A stretch of 64,000 bases of DNA from a virus: positions 62,001-126,000 of the IMG/VR virus record IMGVR_UViG_3300042261_002390; one strand, written 5' to 3'. How positions within the stretch are numbered: position 1 is the first letter of the stretch; every line of letters begins with the position of its first letter. A program made the position numbers and the translations under genes. The notes below the pieces were generated by a model, which was not told the DNA's origin, did not search any database, and was given only the letters and a program-made list of their open reading frames with translations. Shown in pieces: positions 1-64,000 of this stretch.

Positions 1-213
1 ATTACTAATGATTGGGATGAAGATTTTAAAGGATTTCACTATTACGATATTTCATTTGGATTTAATAATGTATTGAGTGGTAATAATATTGGTGTAACTA
101 CTGATATTAGAATATTACATCAATCAATTGGTATGGTTAACGAGCAGTGGGAAGAAAATAGAAAATTATTTATTAAAAAATATAAAAATTATTTGCCATA
201 TTCTATTAAATAA
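1..213 (+). CDS. Glycosyltransferase, C-terminal fragment (partial)
   Basis: Frame 1 is open from the window edge to a TAA at 211-213 and encodes the last 70 residues of a protein. It contains FKGFHYYDISFGF and later an H-x-SIG segment followed by W..N...F.KKY. This spacing resembles the C-terminal part of GT-A glycosyltransferases of the PF13712-like group, where an F-H-x-YD-x-(D/S)-F segment precedes a late His and a Trp. The gene is followed by further glycosyltransferases on the same strand, which fits. The catalytic DxD region would lie upstream of the window, so the assignment is tentative. Confidence 0.55.
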   Translation: MTNDWDEDFKGFHYYDISFGFNNVLSGNNIGVTTDIRILHQSIGMVNEQWEENRKLFIKKYKNYLPYSIK

Positions 214-246
214 ATATAAACATAAACTACTAATAACATATGAAGA

Positions 247-876
247 ATGATACAAGTAGATAAAATTGAAGACGGATTGCCAGTTAGTGTAATTGTTCCA
301 TTAAGTAAACAAAGAAAGGATTTTTTCGAGAATATGGTTCTACCATTGATTGAAGCAAATGGGGTTAATGAAATCATTATCAACGATGATGAGGGTTCAG
401 CACCTAAAAAAAGAAATGATGGTTTTAAACGTTCTACTCAACCATATGTGTTTTTTTGTGATGATGATATTTTATTGCCAGCAGACTATATTGGAGCATT
501 GTACGAAAAACTTGAAAATAATCCTGATGTTTCATTCGTATATACCGGATATCACGGAATAGTATTATACCCTGAAACACACCCAATGCGTGGAAATTTT
601 CAGATTCCTAATATTGAATTTAATAAGTCTGCATTAATGCAGGGAAATTATATTTCGACCATGACATTAATGCGCCGGGAAGTATTTCCGATGTTTGATG
701 AAAATTTAAAAAGATTACAGGATTGGGATGTCTTTTTAACTATTGTTAAAAATGGTGGCAAGGGAATGCTTGTGCCAAATCAGACATTTTATGCATATTA
801 TTTAGATTCTGGTATTACTTCAAACAACAATAATGAAATTGATGCAGTCTTTGCTATAAGAAAAAAACATTTTTAA
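247..876 (+). CDS. Family 2 (GT-A) glycosyltransferase
   Basis: A 209-residue protein. The N-terminus has the GT2 pattern VSVIVPLSKQR, followed by EIIINDDEGS and, near residue 77, FFCDDDILLP, which supplies the DxD-type metal/nucleotide-sugar motif. A later QDWDVFLTIV matches the ED/WD acceptor-site motif of the family. The protein would transfer a sugar from a nucleotide-sugar donor; the acceptor cannot be told. An ATG at position 240 is closed by an in-frame stop after seven codons, so the start at 247 is used. It is short for a complete GT2 but keeps the expected motifs. It stands first among several different glycosyltransferases in a co-directional operon. Confidence 0.75.
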   Translation: MIQVDKIEDGLPVSVIVPLSKQRKDFFENMVLPLIEANGVNEIIINDDEGSAPKKRNDGFKRSTQPYVFFCDDDILLPADYIGALYEKLENNPDVSFVYTGYHGIVLYPETHPMRGNFQIPNIEFNKSALMQGNYISTMTLMRREVFPMFDENLKRLQDWDVFLTIVKNGGKGMLVPNQTFYAYYLDSGITSNNNNEIDAVFAIRKKHF

Positions 877-879
877 ATT

Positions 880-1815
880 GTGAAAAGGTCTAATATCAAT
901 AAAAAAGAATTAATTGCTAGAAAAATTAAATACAGACATGAACAAAATTTGTTTCTGAATAATATGAATGATAGAGATTTAAGACGATTTAATAAAATTG
1001 AACCAAAACCTGATGTAACCGGATTAAGTCGTGGGGATAGACGAAGTGGAAACTATTTGGATTTAGTTGAAAATAATTATATTAAAAAAGAAAATGTCGA
1101 TGTTGATATTGTAATTTGTATTCCATCACACGATAGATATGAAAAATTAAAAAGAATTATTGAACAAATAAAAGATTCTAATTCAAAATATAGTTATTTA
1201 ATTGTTATATTAAATGATGGGTCATCTGATGAAAGATATAATACGTTAGTTAATGAATACCCAAATATTATTCAGATAGTAAATAGCGTTCCGAATGGTA
1301 AAGCATTACACTGGTTTTGTTATAATCAAATGTGGAATGTTTTAAAAGGTTGTATTTGTCATGCTGTTTTACAAATGGATGATGATTTTATATTGTGTGA
1401 CAATTTTCTTGATATAATTGTTGATTTATTTTTTGAAAAGAAAAATGTTAATAGTAGAATTATGGCAATTTCACCTCATCTATGGTCATTTAAAAAAGCT
1501 TGTAAATATGAGTCGTGGTGGAATAGAAATGATTTGATTGATGGTATTGCATTGATTGATTATGATGTTATAAAATATTTGAATTTTGAATTACAGCCAG
1601 TAAATGCTAAGGATGTAATTAAACCGGGTGTACAAGTGAGAGCATGGACACAAATTTCTATGGGAATTAAAATGTATAGAGGCATTATTTTTAGAACATC
1701 CGAATCGTTGGTTTTCCATGACGGTAATGAAGATTCTAAATTACATGGTGATTTTAGAAAAGTAAAAAAAATATATACACATAATTTTATTAATAAAAAT
1801 ATTGAATATGATTAG
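880..1815 (+). CDS. Family 2 (GT-A) glycosyltransferase, GTG start
   Basis: A 311-residue protein whose first possible start is GTG at 880, three bases after the previous stop. After a roughly 70-residue basic and hydrophilic extension it enters a GT2 domain: DIVICIPSHDRYEKLKRII, then VILNDGSSD and LQMDDDFILCDNF with the DxD cluster. The extension (GLSRGDRRSGNYLD) is not typical for GT2 enzymes and may contact a partner or acceptor. The end overlaps the next gene by 14 bases, so translation is probably coupled. The substrate is unknown. A role in glycosylating a phage product or remodelling the host surface is inferred only from the surrounding sugar genes. Confidence 0.75.
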   Translation: MKRSNINKKELIARKIKYRHEQNLFLNNMNDRDLRRFNKIEPKPDVTGLSRGDRRSGNYLDLVENNYIKKENVDVDIVICIPSHDRYEKLKRIIEQIKDSNSKYSYLIVILNDGSSDERYNTLVNEYPNIIQIVNSVPNGKALHWFCYNQMWNVLKGCICHAVLQMDDDFILCDNFLDIIVDLFFEKKNVNSRIMAISPHLWSFKKACKYESWWNRNDLIDGIALIDYDVIKYLNFELQPVNAKDVIKPGVQVRAWTQISMGIKMYRGIIFRTSESLVFHDGNEDSKLHGDFRKVKKIYTHNFINKNIEYD

Positions 1816-2542
1816 CATAATATTAAATGTTTATAAGAGACCATATATGTTGGAAAAACAGATTGAAGCAATAAAAAATCAATCAATATCCATTAAAAGT
1901 GAAAATATTCATGTTTGGTATAATAATGGCGATGTAGTTCAACATACTCCAAATGATAAAAATATAAAAACATATTTATGTAATTGGAATAGTAAGTTTT
2001 GGGGAAGATTTACACTTCCGTTGTTAATCAGAACACCATATGTTGCAATATTTGATGATGATATTATACCACAAAGGGATTGGTTAAAAAATTGTCTTGA
2101 AACAATTGAAAATCCCACATATAATGGAATTTTAGGTGGTAGCGGTGTAATACTTCGTGATAAATCATATGTGCCATTTAATAAGGTTGGTTGGAATGGT
2201 CAACACTTAAATACTGCAACCCGGGTTGATTTAGTTGGTCATGCTTGGTTTTTTAGACAAGAATGGGCTAAATATTTGTGGTATGAAGAACCTGTTAGCT
2301 GGGAAAACGGTGAAGATATTATGTTTTCGTATCTTGCACAAAAATATGGAAATATTAATACTTTTGTTCCTCCACATCCTGAAAATAATTTAAATTATTG
2401 GAGTTGTGATTTTAAGACTGGTAATGAAGTCGGTAGTGATGTTAATGCTTCGTGGCTTAAAGGTTCACATTATGAACAAAGAAATAAAATTTGTATCAAT
2501 TGTATAAATAATGGTTGGAAAACAGTAAATAATATTAAATGA
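1802..2542 (+). CDS. GT-A glycosyltransferase
   Basis: A 246-residue protein. It begins ISIILNVYKRPYMLEKQI, a GT2-like strand and helix, and has VAIFDDDIIPQRDW near residue 82 as the metal-binding Asp cluster. A GHAWFFRQEW segment and a WENGEDIMFSYLAQ segment follow; the latter resembles the ED catalytic region of GT-A enzymes. Two in-frame ATGs lie at 1802 and 1808; either would keep the domain whole. It overlaps both neighbours (14 bases upstream, 4 bases downstream), as expected in a translationally coupled operon. Donor and acceptor are not evident from the sequence. Confidence 0.72.
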   Translation: MNMISIILNVYKRPYMLEKQIEAIKNQSISIKSENIHVWYNNGDVVQHTPNDKNIKTYLCNWNSKFWGRFTLPLLIRTPYVAIFDDDIIPQRDWLKNCLETIENPTYNGILGGSGVILRDKSYVPFNKVGWNGQHLNTATRVDLVGHAWFFRQEWAKYLWYEEPVSWENGEDIMFSYLAQKYGNINTFVPPHPENNLNYWSCDFKTGNEVGSDVNASWLKGSHYEQRNKICINCINNGWKTVNNIK

Positions 2543-3228
2543 AAAATTTCAGAGAAGATATATTAATCTTATTTAACTTACTTAAAAATAAAACACCTTT
2601 TAGCTTTAGTAAATATGCTGATGGCGAATATGCAATATTAATAAACAAGCATATTACTAATTGTGATAATTGGACTTTTAATCCTGATATAGATAATATC
2701 TATCAGAATGAGTTGTTTAAATCATTTCAATTTAATGAAGATGGATATTATGTCGGTATATCATGTCCATGTTGTGTAAGTATGGATGATGTACTGTGGA
2801 TGAGAAATAATGTGGGTGTTGATAAAAATCATTTGACTTGGGCAAATATTTTTGTAAATGGTAATTATAGAACTTTTGTAAATCTATTTATACCTGAATT
2901 TAAAAATCATGATATTGTTTTAGTTGCAAACAAAAACGCTAATATTAATAATTTACCTTTTAATGTGGTTGAACACATACCTATTGGAAATACAGCATGG
3001 AAGGAAAATTTTAATTTAGTGAATGAATTACCTGAAAAAGATTATGAGAATAAATTATTTCTTTTTTGTGCAGGACCTCTTGGAAATATGCTTGCAGCTA
3101 AAATGTGGGAAAAAAATAAAAATAACATTTATATTGATATTGGGTCTACGTTAAATCCTTGGTTGGTTGGTAATAATAGAGGATATTTACGTGGTTCTGA
3201 TACACTAAATAAAATATGTATATGGTAG
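2539..3228 (+). CDS. GT-D-type glycosyltransferase-like protein
   Basis: A 229-residue protein with FSFSKYADGEYAIL at residues 21-34. This resembles the R-x-GDGE signature near the N-terminus of GT-D fold glycosyltransferases (DUF1792 family, first described for streptococcal glycan assembly). Further on, FVNLFIPEFKNHDIVLVANK and KLFLFCAGPLGNMLA look like Rossmann-type strand-loop segments, and YIDIGSTLNPW near the C-terminus also fits that family. The gene starts with an ATGA overlap on the previous stop. The assignment rests on motif memory, not on a search, and the sugar is unknown. Confidence 0.5.
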   Translation: MKNFREDILILFNLLKNKTPFSFSKYADGEYAILINKHITNCDNWTFNPDIDNIYQNELFKSFQFNEDGYYVGISCPCCVSMDDVLWMRNNVGVDKNHLTWANIFVNGNYRTFVNLFIPEFKNHDIVLVANKNANINNLPFNVVEHIPIGNTAWKENFNLVNELPEKDYENKLFLFCAGPLGNMLAAKMWEKNKNNIYIDIGSTLNPWLVGNNRGYLRGSDTLNKICIW

Positions 3229-3809
3229 AAATGAATAGTTTTAATGTTGTTGATTTTAGATTTGCTAAATCAACCGATGATTTTGATTTAAAATATAGAG
3301 CGTGGTCGAGAATATATGAATATCAATATGTTTTAGATTTCATTCGTAATACCCAAATAGAGTCCCCAAATATTCATAATTCTTCATGGGGTTATGAGGG
3401 TGTACACGTAATTTTTAGAGACGAATTGGATTTGATTGGTAAATGTACTCATTCAGATATTATTCATTCTGAATTTCGTGATACTTTTTATTATGATATT
3501 ACTACAGAGAATAATGAATTCGAAAATAAGTTCGATTTTGTTATAAATATCTCAACAATAGAACATTTAAAAACATCTGAAGATAGATTGACATCAATTA
3601 AGAACTTATTTAAACAAGTGAAGCCGGGTGGATATTTAATACTAACTTTTGACTATCCCCGGGTGAATTTGACTGAGATTGAGTTTTTAATTAATAAAAA
3701 ATGTACTCGTGGTGGAAATAAAGAGTTAAATGGGTCAAATTCAAAAATTGTTGACGAAAGGTATAAAGACTTAAATATAGTTTATTTAATATTGAAAAAA
3801 AATGAATAA
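3216..3809 (+). CDS. SAM-dependent methyltransferase-like protein
   Basis: A 197-residue protein. The central region FDFVINISTIEHLKTSED and LFKQVKPGGYLILTFDYP are typical of motifs IV to VI of class I methyltransferases acting on small molecules or sugars. The glycine-rich SAM loop is poorly conserved: the first half (SSWGYEGVHVIFRDEL) is degenerate but probably occupies that place. In-frame ATGs lie at 3216, 3222 and 3231; the first overlaps the previous gene by 13 bases and the last would start just after it. Given the neighbours, methylation of a sugar or glycan is plausible but not shown. Confidence 0.6.
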   Translation: MYMVEMNSFNVVDFRFAKSTDDFDLKYRAWSRIYEYQYVLDFIRNTQIESPNIHNSSWGYEGVHVIFRDELDLIGKCTHSDIIHSEFRDTFYYDITTENNEFENKFDFVINISTIEHLKTSEDRLTSIKNLFKQVKPGGYLILTFDYPRVNLTEIEFLINKKCTRGGNKELNGSNSKIVDERYKDLNIVYLILKKNE

Positions 3810-4362
3810 TTATTGGAATGATAGATATGTTGCCGGGGGTAATTCCGGGGCAGGTTCATATGGTGAATATGCTGTGCATAAGGCTGATGTGATTAATTAT
3901 TACATTGAAAAATATGAAATTAAAACCATATCGGATTTTGGATGTGGTGATGGTAATCAAATTAGTTTATTAACTGGATTTGAAAAATATGCTGGGTGTG
4001 ATATTTCTCCACGTATTATTGAAGTATGTAAGAAGAGGTTTGAAAACGATAAAAGATATTCGTTTTACGGTTATATTCACCAAATGCCTAGTGCTGACCT
4101 ATGTATGTCCCTTGATGTAATATATCACATTATGGATTATGGTGATTATGAAACGTATTTGGCTACACTGTTTGAAAAATCAGACAATTATGTATTAATT
4201 TTTTCATCAAATCATGATAGAAAAGTTGAGACTGTTTCTCACATACATCATAGGATTTTTACTAAGTTTGTCGATGAATTTGTGCCAAACTTTAAGCTTG
4301 TCGAGGAAATTGAAAATAACTTAAACACATCAGCGAAATTTTTTTTATACGAAAAAATATGA
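3802..4362 (+). CDS. Class I SAM-dependent methyltransferase
   Basis: A 186-residue protein with a clear SAM-binding motif I, ISDFGCGDGNQISLL at residues 43-57, followed by KYAGCDISPRIIEVCKKRF (motif II acidic region) and DLCMSLDVIYHIMD (motif IV). The N-terminus NNYWNDRY is typical of small methyltransferases found in glycan clusters. It overlaps the previous gene by eight bases and the next by four (ATGA). It has no restriction-modification target domain and no DPPY-type DNA methyltransferase motif, so a sugar or another small molecule is the more likely substrate than DNA. Confidence 0.72.
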   Translation: MNNYWNDRYVAGGNSGAGSYGEYAVHKADVINYYIEKYEIKTISDFGCGDGNQISLLTGFEKYAGCDISPRIIEVCKKRFENDKRYSFYGYIHQMPSADLCMSLDVIYHIMDYGDYETYLATLFEKSDNYVLIFSSNHDRKVETVSHIHHRIFTKFVDEFVPNFKLVEEIENNLNTSAKFFLYEKI

Positions 4363-5369
4363 TACTAATTTCATACGGTACTCGCCCGGAGTACATCAAA
4401 CTTAAATCAATATTCAAGGAATTTGATAAAGTAGGTATTAAATATTGTACATTATTTACCGGGCAACATAAAGATTTACTTAACGAACATTCACCTACAA
4501 TATCGTTGAATATTGATGATAGTAGCAAAATTCTTGATAATAGATTAAATAATATTGTATCGTCCATAGTTAAAAGTAATTTTTTCTATAGTCTTAGTGA
4601 ATTTCCAACATATGTGATGGTAATGGGTGATACTACATCTGCAATGGCTGTTGCATTATCAGCATTCCATCACGGTATTAAAGTAATTCATCTTGAAGCC
4701 GGGTTAAGAACATATGATAATCAAAATCCATACCCTGAAGAAATTAATCGACGAATTATATCGCAAATCACTTCAATTCATCTATGCCCAACTAATTGGA
4801 ATCTTCAGAATTTAAAAAATGAGTCGATTATCATGGAAGAAGCATATGTTGTAGGTAATACTGTGATTGATAATTTATTAGATTACAAAGATAAATGTGA
4901 ATATACTAATAAAGTGTTGATTACACTCCATAGACGTGAAAATCATTCAATAATACGTGAATGGTTTAACGTTATTAACAATATAGCAAAAAATCATCCA
5001 GAAATCGAATTTATCCTCCCGATACATCCAAATCCTAGGGTTCAGGTTCACCGTAATATATTAACAAATGTTAACGTTATTGAGCCGCTTTCTTATGATG
5101 ATATGTTGAATTTATTGGTTAAAACTAAGCTTGTTATTACTGATAGTGGCGGGTTACAAGAAGAATGTAGTTTTTTTAATAAAAGATGTTTAGTCTGTCG
5201 TAAAACCACAGAAAGACCTGAAGCTATTGGATTAAGTAGTATTATGGTTGAAACACCATTATTGTTATCATTGTACTTTGATAAGTATATAAATAATTAC
5301 GAAATTGATTATAAATGTCCGTTTGGAGATGGATATGCAGCAGAAAAAATAGCGGAGATATTAAAATGA
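4359..5369 (+). CDS. wecB: UDP-N-acetylglucosamine 2-epimerase (WecB family)
   Basis: A 336-residue protein matching non-hydrolysing UDP-GlcNAc 2-epimerases in length and motifs: ISYGTRPEYIKL at the N-terminus, VMGDTTSAMAVALSA, VIHLEAGLRTYDNQNPYPEE, LHRRENH, PIHPNPRV, ITDSGGLQEE and the uridine-binding TERPEAIGLS. The family converts UDP-GlcNAc to UDP-ManNAc, a precursor of N-acetylmannosamine-containing glycans. It sits in the sugar operon with ATGA overlaps on both sides. No UDP-ManNAc dehydrogenase is present here, so the product may be used directly by one of the adjacent glycosyltransferases or fed into a host pathway. Confidence 0.88.
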   Translation: MILISYGTRPEYIKLKSIFKEFDKVGIKYCTLFTGQHKDLLNEHSPTISLNIDDSSKILDNRLNNIVSSIVKSNFFYSLSEFPTYVMVMGDTTSAMAVALSAFHHGIKVIHLEAGLRTYDNQNPYPEEINRRIISQITSIHLCPTNWNLQNLKNESIIMEEAYVVGNTVIDNLLDYKDKCEYTNKVLITLHRRENHSIIREWFNVINNIAKNHPEIEFILPIHPNPRVQVHRNILTNVNVIEPLSYDDMLNLLVKTKLVITDSGGLQEECSFFNKRCLVCRKTTERPEAIGLSSIMVETPLLLSLYFDKYINNYEIDYKCPFGDGYAAEKIAEILK

Positions 5370-6127
5370 AAAGAGTATTAGTTATTGGTGATAGTTGTAC
5401 AGATATTTTTATATACGGTAAGTGTGATAGGTTATGCCCCGAAGCACCTGTACCAATTTTCATTCCCGAAAATACCGTTTACAATGGTGGTATGACAATT
5501 AATGTGTATGAAAATTTAAGAGCATTAGGTATATGTTGTGACATATTAACAAATGATATTAGACCTGTGAAGACAAGATATGTTGATTCTGTTTCGAATC
5601 AATTATTACTCCGGGTTGATGAAAAAGATGTTATTAGACGAATTAATCCTGCAGATTTATCACGTTTTAAGTTAGAAAATTATGATATAATAGTAATTAG
5701 CGATTATAATAAAGGATTTTTAACTATCGAAGATATTGAATATATTTCTGAAAGAAATAAAAATGTTTTTATTGATAGTAAGAAAAAATTCGCAGAATGG
5801 TGTCATCACATCAAGTTTATTAAAATAAATGAAAAGGAATATCTGTTGAATGAAAATTACCTAAAAAATGAATATTTTGGTAATTTAATTGTAACTAAGG
5901 GTAAAGATGGGGCAGTATTAAATAATGAGCAAGTATTTTCAATTGATGAAGAACATGATGTTAGAGATTTAAGTGGTGCTGGTGATACTTTTTTTGCAGC
6001 ATTAGTTGCAGATTATTTAAATAATAACGATATTTGTAGTGCAATTAAGTATGCAAATAAATGCGCATCATGGGCAGTTACGCAAAAAGGTGTTGTAAAA
6101 ATTGATTTAGATAAAGCCAAGATATGA
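5366..6127 (+). CDS. hldA: D-heptose-7-phosphate kinase, PfkB/ribokinase family (HldE N-domain/HldA-like)
   Basis: ATG at 5366 overlaps the wecB stop (ATGA) and gives 253 residues; an upstream in-frame extension from 5315 would lie inside wecB and is not favoured. The protein reads VLVIGDSCTDIFIYG, CPEAPVPIF, YNGGMTINV, VISDYNKGF and RDLSGAGDTFFAAL, the last being the PfkB ATP/anion-hole signature. The CPEAPVPI segment is characteristic of the kinase half of HldE/RfaE, which phosphorylates heptose-7-phosphate at C1. The separate nucleotidyltransferase at 6495 and epimerase at 6923 make the heptose assignment much stronger than a generic sugar kinase. Confidence 0.85.
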   Translation: MKRVLVIGDSCTDIFIYGKCDRLCPEAPVPIFIPENTVYNGGMTINVYENLRALGICCDILTNDIRPVKTRYVDSVSNQLLLRVDEKDVIRRINPADLSRFKLENYDIIVISDYNKGFLTIEDIEYISERNKNVFIDSKKKFAEWCHHIKFIKINEKEYLLNENYLKNEYFGNLIVTKGKDGAVLNNEQVFSIDEEHDVRDLSGAGDTFFAALVADYLNNNDICSAIKYANKCASWAVTQKGVVKIDLDKAKI

Positions 6128-6498
6128 TATATATATTAAACTCAGACGATTGTGAAAAAGTCCCTAAAAATTGGGGTGAAGAAATAATTCTTCACAATAG
6201 TGATAAATATTGTGGTAAACTACTGCGATTTAATCGTGGTGCTAAATTTAGCATGCATTTTCATATATTAAAGGAAGAAACTTGGTATATTAATAAAGGC
6301 GAATTTCAAATTAATTACATAAATCCTGAAAATGCCGATAAATTCAGTAAAATATTAACAGAAGGAATGGTTATTGAAATTGAAAAAGGAAATCCACATC
6401 AATTGATTGCATTGACTGATGGTGAAATTTTTGAAGTTTCAACCCAACATTTTGATGATGATAGTTATAGAATTGAAAAAGGAGATAGTCAATCATGA
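6124..6498 (+). CDS. Small cupin-domain protein
   Basis: A 124-residue protein with a single cupin fold pattern. RFNRGAKFSMHFHILKEETWYI supplies the H-x-H...E of the first cupin motif, and GNPHQLIAL with a following E the second. NWGEEIILHNSDKYCGKLL resembles the WG-x-E start of mannose-6-phosphate isomerase C-domains and related cupins found in sugar-nucleotide clusters. It lies between the heptose kinase and nucleotidyltransferase genes with ATGA overlaps at both ends, so it probably acts on a sugar phosphate in this pathway. Whether it replaces the usual isomerase or phosphatase of ADP-heptose synthesis cannot be decided from sequence alone. Confidence 0.68.
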   Translation: MIYILNSDDCEKVPKNWGEEIILHNSDKYCGKLLRFNRGAKFSMHFHILKEETWYINKGEFQINYINPENADKFSKILTEGMVIEIEKGNPHQLIALTDGEIFEVSTQHFDDDSYRIEKGDSQS

Positions 6499-6926
6499 AT
6501 ATTTGGGTAAATGGGTGTTTTGATATATTACATCCCGGACATATTGATTTATTATGGTATGCTAAGTTATACAATACTGATAATGTGTCGTTAAAAGACG
6601 CAATGTCGGTAAATAGATTATATGTTGGCTTGGATAGTGATGAACGTGTTAAATTTTTAAAAGGCGATAAACGACCCATAAATGATATTGGCGTTCGTGT
6701 TAAAATGATGTCTAATTTAATTATGGTAGATTCAGTAGTTTCATTTTCTGATGAAGCAGAATTAGAATATTACATAAAAACATTTAACATTGATTATATG
6801 ATTATTGGTAATCAATATGTTGATAAATATATTGTGGGTGCTGAATTTGCTAAAAACGGTGTTGTTTATTATCCAGTTAATGAATATTCTACAACTAATA
6901 TTATCGATAAAATTAAAAATTTATGA
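6495..6926 (+). CDS. hldC: D-heptose-1-phosphate nucleotidyltransferase (HldE C-domain/HldC-like)
   Basis: A 143-residue cytidylyltransferase-like protein. It has the family signature at its start, VNGCFDILHPGHIDLL, followed by LYVGLDSDERVKFLKG, RPINDIGVR and, near the end, YSTTNIIDKI, which matches the (Y/L)STT-x-(I/L)I element of the HldE C-terminal domain. Known members transfer AMP from ATP to heptose-1-phosphate to give ADP-heptose. An insertion of about 10 residues (NTDNVSLKDAMSVN) after the HxGH motif is unusual. Start and stop are both ATGA-coupled to neighbours. In many bacteria this domain is fused to the kinase; here the two are separated by the cupin gene. Confidence 0.87.
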   Translation: MNIWVNGCFDILHPGHIDLLWYAKLYNTDNVSLKDAMSVNRLYVGLDSDERVKFLKGDKRPINDIGVRVKMMSNLIMVDSVVSFSDEAELEYYIKTFNIDYMIIGNQYVDKYIVGAEFAKNGVVYYPVNEYSTTNIIDKIKNL

Positions 6927-7831
6927 TTATAGTTACTGGTGGTGAGGGGTTTATTGGTAAAAATTTAATTAAAATGCTTAAAGCATGCGGATATAATGAT
7001 GTGGTTTCTCTCGATATTATATCAAAATCACTTGATGATATTTATGAATTTTTATTTGATAATTCAGACAATATTGATTGCGTTTTTCATTTGGGTGCTA
7101 TTAGTGATACTACGGTATTCGATAAAAATATGTTGCATATTTATAACGTCTCCTCATCAATATTCATGTGGAATTTTTGTTCATTAAAAAAAATACCTTT
7201 AATATACGCTAGTTCTGCAGCCACTTATGGTGATGGTAGTAATGGATTTGATGATGAATCATCTATTGATGTATTAAAACCATTGAATCCTTATGGTAAT
7301 TCAAAACAAGAATTTGATATGTGGATATTGAAGACACGTAGCCGACCACCATATTGGTATGGATTAAAATTTTTTAATGTTTATGGATTTGGCGAAGCAC
7401 ACAAAGGTAGAATGGCATCTATGGTATATCATTCGTTTAATCAAATAGAGTGCACTGGTATGATTAAATTATTCAAATCACATAATCCAAATTTTGAGGA
7501 TGGTGGACAATCAAGAGATTTTATTTACATTGATGATGTGGTAAATGTCTGTATTAATGTGATGAAAAATAAACCAGAATCTGGTATTTATAATGTAGGT
7601 ACGGGTAAAGCACGTAGTTTTAATGATTTAGCTAAAGCAGTTTTTAATTCTCTTGGAATTCAAGAAAATATTATATATATTGACACACCCATTGATATTA
7701 GAGATAAATATCAGTATTTTACTGAGGCAAATATCAATAAATTAATAAAAAGTGGTTGTAGTGTTAATTTTCATGAGTTAGAAGATGGAATTTTAAAATA
7801 TATTAATATGTTGAAATATGAAAATAGCTAA
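6923..7831 (+). CDS. hldD: ADP-heptose 6-epimerase-like NAD(P)-dependent SDR
   Basis: A 302-residue extended short-chain dehydrogenase. The Rossmann start is IIVTGGEGFIGKNL (TGxxGxxG), followed by VFHLGAISDTT, YASSAATYGDG, the active-site NPYGNSKQEFD (YxxxK) and KFFNVYGFGEAHKGRMAS. The GAISDTT and the FNVYG-x-x-E-x-HKGRMAS segments are hallmarks of HldD/RfaD, which converts ADP-D-glycero- to ADP-L-glycero-D-manno-heptose. Length matches the family. With the kinase and nucleotidyltransferase it gives three of the five usual steps; no GmhA isomerase or GmhB phosphatase is visible in the window, so these would come from elsewhere in the phage or from the host. Confidence 0.88.
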   Translation: MIIVTGGEGFIGKNLIKMLKACGYNDVVSLDIISKSLDDIYEFLFDNSDNIDCVFHLGAISDTTVFDKNMLHIYNVSSSIFMWNFCSLKKIPLIYASSAATYGDGSNGFDDESSIDVLKPLNPYGNSKQEFDMWILKTRSRPPYWYGLKFFNVYGFGEAHKGRMASMVYHSFNQIECTGMIKLFKSHNPNFEDGGQSRDFIYIDDVVNVCINVMKNKPESGIYNVGTGKARSFNDLAKAVFNSLGIQENIIYIDTPIDIRDKYQYFTEANINKLIKSGCSVNFHELEDGILKYINMLKYENS

Positions 7832-8453
7832 CATCGTTTATGAAAAGAATCTGGTAAATCATACCAAAGTAGATTACGTTAATTACATTAATGATGCTGT
7901 AAAATATGTAAATCTTGACACTTCGTTACCCACATTATATGTTGGTTGGTCATTTATGAAGCAATGTAATCCTGATAATGAGATTATCCAAAATGCTAAT
8001 ATTTTATATAAAAAAATAATCACAAATGAACTGTATTGGGAATTTAGTTTTGACGAAAGCAAACCATCTCATGTAAAGGGAGTTGAATTATTTGTTAACA
8101 ATACTCCTAATTTTTATTTTTCATCAAAATATCAATATATTAATTTAGACCCGGTATTCTTTCAATTAGCTTATATTGAGGATTTAATGTATGTAATTCC
8201 AAAACAAATTGATTCTATATATGTGTATAAGAATGAGATGGTATATATATTGTTTGAAAATAAAATATGGGGCATTAATTTAAAAATGTATGAATTTTTT
8301 AAGTTTAATATTGATGAAATATTGAAAAACTTAATGGAAAGAACTACACACTCAAAAGTTGACGATACCGGAGAAATATTCCAGAAATACTACAAAATAT
8401 TCCCTAATTATATTCACTTAAAAAGATATATTGTTACAATTTTGACAAAATGA
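7818..8453 (+). CDS. Conserved-looking protein of unknown function at the end of the sugar operon
   Basis: A 211-residue soluble protein that I do not recognise. It overlaps the hldD end by 14 bases and is the last gene of the coupled operon. It is rich in aromatic residues and has no signal peptide, membrane segment or nucleotide-binding motif. LYVGWSFMKQCN and FYFSSKYQYINLDP are the most distinctive segments. About 40 bases after its stop comes a late-promoter-like motif for the next gene, so it closes this transcription unit. Its position suggests a link to glycan synthesis or to control of it, but the sequence itself gives no function. Confidence 0.6.
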   Translation: MKIANIVYEKNLVNHTKVDYVNYINDAVKYVNLDTSLPTLYVGWSFMKQCNPDNEIIQNANILYKKIITNELYWEFSFDESKPSHVKGVELFVNNTPNFYFSSKYQYINLDPVFFQLAYIEDLMYVIPKQIDSIYVYKNEMVYILFENKIWGINLKMYEFFKFNIDEILKNLMERTTHSKVDDTGEIFQKYYKIFPNYIHLKRYIVTILTK

Positions 8454-8463
8454 ATGTATCATA

Positions 8464-8472
8464 GTATTTATA
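8464..8472 (+). promoter_or_regulatory. Late-promoter-like motif GTATTTATA before the 8493 gene
   Basis: GTATTTATA ends 20 bases before the ATG at 8493, directly after the sugar operon ends. It is one of a family of such sites in the window, listed separately. Confidence 0.5.
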
Positions 8473-8492
8473 GTAAATAAATTATATATACT

Positions 8493-8681
8493 ATGAATAA
8501 TAATGTAGAAAAGGCAATCAATGATTTTATTGATGTTTCTGACGAACAAGGAACTGTTAATAAAACTCAAAACAATTTTAATAAAAATCTGGTTCTTAAT
8601 GAACGTGAAGGATTAATTGAAAGAGTTGACAAGGTTTTTGTTACTAAAGACGGAAAACAATTATTGAGAGAACAGTATTAA
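8493..8681 (+). CDS. Small protein, possible virion/prohead component
   Basis: A 62-residue hydrophilic protein, unrecognised. Residues 34-38 read LVLNE, an (L/I)-x-E type site that recurs near the N-termini of the next three gene products. It follows a late-promoter-like motif and opens a group of four short-spaced genes on the same strand. No membrane segment or metal site is visible. The context favours a structural or internal head protein, but this is inference. Confidence 0.5.
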   Translation: MNNNVEKAINDFIDVSDEQGTVNKTQNNFNKNLVLNEREGLIERVDKVFVTKDGKQLLREQY

Positions 8682-8693
8682 TATATTCATTCG

Positions 8694-9410
8694 ATGAAAA
8701 ATGAAAAAAAATCAATTCTTTTTGAGGAACACTTAAGAAAGATTAAACACCACGTTGATTATAAAATAAACGAATCACCTAGATATCGTCCATTGGTTGG
8801 AGTTGATGAAGAATTTGATAATCTTCCATTGACTAATGAGGCTGGTGAACAAGAAGATGCAATGAAACCTGCTGGCGGTAGTGTACCGCCTGAACCAACT
8901 AATACTGATAATCCATCAGTACCAAGCACACCAACACCAGCATTTGACCAAAATGCTGCACCTGCTCCGGAAGATGAAATGCCACCTGCTGGTGACGTAC
9001 CAATGGGTGACGCACCAATGCCTTCACCAGAACCTGTTGAAAAGGTTGATGATATTCAAAATGAGATTATTAAACATAATATTGAGGCAATGAAAAATAT
9101 TCATGACCAATTAGAGAGTTTAAATCAAATGACAATATCATTGAACGATAAATTAAATGTTTTAACTAGTGATGTTGAGGAAGTTCGTGAACCAACAAAT
9201 GCTGAAAAATTAATGAATAAAACAAAAGTATCGTATCCGTATTATTTCAATTTGAATGATTTATGGAGTGATAATTGGTTTAGTCAACAGAGAGAAAAGG
9301 AAGCAGGTAAGGGAATTAGAGAATTGCCGGATGGTACTTATATTGCCGATTTTGATGATTTGCCACGTAAATCAAAAATTGATGTTCAAAATAGTTTTAA
9401 CGAAGTTTAA
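8694..9410 (+). CDS. Pro-rich virion-like protein with central disordered region and coiled coil
   Basis: A 238-residue protein. The first 27 residues are basic/amphipathic and end in DYKINE, an I-x-E site like that in neighbouring proteins. Residues about 55-115 are Pro/Ala/Asp/Glu rich (PPAGDVPMGDAPMPSPEP) and probably disordered. Residues about 118-165 look like a coiled coil (IIKHNIEAMKNIHDQLESL). The C-terminal part contains aromatic clusters (SYPYYFNLNDLWSDNWF) and a PDGTYIADFDDLPR segment. Its stop overlaps the next ATG (TAATG). I infer a head or prohead-associated structural role; no enzymatic motif is present. Confidence 0.55.
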   Translation: MKNEKKSILFEEHLRKIKHHVDYKINESPRYRPLVGVDEEFDNLPLTNEAGEQEDAMKPAGGSVPPEPTNTDNPSVPSTPTPAFDQNAAPAPEDEMPPAGDVPMGDAPMPSPEPVEKVDDIQNEIIKHNIEAMKNIHDQLESLNQMTISLNDKLNVLTSDVEEVREPTNAEKLMNKTKVSYPYYFNLNDLWSDNWFSQQREKEAGKGIRELPDGTYIADFDDLPRKSKIDVQNSFNEV

Positions 9411-9862
9411 TGAAGATATTTCATTCATATGGCTCAAAAGAAAGACTTTTCGAATTAATGAAAAGAGTCGGTAAATTATCGCTTAATGAAGAAGTGTTGC
9501 CTCGTGAGAAAAGAAACGAAATAATCAATGATTTTGTTAAGTTTGTTGACGGTAAAATAGATTTTAATGGTGATATTCCGAACATGAGAATTTCATACGA
9601 CGATAACGATGCTCGTGAAATGAAATCATATGGGCGATATATCCCAGAAACTAATGAAATATTTGTTGTTGCTGCAAATAGAGCATTGGCAGATATTTTA
9701 AGAACCATTGCACACGAATTAATACATCAAAAACAAAAAGAAGAAGGTAGACTAAAACCAAATTCAGGAGAAACTGGTAGTGATGAGGAAAATGAGGCAA
9801 ATGCACTTGCTGGTGTTCTTATGAGAGAATTTGGAAAAATTAATCCAACAATATTTGAATAA
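9410..9862 (+). CDS. Putative zinc metalloprotease (HExxH) with virion-type N-terminus
   Basis: A 150-residue protein. The N-terminal 27 residues (KIFHSYGSKERLFELMKRV, then SLNE) are close to those of the next protein, with which they share FxSxGSKERLFE(L/M)M. The remainder holds TIAHELIHQKQKEEG near residues 100-114, giving the HExxH zinc motif, and an ENEANALAG segment about 25 residues later that could supply the third ligand. This is the layout of small minimal gluzincin-like peptidases. The combination suggests a protease packaged in or acting on the head, or a cell-wall or host-protein target after injection. Substrate unknown. Confidence 0.65.
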   Translation: MKIFHSYGSKERLFELMKRVGKLSLNEEVLPREKRNEIINDFVKFVDGKIDFNGDIPNMRISYDDNDAREMKSYGRYIPETNEIFVVAANRALADILRTIAHELIHQKQKEEGRLKPNSGETGSDEENEANALAGVLMREFGKINPTIFE

Positions 9863-9868
9863 ATTAAA

Positions 9869-11458
9869 ATGAAAATATTTAACTCAAACGGTAGTAAAGA
9901 AAGACTCTTCGAAATGATGGGTAGAGTCAATAAAATTAATATCAATGAAAATATTAATGAAATTGGTGGACAATCGCTAAATCCTGCAAGTGTTCTTAGT
10001 GTTGCATTTAGTCAACTTGTAGGTAAAAAAATAAATATTCAGCAAAGTAAAACATATGCTAGTGACGATGAAAGCTTTGTTGAGTTAATGGGTGTTGATG
10101 GTGAAGGTAATAATATCACGTTTACCTTTAAGATTACTAGCTCAGAGGCAGACCAAGATGGCGTTTATAATATTAACGATGCGTTGTTAACTTCATTTAG
10201 CTTCGATAGCGTGTCTGGTGATACTGTTGAATTGGATGAAAGCAATTTAAATCAGTTCAACATGCAGCATAAAAATGAAATTATTGGCATTGTTAGTGAT
10301 TATGCTGATTTTGATGAAAATGTTCCGGAAATCGATGAATCTTATTTAGATGCTATCAAAAAAATTGATTCATATCCATTTGGCGGTACTCCAAGAACAA
10401 TGCAAACTAGCCAAGCATATGGTGATGAAAAACCAACAAATGCAAATGTTAGGGTAAAAGCACCTGAATTGAATAAGTTTGTTGATGAAGAGGTTACTAT
10501 CGGTACTACTGGTATTATGGGTGGTACTCCTAAGCCAGCTAACCCAAGTACAAAATCACCAATTGAAAGTCTTCCTGAAGATAAAAAGAAGATTATTAAA
10601 ACAGCAATCGATAATATCACAGTAAAAAAAGGTAGACGTGAATATGCTCCAACTGCTGCAGAAGTACAAGCAGAAATTAATAGAATGAAATCTATAGTAA
10701 GTGAAGATTACGACCCTAGAGACCCGGTAACATTTATTAGTAGCGGAGATTATAATGGACAGAAGGCATTTGACTCATTATCTCAAAAAAATAAGGATAC
10801 TATTTTAAGAATAGCACAGCGTGATTTAAATAAGTTCTTAACTGAGAAAGGTATTAATGTTGATGACTATATTCAAAAGAATTATAGCGAATATGAAAAA
10901 CATTTAAATAAATTGGCTTTAATGTATTTCGAACAACAATATTCATCACAAGCAGTGAATGAAGATGACGATTATCCCGACCAAATAGGTAAAAAATTTA
11001 AAACCAAATCAAAATATCCTAAAGCTAAGAAAAAACCACAAACTACTGTGAATATTGATGAAAATGATGATGAAGAAAATGTTGAAATTTTAGCTCAAAA
11101 GCATGATGAAACTGGTGAAGAACTTAAAGGTGGATTGGGTGATGGTAAGTCACCGATGCAATTTGACCCTGAGCAAGTATCATTAGGTATTAAAGTAGAA
11201 ATGGAACATACTGATGACCCAATGAAAGCGTTGGAAATTGCATTAGACCATTTAACTGAAGACCCGGAATATTATACAGTAAAAGATGACCCGGAAGCAT
11301 CTGCACAATTTAATGCAGCTAATGATGCTGAAGAAATAAAAACTGATGATGAAGAAGAAGATGACGATGAGGAAGAAACTGATGAATTATTAGGATTTAA
11401 ACCAAAAAATGTAGGTGATTATGAAGGCGATGCTTATGAAGAATCGACAACATATTAA
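9869..11458 (+). CDS. Large acidic virion-like protein with shared N-terminal motif and DUF5661-like region
   Basis: A 529-residue acidic protein. It begins KIFNSNGSKERLFEMMGRV and then has ININE, repeating the preceding protein's N-terminus. The middle is largely soluble; residues about 410-470 contain DPEQVSLGIKVEMEHTDDP and ALDHLTEDPEYYT, which resembles the DUF5661 region (GI-x-VExEH...HL-x-E-x-PxYY) seen in phage genomes. The C-terminus is a long Asp/Glu run (near residues 485-505), common in scaffolds and internal proteins. A strong terminator follows at 11494, closing this unit. Function is inferred to be structural or assembly related. Confidence 0.6.
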   Translation: MKIFNSNGSKERLFEMMGRVNKININENINEIGGQSLNPASVLSVAFSQLVGKKINIQQSKTYASDDESFVELMGVDGEGNNITFTFKITSSEADQDGVYNINDALLTSFSFDSVSGDTVELDESNLNQFNMQHKNEIIGIVSDYADFDENVPEIDESYLDAIKKIDSYPFGGTPRTMQTSQAYGDEKPTNANVRVKAPELNKFVDEEVTIGTTGIMGGTPKPANPSTKSPIESLPEDKKKIIKTAIDNITVKKGRREYAPTAAEVQAEINRMKSIVSEDYDPRDPVTFISSGDYNGQKAFDSLSQKNKDTILRIAQRDLNKFLTEKGINVDDYIQKNYSEYEKHLNKLALMYFEQQYSSQAVNEDDDYPDQIGKKFKTKSKYPKAKKKPQTTVNIDENDDEENVEILAQKHDETGEELKGGLGDGKSPMQFDPEQVSLGIKVEMEHTDDPMKALEIALDHLTEDPEYYTVKDDPEASAQFNAANDAEEIKTDDEEEDDDEEETDELLGFKPKNVGDYEGDAYEESTTY

Positions 11459-11493
11459 CAAGTGTATATTTTTTTATAAAAATCAAGAATAAT

Positions 11494-11525
11494 AAAAGAC
11501 TACTTAACGGTAGTCTTTTTTGTTT
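11494..11525 (+). terminator. Rho-independent terminator
   Basis: A perfect 10-bp stem (AAAAGACTAC / GTAGTCTTTT) with a 6-base loop followed by a T run. It separates the 9869 gene from the late-promoted gene at 11551. Confidence 0.88.
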
Positions 11526-11529
11526 CATC

Positions 11530-11539
11530 GTATTTATAT
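11530..11539 (+). promoter_or_regulatory. Late-promoter-like motif GTATTTATAT before the 11551 gene
   Basis: The full 10-base motif directly follows the terminator and ends 11 bases before the ATG at 11551, leaving a purine-rich leader (GAAAAAAGAAG). Confidence 0.6.
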
Positions 11540-11550
11540 GAAAAAAGAAG

Positions 11551-12960
11551 ATGTCAATATTTAGGTCATATTTTGCAAAAAACGATACGTTGATTGATAA
11601 CAATCAAACAAACAATTCACAGAATCCTGTTACTGAAATATCATATGGTACTTTCAATAAGGATGTTAGTAGATTTATTTTCGATGTTGATTTAAGTGGA
11701 TTACAAGAAAAGATATTACAAGGTTTTATTAACCCAAATAGAATTGTTAAGCATGTGTTACATATGACTAATACAATAAGCTATGCACCAAAATATATTG
11801 GAAAAAAATCATATAGTGAAAGCATTGATAGAGCATCGAGTTTTAATTTAGAGGTTTTTAATTTAAAACAAGATTGGGATGAGGGTAGTGGATATGATTT
11901 TATCTATAACGACTATACGTTATCGAGTTCTGCCGAACAAGCATCTAATTGGTATTCTGCAAAAACTGCTACACTATGGACTGTTCCCGGAGCATATATA
12001 TCAGGCACTAGTGAAATTATCGGAATGCAAAATTTTGAAGTGGGTAATGAAGATATCAATATTGACGTAACTGACTATATAAATCAAAGATTATTTGGTA
12101 CTGGATATACTGGAACTACGTTATTCTCTGGTGATAGCTATGGATTAGGTATTAAATTTACTGATGTTTTCGAACAAATTGAAACTGAATTCAGAAAGGC
12201 TGTTGCATTTCACGCTAAAAATACTAATACGTTTTATGAGCCATATATTGAAACAGTAATTGACGATTTGATTACTGATGATAGAAATTATTTTTATTTA
12301 GATAAAGATAATGACCTATACTTATATGTAAATGTGGGTGGTTTAAATCAAAATATTGTTGTTAATGGTGTAAATATTTATGACCAAAACGATAATTTAG
12401 TAACAACAATCTCAAGTAATTCAATTATTAATGTAAGTAAAGGAATATATAAAATCACATTGAATATTGATTCAGACACATATCCGGATGCAGTTTTATT
12501 TAGGGATGAATGGTTGTTAACTATTAATAGTAAGTCAAAAAAATATAGTGGTGAATTTTATTTAATATCTCAAGATAATTATTATACGTTCAATCAGTCA
12601 AATTATATAAATTTTGATAATTATTTCTTTTATTTTTGGGGTATATCTGAAAAAGAAAATATTAGGGCTAATGGCGTGAGAAAAATTAAGCTTACTATTA
12701 AAGAATTATATCCTAATCAAAATAATTTCTTACCTTTGGACATTGAATATCGATTATTTACAACAGTAGGTAATAAATATGAGTTAGATGTAATACCGTT
12801 TACATCAGTGAATAGAACAAACACTGGATATGAATTTGATTTAGATACGTCGTGGTTAATTCCACAAGATTATAAACTTCAAATTCGTATGAAAAATGGT
12901 GATTATTTTGAAAATAAGCAAACGTTATCATTTACAATTGTTTCTGAAAATATTATTTAA
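11551..12960 (+). CDS. Putative virion structural protein
   Basis: A 469-residue protein. The start SIFRSYFAKNDTLID faintly resembles the N-termini of the two preceding proteins. Residues about 45-215 read like a beta-sandwich: SSFNLEVFNLKQDWDEGSG, NWYSAKTATLWTVPGAY and NIDVTDYINQRLFGTG recall the DNRLRE-type pattern (W-x-EG, W..A..TLW, V-T-x-(Y/F)-(I/V)N). The C-terminal half repeats Ig-like strands. No catalytic motif is visible. It has its own terminator-promoter boundary upstream and a promoter region downstream, so it is probably transcribed alone as a late gene. The exact virion position is unknown. Confidence 0.5.
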   Translation: MSIFRSYFAKNDTLIDNNQTNNSQNPVTEISYGTFNKDVSRFIFDVDLSGLQEKILQGFINPNRIVKHVLHMTNTISYAPKYIGKKSYSESIDRASSFNLEVFNLKQDWDEGSGYDFIYNDYTLSSSAEQASNWYSAKTATLWTVPGAYISGTSEIIGMQNFEVGNEDINIDVTDYINQRLFGTGYTGTTLFSGDSYGLGIKFTDVFEQIETEFRKAVAFHAKNTNTFYEPYIETVIDDLITDDRNYFYLDKDNDLYLYVNVGGLNQNIVVNGVNIYDQNDNLVTTISSNSIINVSKGIYKITLNIDSDTYPDAVLFRDEWLLTINSKSKKYSGEFYLISQDNYYTFNQSNYINFDNYFFYFWGISEKENIRANGVRKIKLTIKELYPNQNNFLPLDIEYRLFTTVGNKYELDVIPFTSVNRTNTGYEFDLDTSWLIPQDYKLQIRMKNGDYFENKQTLSFTIVSENII

Positions 12961-12994
12961 AATATTATAAATTTTCTATTTTTTTAAAAAAGTC

Positions 12995-13025
12995 TTGTAT
13001 TTATAAGAAATGTAGGCTATATTTG
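12995..13025 (+). promoter_or_regulatory. Bacteroidetes-type promoter for ssb (TTG-N20-TATATTTG)
   Basis: TTG at 12995-12997 and TATATTTG at 13018-13025 fit the TTTG/TAnnTTTG pattern of Bacteroidetes primary-sigma promoters, with a spacer of 20. The expected start lies roughly 40 bases upstream of the ATG at 13075. Confidence 0.6.
12997..13005 (+). promoter_or_regulatory. Late-promoter-like motif GTATTTATA upstream of ssb
   Basis: GTATTTATA lies 69 bases before the ATG at 13075 and overlaps the spacer of a Bacteroidetes-type promoter (next entry). The long distance and overlap make its use uncertain; a switch between two promoters is possible. Confidence 0.35.
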
Positions 13026-13074
13026 TAGCATAATATTATATTGAAAATTATTAAAAACTGTAAATTTTATTAAC

Positions 13075-14268
13075 ATGGAAAATCAAAATGTAAACGGTCT
13101 TAATGACCTTAAAAAAATGTTCTCAGACTTTCAAAAAAAACAGGGTACTGTAGGTAAAAAAACTCGTGAAGATATTTTAGCCAAGTATTTTGTACCTCGA
13201 AACACAAGAGAAACTTTCAGAATCCTTCCTCCTAAACCCGGAAAAAAACACATTGAAGAAGCTTTCTTTCACGTAGTAACTACTAATGGTAGTGGTGGTA
13301 AGAAAAAACACGGCACTGTTATTTATTGTCCGGCACACAATGACCCAAAAGTTCAGAAATTGGACATTAACGGTAAACCAATGTTCGACGCAAACAATCA
13401 ACCTATTATGATTCCAGCACCATGTCCTTTGTGTGCTAAAAATAAAAGAGAGATTGCAAAACAAGACCCTTCAATTAAAGGCATTAAAAAGGAAAACATG
13501 AACGATGCCCAATTGAAAATCAAGGCTAAAAATGACGAAATCTACAAGGAAGCCGTTAAATGGGAAGCCAAGAAATTCTACATTGTTCGTGGAATTGATA
13601 AGGGTGCTGAAAAAGATGGCGTTAAATTTTGGAGATTTAAGAGCAATTTCAGAAATCAAGGTACACTTGATAAATTACTCCCAATTTTGGAAGATTACTT
13701 CCAATCACAGCAAGCAGACTTTTCAGACCCTCAGAATGGTACTGATTTGAGTATTATTATGACTGATAGTGAATTTAACGGTCATGTATACAAAACAATT
13801 TCAGCTATCACAACTCGTGGTAAATCACCATTACATTCAGACCCAATCGTTGCCCGTCAATGGTTAGATGATAATATTGGGTGGAGAGAAGTATTCTTAC
13901 CTAAGAAAGCACCGGGTATTACTCCTTATGAGTATCTTGAAATGGTTGTAAGCGGTACTAGTCCATATTGGGATGATAGTGATGCAAACAACAAACATTG
14001 GGTATTCCCGGGTCGTCCAGATTTGGAAGAAGCAGCAAATACTCGTTCACGTAATCTTGATGCTGATAATGATGATAATTTCGAATATGCATCGGATGTT
14101 GACGAAGAATATCCACGAGTTACAATCAGTAACATCACTGAATCAAAGGTTGGTACATTCAATGATGACGCTATGGATATCGGTGCTGAAGCTGCTGCAA
14201 AGGTAAATGCTTCAAACACAACCGAGCCAGAAGATGATGGTGAGGATTATAGCGATTTACCTTTCTAA
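13075..14268 (+). CDS. gp32-like single-stranded DNA-binding protein
   Basis: A 397-residue protein with the features of T4 gp32-type SSBs. Its N-terminus is basic and helical (NDLKKMFSDFQKKQGTVGKK). A zinc-site candidate is formed by C85-P-A-H88 and C117-P-L-C120, in an otherwise OB-fold-like core with aromatic strands (KKFYIVRGIDKG, VKFWRFKSNF). The C-terminus is acidic and ends DYSDLPF, which resembles the partner-recruiting DDIPF tail of SSBs. It would coat ssDNA and recruit the recombinase, helicase and polymerase encoded nearby. Its own Bacteroidetes-type promoter and a terminator at 14284 make it a monocistronic, probably strongly expressed gene. Confidence 0.82.
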   Translation: MENQNVNGLNDLKKMFSDFQKKQGTVGKKTREDILAKYFVPRNTRETFRILPPKPGKKHIEEAFFHVVTTNGSGGKKKHGTVIYCPAHNDPKVQKLDINGKPMFDANNQPIMIPAPCPLCAKNKREIAKQDPSIKGIKKENMNDAQLKIKAKNDEIYKEAVKWEAKKFYIVRGIDKGAEKDGVKFWRFKSNFRNQGTLDKLLPILEDYFQSQQADFSDPQNGTDLSIIMTDSEFNGHVYKTISAITTRGKSPLHSDPIVARQWLDDNIGWREVFLPKKAPGITPYEYLEMVVSGTSPYWDDSDANNKHWVFPGRPDLEEAANTRSRNLDADNDDNFEYASDVDEEYPRVTISNITESKVGTFNDDAMDIGAEAAAKVNASNTTEPEDDGEDYSDLPF

Positions 14269-14283
14269 AAATTAAAAGAAAAA

Positions 14284-14316
14284 AACAATGGGGATTAATA
14301 ATCCCCATTGTTTTCA
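14284..14316 (+). terminator. Rho-independent terminator after ssb
   Basis: AACAATGGGGATT pairs with AATCCCCATTGTT around a short loop, followed by TTTC. The GC-rich stem is long for this AT-rich genome. Confidence 0.85.
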
Positions 14317-14332
14317 ATAATCAATTATAAAT

Positions 14333-15454
14333 ATGGCAAGAATTGTAGACGATGTGCCGTCTAATGACAAGGCACGTAAACCTGTGGCGAAAAAAACATT
14401 TTCGCTTGATAATTTTAAAAAGAAAATTGGTGCTGAAGACGTACCCGATAAGCCATTACGTTGGATTGAATTGTCAAAGGGATTCAAAACAGCTACAGGT
14501 ATGCCGGGATTTGCTAAAGGTTATGTAAATTTGGCTCGTGGTCACTCAAATACTGGTAAGTCAACAGCAATCTGTGAAGGAATTGTAGCTGCCCAAAAAA
14601 TGGGTGATTTTGTTGTAATTATCGATACTGAAAATAATTTAGGTAGAGATAGGTTAACCTCAATGGGTTTTGATTGGGATGGTAATTATCTTCATATTGA
14701 TAATGAATATCTTCTTCAAAATTTCGGTAAAGCTCAAGATAAAGACAGAAAAGAAGCTGCTATCGAAGATATGGCTAAATGTATGTATTATTTATTGGAT
14801 ATTCAGGAATCAGGTGATTTACCATTCGACATTACATTTGCAATCGATTCGATTGGTACATTAAACTGTATTAAAACAGTTAATGCACAAGAAAAAGACG
14901 ATTCACAAAATAATATGTGGAATGCTGGTGCTTATGAAAAAGCATTTATGAATCTTCTTAATAATACAATACCTAATAGTAGAAAGGTAAATAAACCATA
15001 TACTAATACTATTATTGCTGTTCAAAAAATTTGGATTGACAATATGAACCAAGGTGTTGTAAAACATAAAGGCGGTGAAACATGGTATTTGGGGTCAAGA
15101 TTGATTTTCCATTTTGGTGGAATTATTAGTCATTCAACAAAGCGTGTTACAGCTACAAGCAAAAAACGTGAATTATCATACGGTATTGAAACTAAAGTTA
15201 ATGTAGCTAAGAACCATATTGATGGTCCTCTTGGGGGTATTTCTATGGAAGGCAAGATTATTTCAACACCGCACGGATTTGTATATCCTGATGATTTAGA
15301 AACATACAAAAAGGCAAATGTATTGTACTTCAGAAATTTATTTGAAGATGATGACATTAATGCTGATGAAATTGAAACTAAAATCAGAAATGTCGATGTA
15401 AACGGCAAAATATCGTTTGCCGACGATTATGTCGAAAGTAGCGATAACGATTAA
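14333..15454 (+). CDS. uvsX: UvsX/RecA-family recombinase
   Basis: A 373-residue RecA-fold ATPase. Walker A is GHSNTGKST at residues 70-78; FVVIIDTENNLG is the following beta-strand with its acidic residue, and DITFAIDSIGTL is Walker B. ETWYLGSRLIFHFGG and a conserved Gln (VQKIW) fit the recombinase core. The layout matches T4 UvsX more than cellular RecA, and the C-terminus is acidic. It would form filaments on ssDNA together with the adjacent gp32-like protein for recombination-dependent replication. It begins soon after the ssb terminator and is four bases from the next gene, so the two are co-transcribed. Confidence 0.85.
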   Translation: MARIVDDVPSNDKARKPVAKKTFSLDNFKKKIGAEDVPDKPLRWIELSKGFKTATGMPGFAKGYVNLARGHSNTGKSTAICEGIVAAQKMGDFVVIIDTENNLGRDRLTSMGFDWDGNYLHIDNEYLLQNFGKAQDKDRKEAAIEDMAKCMYYLLDIQESGDLPFDITFAIDSIGTLNCIKTVNAQEKDDSQNNMWNAGAYEKAFMNLLNNTIPNSRKVNKPYTNTIIAVQKIWIDNMNQGVVKHKGGETWYLGSRLIFHFGGIISHSTKRVTATSKKRELSYGIETKVNVAKNHIDGPLGGISMEGKIISTPHGFVYPDDLETYKKANVLYFRNLFEDDDINADEIETKIRNVDVNGKISFADDYVESSDND

Positions 15455-15457
15455 ACA

Positions 15458-16510
15458 ATGAAAACTAGAACTTTATTAGTCGATGCTTCTAATCTATTGA
15501 AACGTTCGTTTCATGGTGCTAAGGATGTGTATACTCCCGCTTTTGGTCACATTGGTGGGTTATATCAATTCTTGACTACGATACGTAAATTAATTAAGGA
15601 ACATAAGACTAATAAAGTTATTCTAGTTTGGGATGGTGAAAATGGTGGTATTCATAGACATCGAATCGATATTAACTACAAAGCTAATCGTAAGTCGAAA
15701 GAGTGGTATACTAAGATTGAACTGAGTGAAAGCGAGATAAAACGTGAGAAGGAAAAAGAGCAATCAATCTTAAAACAGAGAATTAGAATTCAGGCATATG
15801 CTGAAGAACTATATTTGAGACAAATTGAGATTGATGATATTGAAGCTGATGATTTAATTGCTGAATATTGTCTTAGGTATAATCAAAGAGAAGAAATTTT
15901 ATTATACTCCAATGACCGAGATTTTGCACAATTATTGGATTTGAATATTACTATATTATTTCCAAACATTAGTGAACCTGTTACTAAGTTTAATTATATT
16001 ATGCATTTTGACCATCATTATTCAAATGCGTTAACATTAAAAATTATCTGTGGTGATACTGCAGATAATATTAAAGGCATTGAAGGAATTGGTGAAGGTA
16101 CATTATTAAAATATTTTCCGGAATTAAAGTTTAAACATCTTTCTGTGAGAGAAATATGCATTAAGGCAAATGAAATTAATCAAGAAAGAATTAGCAACAA
16201 AAAGAAACCAATTAAATCATTGGAAAATTTATTAAATAGCGTAAAGCGATTAAAGACTAACTATCAGTTGGTTAACCTGCGTGAACCTATTTTAAATACA
16301 AAAGCATTGGAGGGTTTAGAAGAACTAGAAACACCTTTAAACCCAGAAAAAAGAGGTGGTAGATATTTGATTAAATTAATGCAAGAAGACCAATTTCTAA
16401 CAATATATAACAGTACAATAGTACAATATATCGAACCTTTTTATACTGTTGCTCAATGTGAAAAAGATGCATATGATAGATACATGAAAAAAAATAGACG
16501 AGTTTTGTAA
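15458..16510 (+). CDS. rnh: 5'-3' exonuclease / RNase H, FEN family
   Basis: A 350-residue FEN-type nuclease. The acidic metal ligands appear in order: LLVDASN, LVWDGENGG, DDIEADDLIAEY and YSNDRDFAQLL, then the helix-hairpin-helix region ICGDTADNIKGIEGIGEGT that binds DNA. This matches T4 RNase H and the 5'-nuclease domain of DNA polymerase I. It would remove RNA primers and flap DNA during lagging-strand maturation. The C-terminal 100 residues are basic and helical. It lies downstream of uvsX in the same transcript. Confidence 0.85.
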   Translation: MKTRTLLVDASNLLKRSFHGAKDVYTPAFGHIGGLYQFLTTIRKLIKEHKTNKVILVWDGENGGIHRHRIDINYKANRKSKEWYTKIELSESEIKREKEKEQSILKQRIRIQAYAEELYLRQIEIDDIEADDLIAEYCLRYNQREEILLYSNDRDFAQLLDLNITILFPNISEPVTKFNYIMHFDHHYSNALTLKIICGDTADNIKGIEGIGEGTLLKYFPELKFKHLSVREICIKANEINQERISNKKKPIKSLENLLNSVKRLKTNYQLVNLREPILNTKALEGLEELETPLNPEKRGGRYLIKLMQEDQFLTIYNSTIVQYIEPFYTVAQCEKDAYDRYMKKNRRVL

Positions 16511-16516
16511 AAAACC

Positions 16517-16547
16517 TTTCATTTAAATTTCTTTGTATATATATTTG
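16517..16547 (+). promoter_or_regulatory. Bacteroidetes-type promoter candidate (TATATTTG)
   Basis: TATATTTG at 16540-16547 has a TTTC 19 bases upstream (16517-16520) as a weak -33 element. It lies 28 bases before the ATG at 16576. Confidence 0.45.
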
Positions 16548-16575
16548 TAGTATAAACTTTAAATATAATAATAAG

Positions 16576-17235
16576 ATGAACGAGAAAAAGTTCAGTAATA
16601 AATTTAAGTTTTCATTATATCAGCAAGATGTGTTGTTGTGTGAAAAGATGTTTGATGCTGACCAGTTTAATCCTTTTACCCGAAGTTCTATTGACATTAG
16701 GGAGATTTTACCTCGTGCAACTGTAAAGTTGCAAAAAGTGCTTTCTAAAAGAAGTTACGAGACATGTGTTGACGTTGGATTTAGTAATACTGATGATGTT
16801 AATAGTCTTGAATCTTCGTATGAATTATTTCAATATCATCAAAAAATGGTTAACCTCTACCCTCAAGGATATAGGAATGATATGAAATACAATCCCGAAC
16901 CAATTGTTCAACAAATCGTTAATGATTTTACACTTGAAGAAAAAACCATTAAGGGTGTTGAATGTAAAATTGGTTTTTATATCAACGATAAAACCATTGT
17001 TGAAAGGGTTTTTTATGTTGATGGCTTCAATCCTATAGCTAGGTGGTCATTAGATGTTGTTTATATAGTTGATGAAATTGTTGAAATGATTTTCAACAAT
17101 ATTAAAAAAACTGACGTAAAGAATATTTGGGATGATTATGATTTAATTAAGAAAATGGGACTTTCATTTAATGAAATTAAACTACTGCCTGCATCTGAAA
17201 GAGACATGTTGTTGAGAAGGATTAAAGACAACTAA
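16576..17235 (+). CDS. Unknown replication-region protein with internal duplication
   Basis: A 219-residue protein, not recognised. It appears to consist of two related halves: LLCEKMFDADQFNPFTRSSI near residues 21-40 matches TIVERVFYVDGFNPIARWSL near residues 137-156 (shared pattern E-(K/R)-x-F-x-x-D-x-FNP-x-x-R-x-S-(I/L)-D). Each is followed by an amphipathic helix. A terminator follows at 17248. Its location between the FEN nuclease and the DnaB-type helicase suggests a replication or loading-related task, but no motif proves this. Confidence 0.6.
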   Translation: MNEKKFSNKFKFSLYQQDVLLCEKMFDADQFNPFTRSSIDIREILPRATVKLQKVLSKRSYETCVDVGFSNTDDVNSLESSYELFQYHQKMVNLYPQGYRNDMKYNPEPIVQQIVNDFTLEEKTIKGVECKIGFYINDKTIVERVFYVDGFNPIARWSLDVVYIVDEIVEMIFNNIKKTDVKNIWDDYDLIKKMGLSFNEIKLLPASERDMLLRRIKDN

Positions 17236-17247
17236 AAGTTATTGACT

Positions 17248-17278
17248 GGTGACTGTTTAATACAACAGTCACCTTTTT
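17248..17278 (+). terminator. Rho-independent terminator
   Basis: A perfect 10-bp stem GGTGACTGTT / AACAGTCACC with a six-base loop and five T residues separates the 16576 gene from the helicase gene. Confidence 0.88.
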
Positions 17279-17300
17279 AATCTATTATTTTATTTAAACT

Positions 17301-34400: not shown

Positions 34401-37400
34401 TAAGTACATCCAATACTAACGATATTGCCCTCAATTCTAAATCATGTGGTGGAATTTATATTAAATCACAATCAGGCACTAGTAATTCAACAGTTAGTTT
34501 TGTTGGTTCTGTTGGGTTGCAAGTTGATTATGACGCTGTTAATGGTTTTGCATTATATGATAATAGGGTTGGTGCTAGTCGAACTGGTTTAGTGTATGCT
34601 GATGATTATAGCTCAAATTATGTGAATCGTTCATTAGTAGATAAAGCTTATGTGGATAGTGTTGCGACTGGTTTAGATGTTAAGTCTGCAGCATTGGTTA
34701 GTACAACCACAAATATTACATTAAGTGGTTTAACTACTGTTGATGGCATAACGTTAACGACAGGCGATAGAATTTTAGTCAAAGACCAAATAAATGGTGC
34801 TTTGAATGGTATATATAGTGCTAGTACTGGTACTTGGGGTCGTACTAGTGATTATGATTTTTCACCAAGTGGTGAAATTAGTAATGGTAACCTAATCCCC
34901 GTAACAAGTGGTAATACAAATGGTAATAGTATTTGGATATTAACAACGCCTAACCCAATAGTGAGTGGAGATACATTAATTTTTTCTAAATTCTCACAAC
35001 AAGCAGGAATTATTGAGGGTAATGGTATTAATGTAACGACTGTTGGTACAAATAAACAAATTTCAGTAGAGTTGCCCCCAAGTGCATGTGGTTTACAATT
35101 TAATGGTACTGGTTTAGAAGTTGATTACGATATTTTCCGTTTAGGTTTATGTTCTGCAACAGGTGGATATGTGGATATTAGAGCAACTAAAGGCGTTGCA
35201 AGTGGAAATGAGATTCCTGTGAAAATTAACACTGGTGGAACTAATTCATTATATGTAGATTCTTCATCTGTAATTACTTGCATTGGCAATCCTGTGTTAT
35301 CTGCAAATAATGGATTGAATAAGATTGGCTGCAATGTACGCTTAGGTGGGACATTGACAGGTGCTACAACAATTAATGGTGGAACTAATGCTTTGACATT
35401 CTGTTGTGTCTGTGCATTGGGAATTGGATATACTACAAGTGCAACAATTACAGATGCGAATGCAACACCAAGAGGGTTGGTATATGCTGGAAATTATTCA
35501 GCAACATATTGTGACCGTTCGTTAGTCGATAAAGGATATGTTGATAGTTTGGTAACATCAGGCGTATTAGCTTGTAACGGTTTAAGTAAAGTGGGAAATA
35601 CTGTTATTTTAGGCGGTGCATTAACCGGAAATACTTTTATTAGTTATGGTGCAAATAGGTTGTGTTTCATTGATGGCGGTACTTCATGCATGGATATTAT
35701 TTCTGATTGTAGCCAAATTCATGTTCAAAACACTTCATTGTGTTTAAGAAGTTGTACATTAGGTTCTTGTGTTGGTACGGTTTGTCTTACAAATTCAGGT
35801 ATTATATCTATTTCAAGTAATGCTACAAATTGTGGTGTTAGGGTAACATCACCATCGACTGGTGCTATTTATAGCGCAGATTATAGCGGTAATTTTATTA
35901 ATGAATCATTAGTAACTAAAAGGTATGTTACTGGTATAACTAGCTCAATATGTAGTAATTATTTATGTAGTGCAAATAATGGTTTAACTAAGTCTGGAAC
36001 TAATGTTCGTTTAGGTGGTGCATTAACAGGAAACACTGCAATTACTGGTGCATATACTTTAAGTATTTGTGGTGGCGCTAAATTAAATACTGCTTGCGGA
36101 TATCAAATTAGTGGTAGTACCGTATTAAGAACAAGTCCTAATTCAATTAATAATATTTTGATTGGAGAGTCTGCAGGCAATAGTACGATGACTGGCACTA
36201 ATAACTTTGTAGTAGGATGTCAAGCTCTTTTAAGTAACACAACTGGCTATAATAACATCGCTAATGGTTATTTAGCACTTAATAAAAACACAATCGGTTA
36301 TAATAATATTGCCAACGGTAATGGTGTACTTTATGCTAACACAATTGGTTGTAATAATATTGCCAATGGTTATAATGCTCTTTACTGTAATATTTGTGGT
36401 AATGGAAATATTGTCAATGGTTATAGTGCACTTTTTAATAATACAACTGGTTGTGATAATATTGCTAATGGCTTTATAGCACTAGCTATGAATATAAATG
36501 GTTCTAATAATATTGCCAATGGTTATTATGCTCTTTATAATAATACTACTGGTTCTAACAACATTGCTAGTGGCTGTCAAGCATTATATTGCAATACAAC
36601 TGCCAACAATTTAATTGCAATTGGTATAAATGCTTTATATAATAACAAATGTATTAATGCTAGTTGTAATGGTCAATATAATATTGCTGTTGGTCACGGC
36701 TCATTAAGTGGAAATACTTATGGCTGTGCAAATTATGCTTTTGGTTATGGTGCGTTAAGCGGGAATACATATGGTTGCTATAATATTGCAAATGGTTATC
36801 AAACACTTGCGAAAAATACAACAGGCAGTGACAATATTGCAATTGGGTATCAGAGTCTTTATTCGAATACCGGAGGTACTGCTAATATTGCAATCGGCTC
36901 ATCTGCCTTAAAATCAAATACAAAGGGTTTAGATAATATTGCAATTGGTTGCATTTCATTGAATGCAAATACTTTGGGATGTTTTAATACTGCAATAGGT
37001 GGTTATTCATTGAATGCAAATACTATCGGTAATTTTAATATTGCTGTGGGTAATTCTGCACTTATGTGCAATACGTGTGGTTGCAATAATACTGCATATG
37101 GTTATTCTGCTCTTGGTCTTAATAGCTCAGGATGTAATAATCTTAGTTTTGGATTCAGCAGTAATTTAATGAATACTACGGGAAATAATAACATTGGATT
37201 GGGATATCGTGCAGGATATTCTAATTCTACTGGCTCAAATAATATATTTATCGGAACGTGTGCAGGTTATAATGAAACAGGTTCTGGTAAATTATACATT
37301 GCTACAGGTGCAACAAATCAATTAATATATGGTGATTTTGCCACTAAAGAAGTAACATTGCCTAAACTTAAAGTTTGTGAAACACCTGCCACTGGAAGTT

Positions 37401-38110
37401 TTAGCGATAATGTGTTGGTATGGAACTCAAGTGATAAATGTGTTAAGCAATATAATTTATCTTCATGTTTTTCAAACGCAATAACTGGTGCAACAAATGG
37501 TTTAACTATAACAGGACAAAAAATTAAATTAGGCGGTAGTCTAACTGGTAATACAGATATTTCAGGAGCATATACATTAGGATTTAATAATTCAATTGTT
37601 AATGTTACCGGAAGTACTTCGGTAAATATTAGTAGTAGTGGTTCTGTTAATATTAATGGAACATCGAGTGTTGGTATTACTGGTTCGGTTAAATTACTAA
37701 CAACTCCATCAAATGGAGCATGTAGCGATTCTGCGTTAGTTTGGAATTCAAGTGATAATTGTATTAAAAAGGTCAGTGCAAATGGATTGTTTGGTATATA
37801 TTCAATAACTGGTGTTTCAACGAATGCTACTTTATCTGCTGATAATCAAGTAATATTTGTCGATACTACATCGGGTGTTGTAACAATTACATTACCTACT
37901 GCAGCAACAATTACTAATGGTAAGGTCTATATGGTTAAAAATACTGCATGTGGTTTGATAAATAATGTTATCATTGATTCTGGATTAAATTCAACAATCG
38001 ATGGCTCAAGATGTGCATTGATTAATACTAATTATGGTGCGCTTCAATTAATACGAGCATGTACTGCAGGTTCTAATAGTGTTTGGTATACGTTATCATT
38101 CAATAACTAA
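31448..38110 (+). CDS. Giant tail fibre of 2220 residues
   Basis: The largest gene in the window. The N-terminus (ETKLNLTNDKFCQTDGSLLT, LSGDTQI) is the shared attachment module. The shaft alternates about ten NGL-x-x-G-x-NV-x-LGG-x-LTG-x-T modules, three SLV-x-K-x-YV-x-G connector segments, a VDGITLTTGDRILVKDQ fibre domain, and two arrays of 17-residue repeats (pattern YNNIANGYLAL-x-x-NT-x-G); the second array, residues about 1580-1960, has some 20 units. The C-terminus (YMVKNTACGLINNVIID, WYTLSFNN) forms a cap. It is strikingly rich in Cys, Asn, Gly and Thr. It probably trimerises and forms the long receptor-binding fibre. A terminator follows at 38130. Confidence 0.78.
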   Translation: MSIETKLNLTNDKFCQTDGSLLTLSGDTQISSVGTIKYETNQSSTYTSRSLTDAGYVTGLTKQLCTTANNGITKTDCNFHLGGALTGDTFISGNYSLNICGSAKLNSNNGYQINNNTVLNSPSNDYNSIFVGINAGATGNTGNNDIAIGAYTLRKLVFGAGGGHNVAIGSQNLCNSADGCNNVAIGTSVMSASCTGSYNIGIGSQSLTRNCGSYNIGLGVSSLLCNRTGECNIGIGLESLKLNFYGCQNIAIGNQTLCTNSCGNNNIAIGLGAGFSATGNSSVFIGKNAGYYETGSDKLYIGNSQTQSLIYGDFLNNFVTLPTLKLCSTPGIGTTSDNILVWNSSDKCVKIVSGGAVLTSAITGATNGLTKTGQNVKLGGILTGDTIIYGNSKSLSLGTCDCIINAFNVNSGSANIRPTGALTLYGATISINNFASYDCNYCCSFSKYSLVDKNYVTGTTISTANNGLTSNNRNIRLGGTITGDTCITYNNAKLAFCTEGGACNISLCNLGSEVKLSSRCAYMISTSVDSCQSNVGVKNGCVDIFSNISECGVQITAPTTGAVYIADYSSGFVNESLVSKRYVTGLTTTSGVQSANNGLTKSGTNVRLGGTLTGNTVIDGAYSLGFNNSIINLTGSSCVNLSGVVNLITTPAVGSTSDNILVWNSGDKSIKTVSGGAVLTSAITGATNGLSKTGQNVKLGGTLTGNTTIGGSSTLCITAPSISTDVQHLTFDSNPITPTAFGSLFYKNNSLNFNREFSGVTLQIGEETVVRVTNTTGSLIENGSAVYICGAVSGIPAIAKTIASSSSNAVNTLGLTTMGISDNNEGYVTILGLVHDIDTSSWSAGSRIYLSSTQAGCLTATAPSYPNEVIHIGYVTCQDVLGSILVAPVIETSYTSISTFTGYTASTAIVLNNKLDNCIFNNYTGATSSTLDYLLDVSSFAVTGATNGLSKSGVRDVCLGGTISNPVTICGASSVKIGDTNGITLSTSNTNDIALNSKSCGGIYIKSQSGTSNSTVSFVGSVGLQVDYDAVNGFALYDNRVGASRTGLVYADDYSSNYVNRSLVDKAYVDSVATGLDVKSAALVSTTTNITLSGLTTVDGITLTTGDRILVKDQINGALNGIYSASTGTWGRTSDYDFSPSGEISNGNLIPVTSGNTNGNSIWILTTPNPIVSGDTLIFSKFSQQAGIIEGNGINVTTVGTNKQISVELPPSACGLQFNGTGLEVDYDIFRLGLCSATGGYVDIRATKGVASGNEIPVKINTGGTNSLYVDSSSVITCIGNPVLSANNGLNKIGCNVRLGGTLTGATTINGGTNALTFCCVCALGIGYTTSATITDANATPRGLVYAGNYSATYCDRSLVDKGYVDSLVTSGVLACNGLSKVGNTVILGGALTGNTFISYGANRLCFIDGGTSCMDIISDCSQIHVQNTSLCLRSCTLGSCVGTVCLTNSGIISISSNATNCGVRVTSPSTGAIYSADYSGNFINESLVTKRYVTGITSSICSNYLCSANNGLTKSGTNVRLGGALTGNTAITGAYTLSICGGAKLNTACGYQISGSTVLRTSPNSINNILIGESAGNSTMTGTNNFVVGCQALLSNTTGYNNIANGYLALNKNTIGYNNIANGNGVLYANTIGCNNIANGYNALYCNICGNGNIVNGYSALFNNTTGCDNIANGFIALAMNINGSNNIANGYYALYNNTTGSNNIASGCQALYCNTTANNLIAIGINALYNNKCINASCNGQYNIAVGHGSLSGNTYGCANYAFGYGALSGNTYGCYNIANGYQTLAKNTTGSDNIAIGYQSLYSNTGGTANIAIGSSALKSNTKGLDNIAIGCISLNANTLGCFNTAIGGYSLNANTIGNFNIAVGNSALMCNTCGCNNTAYGYSALGLNSSGCNNLSFGFSSNLMNTTGNNNIGLGYRAGYSNSTGSNNIFIGTCAGYNETGSGKLYIATGATNQLIYGDFATKEVTLPKLKVCETPATGSFSDNVLVWNSSDKCVKQYNLSSCFSNAITGATNGLTITGQKIKLGGSLTGNTDISGAYTLGFNNSIVNVTGSTSVNISSSGSVNINGTSSVGITGSVKLLTTPSNGACSDSALVWNSSDNCIKKVSANGLFGIYSITGVSTNATLSADNQVIFVDTTSGVVTITLPTAATITNGKVYMVKNTACGLINNVIIDSGLNSTIDGSRCALINTNYGALQLIRACTAGSNSVWYTLSFNN

Positions 38111-38129
38111 TCTGAAATAAAAATAATGA

Positions 38130-38161
38130 AAATGGAAATTGAAAGATTTCCATTTTTTTTT
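38130..38161 (+). terminator. Rho-independent terminator after the giant fibre
   Basis: AAATGGAAAT / ATTTCCATTT with a six-base loop and a run of T residues. Confidence 0.82.
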
Positions 38162-38191
38162 ATAATTATATGTGTTTTTTTGAGAAATCAA

Positions 38192-38200
38192 CTATTTATA
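38192..38200 (+). promoter_or_regulatory. Late-promoter-like motif CTATTTATA before the GT9 gene
   Basis: CTATTTATA lies 41 bases before the ATG at 38242, in an A/T-only leader. Confidence 0.4.
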
Positions 38201-38241
38201 AAAAAATATAAAAAATTATAACAAATAATAATAAATTTCAG

Positions 38242-39153
38242 ATGAAAAAAGATTCAACAATCCAACCTAGCGATAAATTTGTGATTTTACATACCGAGGG
38301 TGGACACGGTAAACAAATTATGGCAACTGCAGTATGTCGTGCAATAAAAAAAGCATATCCTGATAGAAAATTAATAGTTGTTACTGCTTGGGATGGACCT
38401 TTTTTTTACAATCCAGATGTTTGGCGTTTTTATACTTTTAATCAAATGCAATATTTCTTTGATGATTTTGTTAATGAAGATACTAAAATTTTTAGGCATG
38501 AAGTATATCATAGTGAAGACCATATCCTTCAAAGAAAACATTTAACTCAATCTTGGTGTGATATGTATGGCATTCCGTATGATGGCTATAAGCCAAAGAT
38601 TTATTTAAACCCAAGAGAACTTGAAATAGCTAGGGATAAAATAAAACCAGATGGTAAGCCTATTATGTTGTTACAAACTCATGGTGGTTCGCCTAATGGA
38701 CAATATTCAAAAAAATCTTGGTTTAGAGATATGCCTGTTGAAATTGCCCAAAAATTAGTTAACTATTTTAATAAATCATATCGCATATTACATATTAAAA
38801 CTCCTGAACAACCAGAATTGCAGGGAGTTGAGATGCTAAATTTGCCGTTCAGAGAATTATATGCTGTGTTTCCTCTTTCAACCAAAAGATTATTTATTGA
38901 TAGTTTTGCACAACATGTTGCAGCAGCATTGGATTTGGAAAGTACTGTGGTTTGGATTGGTAATAAACCTGAAATATTTGGTTATTCTGAGCATATTAAT
39001 ATACAGCCAAATGCTAATTATGTGAGGGAACTGAATAAGTTCAGTTATCTTGACCAATTTGATATTTCAGGTCAGATACAACAATTTCCTTATGATACAA
39101 TAAATTTGTTTGATATTAATAAAATTATTGAAGCAGTAAATAAACAAAAGTAA
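38242..39153 (+). CDS. Family 9 (heptosyltransferase-like) glycosyltransferase
   Basis: A 303-residue protein with GT-B/GT9 features. The N-terminal region FVILHTEGGHGKQIMATAV, then AIKKAYPDRKLIVVTAW, matches the G-x-G(D/H)-x-(I/L)-(M/L)-(A/T)T..(I/L)..L-x-P pattern of ADP-heptose transferases; the C-terminal half contains a conserved SWF...P segment, HIKTPEQPELQGVEMLNLPF and FIDSFAQHVAAALDLESTVVW, which correspond to the nucleotide-sugar side (D-S-x-x-x-H-x-AAA). A terminator and promoter precede it and a terminator follows, so it is a separate cassette between two fibre genes. With the ADP-heptose genes at 5366-7831 it could heptosylate fibres. Confidence 0.72.
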   Translation: MKKDSTIQPSDKFVILHTEGGHGKQIMATAVCRAIKKAYPDRKLIVVTAWDGPFFYNPDVWRFYTFNQMQYFFDDFVNEDTKIFRHEVYHSEDHILQRKHLTQSWCDMYGIPYDGYKPKIYLNPRELEIARDKIKPDGKPIMLLQTHGGSPNGQYSKKSWFRDMPVEIAQKLVNYFNKSYRILHIKTPEQPELQGVEMLNLPFRELYAVFPLSTKRLFIDSFAQHVAAALDLESTVVWIGNKPEIFGYSEHINIQPNANYVRELNKFSYLDQFDISGQIQQFPYDTINLFDINKIIEAVNKQK

Positions 39154-39161
39154 ATAAAATT

Positions 39162-39188
39162 AAATCCCATCATATTGATGGGATTTTT
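39162..39188 (+). terminator. Rho-independent terminator after the GT9 gene
   Basis: AAATCCCATCA / TGATGGGATTT with a three-base loop, followed by TTAT. Confidence 0.85.
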
Positions 39189-39212
39189 ATTTGAAAATAA
39201 GTTTGGTTTAAA

Positions 39213-39220
39213 GTATTTAT
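39213..39220 (+). promoter_or_regulatory. Late-promoter-like motif GTATTTAT before the 39242 gene
   Basis: GTATTTATC lies 21 bases before the ATG at 39242, directly after a terminator. Confidence 0.5.
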
Positions 39221-39241
39221 CTCTAATAATGGTAATTTAGC

Positions 39242-41299
39242 ATGGCATACGATAATAGACCAAATTTAAATTGTAGACAATTCGACCAAAAGGGTAGTGA
39301 TTATTTATTTTTAGCCGGACAAAACTGTATTTGTAGTGGTGGAACAATAAGTTCAGATAATGGATATCAAGTTTCAGGTATCACTGTATTTGATACCGGG
39401 ATGGTATCAAGTTCAATTCAAATTGGCTGTAATGCAATTTCATCTGGAATTGCTGCCACTGTTGTTGGTACAGGCGCACTCGCATCAGGATTAACCTCAA
39501 TTTCAATCGGGTGCAATAGTAAATCATGTGGTAATGGTAGTATTTCAATAGGAACAGTATCAAATGCACACGCTCTTTGTGGTATCTCAATCGGATGTGG
39601 TGGTAATGCTTGTTGCGATTATTCAATAAGTATTGGTGCTAATTCAATTTCATATGGGTCTGGTGGTATTGCTGTTGGTAAGATAACTAAATCATATGAA
39701 AATAGTATTTCAATTGGAAATAATTCGTGTGCAACAAATATTAATGGGATTGCTATTGGCGAAAATAGTATAGCAATTAACAGTTCAAGTATTGCTATAG
39801 GTTATAATACCCTTGCATACTGTACTTGTTCACATGTCATTGGAAATTATATATGTAATAATATTAAAGATTCTCTGGGTTTAGGCTGGTATAGTGGTGC
39901 TACATATCAAACTCCTTCAATTTTATTTTCCGATACATTATCATATTTTTATGGAAAGGGTGATGCTAAAGTAGGGTTCGGAGTTTGTAACCCAACTGCA
40001 AGGGTTGATATATATACCACTACAACATGTGGATTTAAATTGGTTGATGGTAATCAAGGTGCTGGAAGAATATTAACTAGTGATACTAATGGTTATGGAA
40101 AATGGTGTGCTGTAAGTTTAGGTATTACGACAGCTAATAATGGTTTAAATGTTATTGGTAGTAATGTACGATTAGGCGGTGCATTAACTGGAAACACTTC
40201 TATTAGTGCAAATTATACTCTCACAATTGGCTCATGTGCAAAATTAAACACTGAATGTGGTTATCAAATTAGCGGTAATACAATACTATGCACAGCTAAA
40301 AGTGATATCACCAGTGTTTTTATGGGATATAATGCAGGCTCAAATTCAGTTAATTCATATAATATTGGAATTGGTTATAGTACGTTAAAATGCAATCCCA
40401 CTGGAAATAATAATATCGCTGCTGGTTTTAAAGCATTGTGTTGTAATACTTGTGGAAGTCATAATATTGCTTTTGGTAATTCCGCACTTCAGGTAAATAC
40501 TAGTGGGTGCAATAATATTGCAATCGGTAGCTCTTCATTATATACCAATTCTGTTGGGTATAGTAATGTTGCTGTTGGTGGTGGTTCACTCCAAAGCAAT
40601 ACTGGTGGTACTCAAAATGTTGCTATTGGTGCATCGGCTTTAGTTCAAAATACCAAAGGTAATGACAATACTGCTGTTGGTGCACTTGCATTAATGCTTA
40701 ATACTTGTGGTTGTCACAATGTTGGTATTGGATATGAATCTGTATGGAAAAACACTACTGGTTGTGAAAATATTGGTATTGGATTATTTAGTTTATCGTG
40801 TAGCCAAACTGGAAGTAAAAATGTTGCTGTTGGTATTTGTGCCGGATTTAGTAGTGTTGGTAGTAATAATGTTTATCTGGGAAATAGTGCAGGTTTTTAT
40901 GAAACTGGCTCAAATAGACTACACATTGGTAATTGTTGGTGCTGTTCATTAATATATGGTGAGTTTGATAATAAAATGGTGAAAATTGATGGCACATTGT
41001 GTGCTAGTTCGAATATGTGTGCTACTAATTTTATTTTGACTTCCGATGAAAGATATAAAACAAATGTTTCATCAATTTCAATTGCCCCCGTAAATATTGA
41101 CTATAAACAATTTGAAATGTGTGATGAACCCAATCAATTGAGATATGGTGTTTTAGCTCAAGAATTACATTTAGTAAATCCTGAATTAACTAGAATTAAT
41201 TCTTGTGGATACTTAAGTGTAGCATATATTGACTTATTAATTAAAGAAGTCGCATATTTAAAATATAAAATATCTGAATTAGAAAAGAAAATTCAATAA
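39242..41299 (+). CDS. Tail fibre with C-terminal S74 intramolecular chaperone domain
   Basis: A 685-residue protein. N-terminal attachment module (NRPNLNCRQFDQKGSDYLFL). Residues about 55-215 and 370-560 are arrays of S-x-(S/A)IG and NN-(I/V)-A-(I/V)G beta-roll repeats. The C-terminal 90 residues form a Peptidase_S74 domain: TSDERYKTNVSSI carries the Ser and Lys of the self-cleaving dyad, and LRYGVLAQEL, a Pro-Glu pair and VAYIDLLIKEVAYL complete the fold, with a final coiled coil. Such domains trimerise the fibre and then cut themselves off. The first 200 residues after the start have a simpler repeat than other fibres. Confidence 0.82.
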   Translation: MAYDNRPNLNCRQFDQKGSDYLFLAGQNCICSGGTISSDNGYQVSGITVFDTGMVSSSIQIGCNAISSGIAATVVGTGALASGLTSISIGCNSKSCGNGSISIGTVSNAHALCGISIGCGGNACCDYSISIGANSISYGSGGIAVGKITKSYENSISIGNNSCATNINGIAIGENSIAINSSSIAIGYNTLAYCTCSHVIGNYICNNIKDSLGLGWYSGATYQTPSILFSDTLSYFYGKGDAKVGFGVCNPTARVDIYTTTTCGFKLVDGNQGAGRILTSDTNGYGKWCAVSLGITTANNGLNVIGSNVRLGGALTGNTSISANYTLTIGSCAKLNTECGYQISGNTILCTAKSDITSVFMGYNAGSNSVNSYNIGIGYSTLKCNPTGNNNIAAGFKALCCNTCGSHNIAFGNSALQVNTSGCNNIAIGSSSLYTNSVGYSNVAVGGGSLQSNTGGTQNVAIGASALVQNTKGNDNTAVGALALMLNTCGCHNVGIGYESVWKNTTGCENIGIGLFSLSCSQTGSKNVAVGICAGFSSVGSNNVYLGNSAGFYETGSNRLHIGNCWCCSLIYGEFDNKMVKIDGTLCASSNMCATNFILTSDERYKTNVSSISIAPVNIDYKQFEMCDEPNQLRYGVLAQELHLVNPELTRINSCGYLSVAYIDLLIKEVAYLKYKISELEKKIQ

Positions 41300-43008
41300 T
41301 GGCTAGAGTTCCTGATACAAATACATTTTCGTTACAAGATGTTGTCAATGTTGTGAATCCGGCAACTGGTGATTTAATCAGTTGCAATAATAATTCAATA
41401 GCTGAATATTTTGATGCTAGATATAGTGGCGATAAAAATTCATTGTATAATTTCAGGAATTATGGTTTTGACCCTGTAAGCAGCACTAGTACTACGACTA
41501 CTACAAGTACCACTAGTACCAGTACGTCAACAACAACACTACAGCCGTTAGATTTTGCTATAAATAGTAGTTGTACGTATTATCCTGATACACTTACTAT
41601 TTCAACCAGTTCGTATGTTGGCGGTAGTGGCGTATATTATGCGGGTACTAGTATCTTTAATAGTGAATCTGAGGCATTATCCAATACTAATTGGATATTA
41701 GTGAATGGATTTGGTGCAGGTATTACTCCTGCTAATGGTACATATTGGGCAGTTGTTAAAGATTCTGTTGGAAATATAAAAGCAAAAAGTGTTGTGGTTT
41801 CATGTTTTCCAGCACCTTCTACAAGTACAAGCACGACTACAAGTACAACTACGACAACGCAACCACCTACAGCACCGTTCATAAATTCGATTACGTTCCC
41901 CGCAAAAACATTTAATTCAGTTACTGTCGAATCAAATGTTTCATCTGATGGTGGTAGTCCTATTACCGAACGTGGAATTTGTTATAATTTAACTGGTAAC
42001 CCAACAATTAATGATAATAAAGTTTTAATGAGTAATGTAGTTGGTTTACTTTCTGTAGATGTTACTGGATTAGCACCAAATACCGGATATTACTTCTGTG
42101 CATATGCAGTGAATAGTGTTGGAATAACATACTATTGCTATCCGTTTGAGATATATACTGATGCTATTGTGACAACAAGTACCAGTACTAGTACAACTAC
42201 GACAACACAAGCACCGACTACGACTAGTACTACTACTAGTACCACTAGTACTACTACAAGTACCACTAGTACTACCACTACGACTGAAAGCACATTAATG
42301 TATCCTTGGTATCAAGTATTTGAAAGTATTAGCGGATATTGTGGCGAAGTACCATATACTTATACTATGCCGGGATTAGAGGCATCACAATATGCTTGTT
42401 ATAGTTACAATACTTGTGGATATGATTCATTTGAAGGATTCAAATTTAGGGTGAAAAATTTAGTGGTTGGTGCTCAATTATATTCATATAGTTTTGAAGG
42501 TGTACCATATTCAAGCCCAACAAACTATGGTTATTATTTTATGACAGATTCAACAGGTGCTGTATCTTATATTATTAGTTTTACTAGTGATGGTATAATT
42601 CAATCAATTACGACAAGTTGTCCTCAGCCAACAACTACGACCACAACTAGTACTACAACGACTACTGCAGCACCGAATGCTACTGCGAGGTTATGGACTG
42701 TAACAATTCCTACAAATGTTACAAGATTAAACGTTACTGTTCTATATACAAATAATTCAGGTGTTGATAAAAACATGAAGATTAGAGTAATGAACAATAC
42801 TCAAGGTAGTTCATGGGTTGAAGGTATTGTTCATAGTATTTTTAATGGCGATACAAATGTTTCTTATTTAGATGTACTAAACATGGGTGTTAGCAATTTT
42901 GCTGGTGATTCGTTCAGTATTGAATTAAGTCTTGATGGCGGTAGCACTTGGACAGGTACGATTTATCATAGTAATCCATTAACATTGCCATATGATGAAA
43001 GTGCATGA
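41299..43008 (+). CDS. Adhesin with three Thr/Ser-rich linkers and Ig/FN3-like domains
   Basis: A 569-residue protein beginning on the last base of the previous stop. After an 60-residue N-domain (NTFSLQDVVNVVNPATGDLI, AEYFDARYSGDK) come globular beta domains separated by four low-complexity linkers of Ser and Thr (near residues 65-85, 175-190, 290-335 and 450-465). One domain (NSITFPAKTFNSVTVESNV, GLAPNTGYYFCAYAVNSVG) is a clear FN3-like fold. Thr/Ser linkers of this kind are typical O-glycosylation targets, which matters given the heptosyltransferase two genes upstream. A tail-associated, host-facing role is likely. Confidence 0.65.
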   Translation: MARVPDTNTFSLQDVVNVVNPATGDLISCNNNSIAEYFDARYSGDKNSLYNFRNYGFDPVSSTSTTTTTSTTSTSTSTTTLQPLDFAINSSCTYYPDTLTISTSSYVGGSGVYYAGTSIFNSESEALSNTNWILVNGFGAGITPANGTYWAVVKDSVGNIKAKSVVVSCFPAPSTSTSTTTSTTTTTQPPTAPFINSITFPAKTFNSVTVESNVSSDGGSPITERGICYNLTGNPTINDNKVLMSNVVGLLSVDVTGLAPNTGYYFCAYAVNSVGITYYCYPFEIYTDAIVTTSTSTSTTTTTQAPTTTSTTTSTTSTTTSTTSTTTTTESTLMYPWYQVFESISGYCGEVPYTYTMPGLEASQYACYSYNTCGYDSFEGFKFRVKNLVVGAQLYSYSFEGVPYSSPTNYGYYFMTDSTGAVSYIISFTSDGIIQSITTSCPQPTTTTTTSTTTTTAAPNATARLWTVTIPTNVTRLNVTVLYTNNSGVDKNMKIRVMNNTQGSSWVEGIVHSIFNGDTNVSYLDVLNMGVSNFAGDSFSIELSLDGGSTWTGTIYHSNPLTLPYDESA

Positions 43009-43050
43009 TGAAATTGATTTGAATATCTGATGAATTAAATAAGATATTTT

Positions 43051-43060
43051 GTATTTATAT
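43051..43060 (+). promoter_or_regulatory. Late-promoter-like motif GTATTTATAT before the 43078 gene
   Basis: The full motif ends 17 bases before the ATG at 43078. Confidence 0.6.
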
Positions 43061-43077
43061 AGTAAACATAGTTAAGA

Positions 43078-46000
43078 ATGGCAACTGATACTAAACCGAA
43101 TTTAATTAGTGGTAAATTTGAACAGTGTGTTGGAGATGTATTAAATCTTTCAGGATGCACTCAGATTTATGGTACAATGGATATTCATCCTCAAGGTACT
43201 ATTGACTCATGTAGTGGATATAAGATATCTGGGGTTACTACTTTAATTAATCAATTTCGCTGTGGTTATGCCGGAGCATCTGGTCAACCATTAATTGGTC
43301 AAGGTACTACAACAGCACCTACATGGGCAAATTTAAATACTGGTTACATAGCGTATAAATCAGCAAGTAGTTTTGTTGATTCACAAATATATACTGATGG
43401 TACTAATATTGCAATAGGTACAACCACATTAGATGGAAAACTTAATGTTAGTGGAAAAACAAAAACCGCTACACTTCAAATTACAACAAATGCTGGTGCT
43501 GGAAAAGTATTAGTATCCGATGCAAGTGGAAATGCTGCTTGGTGTACATTATCAGCATCAGGCATTCAAACAGCTAATAATGGTTTAAATGTTATAGGTA
43601 GTAATGTACGATTAGGTGGTGCTTTAACTGGAAATACTTCTATTACCGGGGCATATACCCTAAGCATTTGCGGTGGTGCAATACTGAATACTACATGTGG
43701 ATATCAGGTTTCGGGGTCTACTATATTTAGGACATCACCAAATACAATATCATCAATATTAATTGGATGTGGTGCAGGTAATAACACTTCCACGGGAGCT
43801 GATAATATAGGTATTGGATACCAAGTATTGTTTAAGAATACTAGTGGTATTGGTAACATTGCAATTGGATGTCAATCACTTCAATGTAATATTACCGGAT
43901 GTTATAATGTTGCGAATGGTTTTGGTTCATTATTATATAACACAAGTGGAAATAATAATATTGGTCTTGGTAATGGTAGCCTATATTCAAATTCAATTGG
44001 TTGTGCCAATATTGGTGTTGGATATCAAGCATTGCTTAGTAATTCAAGTGGTTGTTATAATATAGGTGATGGATTTCAAGCACTTTATTCAAATACTACG
44101 GGATGTTTTAATATTGCACATGGATTTCGAACACTATACTGTAATACGACAGCAAATAATTTAATTGCGATTGGTACATGTGCATTATATAATAATACTT
44201 GTATTAATGCTAGTTGTAATGGTCAGTACAATATAGCTGTTGGACATGGTGCATTAAGTGGAAATACTTATGGCTGCGCAAATTATGCTTTTGGTTATGG
44301 CTCATTAAGTGGAAATACCACTGGATGTTATAATGTAGGTATTGGTTATCAAACACTTACAAAAAATACAACTGGTCGTAATAATATTGCTAAAGGTTAT
44401 CAGGCGTTAGCAAAGAATACAATTGGTATTGATAATATTGCCAATGGTTATGGGGCACTTTTTTGTAATACTTGTGGTTCATATAATATCGCCAATGGTT
44501 GCCAAGCACTTTGTACTAATACAACTGGCTGTAACAACATAGCCAATGGTTATCAAGCTCTTTTTCTTAATACTATTGGTTGTCATAATATAGCTAATGG
44601 CAATGGTGCACTTTTTACTAATTCTTGTGGTTCATATAATATCGCCAATGGTAATTTTGCACTTATTAGTAACACAACTGGTTGTGATAATATTGGATTA
44701 GGTCAAAATAGTGGTTATTTAAACTCAACAGGTTCATTAAATATATTTATAGGTAGATGTGCTGGATATAATGAAACTGGTTCAGGTAAACTATATATTG
44801 CTACAGGTGCAACAAACCAATTAATATATGGCGATTTTTCAATTAAAGAAGTAACATTACCTAAACTTAAACTTTGTGAAACACCCGCAGATGGTACTTG
44901 TAGTAATTCTGTATTAGTTTGGGATTCTAGTAGTTGTTGTGTGAAAAAAGCACCATATTATAGCGGATGTACTGGTATTTTGACAGCTAATAATGGTTTG
45001 ACTAAATCAGGTACGAATGTTCGTTTAGGTGGGGCGTTGACGGGTGATACAATAATTAGTGGTAGCAATAGTTTAAGTATTTGTGGAAATGTTGGTATTG
45101 GCACTATTTCGCCAACATATAAATTAGATGTTAGAGGCACTACTGCTGCAAATGGTGTGCGTTCGGCGATGGGATATGATATGTATCCTGTTCCAGACCC
45201 CACTTCACTATCAGGAGTTGTTAGTGCAGGTGGTAGCGTTGATACAGGTACACATTATTATTGGGTATCATTTACAACTGCAATAGGTGAAACTCACGCT
45301 TTTCTTTCTAGTGTTATAACAACAACTGCTGGTAATAATACTGTCACATTAACTGTCCCAACATCAACTGACCCTAGAGTTACTGGAAGAAAATTATATA
45401 GAACTAAAGCAGGTACTAACTATTGGCTTGAATATTATTTAGGTGCTATAAATGATAATGTAACGACAACATATGTGGATACTGCAGCAGATTCAACTTT
45501 AAGTGGTAGTAATGCAGTAGCTAATACAAGAGCTAATACCACAAGTTATTATCTTAGTGTTAATGGTGTTAGAATTGCAATGCCAGACCCAAATGTAACT
45601 ATCTTTGGTTATAATGCTGGTAGTTCTATTACTACTTCTCCACAATCTGTTTATATTGGTTCTAGTGCTGGTAGATTAGTAACTACTGGTGGATATAATA
45701 CTGTGGTTGGTTATTTGTCCCTATATACTAATGTTGTGGGTGCTTCGAATTCTGCGTTTGGAACATCTACATTGAGATATACAACAGGTAGTCAATCTTC
45801 TGCATTTGGTTCATTAGCTTTAATGAATTTTGTCGGTGATGGCTCAACGGGTATTGGTTATGCTGCTGGTATGAATATGGGTTGTGGTAATTCAAGCACT
45901 TATTTAGGTTATATGGCAGGTTACTATCTTTCAAATGGTAGTTCTTTATTTACTGGTGCTACGAATAGTTTATATTTAGGTGCAAGCACTAAAGGTTCGG

Positions 46001-46977
46001 CAAATGGCGTATCCAATGAAATTGCTATTGGTCAAAATGCAATTGCTAAAGGTTCAAATACTGCAGTTTGGGGTAATACGTCAATAACAAGTCATTATTT
46101 TAGTGGTAGTATAACGTTAACTGGTTCTGCCCCTACAGCTAAATTACATCTACCTGCAGGTACTGCTACGGCAGGTACAGCACCATTGAAATTAAATTCA
46201 GGTACTAATTTAACTAATCCAGAAGCTGGTGCAGTTGAATTTGATGGCACTAACTTATATTTTACTCCATCATCGACAAGAAGAACTGTTGCATTCTTGG
46301 ATTCGCCTACATTTACAGGCACACCGTTAGCACCAACTGCATGTGCAGGTACAAATACTACACAAATAGCAACAACAGCTTTTGTTACCACAGCAGTAAG
46401 TGCTGCAGGTGGTGGTGCAACTGTTGATGATGTTGCACCTACAGGAAGTGTGGGAAAATTATGGTTTCAGCCAACAAACGGTAGTTTAATGGTATATGCC
46501 GGGGGTGCTTGGGTTACTGGAAACAGAAACGGTATTGATGGTAAAGGTTGGACTGGTGGTTCATATAATGCATCGACAGGTATTGTAACGTTTGGCTCAT
46601 CAAATGGTTTAGGATTTTCAACAGGCGATTTACGTGCTTCACTTACTGATGATTCGGTAACATATGCTAAATTAGGTACTGGTTTTAAGAACGCTATTAC
46701 TGATAATGATGGTGCATTTGACTTTTCAACTGCAGGTATTATTACTGCAAATATAAGTGGAACAACGACAATTAGTTTCACTAATTTACAAAGAAACAAA
46801 ACATTAAAAGTAAAATTGGTTATTACTAATTCGCCAACAATTAATTTCCCATCATATGCAGTAAAATTAGCTGGTAGTCAAACACTTGCGAATGGTACTT
46901 TCTATTTATATTTTGACTGTTGGGAAAGTACGGGTGGTTCAGAATTAGTTTTATATAGTATAATGAAGGCAGCTTAA
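43078..46977 (+). CDS. Large tail fibre of 1299 residues, partly duplicated from the giant fibre
   Basis: N-terminal attachment module (DTKPNLISGKFEQCVGDVLN). Residues about 230-560 are 17-residue NN-I-A-x-G-x-x-x-L repeats; part of this array is nearly identical at DNA level to the giant fibre (CINASCNGQYNIAVGHG, YGCANYAFGYG). Then follow a globular insert (residues about 680-830, with HYYWVSFTTAIGETHAF), a second beta-roll section (about 840-1000), and a C-terminal region with a PTFTGTPLAPTA phage-fibre motif and a beta-rich cap ending LVLYSIMKAA. No S74 domain is present. It probably forms a trimeric side fibre. Confidence 0.75.
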   Translation: MATDTKPNLISGKFEQCVGDVLNLSGCTQIYGTMDIHPQGTIDSCSGYKISGVTTLINQFRCGYAGASGQPLIGQGTTTAPTWANLNTGYIAYKSASSFVDSQIYTDGTNIAIGTTTLDGKLNVSGKTKTATLQITTNAGAGKVLVSDASGNAAWCTLSASGIQTANNGLNVIGSNVRLGGALTGNTSITGAYTLSICGGAILNTTCGYQVSGSTIFRTSPNTISSILIGCGAGNNTSTGADNIGIGYQVLFKNTSGIGNIAIGCQSLQCNITGCYNVANGFGSLLYNTSGNNNIGLGNGSLYSNSIGCANIGVGYQALLSNSSGCYNIGDGFQALYSNTTGCFNIAHGFRTLYCNTTANNLIAIGTCALYNNTCINASCNGQYNIAVGHGALSGNTYGCANYAFGYGSLSGNTTGCYNVGIGYQTLTKNTTGRNNIAKGYQALAKNTIGIDNIANGYGALFCNTCGSYNIANGCQALCTNTTGCNNIANGYQALFLNTIGCHNIANGNGALFTNSCGSYNIANGNFALISNTTGCDNIGLGQNSGYLNSTGSLNIFIGRCAGYNETGSGKLYIATGATNQLIYGDFSIKEVTLPKLKLCETPADGTCSNSVLVWDSSSCCVKKAPYYSGCTGILTANNGLTKSGTNVRLGGALTGDTIISGSNSLSICGNVGIGTISPTYKLDVRGTTAANGVRSAMGYDMYPVPDPTSLSGVVSAGGSVDTGTHYYWVSFTTAIGETHAFLSSVITTTAGNNTVTLTVPTSTDPRVTGRKLYRTKAGTNYWLEYYLGAINDNVTTTYVDTAADSTLSGSNAVANTRANTTSYYLSVNGVRIAMPDPNVTIFGYNAGSSITTSPQSVYIGSSAGRLVTTGGYNTVVGYLSLYTNVVGASNSAFGTSTLRYTTGSQSSAFGSLALMNFVGDGSTGIGYAAGMNMGCGNSSTYLGYMAGYYLSNGSSLFTGATNSLYLGASTKGSANGVSNEIAIGQNAIAKGSNTAVWGNTSITSHYFSGSITLTGSAPTAKLHLPAGTATAGTAPLKLNSGTNLTNPEAGAVEFDGTNLYFTPSSTRRTVAFLDSPTFTGTPLAPTACAGTNTTQIATTAFVTTAVSAAGGGATVDDVAPTGSVGKLWFQPTNGSLMVYAGGAWVTGNRNGIDGKGWTGGSYNASTGIVTFGSSNGLGFSTGDLRASLTDDSVTYAKLGTGFKNAITDNDGAFDFSTAGIITANISGTTTISFTNLQRNKTLKVKLVITNSPTINFPSYAVKLAGSQTLANGTFYLYFDCWESTGGSELVLYSIMKAA

Positions 46978-46978
46978 T

Positions 46979-48037
46979 ATGTTTGGAATTGGAATACCTA
47001 TGATAATTGTTGGTGAGGATTCATTATACTCATTCACCGAATTTACATTTACCAATGCTGCAGCTACTGGTCGATATGGACCTACTTTGGTTCAATGTCA
47101 AACTGCTTATGCTGGACAAGTATGGCTTGCTTCATATTTTACAATGAGTACTCAGGGATATCAGTTATGGACTGTGCCTACTACTGGTACTTATCGAATT
47201 GAGATAAGCGGTGCTCGTGGTGCTAGAGTTAGTGGACAAGTATATACATCGGGAAGAGGTGTTAAAGTTAGGGGTGATATTAGTTTAACTAAGGGAGATG
47301 TATTAACAATTATAGTTGGACAATATATCGATAGTCCAAACACTGGCAATGCATCAACATATACTGGTCTTGGTGGTGGTGGTGGCAGCTTTGTCGCTAA
47401 AAGTGGTACAATATTAATTGCTGCAGGTGGCGGTGGTGGTGCTAGTACGTATACTAGTAATAGTCCACAAGGATATAATGGCGGTGATGGTTTAACTACA
47501 ACTTCGGGTGGATATGGTGATGCTGCCAATTCACTTGGTGCTGGTGGTACTGGTGGTGGTGGTGGTACAGTATATACTGCAGTATCGTCACAAATGTATA
47601 GAGGTGGTGCTGGTGCAGGATGGTCAGCAGTTGGACAAAACGGTAATGGGTCAACAACACATCCATTTGGTCAGGTTAGTTATTATGGCGAAGGTGGTTT
47701 TAGTTACAGTGGTGGTTTTATAGGTGGTGATTATAACTATAGTTGGGGTAACCCAACAGCATATGCTTCTACACATGGAGGATTTGGTGGAGGCGGCGGT
47801 GGAAATGGTATTATTTCTGGTGGTGCTGGTGGTGGCTATTCTGGTGGTGGTATTGGTGGTGCTGGTTCATATATTGCAGGTGCTGGTGGTGGTGGTTCAT
47901 ATATAGTATCGACAGCTACTAATGTTGCAACAAGTAATGGTCAGTATGCGGGTTCATCCACGTTTAATGGAAATGCAATAACAAATTTATCTTCATATAA
48001 TGAAGCAATGGGATATGTAAAAATAACGAGATTATAA
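46979..48037 (+). CDS. Glycine-rich adhesin-like tip protein
   Basis: A 352-residue protein. Residues 60-110 form a beta-sandwich (WTVPTTGTYRIEISGARGAR, VRGDISLTKGDVLTIIVGQY); residues about 120-320 carry many Gly-rich segments (GLGGGGGSF, AAGGGGGAS, GAGGTGGGGGT, GFGGGGGGNG, GGAGGGYSGGG) separated by short aromatic or polar turns. This matches the glycine-rich protein domain seen in bacterial surface proteins and recalls the polyglycine-II sandwich of T-even gp38-type adhesins. A host-recognition tip is the best guess. It starts two bases after the preceding fibre's stop, as a tip protein paired with its fibre would. Confidence 0.6.
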   Translation: MFGIGIPMIIVGEDSLYSFTEFTFTNAAATGRYGPTLVQCQTAYAGQVWLASYFTMSTQGYQLWTVPTTGTYRIEISGARGARVSGQVYTSGRGVKVRGDISLTKGDVLTIIVGQYIDSPNTGNASTYTGLGGGGGSFVAKSGTILIAAGGGGGASTYTSNSPQGYNGGDGLTTTSGGYGDAANSLGAGGTGGGGGTVYTAVSSQMYRGGAGAGWSAVGQNGNGSTTHPFGQVSYYGEGGFSYSGGFIGGDYNYSWGNPTAYASTHGGFGGGGGGNGIISGGAGGGYSGGGIGGAGSYIAGAGGGGSYIVSTATNVATSNGQYAGSSTFNGNAITNLSSYNEAMGYVKITRL

Positions 48038-48047
48038 AATTAGAAAT

Positions 48048-48632
48048 ATGAGTACAAGTATTAGTTTTCCAGCAAATCCACAAGTGGGTGATACATATAC
48101 ATATGGTTCGGTGACCTATGAATGGAATGGTATTAGTTGGAATGTTAAATCAACAATTACATATCTAACCGATATTGTTCAAGATACTACTCCGCAATTG
48201 GGTGGTAATTTAGATATGAATGATAAAAGCATTCAATTGACAGCAGCACTTTCAACTAATCAATCGTATGTTGGTACTATTGAAAGCGGAACTGTTGGTG
48301 AAAATGTTGCATTTGGTGATGTTTTATATTTAAAGTTTAGTGATGGTAAGTGGTGGAAAGCAAATGCTAGTGGATATACCACAACACCTGCAGTAAGAAT
48401 GGCATTGGCGACAATTACTGCGAATAATAGTGGTAATTTATTGGTTGAGGGATATATTCGTTATGATTCTTGGAGTTTCGCAACAAATAAGGTGTATTTA
48501 TCTGCATCAACTTCCGGGGCAATTACAACAACACAGCCATCAACTACTGGAAATCAAATACAGGTAATTGGCGATGCTAAAACAAGTGCAAAACTATATT
48601 TTAAGCCATCAAGAGATGTCGGTCAAATTTAA
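48048..48632 (+). CDS. Short tail-fibre-like protein
   Basis: A 194-residue protein. The N-terminus SFPANPQVGDTYTYGSVTYE and the WNGISWNV segment are a common small domain at the start of phage tail fibres (FP-x-NP-x-VGDTY...W-x-G-x-W). Then follow LTDIVQDTTPQLGGNLDMND, another frequent fibre motif, and a beta-rich C-terminal domain (KWWKANASGYTTTPAVRMAL, LVEGYIRYDSWSF) related to the VYICGAVSG.. segment of the giant fibre. It sits ten bases after the glycine-rich gene and six before the large repeat adhesin, so it is in the same transcript. Confidence 0.65.
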   Translation: MSTSISFPANPQVGDTYTYGSVTYEWNGISWNVKSTITYLTDIVQDTTPQLGGNLDMNDKSIQLTAALSTNQSYVGTIESGTVGENVAFGDVLYLKFSDGKWWKANASGYTTTPAVRMALATITANNSGNLLVEGYIRYDSWSFATNKVYLSASTSGAITTTQPSTTGNQIQVIGDAKTSAKLYFKPSRDVGQI

Positions 48633-48637
48633 TAAAA

Positions 48638-51600
48638 ATGGATAAAAAACAATTAGATAGACTTGTTTGGAATGAATTATTTAAGGAGCGTGAAATAATA
48701 ATCACTCAAAATAATGATGGTTCATATATTATGAATCAAATGCCGTTTCATGCTGAAATGAAATCGAAGGCAAATGATAATGAATTTCTAACATATCGTT
48801 TTGGCGATAATTTCTTATCATATGACTTAATTAGTATTGGCTTTGATAATGGTGAAATTATTGGTAATCCAAAAACAGGTGAAACAATATTAGAATCCGA
48901 TTCTAAATTAAAATATAAAAATTGTTTTGGAAGTGGTATTGATATTGATGTGAATATCACAAAAGAGGGTGTTGGTAAAAATATTGTAATAAATTCATTA
49001 TCTGACTTAGGCGAAATACCTGACAATACTGAATATGTTGATGTTTTATTTAAAATAAATACAAATTTTGATTTTAGTTTTTTAACTGAAGACGAGTTTA
49101 TTATTGGCGATGTTCTGTATATTGATTCGGATAGTTATATTAATAAAGTCAAAACTTGGGATTTAAATAATTCGGTTGATGATGAAACCAAAGGTATTTT
49201 ATATCTTAAAAATGGCGAGATTTATCTTAAAAAACAAATAAGTGTTGAATATTTAAAATCGGCAATATTTCCTGTTTATAGTGATTTATTTCTCAGTTTT
49301 GGCGTAACACCAACAGGTGCTAACTTTGGCTCAAGTTTAGAATATCCTACTATATCTAAATTAGACAGTACTCATTTTGTTGTCGCATATCCTGATATTT
49401 CAAATCTTAGTTATGGTACGGCTATTATTGGTACTATTAATGGAGGTCGAATTACTTATGGTAGTGCATACGTTTTTAATTATAGTACTACTTCCAATAT
49501 ATCGGTTATATCATATAATAGTACTCATTTTGTGGTAGCATATACTGATGCTGGTAATAATTATTATGGCACAGCAATGATTGGAACAGTAACTGGAACT
49601 GCAATTAGTTATGGTAGTGGATATGTGTTTAGTGCAGTGTTTGGTACTTCTAATACATCTGTTTCATTATTAGATAGTACTCATTTTGTCGTAGCATATA
49701 ATGCTAACTCAAATGGTTCTGCTGTGATTGGCACTATAAGTGGTACTGCAATTAGTTATGGTAGCACATATGTATTTAATGCTGCAGCCATTTCATATAC
49801 ATCTGTTTCAGTTTTGAATAGTACTCATTTTGTTGTAGCCTATCGTGATGATGGTAATAGTAATTATGGAACTGCAATTGTTGGTACTGTGAGCGGAACT
49901 GCTATTAGTTATGGTAGTGAATATGTGTTTAATACTGCAAATAGTAATTATACATCAGTTTCGTTATTAGATAGCACACATTTTGTTGTGGTATATACTG
50001 ATGAAGGAAACGGTAGTTATGGTACAGCAATTATCGGTACTGTAAGTGGCACTGCAATTAGTTATGGTAGCGAATATGTGTTTAATGCTGCAACTACTAT
50101 TAATACATCTGTTTCATTATTAGATAGTACTCATTTTGTTGTAGCCTATCGTGATAGTGGCAACAGTAATTATGGAACAGCTATAGTTGGTACTGTGAGT
50201 GGTAGTGTTATAAGTTATGGTAGCGAATCTATATTTTATGCTGGAAATATTACTTATGTGTCTGTTTCGTTGTTGGATGATAGTCATTTTCTAGTTGCAT
50301 ATTATATTGGTAGTGGTAGGGTATCAATAGGTACAGTTGGTGATATTGGTATTGGCTATGGTAGCGAATATGTGTTCAATGCAGCATTTACACAATATAT
50401 ATCATCTGTTAAAATAGATAGCACTCATTTTATAACAACCTATCAAGATGGCGGTAATAGTAATTATGGTACTGCAATAATTGGTACTATTAGTTTAAAT
50501 AATGTAATTAGTTATGGTAGTGAATATGTATTTAATCCAGCAACCACTACTGATATATCTGTTTCGTTACTGGATAGTACTCATTTTGTTGTAACATATT
50601 CTGATGGCGGTAATAGTTATTACGGTACTGCGATAATTGGTACTGTAAGTGGAACTGCAATTAGTTATGGTAGTGAATATGTATTTAATGCAGCAAGCAC
50701 TACATATATTTCAGCGACTATGCTGGATAGCACTCATTTTATTGTAGGTTACAAGGATGGTGGTAATAGTAGTTATGGTACAGCAATAATTGGTACTGTA
50801 AGTGGAAGTGCAATTAGCTACGGTAGTGAATACGTATTTAATGCTGCAGCTACTGATTTTATTAGCGTTAGTGCATTAGATACCACGCATTTTGTTGTAA
50901 CATATTCTGATGGCGGTAATAGTTATTACGGTACGGCAATAATTGGTACTGTTAGTGGAACGGCAATTAGTTATGGTAGCGAATATGTGTTTAAGGCGGG
51001 TAATGCTCAATATATATCATCAGCTAAAATAGATGGTACTCATTTTGTTGTAGCATATTCTACTGCATATGGTGCTGCTGTGATTGGTACTGTAAGTGGG
51101 AGCGTAATTAGCTACGGCAACACATATTGGTTTAACAATTCTCAAGTTCAAAATGATAATCCTATAAGTCTTTCATTATTAGATAGTACTCATTTTGTAG
51201 TCGCATATGGAAATAGTGATATTGGTGGTACTAAATGGGGTGCTGCTGTGGTTGGTACTATAAATGGGACGGTGATTGATTTTAATGTTGGATATATGTT
51301 TAATGGAGCATATAGTTGGTATTTGTCAACAGTAAATATTGATGCCACACATTTTGTTGTCACATATTATGATGGTGGTAATAGTTATTATGGTACTGCA
51401 ATTGTGGGACAAATAAATTATGATGAATTATTTTTTAACTATTCAATTTATAATAATAATTCATCGTATATTTCAATTGCTAAATTAGATAGTACACATT
51501 TTGTTATTACATATGCTGATGATGGAAATAGTAGTTATGGAACAGCAATAATTGGTACTGTAACAAATGGTGTAATTTCATATGGAAGTGAATATGTGTT

Positions 51601-52540
51601 TAATACAGCAACCACTGATTTTATTAGTGTTAGTGCATTAGATAGTACACATTTTGTTGTTACATATCGTGATGGTGGCAACAGTAATTATGGCACTGGA
51701 ATAATTGGCACAGTAAGTGGAACGGCAATTAGTTATGGTAGCGAATATGTATTTAACACTGCAAGTACTTCATATAAATCAGTAATGACTTTAGATAGTA
51801 CTCATTTTGTTGTTGTTTATTCTAATGTTGGAGGACCTACTGGAAGTGCTGTAGTCGGTACTGTTAGTGGAACAGCAATTAGTTATGGTACTGTATACGG
51901 ATTTAATACTGCAACGAATTATACTTCTGCTGCATTGTTGGATAGTACTCATTTTATTGTTGGATTTTCTAATGGAGCTAATAGTAGTTATGGGACGGCA
52001 ATAATCGGTACAATAAGTGGAACTGCGATTAGTTATGGTAGTAAATATGTTTTTAATTCAGCAAGCACTGGTTATATTTCAGCGATTATGCTGGATAGTA
52101 CTCATTTTGTTATTGCATATGCTGATGATGGAAATAGTAGTTATGGTACTGCAATAGTTGGCACTGTTAGTGGAACTGTAATTAGTTATGGCAGCGAATA
52201 TGTGTTTAATGCTGCAACAACTACATATGTTTCAGCAACTATGTTGGATAGTACTCATTTTATCGTGACATATACTAATGGCGGTAATAGTAGTTATGAA
52301 ACTACAATAGTTGGTACTGTGAGCGGGACTGCAATTAGTTATGGTAGTGAATATGTTACCAAACCAGTCTCAACAACATATAAAAATATTGCTCAATTAG
52401 ATAGCACTCATGCTATTGTGGGAGATAGTACTAATGGTACATATATTACATATTCTCCAACAATTATAGGTAAAATAATTAATGCTGTTAAAAACTTATT
52501 TTGGAATGCTGTTAAATTAATTAAATGGAATAATGCATAA
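48638..52540 (+). CDS. Adhesin with about 21 tandem 50-residue beta repeats
   Basis: A 1300-residue protein. Residues 1-230 are a non-repeated N-domain. From about residue 235 to 1280 I count about 21 copies of a roughly 50-residue unit (LDSTHFVVAY, then GNS-x-YGTAIIGTVSGTAIS and YGSEYVFNAA). Units vary in a few positions, and some are degenerate (the 7th, 12th-14th and last). The four-strand size per unit suits beta-propeller blades or a beta-solenoid. The last 25 residues form a basic amphipathic tail. Repeat-rich surface proteins with this layout usually bind host glycans or proteins. The DNA repeat (about 150 bases) is diverged enough to be coding, not a simple satellite. Confidence 0.7.
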   Translation: MDKKQLDRLVWNELFKEREIIITQNNDGSYIMNQMPFHAEMKSKANDNEFLTYRFGDNFLSYDLISIGFDNGEIIGNPKTGETILESDSKLKYKNCFGSGIDIDVNITKEGVGKNIVINSLSDLGEIPDNTEYVDVLFKINTNFDFSFLTEDEFIIGDVLYIDSDSYINKVKTWDLNNSVDDETKGILYLKNGEIYLKKQISVEYLKSAIFPVYSDLFLSFGVTPTGANFGSSLEYPTISKLDSTHFVVAYPDISNLSYGTAIIGTINGGRITYGSAYVFNYSTTSNISVISYNSTHFVVAYTDAGNNYYGTAMIGTVTGTAISYGSGYVFSAVFGTSNTSVSLLDSTHFVVAYNANSNGSAVIGTISGTAISYGSTYVFNAAAISYTSVSVLNSTHFVVAYRDDGNSNYGTAIVGTVSGTAISYGSEYVFNTANSNYTSVSLLDSTHFVVVYTDEGNGSYGTAIIGTVSGTAISYGSEYVFNAATTINTSVSLLDSTHFVVAYRDSGNSNYGTAIVGTVSGSVISYGSESIFYAGNITYVSVSLLDDSHFLVAYYIGSGRVSIGTVGDIGIGYGSEYVFNAAFTQYISSVKIDSTHFITTYQDGGNSNYGTAIIGTISLNNVISYGSEYVFNPATTTDISVSLLDSTHFVVTYSDGGNSYYGTAIIGTVSGTAISYGSEYVFNAASTTYISATMLDSTHFIVGYKDGGNSSYGTAIIGTVSGSAISYGSEYVFNAAATDFISVSALDTTHFVVTYSDGGNSYYGTAIIGTVSGTAISYGSEYVFKAGNAQYISSAKIDGTHFVVAYSTAYGAAVIGTVSGSVISYGNTYWFNNSQVQNDNPISLSLLDSTHFVVAYGNSDIGGTKWGAAVVGTINGTVIDFNVGYMFNGAYSWYLSTVNIDATHFVVTYYDGGNSYYGTAIVGQINYDELFFNYSIYNNNSSYISIAKLDSTHFVITYADDGNSSYGTAIIGTVTNGVISYGSEYVFNTATTDFISVSALDSTHFVVTYRDGGNSNYGTGIIGTVSGTAISYGSEYVFNTASTSYKSVMTLDSTHFVVVYSNVGGPTGSAVVGTVSGTAISYGTVYGFNTATNYTSAALLDSTHFIVGFSNGANSSYGTAIIGTISGTAISYGSKYVFNSASTGYISAIMLDSTHFVIAYADDGNSSYGTAIVGTVSGTVISYGSEYVFNAATTTYVSATMLDSTHFIVTYTNGGNSSYETTIVGTVSGTAISYGSEYVTKPVSTTYKNIAQLDSTHAIVGDSTNGTYITYSPTIIGKIINAVKNLFWNAVKLIKWNNA

Positions 52541-52551
52541 TATTAAAATAT

Positions 52552-53061
52552 ATGAAAACAATTGTTGAAAAAGATACAAACTTATCTAAATTTATCGTTG
52601 AAAACGATATTGAGATAATACTTACTGAAAATTCTATAGAACTTCCCGGGATGGTTGTTTATGGGTTGAATGCTTCTAATGTTGACATTTTTGAGAATGT
52701 CACACAACCTTTAGATTGGGTTGGTAATAAATATAAGTATTTAAATTCGGAATGGGTTTTAAATCCTGATTGGATTGACCCTGAGAATCCCATCTCAACA
52801 GTGACTATTGAAGAAAGAAAAAATATTTTGACTAATGAACTAGCGTTAATAAGAAAAGAAGTTGCAGTTTTAATTACCGAATGTCAGTTGGTTAACAACC
52901 CACAACCACAAGCGTTAATTGATTTAATTGATTTGAGTCGAAATACATATCTTCGTGTAAAAAATGATATCGACGCATTAAGTGAAGATAATTATTTGGT
53001 GTATCATTTACAAACTGAAGAATTAAATATGCTTTTAAATGGTTTTAAATCATTTTTATAG
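52552..53061 (+). CDS. Possible tail-fibre assembly protein
   Basis: A 169-residue protein. QPLDWVGNKYKYLNSEWVLN and PDWIDPENPIS near residues 60-90 recall the YxY-x-x-x-W-x-x-NP-x-W motif of small tail-fibre assembly and connector proteins of T4-like and other phages. The C-terminal half is a probable coiled coil (EERKNILTNELALIRKEVAV and onwards). It follows the large repeat adhesin, as fibre chaperones often do, and precedes a late-promoter motif. The role is inferred from motif and position. Confidence 0.5.
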   Translation: MKTIVEKDTNLSKFIVENDIEIILTENSIELPGMVVYGLNASNVDIFENVTQPLDWVGNKYKYLNSEWVLNPDWIDPENPISTVTIEERKNILTNELALIRKEVAVLITECQLVNNPQPQALIDLIDLSRNTYLRVKNDIDALSEDNYLVYHLQTEELNMLLNGFKSFL

Positions 53062-53070
53062 CGTTTAGTA

Positions 53071-53080
53071 GTATTTATAT
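53071..53080 (+). promoter_or_regulatory. Late-promoter-like motif GTATTTATAT before the 53095 gene
   Basis: The full motif ends 14 bases before the ATG at 53095. Confidence 0.58.
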
Positions 53081-53094
53081 TAAAACCTAACAAT

Positions 53095-53340
53095 ATGTTA
53101 CAGAATAGTGATTTAAATGTTCAATTTCAGCCACAAGAACCTATTACGTTGGTTCATGAATATTCATCAACCGAATATTATGTTGGTGTTTCGATAAATG
53201 GCAATGATACTAGTAAAGCAAACTGGCAAATAAAAAAAATAAGTAAATCGGGCGATGTTTGGAATTTAGGTAAATTTCCGAATGGTGACCAGTCGTTTAC
53301 ATATACATGGGACGATAGATTAACCTACATATATCAATAA
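53095..53340 (+). CDS. Small protein preceding a fibre gene, unknown
   Basis: An 81-residue soluble protein with several aromatic residues (YYVGVSINGN, FTYTWDDRLTYIYQ). No recognised domain. It is the first gene after a late-promoter motif and lies 15 bases before the fibre gene at 53356, so it is likely co-expressed with virion components. It could be a small head-tail, neck or fibre-associated protein. Confidence 0.5.
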   Translation: MLQNSDLNVQFQPQEPITLVHEYSSTEYYVGVSINGNDTSKANWQIKKISKSGDVWNLGKFPNGDQSFTYTWDDRLTYIYQ

Positions 53341-53355
53341 TAAAAAGAATTTACT

Positions 53356-55068
53356 ATGGCAACATTTGCAATTAATTTATTAACAGGTAATAGTTATTTA
53401 TTTGATGGTACTTTTTCTGGAACAACTGGAAGTACTTCAGGCACAACATATCCACAAGTTGGCGCATTTGCTGAATTACCTACACCTGCATCATCATATA
53501 ATGGAGAAATTTATGTGGTTAGAACAGCTAGTGGAAACTACATGACTGGTATTAAAGATGCTGGTTTGTATTGGTCTAATGGTTTAGATTGGGTTAGATT
53601 AGGTGATATTACACAATATTTTAACTCAGATAATTTTCAAATATACGATGGTGATGATAAGACTAAAGGTATTGAAATTAATACTGGTGGAATTAGCAGT
53701 GGTGTGTTTAGAACTATAACTGTTCCGAATAAAAATGGTACATTAATATATCAGGCTGATGTGAATACATATACTGGTACAACTGCACCAAATACGTTTT
53801 TAAAGTTAAATCAAACTACGCCACAACGTGTTATTGGAAATCCACGAATGGACGGAATACAATTTGTTACTACTGGTTTAACAACCCCAAGTGTTGGAAA
53901 ATTATTTTGGAATGCTAACAATTCTACATTAGAATATGGCTTAAATTCTGATGTCAATATTCAAATTGGTCAAGAAACAGTATTTTTTGCAGTAAATAAG
54001 ACCGATAAAATAATACCAAACGGAACTGTGGTATATGTTAATGGTGCACAAGGTAGTGCACCAACCATTGGGTTAGCAGATAATGGCAATAATGGACTTA
54101 ATACGATAGGTGTTACAACGCAAGAATTTTCAATAAATGGTAGGGGATATGTTACATTAAGAGGTGTTGTTCGTAGCTTAAATACTAATGCATATTCTGC
54201 TGGTACTACAATATATTTAAATACAGGTGGTACTTGGACAAATCAAATGCCTGATGCACCAAAGACTGTAGTACGTATCGGTACGGTACTATATCAGCAT
54301 CAAAATCAGGGTCAAATATTGGTTTCACCATTATCATTACCTAAATTAAGCGATTTGTCGGATGTTGATGGTACACCATTGAGTACTACTGGTCTTATCC
54401 CTGTTTGGGATAATACTAATAAATATTTCGATTTTACATCAAATATTAATGATTTTGTACATGTAACTGGTGATACTATAACTGGAATTTTAAACGTGAG
54501 TGGTATCACCAAACTAGGCTCAACATTTAATGTTCTTGGCGTATCTACGTTAAAAAATGCATTAAATGTCAGTGGCATCACAACATTAGGGTCAACAGTT
54601 AACATATTATCAACACCAGCATTGGGCGACATTACTAGACCTACATTATTTTGGAATCCAAGTAGTAATGCTGTAGAAGCAATACATTTAACTGGTGGAA
54701 CATCTGAATATCATTATGCTGATAAATATACTCCTGCAACAACAACAAATACTTGTGCAAATTCAGTAAAATATTTGGGATATACCGCAAATACATTTTC
54801 TGGTGGTAGATATCGTATTGATGTTAATACAAGAGTAGGGAACATGTCTAATAATAAATGTACTGGTGTTCAGTTTTTACTTGATGGAGTTGTTAAGAGT
54901 AAGTTTTTAAATGTTGCATCATTTGCTGAAGCAGAGTGGAGCGAAACAATAACGAGAGATGAAACATATACACCGGGAACTCATTGTATTGATATTAGAT
55001 TTTATGATTGTGGCGGTGGTACAGCTTGTGTAGCTAGGGGTGTAATAAGAATTGCAAAAATTTGTTAA
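53356..55068 (+). CDS. Tail-fibre protein with C-terminal Ig-like receptor domain
   Basis: A 570-residue protein. The N-terminus reads ATFAINLLTGNSYLFDG, then AFAELPTPASSYNGEIYVVR and GLYWSNGLDWVRLGD, a phage-fibre start. Residues about 205-320 contain VFFAVNKTDKIIPNGTVVYV and an RGVVRSLNTNAYSAGTTIY segment related to the giant fibre (its ETVVRVTNTTGS region). SDLSDVDGTPLSTTG and GNTI-like modules follow. The last 110 residues (YHYADKYTPATTTNTCANS, YRIDVNTRVGN, CIDIRFYDCGGGTACVARGV) form a Cys-containing beta-sandwich tip. It resembles the other fibres in amino-acid composition. Confidence 0.65.
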   Translation: MATFAINLLTGNSYLFDGTFSGTTGSTSGTTYPQVGAFAELPTPASSYNGEIYVVRTASGNYMTGIKDAGLYWSNGLDWVRLGDITQYFNSDNFQIYDGDDKTKGIEINTGGISSGVFRTITVPNKNGTLIYQADVNTYTGTTAPNTFLKLNQTTPQRVIGNPRMDGIQFVTTGLTTPSVGKLFWNANNSTLEYGLNSDVNIQIGQETVFFAVNKTDKIIPNGTVVYVNGAQGSAPTIGLADNGNNGLNTIGVTTQEFSINGRGYVTLRGVVRSLNTNAYSAGTTIYLNTGGTWTNQMPDAPKTVVRIGTVLYQHQNQGQILVSPLSLPKLSDLSDVDGTPLSTTGLIPVWDNTNKYFDFTSNINDFVHVTGDTITGILNVSGITKLGSTFNVLGVSTLKNALNVSGITTLGSTVNILSTPALGDITRPTLFWNPSSNAVEAIHLTGGTSEYHYADKYTPATTTNTCANSVKYLGYTANTFSGGRYRIDVNTRVGNMSNNKCTGVQFLLDGVVKSKFLNVASFAEAEWSETITRDETYTPGTHCIDIRFYDCGGGTACVARGVIRIAKIC

Positions 55069-55071
55069 TAT

Positions 55072-55506
55072 ATGTTAGAAGAATTTATAAAAATAATAGT
55101 AGGCGGTGAATATACTAACGTAATGTTACTTGCGTATTTATGGTTTTTTGTTGTTGGTTATGTTATCTATGGATTAACCGAAACAACTGGTCGTGACGTT
55201 AAAAGTAAGAGAACACCAAATAAATGGAGTTGGAAATTTTGGTTTAAAGATAATTGGCGAAGATATTTGACTACATTATTGTGTACATATATTTTATTTA
55301 GATTTTATACTGAAATTAGTGGACATCCTTTCGGTTATTTCGATGCAGTTTCGACAGGTCTTATCGGTGATGGTATTTCTGCAACAATAAAGAAAAGAGT
55401 AAGAGGCATGACACCCTATGAAGGCGAAACATTTGCCGATAATGGCGATAATAAATATGGTGGTGCTGATAATAATATCGACTTAAATGAAGGAGAAAAA
55501 CAATGA
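55072..55506 (+). CDS. Holin-like membrane protein
   Basis: A 144-residue protein with two clear hydrophobic segments (residues about 19-36, LLAYLWFFVVGYVIYGL, and 62-80, LTTLLCTYILFRFYTEI) and a weaker third (88-103). Between them lies a Trp/Lys-rich loop (NKWSWKFWFKDNWRR), and the C-terminal tail is acidic and Asn-rich. Size, number of helices and place at the end of the late fibre block fit a class I/II phage holin. No signal peptide is evident. Lysin genes are not adjacent in the window, so the call is provisional. It overlaps the next gene by four bases. Confidence 0.5.
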   Translation: MLEEFIKIIVGGEYTNVMLLAYLWFFVVGYVIYGLTETTGRDVKSKRTPNKWSWKFWFKDNWRRYLTTLLCTYILFRFYTEISGHPFGYFDAVSTGLIGDGISATIKKRVRGMTPYEGETFADNGDNKYGGADNNIDLNEGEKQ

Positions 55507-55928
55507 ACTATTCAACATTCAATGTAAAGAATTTTTTTATTAAGAAAGACAGTACATTACCTGTGCTAAAATATCCTCTAATTCAACAAGTTAGGGAACA
55601 ATATGATATTAGTGACGAAATGCTTGAAAATGTTGCTGTGACTTTTTCAATGATTGATGCTGAAACCGGATTATATCGCATTGCTAATGTTGCTGGAAAT
55701 CTCGTTATTAATAATGACAGGGTTAATTTTCCTGATGAAGAACAATATACACTGACATATAAATTTAAATTACCTCAAACAGCAAAAGCTGGTAGATATT
55801 TAGGTGAATTCGTGATAGATTTCATACCTATTGGTGATGGAGGTGGATGTGGTAAAATAAAACTACCTATTGAAGGATATATCAACATTATTATTTCAGA
55901 TAGTGTCACAAAAACTACCGTAGTTTAG
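55503..55928 (+). CDS. Putative baseplate/tail accessory protein
   Basis: A 141-residue beta-rich protein. STFNVKNFFIKKDSTLPVLK at the start and VAVTFSMIDAETGLYRI with ARTKAGRYLGEF-like strands recall the N-terminal domain of baseplate upper proteins (BppU_N-like), a small Ig-like fold that anchors receptor-binding proteins. The GDGGGCGKIKLPIEG loop is distinctive. It overlaps the holin-like gene (ATGA) and ends 2 bases before the convergent homing endonuclease gene; the end of the gene contains a small inverted repeat (AAACTA/TAGTTT). Assignment is weak. Confidence 0.4.
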   Translation: MNYSTFNVKNFFIKKDSTLPVLKYPLIQQVREQYDISDEMLENVAVTFSMIDAETGLYRIANVAGNLVINNDRVNFPDEEQYTLTYKFKLPQTAKAGRYLGEFVIDFIPIGDGGGCGKIKLPIEGYINIIISDSVTKTTVV

Positions 55929-55930
55929 TG

Positions 55931-56773
55931 TTATATTAACCACGACCATGTGATGCGTTTGACAATATTGTAAATAATACCATAGCTTCTGTTGTATTTT
56001 ATTTGAATTTGTTTTATAGACATTCCATTTTCATAGTCATTTCTAATTGTTAACACTTCATCTTTATTGGTAAGTGCCATAGCTCTACCGTTTTTTTCGC
56101 CTTTATTAATACCTTTATGTGTTTCTGATATTTTTTTTCTAGTTTCATCAGTTACAATACGTCCTTTACCATTTTGATTACCTTTTAAAGCAATACTGAT
56201 TTTCAATTTGCGTTCTTCTGAAAAAATTCTACCTGTGCTACTTTTGGATAATTTTTCTTTTGTTTCTTTTGAAAGTGTTTTTCCTTTTCGGCTAATACTC
56301 ATTTTTAGTCTAGTTTCTTCGGATGGCTTATGTCCTTTTCTTCCTTTTCTATTTACATTTAATTTAACACCTTTTTTGGCGATACTCATATTTTTTCTTG
56401 TTTTTTCTGATAACTTAACCCCCAAATGACTTTCACTCATTTTTAATCTGGTCTCATCAGTATGTATATATCCTAATATATTACCTGCCTTTGGTAATAT
56501 ATTGTAACCAAAACGTCTATCACAAGCATTAAATAAATCAATGTAATGTTGTTCTCTCTCAAGCAAAGTATTGATTTCAGTATATTCAATAACAATAAAT
56601 TCAAAATTATTAGTACCATATTTATTCCATGATTTTTGTAAATATGAATTGTCATGTTTATTTAAGTTTAAATCACTAATGTGTTTTTTCCATCTATTAT
56701 TTATATTTATCGAACTACCAACATACTGTTTATTGTTTATTTTATTCTTTATTACATATATTCCAGATTTCAT
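55931..56773 (-). CDS. GIY-YIG homing endonuclease with NUMOD3 repeats
   Basis: A 280-residue minus-strand protein, the only one in this orientation. KSGIYVIKNKINNKQYVGSS at residues 2-21 is a textbook GIY-YIG core. After it (residues about 100-225) come repeated NUMOD3 motifs (S-E-E-T-R-x-K-M-S-x-S-x-K-G-x), and a C-terminal helix-turn-helix (EVLTIRNDYENGMSIKQIQI). It differs from the two tRNA-island endonucleases, which lack the repeats. Its promoter is a late-type motif in minus orientation. It is an insertion between late fibre genes and the replication block. Confidence 0.88.
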   Translation of the reverse strand: MKSGIYVIKNKINNKQYVGSSININNRWKKHISDLNLNKHDNSYLQKSWNKYGTNNFEFIVIEYTEINTLLEREQHYIDLFNACDRRFGYNILPKAGNILGYIHTDETRLKMSESHLGVKLSEKTRKNMSIAKKGVKLNVNRKGRKGHKPSEETRLKMSISRKGKTLSKETKEKLSKSSTGRIFSEERKLKISIALKGNQNGKGRIVTDETRKKISETHKGINKGEKNGRAMALTNKDEVLTIRNDYENGMSIKQIQIKYNRSYGIIYNIVKRITWSWLI

Positions 56774-56784
56774 ATTATCTTTTA

Positions 56785-56794
56785 ATATAAATAC
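56785..56794 (-). promoter_or_regulatory. Late-promoter-like motif on the minus strand for the homing endonuclease
   Basis: On the minus strand the sequence reads GTATTTATAT and ends 11 bases before the ATG. It is the only case in which the gene and the motif are both inverted, which supports directionality. Confidence 0.62.
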
Positions 56795-56832
56795 ATTAAT
56801 TTATATTAATTAATTGATTATTGCATAAATAT

Positions 56833-56862
56833 TTTGTTATTTGTATTTTTTTTATATATTTG
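56833..56862 (+). promoter_or_regulatory. Bacteroidetes-type promoter for the helicase-polymerase operon
   Basis: TTTG at 56833-56836 and TATATTTG at 56855-56862 with an 18-base spacer. The predicted start is about 13 bases before the ATG at 56883. Confidence 0.7.
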
Positions 56863-56882
56863 CAAAATATATACGATTTTAT

Positions 56883-58676
56883 ATGGATAAAATTCCGATT
56901 TTCATTGTTTCATGTGAAAGAGTTCCAAAAAAAACATCATACTATGTTAGATTTAATTATAATGATGGTTTGCTTAAACAAATTAAAGAATTACCACACG
57001 ATACACGTAAATGGAGTGGGTTAAATTTTGCTTGGGAAATTCATGCACATTCATTATTCCTTTTAATTAAAAAATATAAAGGTTCAAACAAAATTCATTT
57101 TGATTTTGGAAATGAAGACAGCCGAAAGCTATTTATTCAGCAAATAAAGAAGATTGAAATTGCTGAAGAAGAAAAACGTAAATTTATCGCTGACTTAAAT
57201 GTTAAAAAAGAAAATTGGGTTGCTTATAAAAAAGAACTTGAAGAACAATACTTAGAATTTAGTGATAAAATGCATGCACTTTTGAATGAGGGTATTAAAT
57301 TATATCCACATCAGATTGTTGCTGCTATGTTTATGAATGTTACCCGGAGTACATTAGTTTCGCACGAAATGGGATTAGGGAAAACACTTTCGAGTATTCT
57401 TTATGTTGAAATGAATAATTTCAAAAAGGTTGTGGTGGTCACACCAAATTCATTAAAATTTAACTACTACAATGAAGTTCAAAAATTCACAAAAAGTACT
57501 GCACATATTGTGAGATGGAAAAAAAATAAGTGTGGTATTGAAGATGCTAAGTATGTGATAGTTAACTATGATTTCTTCAATCCAAAAAACAAAGACAAGT
57601 TTAAGAAAAAATGGGATGAACTTGGAATTGGTAAGATTGATGCTGTAATTTGTGATGAATCACAAAAATTAAAAAACAGCAAATCAAACACATATAAGAA
57701 TTTTAATCGTACTTTTAAGAGTAAAGTATTTAAAGACGAAAAAATTAGTAAAATTTTCTTATCGGGAACACCTGCCCCAAATAGAGCACATGAATTATAT
57801 ACAGTATTGAATCAGATATCACCCACTGATTTTTCGACAAAAAATTATTTTAATGAATATTATTGTGGAATGACATATGATGGTGGTGGTTGGGGATATA
57901 ATGTTGAAACAATGGATGAAAGATTGGAAGAACTATATCACAAAATTTCACCATATGCACATAGAAAAAGAAAATTTGAGGTATTAACTGATTTACCGGA
58001 TAAAATATATTCAAATATTATTCTTGAAATGGAAGACGATGAACTTGATGTTTATAATGATATTGAAGCCGGGGTAGCTAATGAATTTGTCGAAAAACCG
58101 TCATCAAATCCGTTAACAATAATGGTTCGTTTAAGACAATTTACTGCACATCTCAAAGCAAAACCAATTGTTGAACTTATTGAAAATATTTTAGAAACAG
58201 GCGAAAAGGTTGTTGTCGTTGATTTCTTTAAAGAATCACTATATGAATTGAAGAAAATCTTAGGTGATGTAGCTGCTTTACATACTGGCGACCAAAGTGT
58301 TGAAGAACGTGCTGAATTGGTTAAAGTATTTCAAGACCCGAACAGTAGTATTAAGGTATTTTTAGGCTCAATTCAGACATGTAATTATGGGTTGACATTA
58401 ACTGCTGCAAGTAAACTTTTTATTATTACACTACCGTATTCCGTGGGCGAATATGACCAAGTAGCCGACCGTTTACATAGAATTGGTCAGAAAGATGTCG
58501 TTAATATATATCCGTTGATTTTCAGGGACAGTATTGATGAATATATATTTCAAGCAATTGAAAATAAACGTAAGGAAATTGTTAAGGTTATTGATAATGA
58601 AACATATAAATCGAATGTCTCTGAATCAGTACTAAGTGAAGTAATTAGAATAATTAAAGATAAACATGGCAAGTGA
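56883..58676 (+). CDS. SNF2-family DNA helicase (UvsW-like role)
   Basis: The start at 56883 is chosen because the promoter's -10 region lies inside a longer reading frame that begins at 56841; it gives 597 residues. Motif I SHEMGLGKTLSSIL near 160-173, motif II VICDESQKL near 252-260, motif III FLSGTPAPNRAHEL, and motif VI QVADRLHRIGQKDVV near 526-540 define the SNF2/SWI2 superfamily; the latter motif is typical of SMARCAL1-like remodelers. In T4 UvsW has an equivalent function in fork regression and branch migration. It opens an operon with QueC and DNA polymerase genes. Residues 1-140 are unassigned. Confidence 0.82.
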   Translation: MDKIPIFIVSCERVPKKTSYYVRFNYNDGLLKQIKELPHDTRKWSGLNFAWEIHAHSLFLLIKKYKGSNKIHFDFGNEDSRKLFIQQIKKIEIAEEEKRKFIADLNVKKENWVAYKKELEEQYLEFSDKMHALLNEGIKLYPHQIVAAMFMNVTRSTLVSHEMGLGKTLSSILYVEMNNFKKVVVVTPNSLKFNYYNEVQKFTKSTAHIVRWKKNKCGIEDAKYVIVNYDFFNPKNKDKFKKKWDELGIGKIDAVICDESQKLKNSKSNTYKNFNRTFKSKVFKDEKISKIFLSGTPAPNRAHELYTVLNQISPTDFSTKNYFNEYYCGMTYDGGGWGYNVETMDERLEELYHKISPYAHRKRKFEVLTDLPDKIYSNIILEMEDDELDVYNDIEAGVANEFVEKPSSNPLTIMVRLRQFTAHLKAKPIVELIENILETGEKVVVVDFFKESLYELKKILGDVAALHTGDQSVEERAELVKVFQDPNSSIKVFLGSIQTCNYGLTLTAASKLFIITLPYSVGEYDQVADRLHRIGQKDVVNIYPLIFRDSIDEYIFQAIENKRKEIVKVIDNETYKSNVSESVLSEVIRIIKDKHGK

Positions 58677-59028
58677 GTATGAATTTGGGATAAATCCATT
58701 TCAAGATTTTTTAATGGAATCTCTAATGTATGAAGTGGATATTTCTAATAGTGAGTTTGTTAACGAAATTAAACCTTCGTTTAGAATAATTTTAGAAGAC
58801 ATGTTAGAAAATCCAAATGAAGTATTATATTTGGACTTTAAAATCTTGAATGAGGATGGTCATTATAAAGTTATTGGTATGAACTCGGTGAGTGCTTTGT
58901 GGCTGAGTGGAATAATAGTAGATAATGCTGAACTAATTATTAAAAACAGTAACTTTAAATTAGACAATAGAAAGTATAAATATGATGTTAATACTAATAA
59001 ACTTACATATAAAATAGAAGATGAGTAA
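58666..59028 (+). CDS. Protein of unknown function in the helicase-polymerase operon
   Basis: A 120-residue acidic, soluble protein that overlaps both neighbours (11 bases before, 8 bases after). No recognised motif; the centre (EVLYLDFKILNEDGHYKVIG) looks like a beta sheet and the C-terminus is rich in Lys/Tyr/Asn. Co-transcription with SNF2 helicase, QueC-like enzyme and DNA polymerase suggests a replication or DNA-modification role. Confidence 0.55.
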   Translation: MASEYEFGINPFQDFLMESLMYEVDISNSEFVNEIKPSFRIILEDMLENPNEVLYLDFKILNEDGHYKVIGMNSVSALWLSGIIVDNAELIIKNSNFKLDNRKYKYDVNTNKLTYKIEDE

Positions 59029-59848
59029 AAAAATTGCACTCTTATTTTCAGGTGGATTAGATTCCACATACTTGTTATGGAAAAATCTTAAAGAGGGTAA
59101 TACCGTTACCCCGATTTACGTTGAAATTAAAAATAATGAAAAAAAGACGATTCTTGAAAAAAATCGTATTGAATTGCTTCATAAGGAGTTTAAAAAAGAA
59201 TTTGACCCTGATGCATATTGGGAGGGTAATTCTAAACTGAAGCACCTTCATTATCTTTTCAATGTTGGTGTTTCTGCAAATGAAGATAGCTTATACTTTA
59301 AACAAGTCCCAATATGGACTGCTGCAACATTGTTTATGCAGAGTCTTGATGTTGATGAAATCCAAATAGGGTATGTTTCAAATGACGATGCTATACCATA
59401 TTTAGATGATATTCGTAAAATATATAAATCGTATCAAGCTATTTGTAAACCAATGAAGCCTTTAAAATTTCCTTTAACTAAGTTTAAGAAGGAATTAATG
59501 GCACGTGAACTTCCCGAGAAATATCTTAACTTGGTAGTTAGCTGTGAAAATCCTCAGATTATCAGTAGTAAAGATGTCGAATTGGTTGAATATTTACCTT
59601 GTTGTAGATGTGAGCCGTGTAAACGAATAATAAATGGTGATTACTATGGATTGGGACATTTTCCTAAAAACTACGATATTAATATGATTCAAGATAAAAT
59701 ATTTTACCTACATAATAAAGGGTATAAGATACAGAATCCTGACGGCACTGATTATTTTGAAGGTTTACGTGTTGAGGCTAAAAAAGAACCGTATCAGTTG
59801 AAAATAGATTTTGATAATGAGAATTATGCTGTCGATTACGATGGCTAA
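59021..59848 (+). CDS. queC: QueC-like 7-cyano-7-deazaguanine synthase
   Basis: A 275-residue PP-loop ATPase. KIALLFSGGLDSTYLLW at residues 4-20 has the SGG-x-D-S ATP-pyrophosphatase loop. Near residues 175-200, SCENP and a CCRCEPCKR cluster are the zinc-binding Cys pattern of QueC, which turns 7-carboxy-7-deazaguanine into preQ0. Phages of several groups use preQ0 derivatives to replace guanine in DNA and evade restriction; in others the same gene serves tRNA queuosine. No FolE, QueD, QueE or DpdA is visible in this window. It lies 17 bases upstream of the DNA polymerase gene in the same operon. Confidence 0.8.
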   Translation: MSKKIALLFSGGLDSTYLLWKNLKEGNTVTPIYVEIKNNEKKTILEKNRIELLHKEFKKEFDPDAYWEGNSKLKHLHYLFNVGVSANEDSLYFKQVPIWTAATLFMQSLDVDEIQIGYVSNDDAIPYLDDIRKIYKSYQAICKPMKPLKFPLTKFKKELMARELPEKYLNLVVSCENPQIISSKDVELVEYLPCCRCEPCKRIINGDYYGLGHFPKNYDINMIQDKIFYLHNKGYKIQNPDGTDYFEGLRVEAKKEPYQLKIDFDNENYAVDYDG

Positions 59849-59865
59849 TTAAAAATAAATATAAA

Positions 59866-62800
59866 ATGGAAATAAATAAATTAAGTGTTTTAAGTGAAAT
59901 CAAAGGATTTCTTGAAGGATATAATGATGAATTAAAATATTTGGTAAATGTCGAGACAGATTCTAAATCTGCAGTAGCTGAATGTGTAATTCATCCACCC
60001 GGAGAAAAACCTAAAATTATAAGAGTGGTTTATGAACCATTCATGTATATGAAAGATTTGTCGAAGCATAATGTTGAACTATATGCCGGACATTCTGAAT
60101 CGTATATTAAGAGTATGCAAATCAAGCACGGTATTACAATCACCAAGTTAAAAACAGGTAATCAAAAAAGGATGGTTAATGGCTATTGCTATAAGCTAAC
60201 AAGCTATAAATCATATACTAATATTATAAATTATATTCGTGATGGAGGTTTGAATCCATATGAAAAAGGCGTTGATGAAAATGGTAATTTTTTAAGGGAT
60301 GCTAAGGGTGAATTTGTCTATCCATATCGTGATTTATTTTATGCACCTAGAACTACTGAACAGTTTTTTATTAGCAAAAAAGCTCGTTTGTTTAAAGGTT
60401 TTGAGGAATATAAAAATGTTCACAAAGTAACATTTGACATTGAAACAACTGGTTTGAGATATCAAATGTCAAGAGTATTTGCTATTGGTGTTAGGGATAA
60501 TCGTGGGTTTGAAACAATACTTGAAGTCGAAAAATTGAATGACGATGAATCTGAAGTTAAGTTAATCCAAGATTTTTACAACCTTATAAACATATTACAA
60601 CCCGCAGTTATATCTGGTTATAATTCAGAAGAATTTGACTTTGAATTTTTATTGGGTAGAGCAAAGATATTGGGTATGGATATGGATAAATTGCCCACTA
60701 CCCTTAAAGATGGAGAACATCTAAAAAGAATTCCCAATACTTCAGTAAAATATGGAAATAGTGCAGATAAATATACTGCAACAAATATGTGGGGATATTC
60801 TGTTATCGATATTATTCATGCTTCGAAAAAAACAGCAGCAATTAATACTGAGGTTAAGGCAACTGGTTTGAAGTACATCGCAAAACATGAAAAAATTGCA
60901 AAACCAAATAGAACATACATTAAGGGTGAAGATAATTCGATAGGTAGATTCTATAGTGAAAATAAAATATTTTTGATTGATGAGAATAATGGTTATGTTC
61001 AAATACCTGATGAATTTCAACAAATAGGTAATAAGTTCTATACGCTTCAAGCTAATAAGAATAGATTGAGTGAAGCTGATTATAAAAATCTGAGAGTAAA
61101 ATACTTAGATAGTGATAAAGAGTTTGTCGCTTGGTTTAGAACTATGCCACCAACTATGAACAAATTTATTACAGGTAGGAAAATTGTTAGACAATATTTG
61201 CTTGATGACTTATGGGAAACCGAACAAGTTGATGAATTGTATAACCAGTCATCATTCATGTTGGCAAAAATTATTCCCACAACATATCATCGTGTATGTA
61301 CGATGGGTACTGCAGCAATTTGGAATTTATTGCTTACTGCATGGAGTTATGAGAATGACTTAGCGATTCCAGAATGTGATGTTCAGGATAGATTTTCTGG
61401 TGGTTTGGCTAGATGTTATAAGGTTGGATATTCAACTCGTATCATTAAGATTGACTACGCATCGTTGTATCCTATGATTCAGTTGACCGATAACGTATTT
61501 CCGATGTTTGATATCACCGGGGTTATTAAAAAAATGTTATTGTATTTGACAACTACACGTAATATCTATAAAAAATTAGCGAGTAAGACTAAACTGAATG
61601 ATGAAGAAGTTAAACTGTTGGAACAGATTGACCGTGAGGTACATGTTAAATATTTGAATAATGCATTTACACCGGAAGATATTGCGATGTTTAAGATTAA
61701 ACAATTACCAATTAAGATTTTGAACAACTCGTTGTTCGGTGCATTGGGTTCGGCAATATCATTCAATTGGTCTGATAATACTTGTGCTGCTAGGATTACG
61801 TGTACAGGTAGGTTACATTTAAGACACGCTATTGACTGGTTTAGTAAATTTGGTTGTATTGCATTACTTGCTGTAACAGATGGTATTAACTTTAGTTTTC
61901 CTGAGAAGACAACCATACGTGTTACTGATGAGGGAATAACTGAGGGAGTAAATGAGGGAGTAATCGAAGAAATGTGGCAATATGGTGGTAAGACCGGAAT
62001 CTCTGCATTGATTGAAAAATATAATAAAGAAGAAATGAAGCCACCATTTATGGCTGTTGATGATGATGGTGAATCGTTATCTTGTTTAAATCTCTCTCGT
62101 ATTAATTATGCTACATTGGCATTGGAGAAGGATAAAAAAACTGGTGAAATGAAAGAAAAAGTCAAATTAACTGGTAATACTATTAAATCTAAAACGATGC
62201 CGGAATATATTGAAGAATTTATTGATAAAGGATTGAATATGATTCTTCACGGACAGGGTAAAGAATTTGTTGAATATTATTATGACTATTGTGATAATAT
62301 TCGTTACATGCAAATTCCATTGAAAAAGATTGCTAGTAAGAGTAAAATTAAGACTACATTAGCTGCATACCGTAAACGTGGTAAGGATAAGAATGGTAGA
62401 GAAAAAGGTATGCAGGCACACATGGAATTATTGTTGGAGAAACGAGATAAATTGTGTGAAGAATTGTTTGAAAAACATAAAGATAATTTCGATTTAAAAA
62501 AATACGAAAAGAAGGGTATTACCATAGAAGATAAAATGAAATTAGTTTCAGACTATATGCCACCAGAACCACCGTTGGATAGCGTAGTGTATTATGTGAA
62601 TACTGGTTACAAAAAATCACATGGCGATTCTAGAATGATTACTGATAAATTTACTGGCAAAGAAAGATTTTGTGCAACTTTAATTGATACTGAAGATTTG
62701 ATTGAAAATCCAAATATGCTTGGTGGATATAATTATGAAAAATATTTAGATGCATTCAATAAGCGTGTTGAAACACTATTGGCAGGATTTGACGTTGAAA

Positions 62801-64000: not shown

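Follow-up and report, generated by a model that had tools for sequence, protein, structure and literature searches.

The virus gene described here encodes a protein that probably begins with an N-terminal domain and continues as three contiguous seven-bladed beta-propellers, all built from one repeat family, and that would act as a binding module of the tail. The gene lies in a stretch of 64,000 nucleotides (positions 62,001 to 126,000 of IMG/VR record IMGVR_UViG_3300042261_002390), which we refer to as the window and in whose coordinates all positions are given. We propose that the N-terminal domain would serve for attachment or as a linker, that each unit of about 51 aa would form one blade, and that the closing outer strand of each ring would be taken from just ahead of its first unit. 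On this scheme, rings 2 and 3 would open directly with the fourth strand of unit 7 and of unit 14, respectively, and no linker would lie between the rings. The features, with the basis of each assignment in brackets, are:

48048-48632, + strand: upstream neighbour, 194 aa (PHROG 31104, as for a gene near the propeller genes in the related loci L052 and L069)
48638-52540, + strand: whole gene, a 1300-aa tail-region protein with the 21-blade array (open reading frame)
48638-49282, + strand: N-terminal domain, residues 1-215 (BLASTP homology to L020, L015 and L033)
49283-49339, + strand: extra outer strand D0 ahead of unit 1, the predicted closing strand of ring 1 (strand in the model; layout of relatives)
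49283-50341, + strand: ring 1, D0 and units 1-7 up to the third strand of unit 7 (AF2)
50342-51418, + strand: probable ring 2, which would begin with the fourth strand of unit 7 and end with the third of unit 14 (rule of seven; strand-C ends)
51419-52477, + strand: probable ring 3, which would begin with the fourth strand of unit 14 and end with the third of unit 21 (unit 21 without a fourth strand; rule of seven)
52478-52537, + strand: C-terminal tail INAVKNLFWNAVKLIKWNNA, predicted helix (low-confidence full-length model)

An earlier note on this DNA had proposed about 21 blade-sized repeats at 49340-52500, and the array agrees with it closely. The open reading frame carries exactly 21 [ST]H[FA] anchor motifs (the fuller anchor is DSTHFVVAY), unit 1 starts at 49340, TRF detects a 153-bp period in the DNA of the gene independently of the protein motif count, and the self-match of the protein at lag 51 is 0.398, compared with at most 0.123 for any lag from 40 to 60 in 500 shuffles. 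Units 1-20 measure 47-53 aa each, with a mode of 51, and mean identity between units is 59% in protein and 72% in DNA. Unit 21 (from 52376) ends after its third strand and has no fourth, and a single fourth strand, LFLSFG, precedes unit 1; on a strict tally, 20 full units, unit 21 minus its last strand and the lone leading strand amount to 21 blades' worth. An irregular repeat number, which the same note had set against its own reading, was not seen, the count being 21 and the related arrays mostly holding exactly seven. As exact DNA repeats in the gene reach 47 bp at most, and as a second contig (IMGVR_UViG_3300047491_001207) is identical across its 3858 bp of the gene, an assembly artefact is an unlikely source of the copy number. 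Unit-to-unit comparison revealed no similarity period of seven in the array, so that whole-ring copying is not plainly its origin, and we rejected whole-ring duplication inside the gene on this ground. A second propeller gene of the same type was not found in the full virus record, which spans 246,149 bases.

The structural evidence comes from units 1-7. We modelled residues 212-572 with AF2, using an alignment that included 75 related rings, and obtained a mean pLDDT of 93.2 and a pTM of 0.92. The model contains seven A-B-C strand sets, a D strand in each of the six gaps between the sets, and one N-terminal strand (model residues 7-10, protein residues 218-221). Ring 1 is therefore confidently predicted to be a closed seven-bladed beta-propeller with four-stranded blades, as the earlier equation of each roughly 50-residue unit with one such blade had anticipated, and it is predicted to be closed by a strand from the opposite, N-terminal end of the array. 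The top match among PDB structures was the seven-bladed domain of CylK (7FH6, 7RON; Z 37.6, rmsd 2.2 over 330 residues), which is the closest solved fold despite 10% identity and no profile match; WD40 proteins scored below it, at Z about 31. Foldseek and VIA-align returned chiefly WD40, sialidase and other propeller proteins, the sialidases being generic fold matches only. Two unnamed viral models in BFVD (A0A516MFK3 and A0A516MG07) match ring 1 with a TM of 0.90 and 32% identity.

The full array behaved differently in modelling, which the note had suggested as a check and which thus gave a confident propeller for units 1-7 but a poor model for the whole. Folded as a single sequence, the 21 units reached a pLDDT of 54.9 and a pTM of 0.61, with other models at 26-40; when the full array was aligned with relatives in MAFFT, the register was lost, and these alignments were left out of folding. 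A published 47-blade array has likewise been hard to model (PMC9218822). The full-array model had two PDB matches, an autotransporter adhesin and a curli subunit, neither of them meaningful (E above 7). This low-confidence model is the only point in favour of a beta-solenoid or an open superhelix of 21 units with no closed rings. We regard such a fold as very improbable, given that ring 1 is a confident propeller whose best 50 structural matches all have Z of 30 or more, and that a solenoid gives no reason for seven-unit arrays that open with an extra strand.

This last feature belongs to a whole family of arrays, from which the case for three closed propellers draws much of its weight. Curated resources do not contain the repeat: Pfam and NCBIfam (including WD40 and other propeller repeats) gave no match above cut-off, PDB sequence searches gave none, the family profile retrieved nothing from the PDB even at E values as high as 10, and PHROG matches of the window protein were marginal only. 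The window protein, a triple unit and two related rings served as queries against annotated phages and gave no or weak matches, the best being Lentibacter phage ICBM2 (E 6e-4). A set of 356 phage records matched by P0002 was discarded, since among the matches listed it was the C-terminal domain of P0002 that matched and not the ring. A plasmid search for the repeat found none. A scan with a two-unit alignment, on the other hand, identified 25 loci in viral contigs and 9 in bacterial or archaeal genomes, all of them MAGs (Patescibacteria, Cloacimonadota and others), and a scan with five related rings produced 320 matching stretches. As judged from these searches, the repeat family is large, unnamed and common in uncultured viruses, and is missed by curated libraries. 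The earlier remark that no phage adhesin with this repeat was known is borne out by the curated libraries that we searched; uncultured viruses nevertheless carry the repeat commonly, and receptor-binding propellers of other kinds have been described in phages (PMC4901313).

To count blades, we applied a unit profile in D-A-B-C strand order to all fetched loci (80 loci kept out of the 320 stretches), leaving out arrays cut by contig ends, which resulted in 173 distinct arrays from viral contigs and bacterial MAGs. Exactly seven units were present in 155 of them and 14 units in four, while the window array alone had 21 and is the longest found in the family. Those of the 13 remaining arrays that we read by eye (all but the short or weak L044, L060 and L062) mostly resolve to seven: arrays of eight by profile are seven plus one split hit, weak units were missed or separated in the arrays of six and in L084, and L081|3109 is too degenerate for a certain count. 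Read in the same way, L018 has 14 contiguous units. Among the loci from the two-unit query alone, 29 of 32 arrays have seven units, and a two-unit query cannot favour seven. Like the window array, the related ones open with an additional D strand and have strand C as their last, and this is the layout of a propeller closed by its own N-terminal strand. Two side observations concern these loci. In L015 (ORF at 629), residues 771-1464, past the seven-blade ring, hold a diverged repeat of about 55 aa (SNHFINFW...QVFEVNTSTW), possibly another propeller type. In three bacterial MAG loci (L029, L032 and L033), the rings lie behind apparent signal or membrane segments, which suggests cell-surface relatives of the viral proteins.

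If one unit is one blade, and homologous arrays nearly always have seven per ring, then three times seven is the natural reading of 21. The three rings of the earlier note are in this sense supported by the ring 1 model and by the family rule of seven; as the full-array model is poor, we infer rings 2 and 3 and the division and packing of the three, the 7+7+7 split being drawn from homology and strand bookkeeping and not from a model. The array itself offers a further clue. The last blade of related rings mostly lacks the end of strand C (GTVSG) or has it in altered form, and we chose this segment, as a marker of their ring ends, to score the 20 junctions of the window array. Units 7 and 14 had the two lowest scores (7.0 and 12.1), and the chance of exactly this pair being lowest is 1 in 190. 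Unit 14 ends in VGQIN, as do ring ends in a number of relatives. A point that speaks against three rings is that relatives with two rings usually separate them by a linker of about 10-60 residues, and the window array has none.

The earlier note had placed degenerate units near 7 and 12-14, where they are indeed found, and had suggested that they mark ring boundaries. The strand-C ends agree with this suggestion for units 7 and 14, but a combined score that adds the next D strand ranks the junctions, lowest first, as 14, 13, 12 and 7. With unit 7 only fourth lowest, we consider the boundary support good rather than decisive. The blades could form propellers with another split (for example 8+6+7) or with boundaries at units 12-13, which are irregular too, and 15 published WD40 blades have been predicted as 7+8 (PMC9218822). 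We consider another split unlikely, as no related array that we inspected clearly departs from seven per ring, and as the two ends of the array fix rings 1 and 3 if each is seven.

What these propellers may do is suggested by where the gene lies and by where the units vary. The array gene is encoded among tail genes, both in the window and in relatives. In the window it is adjoined by YadA-like tail fibre or spike genes; large neighbours (28276-31359, 31448-38110, 39242-41299 and 43078-46977, the second known through DNA tandem repeats only) have YadA-head-like NIANGYQAL repeats and tail spike or virion PHROG matches. Among the relatives, L021 has a tape measure and a tail fibre near its propeller gene, L039 has genes with baseplate and tail-fibre matches, and L073 has a tail fibre. 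The N-terminal domain matches those of L020, L015 and L033 by BLASTP (E 4e-22, 1e-12 and 7e-27, respectively); in L020 and L015 the homologous domain precedes a single seven-blade ring, and in L033 a contig-truncated array of the same repeat. A viral search with this domain found the identical contig only. Elsewhere in the window, a GIY-YIG-like ORF that lies inside the tail module on the other strand (55931-56773, - strand) is perhaps a homing endonuclease, by motif only; 17301-19280 encodes a DnaB-like helicase; and the DNA polymerase at 59866-63567 is about 26% identical to those of Salinibacter phages, with no close cultured relative found by polymerase.

Given tail genes as neighbours both here and in relatives, a tail-borne binding protein is the most likely reading, with a role that is probably to grip the host. 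Its location on the virion and its binding function are inferred, as are rings 2 and 3 and the ring junctions. Variation across the family is concentrated in the B-C and D-A loops, and the C-D turn hardly varies. In propellers generally, loops of the B-C and D-A kind make up the top face, an assignment for which we also draw on PMC8916777. Variable loops on a constant scaffold would fit a recognition surface, and the three propellers may thus form a putative multivalent module for adhesion or receptor recognition on the virion tail. The propellers could instead be structural spacers, enzyme domains (CylK-like or sialidase-like) or assembly parts, and not host binders. The top fold match is indeed an enzyme domain, and propellers are structural nozzle parts in phage SU10 (PMC9509320). 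Such a role has a real but clearly minor share of the probability in our estimate: the variable top-face loops suit recognition, and CylK has its active site where the propeller meets an N-terminal Ca-binding domain (PMC8916777), a domain that is not recognisable in the window protein.

For a tail-borne binder, there is precedent in several phages. The C-terminal seven-bladed propeller of phiKZ gp131 (4GBF) lies on the periphery of the baseplate in a giant phage and has been proposed to bind a receptor (PMC4901313). It has the blade number of ring 1, but is described as a single propeller domain, and our PDB profile search found no sequence relation to the repeat family. The propeller of Staphylococcus phage phi11 gp45, which takes part in host recognition, is closed by its own N-terminal strand (PMC4901313), as here, but has five blades, and each chain of the trimer contributes one ring. 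Kelch-type proteins in phage CBB are among the propellers with proposed or shown receptor roles (PMC5259590). Highly repetitive propellers amplified from single blades have also been described, with long runs of near-identical blades predicted to form several rings (PMC9218822); these belong to other lineages such as WD40, and the 15-blade example is not a multiple of seven. The nearest comparison is with the loci of the family itself (L005-L113), which have the same repeat and the D0...C7 layout, and whose fold the BFVD models share, but which have one ring, or two mostly with a linker, and none of those fetched has 21 contiguous units. Thus, propeller binders on phage tails were already known, and the novelty lies in the repeat family and in a contiguous length of three rings.

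In conclusion, this family would be a common tail-module propeller of uncultured viruses, with so strict an adherence to seven that ring number may be predictable from sequence. We suggest, as a tentative idea that we hold with somewhat less than even confidence, that linker-less rings passing an outer strand onward would produce a rigid, highly multivalent 21-blade adhesin in a strictly seven-bladed family. If the rings bind host glycans, then host recognition could be read in this family from the number of rings and the variation of their loops, and an array of three rings would represent a natural multivalent binder.
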